In this document: in pieces, positions 1 through 24,663 of the stretch
How the letters are laid out: every line of letters starts with the position of its first letter
Numbering within the stretch: position 1 is the first letter of the stretch
Virus record (IMG/VR): IMGVR_UViG_3300032309_000565
Coordinates: 1 to 24,663 of that record
Reading direction: 5' to 3' (one strand)
DNA length: 24,663 bases
Source of the DNA: a virus
The notes under the pieces: model-generated
Databases searched by the model: none
What the model was told of the DNA's origin: nothing
Seen by the model: the letters and a program-made list of their open reading frames with translations, nothing else
Translations under genes and position numbers: made by a program

Positions 1-3000
1 CCAGTTACGTTATAAGTATCGCTATTGATATCAGTGTCTACGCCAACAACTTTACCGTTTTTTTCTGTTATTTGTACAGGGCTTCTACCTAATTTATCAA
101 CATACTTGGTATTTGGTACGCGGTTGCCATTAGCATCAGTAGTAAACACAATTTTATTTAGCTCGTCACGCAGAGTTTCAGCTTGTTTTTTAGTAAAAGA
201 TTTAGTATCTAATGCCTTAAATACGCGGTCTCTAAAATCAGCGGCGCTAATCATAGTGTTACCAAACTTAATGTTAGCAGTTTCCGAAAGCGGCACTGCC
301 ATTAAATACTTTACTAGGCGACGCTCAGGTTCATGCGTTGCTTCCAATATACGGTGTGCCATGTCCAAAGCAACGTCAGTACCTTTGCCAAGCGCTTTAG
401 ATAAACCAAGTATGCCCTCGTTTAGTTCTTTGTAAATGCCTTCTACTCTTGAGTTGTACAGATTTTTTCCTCGTCCAGTAGCTAATGTAATCTGCTCGTG
501 GATATTGTTTATTTTGTTTTTGCCTTCACGAATAATTTTGCCCGCAAGACTAAGCTTGTCTTCCCAGTATTTAATTGCATAACGGTCATACTGTAATTTT
601 CTTGCAATATCTCTCCAGCCTGCTTTAGTAAACAGCAACCGCTTAAAGTATTTAATATCTTTTGCCTCTACGTTGCGCGGGTTGTAGGCTGAGTTTTCTG
701 GGGGAATGGCAGCTTCGTCTTCGCGTAACTTCTTCTCTACAACCGATTCGGCTTCTTTTTTATTTGCTTTAGGTTGCGCAGCTTTAGCTTTAGCGTAAGA
801 AACTTCTGCACCACGTAAATCTGCAGTGGGTAACGACACAATTTTAAATACGTCGTCTAGGATTTCTTTAAACGTTACACCTTCTAGATCGCTGCTAAAT
901 CCTAGAGCATTGGCAATATTCCTAACAATAGTCTGAAGCATTCCGCCTTCAAACTTTCTAAACTGTTTACGTGGACCAGTAAAGTCTGCATCTCGCTCAG
1001 AAGTTTTGTAAGGGTCTAAGTTAGCAATAGCTACTTGGAACTGTGGATTACCAAATATTTCAGCAACAAACTCTTTTATAGTCGGGATATTAAACTTATC
1101 CCCTAGTCTACTTTTTACAAAACGATAGTTGTTATCTAGGCGATTAAGCGCGTTTTCTACTTCTTTGCGTTTAGCTGGGTCTTTAATAGACTTTAAGTAG
1201 GCTTCTCTATTGTCAAACACATGGTCGGTTAAATAGTGCCCTACTTCGTGCATTACTACTTCGTCTATAGGGCGTTCACCCGTATACACTCCGTCTTTAC
1301 CACTAAGTGCAATAGTATTAGTAGCTGGATCAAATAACCCGTCTTCACCTTCTGGCAGGTCATTAAACTGAATATTAACGCCGCCAAAGTTTTTAACAAG
1401 TTTTAAGAAGGCTTGAGCAATAGTACGCGTGCCACGTTCATTAATCCTATCCGTGCCAATAACGTCTAAAGCAGCGTCAACGTCGTCGTCTGCAATAGCG
1501 CTTTCAAGCTTAGTTACTAGCTTAGATTTAGACGGAGCTGGCTTTTCTTTGGGTGCTTGTTTTTTAGGTAATACTTTTTCAGCAGCTTTATTAAATTCTT
1601 TTAGCTCTTGAGTTAATTGTTTTTCTTCAGACACTTCTTGCTCAGCTACTTGTTTCGCCGCAGTTTCACGAGTTTCAATATCCTTCTGTTCTATAGCTTT
1701 AAGCTCTTTAGATAGTTCTTCAGAAGTTTTAGACACTCTGTCTTTACGGCTATCAGCACCAGTAGTTTGTGTTTTACGCAGCGTACTAGCTACAGCTTCT
1801 TCAGTAAACGCCCTTTGCTCTACAAGTTTTAATTTAATTTTTTGTAGTTCGTTTAATCCTTCTACAAACTTATCTCTGTTTTGTTTTTGTGCTTCGCGCG
1901 TAGCTTTTTCTTCTTTTACAAACCCGCGCTTACCAACATACTTTTTGTAAATAGCGGCTAATTCTTCTTTAGTTAAAAACTCTAGTGGAGCACCAGCTTT
2001 ATATAGTGGTATGTTTGATACCAAAGCAGTAAGGCGTTTATTGCTGTATTTTTTGCCAGTTTCTGGGTCTACTTTGCCGGACAACTCTTTGCGCATTTGT
2101 TGGCGTTTAGCTTGCTGTGCTTTATTTTTTTCTTCAGCAATTGCTTTAAGTTCTGGATTGACACCGCCACGTACATCTACTGTATCAAAAGCATCGAATG
2201 CTATTTCGTGCCCAGCATTCATAATTCCGACGTTTACTGGATCAGTATCTAACTTATTGTCTTTGTTTGCTTTTCTTTCATTAACTATAGCTGTAGGCGA
2301 CGCGCCGCCATAGAACGTTTCGCTATTTAGATAGTCAGCAGTAACTGGAGCAGCTTTAACTGCTTTAGTCTTTTTACCTGTTGTAGCAGCTGCTTTAGGT
2401 TCTTTTGGTGTTTTAACTTTAGTCGGTGCTTCTTTTGCTTTTAATTCTGGGTATTTAGCAAAAAATTCTTCTTGCGGTAACGTAGCAGTATCTAGGGCTA
2501 ACTGAGCTTCTTTTTTAGTATTAAATACGCCTAATTCTTTACCGTCAGCATCTTTTGCTACGTATTCATAATATGTACCAGACCTACCCCTTGGTGCTTG
2601 TTCTCTTCTTTCAACAGTAGGTGTAACGGTAGGGGGTGTAACGGTAGGCGGCGTAGCCTCACCAGTTAACCCAGCGGCGGCTTCTTCCTCTATTACTGCT
2701 TGTTCTGCAGCGGCTGCGGCTTTTGCTTCTTGCTCTGCTAATGCTTGCTCATCAATTACTTCTGTTGTTTGTGACTCTAACTCTTTTGCAAACTTATCTA
2801 GTAGTGTTTTTTCTAGCGCTACGGCTGCTGGGCCTCTACGGCTTAAGTCAAAGTTTTCTAAAGGATAGTCGAATCCCGCGCCGCCTGGTATATAAATAGT
2901 TCCGTCTTCAACATACGCTTCGTTAAAATTTACCGTAGTTTTTTCTTTAGTATCTGGGTCAATGTAAGGCAATGCTGAATATTTAGCTAAATCTAGTGCA

Positions 3001-4460
3001 GGCTGTTTACTTCCCTCTCCATCTTTAGGTGTGAGTTCAGTACCTTGATCGCCAGCCACTCCAGGTCGTCCAGCTCCGGCAGCTCCTGCGGCGGCTCCAG
3101 TTGTTGTGGGTCCTCCAGATACTTCAGTGCCAACTCCACCTGCTCCAACGTCAGTCTGCTGAATAACATCTTTTTCTCCTTGGGCTTTTAAAGCTTCTAG
3201 TTCTGCAATTTGATTTGCTTGTGTAACAACAGCTGCTTTAGGATTTTTATGCGTGCCAGCATCTAGTTTAGCTTGGCGGTCTGCAATGGCTTTTTCTAAT
3301 TCAGCAACGCTCTTACCAGACATCTTAACTTCTTTAGCTGGTGTTTCAAAACCTATTGTTTCATCTGCAGCGGGTGCGCCAGCGCCAAGCAAAGTCTCTA
3401 AGTCCAGCGCTTCTGGCGGAATTCCACCAGGCGGAGTTACTGTAGTTGTACCGGGTGGTGGGGGAGGTGGGGAAGGCGTAGTTGTTTTGTCTTCTTCGGT
3501 AGGAGGAGTAATAGGCGCGCCAGGTCCACGAACAGAACCTACGGCTGCACCAGTCAAAGCGCCAATTGCAGCATCACGAGCCGCAGCGCCAGCAGCGCCC
3601 TTAAATGTACTAACGTCAAACCCTGCCTGTTGCAACGCTCTATTAACCGCTACTTGTTCTTGACCTGCTTGCGCGCCTTCTAATGGAGCTTCGGCTAATG
3701 CAGCTTTACCTGCACGTCCCAGTAACCCAGCGTCTAACTTAGCAGCTGCGCCAGGAGTTAGTAGTTTTTCTACGCCGAAGCGCGCACCAACACCGCCCAA
3801 TGCAGCACCACCAGCTATGTCCAAAAGATTGCCACCAAGATACTCTTGAGCTTTAGCAGCTTTATCTGCAGCCTCTTTAGGGTCCATGCCTGTATTAATT
3901 AATTCATTACGGACACCATCATAGATAGAACCTTTAACTGCGCCTGCGCCTTGCGCTGTACCAAGCACGGTATTAATAGCCATAACAGCAGGACCGCCAA
4001 GTTTAGCTATAGCCCCAATAATTCCTGTGCCAACGTATGGCACGATAGAACCCAAACCTTGCGCTAATGACTGGACTGGGGCATCCGCTACGCTACCCAA
4101 GAAAGCGCTAATCTCTTCTGTAAGGCTACCAGACTCAGCGGCTTTCTTTTGAATTGCTTCACGACGCGCCATCTCTGCTTTGCGCTCTGGCGAGAATTGC
4201 TCACCTAATGCGGCCTGTGCTTTGCCCAGCGCTTGAGACGCCACGTTTTCTGCGCCAAACACGTCAGTTATAGACTTACCAGCACCAACAATACCTTGTC
4301 CTAAAGCAAGTGCGGTCTCTTTAGCTGAGAAGTCGGCGGGTTTATCTGTAAGCGCTGGCGCGCCTTGCGTACCTAAATGGGCAAGTATTTTAGCTTTAGC
4401 CGCAGCTTGGTCGTCAGTATCAATACTGTACTGTACCCCTTGGTACTCATAGATAGGCAT
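1..4460 (-). CDS. Giant virion-associated (ejection-type/polyvalent) protein with HEVGH zinc-peptidase motif, 3' end outside window
   Basis: An uninterrupted reading frame from the ATG at 4460 to the window edge gives 1486 residues with no stop, so the C-terminus is missing. The start has an AAGGT ribosome site about 7 bases upstream that contains the stop of the preceding gene. Visible layout: a short N-terminal domain (opening MPIYEYQGVQYSID); an Ala/Gly-rich hydrophobic stretch around residues 130-260; a Pro-rich linker with a run of five prolines near 330; a second Pro/Thr linker near 605; Lys/Glu/Gln-rich, probably coiled-coil segments around 750-990; then HEVGH at residues 1071-1075 (bases 1236-1250), the HExxH signature of zinc metallopeptidases. 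Such giant multidomain proteins are common in short-tailed phages as ejected internal proteins or as polyvalent proteins delivered with the DNA. Being the last of a block of Gly/Ala-rich proteins supports ejection. Peptidase activity, and whether it acts on cell wall or protein, are inference. Confidence 0.75.
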   Translation of the reverse strand, partial: MPIYEYQGVQYSIDTDDQAAAKAKILAHLGTQGAPALTDKPADFSAKETALALGQGIVGAGKSITDVFGAENVASQALGKAQAALGEQFSPERKAEMARREAIQKKAAESGSLTEEISAFLGSVADAPVQSLAQGLGSIVPYVGTGIIGAIAKLGGPAVMAINTVLGTAQGAGAVKGSIYDGVRNELINTGMDPKEAADKAAKAQEYLGGNLLDIAGGAALGGVGARFGVEKLLTPGAAAKLDAGLLGRAGKAALAEAPLEGAQAGQEQVAVNRALQQAGFDVSTFKGAAGAAARDAAIGALTGAAVGSVRGPGAPITPPTEEDKTTTPSPPPPPPGTTTVTPPGGIPPEALDLETLLGAGAPAADETIGFETPAKEVKMSGKSVAELEKAIADRQAKLDAGTHKNPKAAVVTQANQIAELEALKAQGEKDVIQQTDVGAGGVGTEVSGGPTTTGAAAGAAGAGRPGVAGDQGTELTPKDGEGSKQPALDLAKYSALPYIDPDTKEKTTVNFNEAYVEDGTIYIPGGAGFDYPLENFDLSRRGPAAVALEKTLLDKFAKELESQTTEVIDEQALAEQEAKAAAAAEQAVIEEEAAAGLTGEATPPTVTPPTVTPTVERREQAPRGRSGTYYEYVAKDADGKELGVFNTKKEAQLALDTATLPQEEFFAKYPELKAKEAPTKVKTPKEPKAAATTGKKTKAVKAAPVTADYLNSETFYGGASPTAIVNERKANKDNKLDTDPVNVGIMNAGHEIAFDAFDTVDVRGGVNPELKAIAEEKNKAQQAKRQQMRKELSGKVDPETGKKYSNKRLTALVSNIPLYKAGAPLEFLTKEELAAIYKKYVGKRGFVKEEKATREAQKQNRDKFVEGLNELQKIKLKLVEQRAFTEEAVASTLRKTQTTGADSRKDRVSKTSEELSKELKAIEQKDIETRETAAKQVAEQEVSEEKQLTQELKEFNKAAEKVLPKKQAPKEKPAPSKSKLVTKLESAIADDDVDAALDVIGTDRINERGTRTIAQAFLKLVKNFGGVNIQFNDLPEGEDGLFDPATNTIALSGKDGVYTGERPIDEVVMHEVGHYLTDHVFDNREAYLKSIKDPAKRKEVENALNRLDNNYRFVKSRLGDKFNIPTIKEFVAEIFGNPQFQVAIANLDPYKTSERDADFTGPRKQFRKFEGGMLQTIVRNIANALGFSSDLEGVTFKEILDDVFKIVSLPTADLRGAEVSYAKAKAAQPKANKKEAESVVEKKLREDEAAIPPENSAYNPRNVEAKDIKYFKRLLFTKAGWRDIARKLQYDRYAIKYWEDKLSLAGKIIREGKNKINNIHEQITLATGRGKNLYNSRVEGIYKELNEGILGLSKALGKGTDVALDMAHRILEATHEPERRLVKYLMAVPLSETANIKFGNTMISAADFRDRVFKALDTKSFTKKQAETLRDELNKIVFTTDANGNRVPNTKYVDKLGRSPVQITEKNGKVVGVDTDINSDTYNVT

Positions 4461-4468
4461 GCTTTACC

Positions 4469-7195
4469 TTATTTAAGAACTATAGGATTACCAGTTGTAC
4501 CTGGCGCTCCAGTACCAGGTGTTGGAGTTTGTGCTCCTTGAACCTTTTGATATGTATTAATTAAACTATTAATTTGTTTTAAATCATTTTCTAAGTTGCC
4601 AGTAGCTTTTGCTACTTCTGCTCTAGCCGCTAAAATTTTCTCTTGCTCTTTAGGATCTTTAGAGTCTGGCTGAGCAGCTTTCAATTTAACACCAGTACGT
4701 AATTTATCGCTTGCAGTTGTAATAGCTTTATTAATATCGTTTCGTTTACCTATTAAATTAGCTAAAGTTCTATCGTCGCTACCAGCCCCTGAACCGCCTG
4801 GTCCTTTAATTTCAGCTGCTTTAAGATATGCGGATGTTTGCTGTGCGTCTGAATATGCTTTAATGTCGTAGCCGTATTTTTGCAGTGCGTTATCACCCAG
4901 CTTAGCTTTACGCTTAGCCGCTTCGTCGTAGTTGCCGGACTTCTCAAGACGTTCAATCTTTTCTATTTCAGAAATGTCTTTGTCAATCTGGCGGCGAATC
5001 TTAGTTTCTTCCTTCATGTCGCTAATTAGGTCAGGTACTTTGTTCTTTAGCGTGTTTAAGCCAGCAACAATAGTTTGTCCAGGAGTAGAACCCCACGCAC
5101 CAAAGAACTCAACCATACGAAGTGCAGATGTACGGCGTGCTTCGTCTGCAGCGTTTGCCCGCTCAGCCATTAACTTTGCCCTAGCTTCTTGAGCACCAAC
5201 GTTTGGCCCCATGTAGGCTTCTTTTTCCGCAGCTATCTGAGCTATGGTTTTACCAGCATCGGGGTCTACAGGCGCTACAGGTCTTTGCAAACCAGGAACA
5301 TCTTTAATTCCAGCTCCAGGCGTTGTGGCTGCTACAGGTGCGGTTTTAATGTTAGCTTTACCTTCTGGCTTAGCTTCTGGCTTAGCTTCTGGCTTGGTTT
5401 CGGCTTTAGTTTCGGCTTTAGATTCAGCTTTAGGAGTAGCAGCAACAATACTCTTTGGATTTACAGCGTCTTTAATTGCTTGAGAGCCTATTACCATAGG
5501 TACATCTGAACCACTAGCTTGGAGCGGCATTGCATTGCCCCGGGTTGGAGCACGCCTACTATCTTCTATTGGCATGTCCATAAAACTAAACTCGCCTACA
5601 CCTGAAAGCCCTGGCGCCCGAGGCGCTACTTCTACAGGAGCTGACGGAGCAGAGGGTCTACCAAGTGCTTCTCTATACTCAGAAGAGCCTACAACCATTG
5701 GAACATCAGAACCGCTTGCTTGTAAAGGCATTGCCGTTGTTTCTCTGGTAGGTACTTGTCTACCAGCGTCTTTAATACCTAATGCTCTACCAGCTTTCTC
5801 AGTTAAAGGAGCTCGTTGCGCTGCTCTAGGCGCTACTGATGCACCAAAAGTAGGTGAGTTTTCAGCCCGCTCTCTGGCAGCATCAATGTACGCTTGGCGC
5901 ACCATATCTGGGTCTTCTACTTCGCCTCTATCTTTAAACGCAATAATACCGCCACCAGCTTTGCCAGTTTTGTCACGTAAAATTTCTTCTACCATTTTTT
6001 GAACAGTAGGGCTTTCACTCTTGTACTCTTGCAATTTTTCTAGAGGCATCGTCTCTAGTTTGGCACGAATAGACCCACCAACGTCGTAACGGGGGATAGA
6101 CGTAATGCCGCCCGATGCCATCTCTTTAATAACGCCGCCTTCTCTTTTCAAAGCGTTAAAGATAGAAGCGCCAGCGCCAGCTAGACCAATACCCTGCGTG
6201 ATCGAATTAGGTGAAGCCACATACTGGTTAGTAGTCTGAGACTGCATTGGTAGACCACGAAGCATGTTAGACATAACACCAAGCTGCATAAGTGGGTATT
6301 GTTGTGCATTAGCAAAGTCTTGAATAGCTTGGTTAATTTTCTGTTGCTCAAGAGCTTGTTGTTCTCTACCAAACTGAGACTGTAAACCAACAATATCTTT
6401 TTGCGCGCCAAACTGCTGAGAACCTAAGCCGCCTAAAGTAGACGCAGCTTGGCCCATTTGACCGTAACCTTGAAGCCCAGTCTGAAGACCTTGCATCCCT
6501 AACTGAGCACCAAACTGTTGTTGGCGCTGGGCATCTTCAAACGCTTTTTGTGAACCTGTTGCAGCAATACCCTGCAGTTGACTACCTAAAGAACGCTCAG
6601 CTTCGGCTTCCATAATGGCTTGGCGGCTACCACCAAAAGCACCTTGACCTACAGCCTGCGCCTTACGCATTGGCTGACCGATTTGAAAATCACGTAATGC
6701 TTGAGACTTTTGATAATCCACTACGTTTTGCATGTAAGGCGACATGTACGCCTGGGTAATGTTTGGATTAGTGGCGCCAAGTGCGTATTGTTCCCCTGCC
6801 CCTGCAGCTCGCCCTGCTATACCTAAAGAACCTAAGCCAGATATACCAGCTAAATCAGAAGCTTGACCAAACTGACCTGGAACTTGCATTTGTCCAACAG
6901 TGCCCATTGCTCTTTCTTGCAACGGCTGAAACCCCGCTACGTATTTATTAACGTCAGTACTATAGGGTACATATGGTTTGAAGCCAGTTATCTCGTTACC
7001 TTCCATATCAAACAGCTGCTTCTGGGTAGCCCCGAGCATTGTCTCAACATACGGGCGAGCATATTCTGGGATGTTTGAAGTGTAAGTAGTACCAGTACTT
7101 TGCTGAGTTCCACCGCCGCTACCACCGCCGCCCATAAAAGGAGTACGCGTACCGTCGGATAACCAACCGCTGTGTTTAGATTTTAAAAAACTCAT
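4469..7195 (-). CDS. Large low-complexity internal virion (ejection-type) protein, 908 residues
   Basis: The N-terminus has a Gly/Ser-rich patch (residues 22-30). Residues about 40-340 are a Gln/Gly/Ala-rich, probably helical region with many QFGAQ/GLQ-type segments and the stretch AYMSPYMQNVVDYQ. From about residue 345 the protein becomes modular: a GGITSIPRY segment shared with the gene at 7605-9194, two copies of AMPLQASGSDVPMV, a Lys/Glu tandem repeat near 590-615, and a C-terminal charged helical part. I recognise the general type (abundant in aquatic phage genomes next to giant virion proteins) but not a named family. Position between a GNAT-like small gene and the giant HEVGH protein suggests an internal core or ejection protein. 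The start overlaps the preceding gene by four bases (ATGA), which implies coupled translation. It is not a tape measure by any signature I can see. Confidence 0.8.
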   Translation of the reverse strand: MSFLKSKHSGWLSDGTRTPFMGGGGSGGGTQQSTGTTYTSNIPEYARPYVETMLGATQKQLFDMEGNEITGFKPYVPYSTDVNKYVAGFQPLQERAMGTVGQMQVPGQFGQASDLAGISGLGSLGIAGRAAGAGEQYALGATNPNITQAYMSPYMQNVVDYQKSQALRDFQIGQPMRKAQAVGQGAFGGSRQAIMEAEAERSLGSQLQGIAATGSQKAFEDAQRQQQFGAQLGMQGLQTGLQGYGQMGQAASTLGGLGSQQFGAQKDIVGLQSQFGREQQALEQQKINQAIQDFANAQQYPLMQLGVMSNMLRGLPMQSQTTNQYVASPNSITQGIGLAGAGASIFNALKREGGVIKEMASGGITSIPRYDVGGSIRAKLETMPLEKLQEYKSESPTVQKMVEEILRDKTGKAGGGIIAFKDRGEVEDPDMVRQAYIDAARERAENSPTFGASVAPRAAQRAPLTEKAGRALGIKDAGRQVPTRETTAMPLQASGSDVPMVVGSSEYREALGRPSAPSAPVEVAPRAPGLSGVGEFSFMDMPIEDSRRAPTRGNAMPLQASGSDVPMVIGSQAIKDAVNPKSIVAATPKAESKAETKAETKPEAKPEAKPEGKANIKTAPVAATTPGAGIKDVPGLQRPVAPVDPDAGKTIAQIAAEKEAYMGPNVGAQEARAKLMAERANAADEARRTSALRMVEFFGAWGSTPGQTIVAGLNTLKNKVPDLISDMKEETKIRRQIDKDISEIEKIERLEKSGNYDEAAKRKAKLGDNALQKYGYDIKAYSDAQQTSAYLKAAEIKGPGGSGAGSDDRTLANLIGKRNDINKAITTASDKLRTGVKLKAAQPDSKDPKEQEKILAARAEVAKATGNLENDLKQINSLINTYQKVQGAQTPTPGTGAPGTTGNPIVLK
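5362..5432 (-). repeat. 12-base tandem repeat encoding Lys/Glu-rich units
   Basis: About six imperfect 12-base units lie inside the 908-residue gene. They read on the minus strand as repeated four-residue units such as AETK, PEAK and PEGK. They form a charged flexible linker between the Gly/Ala-rich modules and the C-terminal helical region. Such slippage-prone repeats often vary in copy number between relatives. Confidence 0.8.
5492..5533 (-). repeat. Copy 2 of 14-residue motif AMPLQASGSDVPMV
   Basis: This encodes AMPLQASGSDVPMV in the 908-residue protein, identical in protein to the copy at 5693-5734 but different at several synonymous sites. Both copies are followed by VGS or IGS. The two lie 201 bases (67 residues) apart, so this is an internal segment duplication. 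Confidence 0.8.
5693..5734 (-). repeat. Copy 1 of 14-residue motif AMPLQASGSDVPMV
   Basis: The first copy (nearer the N-terminus) of the motif repeated at 5492-5533. The protein sequence is identical over 14 residues and the DNA differs at third positions, which suggests an older duplication kept by selection rather than a fresh copy. Confidence 0.8.
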
Positions 7196-7608
7196 AATTT
7201 GACTTCCACTAAAATGGCTTTCTCTTCAAAGCCAAAACGTTTCCATAATCTTGCCACTGCTTCTTTGGCAGTCCCCTGAATCTTAGTAGCCCCATTAGCT
7301 TTAAATATTTCAGACATCTGTGCAAAAGTCTCTGGGCTTGTTACTAATTTTCCACCTATTGAAGTAACAAATGCAACTCTATCGCTAGGATAGTTAATAA
7401 ATGACACCGTAGCAGCGCCATGTATTTCTGAGTTGTCATCTGTTGCCACTAATAACATCATCTGTCCTGTTACTAAATATACTTTTATCTGATCGGTGGT
7501 GTACTCTGACTCACCAAATTTTTCTTCAGCACTTTTAATAAACGGCTCAACCTTAGACCAAATCTGGTTAACTAACTGAGTTGGTACAGGTTGAACTTTA
7601 TATGTCAT
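7192..7608 (-). CDS. Small GNAT-like protein of the ejection block, 138 residues
   Basis: The protein alternates predicted strands and helices in the way of GNAT N-acetyltransferases: a strand-rich centre (residues 42-85, LLVATDD then GAATVSF) and a C-terminal helix with the ending RLWKRFGFEEK, like the 'phage/bacterial GF' end of GNAT domains. I do not see a clear acetyl-CoA-binding Q/RxxGxG/A loop, so it may be a structural derivative rather than an enzyme. Small GNAT-like genes often sit just upstream of internal virion protein genes in short-tailed phages. It overlaps both neighbours by four bases (ATGA on each side), so its expression is tied to theirs. Function is inference. Confidence 0.75.
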   Translation of the reverse strand: MTYKVQPVPTQLVNQIWSKVEPFIKSAEEKFGESEYTTDQIKVYLVTGQMMLLVATDDNSEIHGAATVSFINYPSDRVAFVTSIGGKLVTSPETFAQMSEIFKANGATKIQGTAKEAVARLWKRFGFEEKAILVEVKL

Positions 7609-9194
7609 TTAGGTATAAACTTATTTGTCTTAACGGCTGGAGCTTGCTTCTTTTTGCCAGTCCTTGCCTTACGTACATTATCCATCATGTTGTGTAGTTT
7701 CTTAGCGCCTGCATCAGTAGAGCCGTTACCTAAATGTGATACTACGTCTGCTGGCACAACAAACTCACCGTCAGCTAACCGAGCTGGCTGACGCCTCCCA
7801 ATAATTGCAGGGATGTTATCGCTCATGCCATCACCAGGCCCTTTTAATAAGCGGGGATTGCCTCCAGCAGCATAGCCACCTAGATTAGCCCCCATAATCC
7901 CACCACTAGCAGCATACTCATACTCGTCGTTTTTTTCTGCTTTTTTACCTTGGGGCTTCATATTTAACTGTCCCATAGATCTGCTGGCACGCGGTAATTT
8001 AGCGTCTGTATCTACATAGTTCTGTTTCTCCAGCGCAGCCTGCCTTGTCATAGCAGCATCTAAAGCGCTTTTATTCCTAGTTGAGGCGCTAGTATCACGG
8101 AAAATACCTGGATCGCCTTTTTCGGTTGGAGCTTGGTATCTAGATTGTGGGTCGTACATGTCTAAGAACCGCTGCGTTGCGCCATATACGTCACCGCGCC
8201 CGCCAGAACTAGTAGCTAACTTACCGCGGTAATAACGGGGTATAGATGTAATACCACCTTCTGCAAACGTTCTTTGAGCACCCGCATCTACCACTTCCAT
8301 GCTGGTTGGACGCTGTGTTGGTAAGGCATATTGGGTTTTATCAATCATGCCCTGTGGGTATAAACCGCCTTGTGGGTTAATAGCCGTGTTCATTTGGCTC
8401 ATACGCTCTACAGGACCTCCATTAGCGTAGGCTTCTGTAATACCACCAGAGGCATAGTTGTAGCGCCTTTCTTCGTACACATTAGGTGGACTATAAGGAC
8501 CACCTTGAAAATTTGCTGACAAACGAGGTCCTGTGTAAGTTTCGTCATCTTCAGGTTGTTGCTGCCCATAATTTTGGTCTAAAGCCCCAGTAACACTAGC
8601 AACGCCATAAATACCAGCCCCTGTTAAGAATGGGTTTTCTTTAGCAAAATCAGTAAAGCCCCGTATAAAGCCGTTGCTTGCTGGAGCAGTACCAGCCTCA
8701 CCAGGAAGTACATTTAGTCCTGTATTAGACTGAACAAACGGGCCAGGTGCTGGCGCAGGAGGAGGCGTTACAGGTGAGGTATACCCTATGTTATTAATGC
8801 CAGCAGACTGCATACCCGTACCTTGCGCTGCGATTGCATCAGCTGATCCTTGGTTAACGGCGTTTATCATTTCCGGAGTAATTTGTTCAATACCTGCGGG
8901 AGCTACATTAGTAGCAGCTTGGCTTAAAAGCTCAGGAGCAGCTTGTTGAACGACTGTATCAAGGGGAACTGCATTAATAGCAGCGGTGTTAACCAATTCA
9001 GGAGCGGCTTGACTTAAAAGTTCGGGCGCTATTTGTTCGGAGCCGCCACCAAGTCCACCTGTTACAGCACCAGCAGCGCCGCCAATAAGAGCCCCTTTAA
9101 GGGCATCATCAATGCTATTACCCTGAATTAATTGGCTACCTGCACCAACCCCTGCACCAATAGCTGCTGCTGTACCGACGGCTGCCCAAGTCAT
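7605..9194 (-). CDS. Gly/Ala-rich virion protein with conserved basic C-terminal domain, 529 residues
   Basis: The N-terminus (residues 3-50) is a hydrophobic Gly/Ala-rich segment that could insert in or cross a membrane, as in phage ejection proteins. Residues about 55-115 carry near repeats of APELLSQAA. The middle contains GGI-type glycine modules, including GGITSIPRY at 8232-8258, also found in the 908-residue neighbour. The C-terminal 80 residues hold ARLADGEFVVPADVVSHLG followed by a Lys/Arg-rich tail (KARTGKKKQ). This (D/E)GEFVV-type end is familiar from phage tail and internal proteins, though I cannot name the family. The ATG at 9194 has a strong AAGGAG site seven bases upstream and overlaps the preceding stop (ATGA). 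A virion or DNA-ejection role is inferred from composition and position. Confidence 0.8.
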   Translation of the reverse strand: MTWAAVGTAAAIGAGVGAGSQLIQGNSIDDALKGALIGGAAGAVTGGLGGGSEQIAPELLSQAAPELVNTAAINAVPLDTVVQQAAPELLSQAATNVAPAGIEQITPEMINAVNQGSADAIAAQGTGMQSAGINNIGYTSPVTPPPAPAPGPFVQSNTGLNVLPGEAGTAPASNGFIRGFTDFAKENPFLTGAGIYGVASVTGALDQNYGQQQPEDDETYTGPRLSANFQGGPYSPPNVYEERRYNYASGGITEAYANGGPVERMSQMNTAINPQGGLYPQGMIDKTQYALPTQRPTSMEVVDAGAQRTFAEGGITSIPRYYRGKLATSSGGRGDVYGATQRFLDMYDPQSRYQAPTEKGDPGIFRDTSASTRNKSALDAAMTRQAALEKQNYVDTDAKLPRASRSMGQLNMKPQGKKAEKNDEYEYAASGGIMGANLGGYAAGGNPRLLKGPGDGMSDNIPAIIGRRQPARLADGEFVVPADVVSHLGNGSTDAGAKKLHNMMDNVRKARTGKKKQAPAVKTNKFIPK

Positions 9195-9697
9195 AGTTTT
9201 TCTCCTTCAATTCCAACCAAGTCATTAACAGACGCTATTAAGCCTAAATCACCATAATTTGGGGCTATAACTTCATCTTCAATTTTGTCTAAATTCTCTT
9301 CGCCTACATAGGCAGTTAAATGTATAGTTGTCCAAATAGTATCTTCGTGGGCATATACGGCTCTTTTTAGTCCGACTTCAGATACAAATGTACAAGGTCC
9401 TTCTAATTCTTTCTTACCAAATTCGGTAAACACCGTAACTTTTCCCTTGGAGATGATGTTAAGGTGCTGGTGCTTATGTATTTTACCTATAACTAAGCTT
9501 CCTTTGCGTAAAAGTATTTCTCTCGCATAGGTGCAGCATCCGTACTTTTCATCTACTGGAGAGAAGTAATGCTTTAAAGGGCTGTCGTCAGGCACTATTT
9601 CTCCTGATGCAATCCCGTCTTTAAGGCCCCGCTCAACAGCTAAAACGTCCTGTCTGAACTTTACCTTCTCTGTGCTGTTTTGTATAGCGTTTGTCAT
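9191..9697 (-). CDS. Cupin-fold protein, 168 residues
   Basis: Residues 70-125 look like a cupin barrel: GKIHKHQHLNIISKGKVTVF gives H74, H76 and H78 as likely metal ligands, followed by the Gly of motif 1, and AVYAHEDT supplies H117 in the motif 2 position. The usual Glu of motif 1 is not obvious. Residues 15-60 form a helical N-terminal extension with two adjacent cysteines (C54, C55). Cupins bind a metal and may be enzymes, isomerases or simple sensors; the substrate cannot be read from the sequence. It starts directly after the stop of the small fibre-like gene (no gap) and overlaps the next gene by four bases. It sits among structural genes, so it could modify a virion component or be carried in the particle. 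Confidence 0.75.
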   Translation of the reverse strand: MTNAIQNSTEKVKFRQDVLAVERGLKDGIASGEIVPDDSPLKHYFSPVDEKYGCCTYAREILLRKGSLVIGKIHKHQHLNIISKGKVTVFTEFGKKELEGPCTFVSEVGLKRAVYAHEDTIWTTIHLTAYVGEENLDKIEDEVIAPNYGDLGLIASVNDLVGIEGEKL

Positions 9698-9979
9698 TTA
9701 AACCACTGTTCCAGCAGCGTTAATCCAGTTTGTTCCGTTCCAGTAAATTGGCCTGCCAATAGTCGTATCAAAGTAATACTGTCCTACCTCTAGCCGCTCG
9801 GTTGGTCTGTTTGCTGTAGTACCAGAAGCAGGGATTGTGACACTCTGGGTAAAGTTGTCAATCTGGTTAAAATATAAACGCAAGGCGTTATTAAGCTGGT
9901 CAATGTAGCGCTGGTCATAAACAATCGGCGCAACCAGTAAATTGGGTGCTTTAGAGGGGCGGAGTGGGGTAACAGCCAT
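9698..9979 (-). CDS. Small fibre/tail-associated protein, 93 residues
   Basis: The protein has a helical N-terminal half (residues 20-42, IDQLNNALRLYFNQIDNF) and a C-terminal segment GQYYFDTTIGRPIYWNGTNW (residues 67-86). That segment, 'YFDTT-G-PIYWNGT-W', is a motif I associate with the ends of phage tail spikes and fibre-associated proteins. It may trimerise and cap or anchor the nozzle encoded just upstream. Its start codon shares one base with the stop of the nozzle gene (TAATG), implying coupled translation. No named family is claimed. Confidence 0.75.
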   Translation of the reverse strand: MAVTPLRPSKAPNLLVAPIVYDQRYIDQLNNALRLYFNQIDNFTQSVTIPASGTTANRPTERLEVGQYYFDTTIGRPIYWNGTNWINAAGTVV

Positions 9980-12183
9980 TAACGTCTACCATCATTTCTA
10001 ATGTCAATCCGTGGGCTACCTAACTGCCAAGCTACGCCTAAGTCGGTAGACGTAATTCTAAATGCCATCTGGCGTCCACGAAGGCGGGTATATACCTGCC
10101 CATCAAATAACTGCACGTCATAATTCCGTTGACCTGTGTAGTTCTGGTCGCTTTGCACATCGGGCGAATCCGCTAATCCATAAGGGGCACCAGAGTTTCT
10201 ACGGGGGCGAACCGTCATAGTGACTTTGGGTTCATTTACATTAGAACCGTTAAACGTAATGTCTGGCAGGATGCGCCATACAAAGCCAAAGTTGTGCCCG
10301 TCACCAATGTCAAAGTCAGACGACTGGATATACGACTCAATCGGTGCTGGGGTTAACCCTGATACATCATCTACGTTGGCTTCATGGTACAGGATACGGC
10401 TGTCTGTTGGGTAGGCAGCCATTGGGAACTGACGTAGTGGGGAATCAAGCCAAGCAGTTCTGTTCATTGTGCCGTACGACCATACCCGCTCGAGGTAGTT
10501 GTAAATGATGTACTTATCAATCGTATTACTGTTTTCAGAGCAATAGAACCACCATACCTCGCTGTACGCTTCGTTTGAGCCAGCAAACATTTGGAACGCT
10601 TGATCCCTATTAATATCTTCAAATACATACTTCCAAAGCGAGCAAGGCAGGGTTTCTACACGACCTGTGTATGAGAAGAACTTATCTACACCCATCCAGT
10701 AAGTTACGTTATTAATCGTGATTGCGGCATTTGGTGACATGATGGAGATGTTGTCTTGCAACAACTGAAAGCCCCAAACATAAGGTGGCCCTAAGTACTG
10801 CATAGAGTAAATAGCGGCATCAGACCAAACCAGAATCTCTTGGCGGGTAGATTCCGCACACATAATGAACGAGCCGATGTTAAGGCGGTATTCGCCTGAC
10901 TGATTTGTAACGGCTGGAACCCAGTCAAATGGGTTTTCTTGGTCAGACCAGCGCACTAAAAGAGGGTCAAATGTTGTATTAGCGTCACCTGGATCATATG
11001 GATTAGATCCAAAAGCAATAGCAAAACGCTGAACTACCCCTGCCAGAATTTGATTTGTTCTATTTGGTACAAACTGCCCCGCAAAACCTGCATTGGTTGA
11101 AACGGTATTTAACAAAACTGCCCGTTCTGTAACGCCAAGAGTTGCATCCCAGTAATAAATAGCGCCGCCACGAGGGGCAATAAGCAGGTCTTCACCAAAG
11201 TTGTCATTAGTCCAAAGACGTAACTGCTGACCAATACCCACAGCAGCGGCAGTGCCCCAACCACGGAATGGAGCTACGGGGGTTGAAACTACAACGGTTC
11301 CACCAGTTGGGCCGTTATTAGAAGTCGTATACGTAGTAGACCCAATAACCGTTGAGAAGGTGTAAGCATTGGCGTTCACTACAGTAATCGGAAACGCCTT
11401 AATAAATGGGGTAGACGCTATACCGCAGACGTTACCAGATATGCTGTTGAAATAAACTGCGTTGCCGTTGGATAAGCCGTGAGCAGTTTGCGTTACGGTT
11501 ACGCTAGTACCAGGACTTGTACAAGTAAATGGGTTGGTAAGTGACGTTTGAATATAAGTAGGCCAAGCACCAGCACCCCACCCAGTGCCTACAACGAATG
11601 TATCTAAACCAGTATTAATCTGAAAGGCTACATTTATGGTATTGCCTCCACCAGCAGTTACTGTGGTGTTGGCTGTATTTGCAACTACAAACGAAAACCT
11701 AGTGGTATCAATATAAGTAATCTGGTGCTCTTGGTTAATATCCGCAGCTGTAATCGTACCAATAGCATTAGCGCCAGTAATGGTTACAAAGTCATTAGTC
11801 AGGCCGCCGTAGTTGGGGATAGTTAATGTAACTACATTAGAGCCGTTGCTAGTAGCAATGCAGTTAACCGTGTTTGGGGTGGAGGCTGCGGTAAAAGTAA
11901 CACGGATAGGCGTAACGTCATTGTACGCACCACCTTCCTCAATATAGTATTTTAGGTTAGTTCCAACCCCTAAAAGGTTAGATCCGTCCAAAGTAATCCA
12001 GTTCCACAAAATACGGCAAACACCCATAAACGTGTCATTGGATAAGCGGATCCAGCCGCCAATCTTTTCAGGAAAACCAGAACGAAAACGCACCTTGTCG
12101 CAGGCGTACCAACCCCCTTCGTTACTGTAATCAGTACCTTCTCTGTTAACACCTGGACGAAACTGTAATTTCTGTAATGGCAT
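9979..12183 (-). CDS. Tail nozzle/hub protein (P22 gp10-like or T7 gp12-like), 734 residues
   Basis: The start (MPLQKLQFRPGVNREGT, then GGWYACDKVRFRSGFPEKIGGW) and the many Trp/Tyr-rich beta strands are typical of phage nozzle or tail stabilisation proteins, which form the lower end of a short tail. The C-terminal half (residues about 330-734) is a beta-propeller-like run with QEILVWSDAAIYSMQY, VDKFFSYTGR and YIIYNYLERVWSYG. Between residues about 95 and 300 lie two extra beta modules related to each other: one around SNVVTLTIPNYGGLTND, one around TSVTVTQTAHGLSNGNAVYF; they look like decoration inserted in the propeller. Identification rests on recognition of the N-terminal signature and topology. 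It follows the lysozyme gene after five bases and shares one base with the next gene. Confidence 0.8.
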   Translation of the reverse strand: MPLQKLQFRPGVNREGTDYSNEGGWYACDKVRFRSGFPEKIGGWIRLSNDTFMGVCRILWNWITLDGSNLLGVGTNLKYYIEEGGAYNDVTPIRVTFTAASTPNTVNCIATSNGSNVVTLTIPNYGGLTNDFVTITGANAIGTITAADINQEHQITYIDTTRFSFVVANTANTTVTAGGGNTINVAFQINTGLDTFVVGTGWGAGAWPTYIQTSLTNPFTCTSPGTSVTVTQTAHGLSNGNAVYFNSISGNVCGIASTPFIKAFPITVVNANAYTFSTVIGSTTYTTSNNGPTGGTVVVSTPVAPFRGWGTAAAVGIGQQLRLWTNDNFGEDLLIAPRGGAIYYWDATLGVTERAVLLNTVSTNAGFAGQFVPNRTNQILAGVVQRFAIAFGSNPYDPGDANTTFDPLLVRWSDQENPFDWVPAVTNQSGEYRLNIGSFIMCAESTRQEILVWSDAAIYSMQYLGPPYVWGFQLLQDNISIMSPNAAITINNVTYWMGVDKFFSYTGRVETLPCSLWKYVFEDINRDQAFQMFAGSNEAYSEVWWFYCSENSNTIDKYIIYNYLERVWSYGTMNRTAWLDSPLRQFPMAAYPTDSRILYHEANVDDVSGLTPAPIESYIQSSDFDIGDGHNFGFVWRILPDITFNGSNVNEPKVTMTVRPRRNSGAPYGLADSPDVQSDQNYTGQRNYDVQLFDGQVYTRLRGRQMAFRITSTDLGVAWQLGSPRIDIRNDGRR

Positions 12184-12188
12184 GGGGT

Positions 12189-12707
12189 TTACCCTAACAT
12201 TTTGAGTGCTTCTTCTTTGACCTCGGCAACACGCCTCGACCAGCCCTTACCAAAGGTTTCAAAGGTCTTAAGTGATTGTAAGAACTCTAGCCGTTTTGCG
12301 CAATACAGTTCTACTAGTCTAGCTGGGTCTTCTTCGGCCTTTTTTACGGCTGCCAGAGTAGCAGGGCCAAAACCACCATCAACAGTAACCCCAACACACG
12401 ACTGCAAAAACTTAATGGCACGACCTGGGCCTGAGTTAACAGCGACATCGAAAACGCAGTAATCAACCCCAGCCACAAGATCATCAGCTCGGCAAGCATC
12501 CCAGTATTTCCTCTTGTATAAAGGCTTAACCATTATCGGTGTCAAAGCCCGCATCTCTTTTTCAGAAACAGGTCTGCCTAGCCATTCTTCCCAAACCCGC
12601 TGTGTAACCCCTAAATTAGTGCGCCCCCCAGGATCTTTTGGGTGGTCAACGTAGCCTCCCTCGTGCTTAAGGATTAACTCAAAGCAAGTATCAAAGTTGC
12701 TCGTCAT
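12189..12707 (-). CDS. Endolysin, GH108-type lysozyme with peptidoglycan-binding end, 172 residues
   Basis: The protein hydrolyses the glycan strands of peptidoglycan to release progeny. Residues 10-35 hold the family signature: KHEGGYVDHPKDPGG then TNLGVT, with E16 in KHEGGY as the expected catalytic acid. The rest of the catalytic domain has YKRKYWDACRADDL and FDVAVNSGPGRA, and the C-terminal part (residues about 95-170, SCVGVTVDGGFGPATLAAV) matches the small peptidoglycan-binding domain that usually accompanies GH108. Length is normal. I see no signal peptide or N-terminal anchor, so export should depend on the holin, whose gene overlaps this one by four bases (ATGA). Confidence 0.93.
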   Translation of the reverse strand: MTSNFDTCFELILKHEGGYVDHPKDPGGRTNLGVTQRVWEEWLGRPVSEKEMRALTPIMVKPLYKRKYWDACRADDLVAGVDYCVFDVAVNSGPGRAIKFLQSCVGVTVDGGFGPATLAAVKKAEEDPARLVELYCAKRLEFLQSLKTFETFGKGWSRRVAEVKEEALKMLG

Positions 12708-13072
12708 TTCTTAAGGTTTGCCATGATGCGTGTACCAAACAGGAATCCAAACGCAATGTTGGCGGCTTCTATGCCAATTCGCTGAATCTCTGGCGCAACA
12801 GGTAAAAACAATGTGCCTATGCCTACGACAATTACAAACAATGCCCCTAAATAACGGCTAGATGCCCTTAAATCAACTACCCATTGACTAGGTGAACCGT
12901 ATGGGTTGTCCAGCGTAGCAAGGGCTTGTAGCTTGTTTATTTCGTTATTGTCTAACTTAATTTGCTCATCAACAGAGACAGGTTTTACACCGCCCGTAAC
13001 CATTCCAATAAGGGATTTGATGCCGTCAATACCTACTGGGACTAAAGCACCAATAATGGTTTCTAAAATCAT
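12704..13072 (-). CDS. Holin (3TM/gene-transfer-release type), 122 residues
   Basis: This is a membrane protein expected to permeabilise the inner membrane for lysis. Residues 2-27 form a hydrophobic, amphipathic N-terminal segment; residues about 74-92 (YLGALFVIVVGIGTLFL) and about 97-117 (IGIEAANIAFGFLFGTRI) are clear membrane segments, and a short basic end (NLKK) follows. The charged middle contains SQWVVDLRASSRY, typical of the 3TM holins. Direct coupling to the endolysin (ATGA overlap) supports the role. The start shares one base with the stop of the zinc-ribbon gene upstream (TAATG). Confidence 0.85.
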   Translation of the reverse strand: MILETIIGALVPVGIDGIKSLIGMVTGGVKPVSVDEQIKLDNNEINKLQALATLDNPYGSPSQWVVDLRASSRYLGALFVIVVGIGTLFLPVAPEIQRIGIEAANIAFGFLFGTRIMANLKK

Positions 13073-13281
13073 TACATTACTCCGCCACCAGAAAACAGGT
13101 GTGCTACTACAATAGATACGTGCTGCTCAGGCTTCTCTAAGGAATGCCCACAGTCACCGCATACTTTCATGGCTAGTTCGGTTTCGTCTACGTCACGACT
13201 GCAATTAGGGCAGTATATTTCTACCGTATGGCGTGGCTTAAATTCGCCGTCTTCTATCGAGTCTTGGATTGTTTTAATCAT
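13072..13281 (-). CDS. Small zinc-ribbon protein, 69 residues
   Basis: Four cysteines in two knuckles, CPNC (C24, C27) and CGDC (C41, C44), predict one bound zinc. The N-terminus is acidic, the C-terminus hydrophobic (VSIVVAHLF, residues 55-63). It sits first in the lysis group, sharing one base with the holin start, with an AAGGA site 5 bases before its own ATG. The function is unknown; an expression regulator or a lysis accessory are both possible. Confidence 0.75.
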   Translation of the reverse strand: MIKTIQDSIEDGEFKPRHTVEIYCPNCSRDVDETELAMKVCGDCGHSLEKPEQHVSIVVAHLFSGGGVM

Positions 13282-13289
13282 AGTAGTCC

Positions 13290-14303
13290 TTAGTTTTTCT
13301 GAGCAATAATTAAATCAACATACTTAATAGCAAGATCAACAGTACCTGATCCTGAACTAAAACTAAACGGGTGAGTGTGGCTACCGCCCCCGCCAGTGGC
13401 GTTGGTTGGTGAAGTTCCAATAGGAGTAGCGCTACCAGCATTTCCAAAACGAATTCCTGGAGCTCCTGGACCTCCAAACGCATTAATAGTGTGGTCATGA
13501 GAAGGAATCTGAGGGGTGCTTAATGTGGTTGCGCCAGCTGAACCCGAAACAGAAGAAACAGTAACTGACGTAGAAGAACTAAACGCACTAGTAAAGTTTA
13601 AAGAACCGCCAGAACCTACACTGCCACTAACTAATCTAAATCCAGCATTATCTACGCTAGTGCTTTTAGTCCAACCAGTTGGCGCCGCTGTTTGATTAAA
13701 CGTCATGCGGGTACCAGACGCAAAATCCGCAGCACTAGAAACCCAAGTAGTGCCGTTCGAAGTAAGCGCATTACCAGACGTACCAGGAGCTACAAAATTA
13801 ACACTAGAAGTGCCATTCCCAAGAATTACGTTATTAGCAGTTAATGTGCTTTGTCCTGTACCACCTCCAGAAACCCCTAAAACAGCACCGTTTACAAAAG
13901 CACCTGACGCTGCAATAAAATTAGTTCCGTCGCAGTAGACCCAAACAGTAGTGCCATTAGGAACAGATACTGAAGATCCACTAGCCGCACGAATATTAAT
14001 GGCAAAACCGCCAACCGTACTGTTTTTAACCACATAAAGTTTTTCAGCTAATGGAGCAATAATATCTCGCACTGCAGCATTTGTACCACCAACCACTAAA
14101 ACAGCGTTTCTAGCCTCATCTGACACACCGTTAAAGTTAGTTAGGGTGTAGTTTGCGTCTGCCATGGTAATGTTTACCACGCCTGTAATAGCCTGTTCTA
14201 AAAGAGTGCCTAGGTTTGTATTGGTAGTTTGGCCCCAAATACCAGACTGTTCGCCGTCGCCAATAAGCTCTATGCGTAGTGTTGGTGAGAATGTACTTGC
14301 CAT
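13290..14303 (-). CDS. Second tail fibre/receptor-binding protein, 337 residues
   Basis: The N-terminus (residues 1-130) is a virion-anchoring type I recognise from short phage fibres: ELIGDGEQSGIWGQTTNTN, then a beta-rich part with VPNGTTVWVYCDGTNF. A thin linker with GVSGGGTGQSTLTANNVILG leads to a C-terminal tip (about residues 200-337) that carries IPSHDHTI and GSHTHPFSF, the histidine-x-histidine motifs of T4 gp37-like and collar-like tips, where metal is bound along a trimer. The tip is nearly the same as that of the 1347-residue fibre. It binds the host surface, presumably as a trimer. AAGGA sits six bases before the ATG. Receptor is unknown. Confidence 0.85.
   Translation of the reverse strand: MASTFSPTLRIELIGDGEQSGIWGQTTNTNLGTLLEQAITGVVNITMADANYTLTNFNGVSDEARNAVLVVGGTNAAVRDIIAPLAEKLYVVKNSTVGGFAINIRAASGSSVSVPNGTTVWVYCDGTNFIAASGAFVNGAVLGVSGGGTGQSTLTANNVILGNGTSSVNFVAPGTSGNALTSNGTTWVSSAADFASGTRMTFNQTAAPTGWTKSTSVDNAGFRLVSGSVGSGGSLNFTSAFSSSTSVTVSSVSGSAGATTLSTPQIPSHDHTINAFGGPGAPGIRFGNAGSATPIGTSPTNATGGGGSHTHPFSFSSGSGTVDLAIKYVDLIIAQKN
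13441..13483 (-). repeat. Direct repeat shared by the two fibre tips, copy 1
   Basis: These 43 bases are identical to 18136-18178. They encode the FGGPGAPGIRFGN part of the fibre tip. The surrounding 100 or so bases are also similar, with scattered mismatches, so this is the best-conserved core of a longer duplicated tip. Confidence 0.9.
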
Positions 14304-14312
14304 AACCTGTCC

Positions 14313-15629
14313 TTAATTATCAAAGCCCGAAGGCACTAATACTTTTGTCCAATTTGGCGTCTGGCTTGGGTTTATCTCGCTCCATGCCGATACCTGAGTT
14401 GGGTTAATTTCTTGCCAATCTGGGGTCTGATCCGTATCAATATTACCCCAAACGTTAACTACCTTAAGTTTAACAACTGCCTTGACTCCTGTCACTAAAA
14501 CTGTTGCAGTGCCAAATACGGTTACATCGCCTATTCTGCCTATGGCCTGGGTGCCCGTTACAAATACATCTGCGTTTGCTTTTGCTTCTACATTGCCAAT
14601 CCTGCCTACTGCCTGAACGCCAGTTAAATCTACTACGGCTGTTCCCGTTACGTTTACATTCCCAAGGCTCCCTACAGCATATACCCCAGTAACTAGAATA
14701 GTGATACTGTTAGCAATATCTACATTATCGATGCGCCCAACAGACTGAACCCCAGTCACATCAACCGTTATGCCGCCTGTAACCCCAACGTCACCGATTA
14801 CACCAATTGCATTAACGCCAGTTAGGTTTACTACCGCACCGCCAGTAACGTCTACGTTACCAAGCCTTCCTACAGCGCTTACACCAGCCAAATCAACTAC
14901 TGTGCCAGCCTGAACCGTGACATTTCCAATACGGCCTACGGCAAAAACTCCAGTTAAATCAACAACTGCGCCTGACTGAACTTCTACGTTACCTATACGC
15001 CCTACGGCGGATACACCCGTTAAATTAACTACGGCGCCAGCAGTTACGGTTACATTTCCGACCCTACCAACAGTCTGAACACCTGTTAAATCAACCGTTA
15101 CGCCACCAGAGAAAGCAACATCGCCAATTCTGCCTACGGTAGTTACGCCCGTCAGGCTTACCGTTACACCACCAGAGAACGCTACATCGCCAACTCGCCC
15201 TACAGCGGATACACCCGTTAAATTAACTACGGCGCCAGCAGTTACGGTTACATTTCCGACCCTACCAACCGCATTTACGCCCGTTAAATTAACTACTGCA
15301 CTAGCTTGGGTATGAACAGTACCAACCCGTCCAACAGCGTTTACGCCAGTTAAAGTGGTATTAGAAGCTGCCTTAACATCAACAGTGCCAACCCTACCTA
15401 CTGTCGTAACACCTGTTACAGCGGTATTAGAAGCTGCTACAACCGTTACAGTACCAACCCTGCCTACTGCATTAACGCCTGTTACCGCAAGAATCTGGTC
15501 GGTGACAAAACTAACTGTACCAACTACACCAACAGCTGTTACGCCAGTTAACTGTACTGAAATACCTTCACTAGTCTCGCCAGTATCAGCAAACGGCGCC
15601 GCTGCGTAGGGCGAAAAGCCAAAAGTCAT
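14313..15629 (-). CDS. Tandem 22-residue beta-repeat protein, probable fibre-associated virion protein, 438 residues
   Basis: Residues 26-397 consist of seventeen 22-residue repeats with the core LTGVxAVGRVGNVTVTAGAVV, where V, G and I/V positions recur with exact spacing. Such a pattern predicts a beta-solenoid or stacked beta-arch rod. The 20-residue N-terminus (GFSPYAAAPFADTG) may anchor it; the C-terminus repeats the phrase W-x-EINP-x-Q-x-x-x-W (WQEINPTQVSAW, WSEINPSQTPNW). Repeats 1-16 are regular, and repeat 17 is degenerate (KAVVKLKVV). No enzyme signature is present. It lies between a 2OG-oxygenase gene and the second fibre gene, with 8- and 9-base gaps, so an adhesion-apparatus or decoration role is inferred. 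I cannot name the family. Confidence 0.8.
   Translation of the reverse strand: MTFGFSPYAAAPFADTGETSEGISVQLTGVTAVGVVGTVSFVTDQILAVTGVNAVGRVGTVTVVAASNTAVTGVTTVGRVGTVDVKAASNTTLTGVNAVGRVGTVHTQASAVVNLTGVNAVGRVGNVTVTAGAVVNLTGVSAVGRVGDVAFSGGVTVSLTGVTTVGRIGDVAFSGGVTVDLTGVQTVGRVGNVTVTAGAVVNLTGVSAVGRIGNVEVQSGAVVDLTGVFAVGRIGNVTVQAGTVVDLAGVSAVGRLGNVDVTGGAVVNLTGVNAIGVIGDVGVTGGITVDVTGVQSVGRIDNVDIANSITILVTGVYAVGSLGNVNVTGTAVVDLTGVQAVGRIGNVEAKANADVFVTGTQAIGRIGDVTVFGTATVLVTGVKAVVKLKVVNVWGNIDTDQTPDWQEINPTQVSAWSEINPSQTPNWTKVLVPSGFDN
15007..15071 (-). repeat. 65-base exact direct repeat, distal copy
   Basis: Identical to 15205-15269, offset 198 bases (three repeat units). It spans the junction of repeat units 8 and 9. 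Exact identity against the diverged background marks a recent three-unit duplication or gene conversion. Confidence 0.9.
15205..15269 (-). repeat. 65-base exact direct repeat, proximal copy
   Basis: Identical to 15007-15071. It spans the junction of units 5 and 6. Flanking bases differ on both sides, so the identity is confined to about one unit. Confidence 0.9.
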
Positions 15630-15637
15630 ATCTTAGC

Positions 15638-16195
15638 CTATACAAACCAAGTTACTATAGAATACCGTGTACCGCTAGTCACAGGCATAATTTCGTGAGG
15701 GTACATAAAGTTAGAAGGAAACATCAGAGCATCTCCTTTTTTTAATTTGTATACGAGCTCACGCCCAAAAAAAGCAAGCTCCCCGCCTTCGTAATCATCA
15801 TTTAACGCAAAAGAGCAAGATATCTCACGTGGTCGTTCTTTAAACGAGTCTGTATGTGGTGTATAAAATTGACCAACTTCATATTTTAGTAGATCATATC
15901 CAGTATCTTCTCTAGTGTTACAAGTTGGGTATTTTTGTTTATACTGCTTTATTACATTAGCAGCAGCAATATATAAATAAGAATCTAATTCTTTTCTTAT
16001 TTTATGGTTTTTATTAATTATGTCGTTGTACGAAATACCAACTATTGAACACTGTCTTTCAGCATCTGTTTTTCCAGCTGCTGTAATTGCTTGAGTCCAC
16101 GAATCACAATTTTTATACTCGTTAAGCACAGCAGCACATAATGCTGGTGTAACAGCATTAGGAATAATAACAATGTAGTCTGATAATTGATTCAT
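15638..16195 (-). CDS. 2-oxoglutarate/Fe(II)-dependent dioxygenase, prolyl-4-hydroxylase type, 185 residues
   Basis: The protein has the double-stranded beta-helix motifs of the family: H114-T-D116 (FYTPHTDSF) and H167 (MYPHEIMPV) for iron, and R177 ten residues later (GTRYSIVTWF) for the 2-oxoglutarate carboxylate. The strand EGGELAFFG before KKGDALMFP is also typical of P4H-like enzymes. It probably hydroxylates a protein or small molecule using 2-oxoglutarate and oxygen. Many aquatic phages carry such genes, with unknown substrates. It overlaps the cupin gene start by four bases (ATGA) and lies just before the 22-residue repeat protein gene; a virion fibre or host surface substrate is inference. 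Confidence 0.9.
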   Translation of the reverse strand: MNQLSDYIVIIPNAVTPALCAAVLNEYKNCDSWTQAITAAGKTDAERQCSIVGISYNDIINKNHKIRKELDSYLYIAAANVIKQYKQKYPTCNTREDTGYDLLKYEVGQFYTPHTDSFKERPREISCSFALNDDYEGGELAFFGRELVYKLKKGDALMFPSNFMYPHEIMPVTSGTRYSIVTWFV

Positions 16196-16635
16196 TCTAT
16201 TTTTGTTACATCTATTTTGCCGCTAGATTCAGTGCTTGGATTTTTAACAACATTTTGATTTTGCCCATTGTAGTTCTCAGGAGGGCCCCACCAATGACAA
16301 ACTTCATAAGGAATCATTACACCGTCTGGAAACATAGATGGATCAGCAATATCTTCAATACGTTCCCCAGTCCGCATGGCGTGTATACAATAAGCAACCG
16401 TATTGTTTTCTAAAGCGGTAAAAGCGTGTTCCGCATCTTTTTTAATGAATATCATGTGCGGTGCATTAAAAATGGTTTCTTTGTCATTAACAACGCACTT
16501 AACTGAACCAGCTGCTAAAAGTGTCAAATGGTCAAAAGAATGAGTATGGGTATGCTCAGTATCGCCCGCATTTTTAAAGTGCATCATACGGCTATATAAG
16601 TTAGACACACAACCAATTTTTACCTCGAGCGACAT
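16192..16635 (-). CDS. Cupin-fold protein, 147 residues
   Basis: Residues 24-46 (GDTEHTHTHSFDHLTLLAAG) match cupin motif 1 with H28, H30, H32 as possible ligands, Asp35 where Glu is usual and Gly43 closing the turn. APHMIFIKKDAEHAF (residues 58-72) matches motif 2 with H70. The C-terminal third (CHWWGPPENYNGQNQNV) is outside the barrel and polar. It differs in sequence from the cupin at 9191-9697, so these are not recent duplicates. It is placed between two 2OG-oxygenases, two bases after the first, which suggests a shared pathway. Substrate unknown. Confidence 0.82.
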   Translation of the reverse strand: MSLEVKIGCVSNLYSRMMHFKNAGDTEHTHTHSFDHLTLLAAGSVKCVVNDKETIFNAPHMIFIKKDAEHAFTALENNTVAYCIHAMRTGERIEDIADPSMFPDGVMIPYEVCHWWGPPENYNGQNQNVVKNPSTESSGKIDVTKIE

Positions 16636-16637
16636 TT

Positions 16638-17177
16638 TTATTTCCTTTTATCAAAATAAGCCCAAGCACATGGGCCGTTGCTACGAACATAGTGTAAAAA
16701 TACTTGGCTATAATTTTGCCCGCTAAACGGCGTGTTTCGCCAATGATCTGCAATGCAACCCAGATATAACATAGCATCACCTTTATTCAAAGTTAAATCA
16801 ACTTCTTCTCCGTTTGGCTTTTGAATGCCAATATCCCAATTTGTGTCGCTGCCTATATGCAACGTTAAACTTATTTCACAAGCTGGTCTATCTCTATGCC
16901 TGTTAAGTACTTCTCCATTTTTATATATACGAGCATACGTATATGTTGGTAATACTTGTTCTTCAACCAAAACACTAACGTCGTTTACTTTTTGACAAAG
17001 TAGCTCAAGAAAAGGTTTAAAGTTATAAATAGCTGGTGAATTTGGAACTTGGGGGTCTTTCTCGTATTGACCGCTTTGTTCTAGCTTATAAAATTCTTGA
17101 TGCAAAACTTTAGCATGTTCCTCACTAATAAAGTTTGGGACAAACAAAAAATTATTTTGCTCAAGCTGTGCGTTCAC
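16638..17177 (-). CDS. 2OG-Fe(II) oxygenase-like protein, 179 residues (GTG start)
   Basis: The iron triad is visible: H94-R-D96 (LNRHRDRPACE) and H145 (CIADHWRNTPF), with LNKGDAMLYLG between. The residue ten after the distal His, where P4H-type enzymes have Arg, is Asn155, and the following block is SQVFLHYV, so 2-oxoglutarate may be bound differently. The frame runs on to a TTG at 17192, but no ribosome site sits at a good distance from it, while the GTG at 17177 overlaps the previous stop (TAGTG), the same kind of junction seen at five other boundaries here. I therefore start at 17177; numbering is from there. Proteins with HRDRP and QVFLHY are widespread in marine bacteria and phages. Substrate unknown. 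Confidence 0.8.
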   Translation of the reverse strand: MNAQLEQNNFLFVPNFISEEHAKVLHQEFYKLEQSGQYEKDPQVPNSPAIYNFKPFLELLCQKVNDVSVLVEEQVLPTYTYARIYKNGEVLNRHRDRPACEISLTLHIGSDTNWDIGIQKPNGEEVDLTLNKGDAMLYLGCIADHWRNTPFSGQNYSQVFLHYVRSNGPCAWAYFDKRK

Positions 17178-17644
17178 TATACGTTTGTCCAAACTTCTTG
17201 TGGAAGGCTAGGCCAGTCAATGTTTCCAGCAACTGGATAAACGGCATATTGACGCACTGCGTTACGATAGGTAATAAAGTCTTGCGCATTGCTTAAATAA
17301 GGATTACTTTTTGCAGGATCAGCAACATCAGGAATAGTAGTCCAATCCGTTGCTTGTAATTTACTTACAGCGGTTGCCTTGTTTTGTGCCGCTACTGGGG
17401 GTTGTGGAGGTACTGGGGTATTAGCTTCAGTCCATTTTGTCATGCAGCAGCTTGCCCATGCTGGTAACTCCGTAATAGGTTGATTTTCTACTAATGGAGA
17501 ATTATATTCAATCCAGCCAGCAGTGTCTTGCCATTGAAGAGCGTGAATATCAGCAGGTATATTGCAAGAGCTAAGGTCAAGATCGCTGTAAAATTTGCCG
17601 TCTTCGCCAACTGCTCCGTCAGTAGGGGTAATAGTTAATTTCAT
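17177..17644 (-). CDS. Tail-fibre assembly chaperone-like protein, 155 residues
   Basis: The C-terminal half (residues 88-155, with KLQATDWTTIPDVADP, FITYRNAVRQYAV and DWPSLPQEVW) is a domain I know from proteins encoded next to tail fibres, often annotated as tail assembly chaperone. The N-terminal half (about 1-60) is beta-rich and the two are joined by a Pro-rich linker (TPVPPQPP, residues 76-83). It likely helps fold or attach the long fibre encoded just upstream. The start overlaps the stop of the previous gene by four bases (ATGA). No catalytic motif is seen. Confidence 0.75.
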   Translation of the reverse strand: MKLTITPTDGAVGEDGKFYSDLDLSSCNIPADIHALQWQDTAGWIEYNSPLVENQPITELPAWASCCMTKWTEANTPVPPQPPVAAQNKATAVSKLQATDWTTIPDVADPAKSNPYLSNAQDFITYRNAVRQYAVYPVAGNIDWPSLPQEVWTNV

Positions 17645-17967
17645 TCTTCAATGCTCCTAATTAATTTGGGTTGCTCTTCGTTTTGCACATGCACAATACC
17701 TGCGGTTGCCAGTAAAAGTTGTTGGGCTTTTTCGTTTGATTTAACCATTTCATTTCTAAATGACTCAACTGCAGCACCAGTACTACGTTGTTGCCCAGAG
17801 TTTTCAATTAAAAGCATAGGAAGCCAAGATATTGCGCACTCGTAATTATCTACTTGGGCCCCACTATTTATGTCATATCCTTGCACACGGGTATACCAAG
17901 CACATGTAAGACCCACACAGTCTTTTTTAATTAGTGGACAAAAAGTCCCGTTTTTAAGTGTCCCCAT
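17641..17967 (-). CDS. Four-cysteine conserved phage protein, 108 residues
   Basis: The cysteines C10, C17, C22 (FCPLIKKDCVGLTCAWY) and C44 (YECAISWLPMLL) could bind zinc or an iron-sulphur cluster; the spacing is not a classical ribbon. Residues 62-75 (TGAAVESFRNEMV) form a conserved helix. I recognise this type from many proteobacterial phages, where it lies near the fibre genes, but its role is not known to me. A TTG at 17973 would extend it by two residues, but AAGGA lies directly before that TTG and six bases before the ATG at 17967, so ATG is chosen. The preceding fibre stop ends two bases upstream. Confidence 0.75.
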   Translation of the reverse strand: MGTLKNGTFCPLIKKDCVGLTCAWYTRVQGYDINSGAQVDNYECAISWLPMLLIENSGQQRSTGAAVESFRNEMVKSNEKAQQLLLATAGIVHVQNEEQPKLIRSIEE

Positions 17968-17969
17968 TA

Positions 17970-20900
17970 TCAATCCTTAGTTGCGCGTATAACGTCTACG
18001 TATTTTACCGCGAGGTTAATTGCATTACCCGTAAATGTACCTGAACCACTTGAGAAGCTGAACGGGTGGGTATGGCTACCTGCACCTCCCGTGTTGTTGG
18101 TTGATACAGTTCCAATAGGAGAAGCGCTACCAGCGTTTCCAAAACGAATTCCTGGAGCTCCTGGACCTCCAAACGCATCAATGGTGTGGCTATGAGAGGG
18201 AATTTGAGGCGTAGTAAGCGTTGTAGCACCTGCACTACCTGCAACTGCTGTAATACTTACCGAACCTGTTGGGGTTTGACTTGCAAACGCTGTAGTGAAA
18301 TTAACACTACCACCTGTACTTGCAGTTCCGCTTACAACACGAAGTCCCGCATTATCCTGATCGACTAACTTTGTAAATCCTGTTGGGGCTGCAGTCTGAC
18401 CAAAAATCATCACCGTACCAGCAGGAATTACTGTGCCACCTGAAACAGCTGCCCACGTAGAATCACCACGTAAATAGGTAGAAGCGTTAGCCGTACCAGT
18501 AGCAAGGCGGGCTGTAGCTACCGTACCAGATGAAATGTTTGAGGCATTAATGGCAGTAAGAGCTACGCCATTACCAGAGATACTAGTAAAAGTACCTACG
18601 TTAGCAGTAAACGATCCATTGGCATCTCTGGCTACAATCGTTGAAGCGCCGTTGGCTGAAGCAGCAGTTGTTCTAGCGTTGTCTATTGTTCCAGAAGTAA
18701 CGTTTGAGGCGTTAATAGCGGTTAGAGCTACGCCGTTTCCAGAAATAGATACCGATGTAATAGCACCTGCACTAAATTCACCAGAAGTTCCACGAAGAAC
18801 AATAGTCGATGCGCCGTTGGCGGTAGCCGCTGTAGTCCTGGCGTTTGCTACTGTACCTGTAGTTACGTTTGAACCATTAATTGCACTAATTGCCGATCCA
18901 TTAGCTGTAATGATGTTTGCTGTGAAAGAGCCGTTAGCATCGCGAGCCACAATCGTGGAAGCACCATTGGCATCAGAGGCGGTTGTTCTAGCGTTGGCAA
19001 TTGTTCCGCTAGATATGTTAGATGCGTTAATAGCTGTTAAAGATACCCCATTACCAGATACGCTAGTGAATGTACCCGTTGTAGCAGTAACTACGTTACC
19101 CGCAAAACTTCCATTTGTGTCTCTAGCAACAATCGTTGAAGCGCCGTTAGCTGAAGCAGCTGTAGTAGCAGAGTTGGGAATGCTTGTTAGGCCAGAGCCA
19201 GAACCTGTAAATGAAACGCCAGTAATTGCACCAGCAGAGAACTCACCAGAAGTTCCTCTTAATACAATCGTGCTTGCGCCGTTAGCGGTTGCTGCGGTAG
19301 TTCTAGCGTTAGCTATGGTTCCAGTTGAAACGTTTGAGGCGTTGATTGCTGTTAATCCAGCACCGTTACCAGATACTGCGCCACCACTAAGAGTGGTTAC
19401 GTTAACCACATTGGCAGTAAATGAGCCGTTTGCATCTCTGGCTACGATTGTACTTGCGCCATTAGCAGAGGCTGCCGTTGTTCTGGCGTTATCTAAGGTT
19501 CCAGTAGTAATTGCCGAGGCATTAATTGCTGTAAGTGAAGACCCATTACCTGAAACAGAAGTAAAAGTTCCTGTAGTACCCGTAATCACGTTTCCAGCAA
19601 ACGAGCCGTTGGCATCCCTTAAAACTAAGGTAGAAGCGCCGTTGGCTGATGCGCCAGTTGTCCGAGCGTTAGCTACCGTACCCGTAGTTACGTTTGAACC
19701 GTTAATTGCACTAATTGCTGCGCCGTCACCTGTAAATGAAGCGCCAGTAATTGCACCAGCAGCAAACTCACCCGATGTACCACGGAGTACGATAGTTGAA
19801 GCCCCGTTAGCTGTAGCCGCTGTTGTTCGTGCGTTAGCGATTGTTCCGCTAGATATGTTGGAAGCGTTGATATTGGTAAGGCTTGCTCCGTTACCAGAGA
19901 TAGTTGCGGTAATAACGTTTGCAGAAAAAGAACCGTTGGCATCACGAGATACTATGGTTGATGCGCCATTGGCATCAGATGCCGTAGTCCTTGCGTTTGC
20001 GATAGTGCCACTAGATATGTTTGAGGCATTAATAGCGGTTAGCGCAACTCCGTTACCTGACACAGAAGTAAATGTGCCAGTTGTTCCTGTTATTACATTC
20101 CCAGCAAAGGAACCATTAGCATCACGAACAACAAGAGTGGAAGCACCATTGGCAGAAGTAGCATTAGTCCTGGCATTGTCTAAAGTCCCCGAAGTAATTG
20201 CTGTAGCGTTGATAGCAGTAAGGGCGGAGCCGTTACCAGAGAAAGATGTACCTGTTATTGCACCAGCAGCAAATTCACCAGAAGCTCCGCGCAGAACAAT
20301 AGTAGAAGCGCCGTTACTAGAGGAAGCAGTAGTTCTCGCATTTGCAATAGTCCCCGTGGTTACGTTAGACCCGTTAATAGCTGAGACGTTAGAGCCGTCA
20401 CCAATAAAGAAGTTAGCCGTAATAGCATCAGCAGCAAAGTCACCAGCGGCGTCTCTTAAAACTATTGTGCTTGCTCCATTTGCGGATGAAGCTGTAGTTC
20501 TTGCGTTTGCTATGGTCCCGCTTGAGATGTTGGAAGCGTTAATAGAAGTGATGGTTGTACCAGCACCAATAAAGTTTGCCGCAGTTATGTTGCCAGCACC
20601 AAAAGCCCCGTTGGCATCACGAACAACAAGAGTGGAAGCACTGTTTGCATCTGAAGCCGTTGTTCTAGCATTGGCAATCGTGCCGCTAGTGATGTTTGAG
20701 GCATTGATAGCGGTTAGGGATACACCGTTACCTGATATGTTGGTAAAGTTGCCTGTCGTACCGTTAAACGTTGTGGCATTTGATGTAGTCGCCGTAATAA
20801 GGTTAGCGGTAAATGAGCCAGTAGAATCACGCAATACGATGGTATTTGCACCATTTGATGCGGACGCTGTGGTTCTTGCGTTGTCTAGCGTACCTAATGT

Positions 20901-22013
20901 GATACTAGAAGCATTAATAGAAACGTTAGAGGCGCTTGTAATTTGGCCTTGAGCATTAACCGCAATCTGAGATACTGCGCCAGCATTACCATAAGTTCCA
21001 GCTGTAACGGCTGTATTAGAAATACTAAACGTGGTATTTGTAAGGCTGAGTCCTGTGCCAGCGGAATAAATCTGGGCAGAACCAATCTGTGCAAACGTAA
21101 TATTTGTTGTGCCAAATGTAATAGTTCCTGGAGTGGTACATGTATAAACCTCGCCAGCTCCTGTATTACCAGACTGTACAAAGAATGTAGAGCCTTCACT
21201 TAAACCAGCAGAACTAGCAACAACATAGGTATCAGCATCGGTTGCACGAGTTAGAACCCACTGTGCAGAAGCATTACCTGGATTAGTAACTGTGTACACG
21301 CCATTTTGTACCGCATTAGACTGGGTATAAACTAAAACACGAGCTGTGTTAGATAGTGACACGCCATCAATACTTAAAGCTACGTTTGCACCGCTATTGG
21401 TTAGCGTAGCGCCTACGCCGTTACCTGCGCCGCCTGGTTGGTTGTATGTAGCAGTTAAAGCCGTTGGAGACTCAACAAGAACAGGAGTATGGTAATGGAC
21501 ACCAGCCGCAACAATTCCGTCTACATACTGTTTATTGACAATATCCGTAGCATTGGCAGCATTGGTCGTTATGGTTCCAGCCGTTACAGTAACTGTGTTT
21601 GCTGTTAGGTTTGTGGTATTTATATTGGTAAAGGTAATGGTATTTGCACCGTTACCAAACGCCTCTACTTTGCCAGTAGCGTCATTAATATAAACCGCTT
21701 CACCAGCTGGCTGCGTAATAAATACTTCTAAACCGCTTGCGCCCGCAGTAAAGTTGGTCTTAGATCCTGAATTAGATGAAGAAAAAACTGTATCTCTACT
21801 TAACGTAGCTGGAGACGTAAATGTACCAACGCCAACCTCCCATTGGGTATCAGACCCAGCGGTTAGGTTATGGATGGTGTAATAAACGGTAGAACCAGTA
21901 GCTATAGCGGCGTTAAACGTTTGATAGCCAGGAAATGCGCCAGTAAGCGTAATACTACCCGTGCCAGAGCTAGAGCTAGTTTCCTTAACCCTATCTTTTA
22001 GAACCAAAGCCAT
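17970..22013 (-). CDS. Long tail fibre, modular shaft and receptor-binding tip, 1347 residues
   Basis: The N-terminal 150 residues resemble a virion-anchoring domain (LKDRVKETSSSSGTGSITLT, FITQPAGEAVYINDATGKV). A beta-rich domain at about 165-330 contains VDGIVAAGVHYHTPV and YTCTTPGTITFG, common in aquatic phage fibres. Residues about 365-1165 are a shaft of fourteen to fifteen modules of 45-70 residues with the phrases INASNISSGTIANARTT and ANGASTIVxRDANGSF. The tip (about 1200-1347) starts FGQTAAPTGFTKL and has IPSHSHTI and GSHTHPFSF, the HxH motifs of metal-binding trimeric tips. The fibre recognises the host surface, presumably as a trimer. The ATG has a G-rich ribosome site (GGGGGG about five bases upstream). 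It precedes the tail-assembly-chaperone-like gene by one gene. Confidence 0.93.
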   Translation of the reverse strand: MALVLKDRVKETSSSSGTGSITLTGAFPGYQTFNAAIATGSTVYYTIHNLTAGSDTQWEVGVGTFTSPATLSRDTVFSSSNSGSKTNFTAGASGLEVFITQPAGEAVYINDATGKVEAFGNGANTITFTNINTTNLTANTVTVTAGTITTNAANATDIVNKQYVDGIVAAGVHYHTPVLVESPTALTATYNQPGGAGNGVGATLTNSGANVALSIDGVSLSNTARVLVYTQSNAVQNGVYTVTNPGNASAQWVLTRATDADTYVVASSAGLSEGSTFFVQSGNTGAGEVYTCTTPGTITFGTTNITFAQIGSAQIYSAGTGLSLTNTTFSISNTAVTAGTYGNAGAVSQIAVNAQGQITSASNVSINASSITLGTLDNARTTASASNGANTIVLRDSTGSFTANLITATTSNATTFNGTTGNFTNISGNGVSLTAINASNITSGTIANARTTASDANSASTLVVRDANGAFGAGNITAANFIGAGTTITSINASNISSGTIANARTTASSANGASTIVLRDAAGDFAADAITANFFIGDGSNVSAINGSNVTTGTIANARTTASSSNGASTIVLRGASGEFAAGAITGTSFSGNGSALTAINATAITSGTLDNARTNATSANGASTLVVRDANGSFAGNVITGTTGTFTSVSGNGVALTAINASNISSGTIANARTTASDANGASTIVSRDANGSFSANVITATISGNGASLTNINASNISSGTIANARTTAATANGASTIVLRGTSGEFAAGAITGASFTGDGAAISAINGSNVTTGTVANARTTGASANGASTLVLRDANGSFAGNVITGTTGTFTSVSGNGSSLTAINASAITTGTLDNARTTAASANGASTIVARDANGSFTANVVNVTTLSGGAVSGNGAGLTAINASNVSTGTIANARTTAATANGASTIVLRGTSGEFSAGAITGVSFTGSGSGLTSIPNSATTAASANGASTIVARDTNGSFAGNVVTATTGTFTSVSGNGVSLTAINASNISSGTIANARTTASDANGASTIVARDANGSFTANIITANGSAISAINGSNVTTGTVANARTTAATANGASTIVLRGTSGEFSAGAITSVSISGNGVALTAINASNVTSGTIDNARTTAASANGASTIVARDANGSFTANVGTFTSISGNGVALTAINASNISSGTVATARLATGTANASTYLRGDSTWAAVSGGTVIPAGTVMIFGQTAAPTGFTKLVDQDNAGLRVVSGTASTGGSVNFTTAFASQTPTGSVSITAVAGSAGATTLTTPQIPSHSHTIDAFGGPGAPGIRFGNAGSASPIGTVSTNNTGGAGSHTHPFSFSSGSGTFTGNAINLAVKYVDVIRATKD
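17974..17978 (-). promoter_or_regulatory. Ribosome binding site AAGGA deciding the ATG at 17967
   Basis: It lies six bases before the ATG at 17967 but immediately before an in-frame TTG at 17973. The spacing favours the ATG. The site lies within the last codons of the long fibre gene. Confidence 0.7.
18136..18178 (-). repeat. Direct repeat shared by the two fibre tips, copy 2
   Basis: Identical over 43 bases to 13441-13483 in the short fibre. It encodes the FGGPGAPGIRFGN segment of the tip. Confidence 0.9.
18540..20920 (-). repeat. Fibre shaft module array with a three-module super-repeat
   Basis: Fourteen modules of about 170 bases each. Modules 4, 7, 10 and 13 (near 20283, 19775, 19252 and 18790) carry RG(A/T)SGEF, all others RDxxGxF; modules 5, 8 and 11 carry SFAGNV(I/V)T and TTGTFTSVSGNG; modules 6, 9 and 12 carry SFxAN. 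So the array repeats as a triplet. Module 10 is shortened: it lacks the NASNxxxGTxxNARTT connector. The DNA of the modules differs mostly at synonymous positions. Confidence 0.85.
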
Positions 22014-22027
22014 ACGGCCCCCCTAAA

Positions 22028-22459
22028 TTAGGTAGCTGTCAAACGAATAATTGCGTTGCTTGCGTCTGCCGTTGGGAAGTTAACTGCAAAGGTTCCGTTG
22101 GTCGATGTCTTATCACCACCAAATGCCAATACAGCAACAGCTGCGTTAGATAAGTTAGCGTTATAAATCAAAGCGCCGTTAGCGGTAATTGTTGCATTCG
22201 CCCAAGACGTATTGGAGAACGAGATAAAAGCCACGTTACCAGAGTTTGTTGGGGTTACGCTAACCGATAAAGTATTGCCACCAGCACTATAGTTGCCTGC
22301 AGAAGCTACTTCGTTGGTTGCCGAGTAAACGGTAGTATTTTCATTTATCGTAGCTGAACTGGTATACAGTGCTAATTTAAATGTATTTGATGTGAAATTA
22401 TGCTGACCATTTAAGATTTGAACTTTAAATGATGTAGCCATTGCTTGGGTAATTGGCAT
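22028..22459 (-). CDS. Small conserved virion protein (decoration or tail-associated), 143 residues
   Basis: The protein is beta-strand-rich, with TFKLALYTSSATI, SAGGNTLSVSVTPT and the C-terminal block AVAVLAFGGDKTSTNGTF then FPTADASNAIIRL. Such proteins recur in aquatic phages between adaptor and fibre genes and are usually annotated hypothetical; I recognise the type but not a defined role. The Ser/Thr/Asn-rich composition is typical of capsid decoration or fibre-base proteins. AGGAG lies six to seven bases before the ATG. Placement just before the long fibre gene suggests a link between adaptor and fibre, which is inference. Confidence 0.75.
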   Translation of the reverse strand: MPITQAMATSFKVQILNGQHNFTSNTFKLALYTSSATINENTTVYSATNEVASAGNYSAGGNTLSVSVTPTNSGNVAFISFSNTSWANATITANGALIYNANLSNAAVAVLAFGGDKTSTNGTFAVNFPTADASNAIIRLTAT

Positions 22460-22476
22460 TTTTTGCTCCTAAAAAA

Positions 22477-23124
22477 TTATCTAACAGGTCCAGGTACAGG
22501 CAACTTAAGTTGTCCGTCACGGTATGCGCTACGTCTATCTTTACCATCACCCAATTCTCTGAGTAATGCTAAGGATTCTTGATACTTTTGCTCGTAATAA
22601 GTAACCATGTCTTGTTCTCCCTTTTGGAAGATCACGGCTTCACGCAACGAGCCATACAGTAAAACCGTTTCAAAATTATCGCCCAACCAGCTAGTGCCAG
22701 CAGTAACAATTGACTCTGGGTAATAGTAATAGTGCAATTCTACATCGTAGTTGTCATCTGGAGTAGGGCCAATAATGTACGTATATGGCTCAAACTGGGC
22801 ATAGTAACGGGGTACGCCTTCATCTGTAGGGTTTGGGTACGCTTGACGAATAAAGTTAACATCCTTGTCGATTAAGAACTCTTGACTGCCATCAGCCAGA
22901 ATAACCGCCATCGAAAAGGACGCTAAATAGTCTGGGGGTAACGCAAGGTACTTGTCACTCTGTGTAAAGTTGCCTACCTGATTCTTACGAATAGCAGGTA
23001 TCTGAACGGCGTTGTAAACCCGCTCTTCACATTGCTGGACAAAACGAGGAATATTGTCTACAAAGACCTGCTCATCAGATTCAGTGTAGTCAATAATCGC
23101 TTGCGTTAACTGCGCGTAATTCAT
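22477..23124 (-). CDS. Head-to-tail adaptor, SU10-type/T7 gp11-like, 215 residues
   Basis: The helical N-terminus (YAQLTQAIIDYTESDEQVF, residues 3-21, then VQQCEERVYNAVQIPA) followed by strands with YLALPPDYLASFSM and a C-terminal helix (LYGSLREAVIFQKGEQDMV, residues about 155-173) is the layout of phage adaptor proteins that bind under the portal. It also has PNPTDEGVPRYYAQ and YIIGPTPDDNYDVELHYYYYP, typical of this group. In the virion it would form a ring between portal and nozzle. The start shares one base with the previous stop (TAATG). A Pro-rich end (LPVPGPVR) closes it. Confidence 0.85.
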   Translation of the reverse strand: MNYAQLTQAIIDYTESDEQVFVDNIPRFVQQCEERVYNAVQIPAIRKNQVGNFTQSDKYLALPPDYLASFSMAVILADGSQEFLIDKDVNFIRQAYPNPTDEGVPRYYAQFEPYTYIIGPTPDDNYDVELHYYYYPESIVTAGTSWLGDNFETVLLYGSLREAVIFQKGEQDMVTYYEQKYQESLALLRELGDGKDRRSAYRDGQLKLPVPGPVR

Positions 23125-23390
23125 TAGCCCATCTTTCCGCTAGACATTTTGCCTTTAGTAGCAGCGCCAGTACCACGCATTTGAATCTTGCCGTAACGAT
23201 TCTCAGGAGGGTAATTGCCCTTACTAATACCGCCAACAGACATATTCATTGTGTCAATTACTTTAGCACCGGGAGTGTAAGCACTATCTGCCACAATGCT
23301 ACTAGCCTTACCATCCATTGTATGTGGAGGGGCATAAACTGAGGCAGGTCCTACTTCCTTACCGCCTTTTTTCATAGAAAATTTAGCCAT
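23124..23390 (-). CDS. Small basic Gly/Lys-rich phage protein, 88 residues
   Basis: The protein has Lys/Gly-rich ends (FSMKKGGKEVGP, KGKMSSGKMG), no long hydrophobic segment and no cysteine. It looks partly disordered. It is joined by single-base TAATG junctions to both neighbours. I recognise it as one of the small proteins usually lying between adaptor genes in aquatic phages; function unknown. A minor head or neck component is possible. Confidence 0.7.
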   Translation of the reverse strand: MAKFSMKKGGKEVGPASVYAPPHTMDGKASSIVADSAYTPGAKVIDTMNMSVGGISKGNYPPENRYGKIQMRGTGAATKGKMSSGKMG

Positions 23391-23572
23391 TATCGACCTC
23401 TTTGATTAGCGCAGCGGGCAAGATTACGACCCATTGCTTTCATGTTCTTGTTCATCATGCTTGTGCTTTTCTTTGGGCCCTTCTCAATACCTACTGATGG
23501 ACCCGAATCACCAAGGTTTTTACCTTCGGTTTTACCCGTTTTAGTAACGCCATCTGCGCCTTTTTTGTACAT
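23390..23572 (-). CDS. Very small basic phage protein, 60 residues
   Basis: The protein is Lys/Arg/Gly-rich (MYKKGADGVTKTGKTEGK at the start, NLARCANQRGR at the end), probably disordered, with one cysteine. An in-frame TTG at 23578 would add two residues, but the AAGGAG at 23579-23584 abuts that TTG and lies six bases before the ATG at 23572, so ATG is chosen. It shares one base with the next gene. No function can be assigned. Confidence 0.65.
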   Translation of the reverse strand: MYKKGADGVTKTGKTEGKNLGDSGPSVGIEKGPKKSTSMMNKNMKAMGRNLARCANQRGR

Positions 23573-23578
23573 TTTCAA

Positions 23579-23584
23579 CTCCTT
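23579..23584 (-). promoter_or_regulatory. Ribosome binding site AAGGAG deciding the ATG at 23572
   Basis: It is adjacent to an in-frame TTG (too close) and six bases from the ATG at 23572 (good). It overlaps the stop codon of the upstream gene. Confidence 0.7.
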
Positions 23585-24008
23585 AAGTTGTTGTTACCGT
23601 TACTGTACCAAGAATTACTTGTTGTACCAAGTCATTTGGTGTTAATCCTGCATCAGGCCCTCTACTACCCCCAACTGGATTCCACCCCCACTGAAACACT
23701 CTACTACCTAATTCTGGGCTACCAAACCCGTCTGGGCCAATGCCCGTCTGGTTAATCTGCAAACCACTTTGTCCTGATACTAAATAACTTACGTCTGGTC
23801 TTGGATCCCGTACTGCTTGTGGGTCATTGACCGGATACATACCTAATTGTAGCTGTGGCTGATCTGGTTCCCAACACTCTTTACATACTTTAATACTGAC
23901 CTGCTTAGTCTTAATAGTTAGCTTCCTAAGCTCTTTTAACTTATATCGCTGACCACATCGGTCGCACTCGGCAATTGCATACTTGCCAGAAGCAAACTGG
24001 CTAGGCAT
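23583..24008 (-). CDS. Zinc-ribbon structural protein of the neck region, 141 residues
   Basis: The N-terminal domain has a treble-clef or zinc-ribbon pattern: C15 and C18 (ECDRCGQRYKLKEL), C42 and C45 (VCKECWEPDQPQ). A conserved central piece GMYPVNDPQAVRDPRPD (residues 56-72) is followed by a Gly/Pro-rich tail with RVFQWGWNPVGG. This type is common in phages beside head-to-tail adaptor genes. Zinc binding is predicted from the cysteines; a role in the neck or connector is inferred from position. Its ATG shares one base with the upstream stop (TAATG). Confidence 0.8.
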   Translation of the reverse strand: MPSQFASGKYAIAECDRCGQRYKLKELRKLTIKTKQVSIKVCKECWEPDQPQLQLGMYPVNDPQAVRDPRPDVSYLVSGQSGLQINQTGIGPDGFGSPELGSRVFQWGWNPVGGSRGPDAGLTPNDLVQQVILGTVTVTTT

Positions 24009-24663
24009 TATGAATAAAACAAGTTACGAGGTACGAAACGAATAGCGGCTTTCTCCCTATCTTCCTCCGATGCCAGCTGAAACTGTTGTTCATATTCTGA
24101 CTTAAGCATAGGAATTCGCATTGGATCAACCCCAGGAATCTTGACACTAAGGTGATACGCTAAACCAGCCACCATGCACGGTATAAAACGGAATGGAATG
24201 TCCTGTGTGCGAATGCCTGTACCCGCATCCTGAATACGGCGCATACGGTAATAAACCAATGTGAACTGGTTTCCAGGTGGGTTTGGAGTAGGCCAAACGT
24301 TAATACAAGGAAGCTGATTATTAAATACATCAACGCCTGTTAAATGCGCTGTAGCAGTCGTTCCGTTTTGACCGCGCCAAGCGTTAAGTATTTGATTTCC
24401 AACAATATTTTGATATGCAATAGTTTCAGATCCGATGTTTACAAAACCCTGAGTAGGTAGGTTAGCTGCATTTGCTAACGTAATTGTTGTATCGTCTGCG
24501 TCAATACCACCAACTAAAGTGGTCTGGGGTATGTTTGCTACGCCGCCACTTTGACGATTAATCCACATCTGAACGGGGCGTCCAGTGGTGTTTTTGTTAG
24601 GGATAGCCATATAAAGAGGCTCGCTAATACGGCTTAGGTTGATGTCTATTTGATTAGACTGAC
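24008..24663 (-). CDS. Head-to-tail adaptor/neck protein, 5' end outside the window
   Basis: The reading frame continues upstream of the in-frame ATG at 24610 to the window edge without a stop. The upstream residues INLSRISEPLY, followed by the ATG and then IPNKNTTGRPVQMW, look like the usual internal sequence of phage adaptor proteins ('LSR-S--EY--L-NK-T-GRP'), so the ATG at 24610 is unlikely to be the true start. A strand-rich insert with ADDTTITLANAANLP and GSETIAYQNI (residues about 30-80 from that ATG) precedes FRFIPCMVAGLAYHLSVK and an end with VDPMRIPMLKSEYEQQFQLA. The family likely forms part of the ring below the portal. The true N-terminus cannot be seen. Confidence 0.8.
   Translation of the reverse strand, partial: QSNQIDINLSRISEPLYMAIPNKNTTGRPVQMWINRQSGGVANIPQTTLVGGIDADDTTITLANAANLPTQGFVNIGSETIAYQNIVGNQILNAWRGQNGTTATAHLTGVDVFNNQLPCINVWPTPNPPGNQFTLVYYRMRRIQDAGTGIRTQDIPFRFIPCMVAGLAYHLSVKIPGVDPMRIPMLKSEYEQQFQLASEEDREKAAIRFVPRNLFYS

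Follow-up and report, generated by a model that had tools for sequence, protein, structure and literature searches.

A paired dioxygenase cassette in fibre operons of aquatic phages as a candidate prolyl hydroxylase of receptor-binding loops

Tail-fibre operons of some phages carry a pair of genes, here called OxyA and OxyB, whose predicted products resemble prolyl 4-hydroxylases (P4H) and which recur beside fibres with paired HxH motifs at their C-terminal tips. The best-supported reading, which stands at about an even chance, is prolyl hydroxylation of the fibre loop. OxyB, a P4H-type dioxygenase, would act on prolines of the hypervariable receptor-binding loop that HxH-tip fibres expose, probably together with OxyA as its obligate partner domain, whose role may be catalytic, substrate-binding or structural. 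The reaction would take place while an adjacent chaperone and a small four-cysteine protein (Cys4) fold the fibre, and a cupin may serve as an optional accessory of this fibre-modification cassette. Three points are inferred from sequence: enzyme activity, the loop as substrate and hydroxyproline as product. The statement that the cassette is a fibre-modification add-on, in which OxyB with OxyA hydroxylates loop prolines of HxH-tip fibres, falls just short of an even chance. The wider proposal, in which an aquatic-phage dioxygenase pair hydroxylates loop prolines, host recognition involves a non-coded amino acid and the loop evolves to supply the substrate, is more tentative.

The window, that is, the whole stretch of DNA analysed, comes from IMG/VR, as a virus fragment 24,663 bases long. 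On its minus strand a run of genes, with overlaps or short gaps throughout, follows the order large fibre, Cys4, chaperone-like protein, OxyA, cupin, OxyB, repeat protein and second fibre (Table 1). A gap of 2 bases separates OxyA from the cupin, the cupin and OxyB share a 4-base ATGA overlap, and the repeat protein starts 8 bases beyond OxyB. The preliminary description of this DNA had noted the tight packing of OxyA, cupin and OxyB between fibre genes; the coordinates confirm it, and its conservation across many loci rules out chance. The neighbours, namely two fibres, a chaperone-like protein and a repeat protein, are also as described there. The OxyA frame is open from TTG 17192, and its start is most likely GTG 17177, because this codon overlaps the preceding stop by a single base (TAGTG) and the starts of relatives agree. 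An open frame of 805 aa on the plus strand (18535-20952) lies antisense to the large fibre gene and is probably a shadow or by-product of the fibre repeats. The nearest isolated relatives of one structural gene are phages including DSL-LC04, Roseobacter CRP-901 and Pelagibacter HTVC027P, which fits a short-tailed, podovirus-like source phage.

Table 1. Features of the fibre operon in the window, with a fibre of cyanophage S-SCSM1 in the last row.
Feature	Position	Strand	Remarks
OxyA, predicted P4H fold, HxD...H, without canonical 2OG arginine	16638..17177	-	179 aa from GTG 17177; phrog_2954
Small cupin, predicted metal-type, optional accessory	16192..16635	-	147 aa
OxyB, predicted canonical P4H-type 2OG-Fe(II) oxygenase	15638..16195	-	185 aa; PF13640, phrog_61
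Fibre chaperone-like protein	17177..17644	-	Phage_tail_APC, PF16778, weak match
Cys4, four invariant cysteines, after HxH-tip fibre	17641..17973	-	110 aa
Large tail fibre, C-terminal HxH tip	17970..22013	-	1347 aa
Hypervariable loop of large-fibre tip, candidate proline substrate	18081..18185	-	TIDAFGGPGAPGIRFGNAGSASPIGTVSTNNTGGA; coordinates from stop codon at 17970
Beta-type repeat protein	14313..15629	-	438 aa; closest relatives only
Second tail fibre, HxH tip	13290..14303	-	337 aa
Hypervariable loop of second fibre, nearly identical to first	13386..13490	-	TINAFGGPGAPGIRFGNAGSATPIGTSPTNATGGG; coordinates from stop codon at 13290
S-SCSM1 fibre just upstream, annotated as virion protein	L001:4416-4952		loop NAGSQVNVSPGSPGIGGRAVNAQAPATSPTGGG

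By its sequence, OxyB is a canonical P4H-type 2OG-Fe(II) oxygenase with a complete predicted 2OG site. It matches PF13640 (E 3e-18) and phrog_61 (2e-39), and its fold matches prolyl hydroxylases best. Among aligned relatives, the iron ligands are retained as H114 (179/180), D116 (150, with E in 29) and H167 (178/179), and the 2OG-binding residue R177, some 10 residues beyond the distal His, is Arg in 144 and Lys in 35. A profile of the fused OxyA-OxyB proteins matches PDB 3itq at 3.8e-14, a P4H/PHD2 sequence match that covers the OxyB half only. OxyA has no match in Pfam, and its sequence profile found nothing useful in the PDB; its P4H likeness comes from fold comparison only. The AF2 model (pLDDT 93.6, pTM 0.89, from a 71-sequence alignment) finds prolyl-4-hydroxylases as the top PDB folds in Foldseek, with the Pseudomonas P4H 4j25 at E 2e-10 and TM 0.73, and the metal triad HxD...H is retained throughout the relatives (H 140/140, D 140/140, H 138/138). 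No canonical 2OG Arg/Lys of the last strand is conserved at H+8 to H+13 in the alignment of relatives. The model thus suggests for OxyA the same P4H-type double-stranded beta-helix as in OxyB, without the usual 2OG arginine, so that 2OG is only a putative cosubstrate of OxyA. Other invariant residues (in alignment numbering, R at H+2, R87, R/K101 and Q162) are possible substitutes for this arginine. OxyA also matches phrog_2954 (7e-59), which is labelled ‘ferrochelatase’. In PHROG, phrog_2954, phrog_3531 and phrog_274, families matching 2OG-oxygenase-fold proteins, bear the names ‘ferrochelatase’ and ‘DNA endonuclease V’, which are misleading for such a fold.

The pairing of OxyA with OxyB is genuine and often takes the form of a fusion. 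In 80 viral OxyA loci, collected irrespective of OxyB, a gene for OxyB is found at most 4 genes from OxyA in 73, and 34 of these 73 encode the two as one protein; as OxyB-type proteins form a broad family, an unfused neighbour in these counts is ‘a P4H-type oxygenase’ and not always a strict orthologue. Six of the seven OxyA loci without a nearby OxyB lie near a contig end. Across 165 de-duplicated loci, OxyB is within 4 genes of OxyA in 134/141, with 53 fusions. In cyanophages the two form a single ORF; 41 fused proteins were aligned, and phrog_3531 aligns to OxyA with its first half and to OxyB with its second. The model of a natural fused protein (pLDDT 91, pTM 0.54) contains two confident domains joined by a disordered linker, with their relative placement uncertain. 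Chance adjacency of OxyA, OxyB and fibre genes was rejected, as the arrangement recurs in scans that were not selected for the partner.

The cupin encoded between the oxygenases is real and, judging from its conserved residues and profile, KdgF-like and of metal type. Its Pfam Cupin_2 score (21.6 bits) is under the cut-off of 27.2; the family profile matches a KdgF-type cupin at 9e-6, and H30, H32, H36 and H70 do not vary among 30 relatives, so that the HxH and the second-motif His are present. The gene is absent from many OxyA-OxyB pairs, is also found beside the chaperone without the pair, and gave no tblastn match in isolated phages. It is a separable, optional accessory, and OxyA, cupin and OxyB as an obligate set of three was dropped. 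The preliminary description had spoken of two 2OG/Fe(II) oxygenase-like genes flanking a cupin and forming a three-gene modification pathway. In this picture the cupin stands, OxyB is canonical, OxyA agrees in fold and triad and departs in the 2OG arginine, and the pathway is reduced to the OxyA-OxyB pair. Another cupin had been placed at 9191-9697 (minus strand); its product matches nothing in Pfam up to E 0.5 and does not align with the operon cupin, and its PHROG matches are short tail fibre/adhesin, so this assignment is not supported.

Across phage genomes the OxyA-OxyB genes recur beside fibre genes, a co-occurrence that the preliminary description had named as a check. Both oxygenases adjoin Cys4 and the chaperone in 58 of 80 Cys4 loci, usually just after an HxH-tip fibre; these loci were fetched without regard to oxygenases and represent the 80 with the highest similarity to the window, not a random sample. 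The usual order is HxH-tip fibre, Cys4, chaperone, (cupin), OxyA, (cupin), OxyB, and it spans phages from the podovirus-like source to the T4-like S-SCSM1; in P-SSM2 the order is fibre, Cys4, Phage_tail_APC, PF13640 oxygenase and fibre. When loci were fetched by more distant fibre tips, Cys4 was present in 73/80 and OxyA in only 7 (6 with OxyB); therefore the fibre tip and Cys4 are the core and the oxygenases an add-on. Cys4 is kept without either oxygenase in 62/80 HxH-tip loci, and the conserved core of HxH-tip fibre, Cys4 and fibre chaperone is mostly found without oxygenases. In L201 and L203, near relatives of the source phage that are otherwise very similar, a single DUF6445 protein (L201:2982-3668, L203:2939-3625) occupies the OxyA-cupin-OxyB slot between the chaperone and the repeat protein; its VHSDED...H...R pattern resembles that of 2OG oxygenases. 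An adhesin setting is also seen in bacteria: five contigs of Burkholderiales type, from chromosomes or bins (L464:1-12532, L462, L463, L466, L468), encode a giant repetitive adhesin-like protein and Lcl_C followed by OxyA-OxyB, and in L464, the one contig examined, SecA-like, M50 and HlyD-type export genes lie beside the pair; the low proline content of these giant proteins (1.6-2.9%) speaks against prolines as their target. The repeat protein is missing from most OxyA-OxyB loci and present in the closest relatives only, and as a substrate it is unsupported. Virion adhesins, proposed earlier as the target, remain the best fit, though not through residues of the repeat protein.

The Cys4 protein has no match in Pfam or PHROG, and each of its four cysteines is kept in 209 or more of 212 sequences. 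It is encoded immediately downstream of an HxH-tip fibre in 123/166 non-edge cases and is possibly a folding or metal-loading factor of the fibre tip. In the window, the fibre tips carry the paired C-terminal motifs IPSHSH / IPSHDH and GSHTH; a hypervariable loop connects the PxHxH motif of such tips to the GxHxH motif. The tip loops of the two window fibres are nearly identical, though loops differ completely between phages; matching within one phage was also seen in L009, L088, L201, L205 and L210, and was absent in L103, L089 and L128. This looks like loop copying or concerted evolution of the two fibre genes.

Were OxyB to hydroxylate prolines of the tip, the tips next to it would be expected to be rich in exposed proline. 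Loop proline amounts to 9.0% at loci with both oxygenases vs 4.3% at loci with none (78 vs 40 loops, p 6e-8), and to 9.2% vs 4.3% once similar loops are removed (69 vs 36 non-redundant loops, p 6e-8), the positive and negative loops coming largely from different scans. Elsewhere the groups are alike in proline, both beyond the loop (p 0.57) and over the remaining locus (p 0.60). Loci with oxygenases have the lower GC; the effect stays when GC and other proline are covariates (t 5.3) and at loci below 45% GC (8.7% vs 5.8%, p 0.006). Loci with OxyB only have 7.6% (p 0.024). On the Cys4 tree, PGLS (lambda 0.35) gives t 3.4 and p 9e-4, plain independent contrasts give no significant difference (p 0.59), and collapsing clusters gives p from 9e-7 to 0.054, the last with 11 clusters; the tree contains only about 11 changes of the oxygenase label, which limits the number of independent events. 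In a hold-out drawn from two further scans, for which proline had been fixed beforehand as the measure, the values were 8.6% vs 4.9% (37 vs 11 loops, one-sided p 0.011), the negative set being small and GC-rich. The first all-residue comparison was exploratory; in this discovery set proline was the strongest gain and tyrosine the strongest loss (p 1.6e-5), lysine was rarer with the pair, asparagine rose weakly (p 0.03), and a PG context occurred in 39/69 loops with the pair vs 8/36 without. The tyrosine, lysine and PG-context differences all failed to repeat in the hold-out. A collagen-like PG context and tyrosine depletion as an equal signal were dropped on this ground, and lysine as a target was rejected for its depletion in discovery-set loops. 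These data suggest that the hypervariable-loop proline of the HxH tip is a better candidate substrate than repeat residues; the link is a correlation with few independent events, not proof.

The pair may instead modify virion or surface adhesins at another residue or protein (Asn or Lys of the fibre, an RCC1-type protein, or Cys4), maybe ahead of glycosylation, which we regard as somewhat unlikely. The motif test found an HxH tip in 1/84 OxyA-OxyB loci without Cys4; as the other 83 have none, other substrates must exist. Such loci often have other fibres, RCC1-like genes, additional oxygenases or genes for virion proteins as neighbours; in some the neighbours are unrelated genes. Glycosyltransferase genes adjoin the cassette in some loci, near or directly after OxyA-OxyB (L002:10057-10863, L005:13210-13938, L135:6545-7339), with GT25 matches in S-SCSM2R (2e-7), AG-345-E08 (7e-12) and, weakly, L135 (0.005), and phrog_2835 glycosyltransferases make up 7 of 64 neighbours of the cassette. 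This suggests hydroxylation followed by glycosylation in some phages. On the other hand, the examined genes beside the cassette in the window include no glycosyltransferase, and the rarity of lysine and the weak rise of asparagine in loops with the pair argue against these residues.

Overall, a modified adhesin of some kind is more probable than any role directed at the host. A host-cell target of the enzymes (surface glycans, lipids or small metabolites), which would make them auxiliary metabolic genes placed in the fibre operon for co-expression only, is unlikely. Phage 2OG oxygenases are treated as host-metabolism or DNA-repair genes in published papers (PMC9602691, PMC9146016), some OxyA-OxyB pairs lie near sugar or nucleotide genes, and the cupin resembles KdgF; however, neither the strict order fibre, Cys4, chaperone, OxyA, OxyB in unrelated phages nor a proline correlation confined to the fibre tip would be expected from such a role. 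Very unlikely is a metal-loading function, in which OxyA, the cupin and Cys4 help to insert iron into the HxH tip without hydroxylation. HxH tips of the T4 gp37 type are reported to bind iron (PMC11705849), OxyA has no 2OG arginine and Cys4 accompanies HxH tips, but the 62 loci that keep Cys4 without either oxygenase indicate that the tip does not need the pair, and the 2OG site of OxyB appears complete by sequence. AlkB-like nucleic-acid repair, proposed for phage 2OG oxygenases near uvsX/uvsY (PMC9146016) and echoed by the ‘DNA endonuclease V’ label of a related family, is hardly credible, for both folds are closest to prolyl hydroxylases, the AlkB homologue ABH8 ranks only 11 for OxyA, and the window genes sit in a structural operon.

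Hydroxylation of loop prolines, if true, would mean that phage receptor-binding loops carry a post-translational hydroxylation, with a bearing on host recognition and on fibre structure prediction, and one large oxygenase family would be tied to a specific virion part and residue. Viral P4H genes are described as abundant auxiliary genes of cryptic use (PMC9301287), and a 2012 paper on prophage collagen-like proteins held bacteria and viruses to be without prolyl hydroxylases for collagen-type modification (PMC3368898). No report of hydroxylated phage fibres was found in the open-access literature that the search covered. Fibre-loop hydroxylation is testable on the isolated phage S-SCSM1, whose virion proteome is already measured (PMC9602691).

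Several known systems share parts of this arrangement. The vCPH of PBCV-1 is, to our knowledge, a single enzyme of an algal chlorella virus, encoded outside a fibre operon and neither paired nor fused with an OxyA-type partner. It has the same P4H-type double-stranded beta-helix with HxD...H (PDB 5c5t; fold match rank 24), and hydroxyproline in viral proteins was proposed for it (Eriksson 1999, as cited in PMC9301287). The Pseudomonas P4H (4iw3/4j25) and Tpa1/OGFOD1 are the best fold matches for both OxyA and OxyB; their substrates are cellular translation factors (EF-Tu for the Pseudomonas enzyme), whereas here a fibre is proposed. Tpa1/OGFOD1 has two DSBH domains per chain, like the fused OxyA-OxyB. 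One of these domains lacks a metal site, whereas OxyA-OxyB keep both metal triads. With T4 gp37-type fibres the window fibres share, by motif, the paired HxH at the C-terminus; a difference is that Cys4, and in some phages the oxygenase pair as well, comes after tips of the window type. The closest counterpart is ORF248 of cyanophage S-SCSM1, a homologue in which OxyA and OxyB are fused and which is directly preceded by homologues of Cys4 and the chaperone; excerpts of PMC9602691 give it two 2OG-oxygenase domains and call its function uninvestigated, and the pair family, the fibre operon and a substrate are not identified in them.
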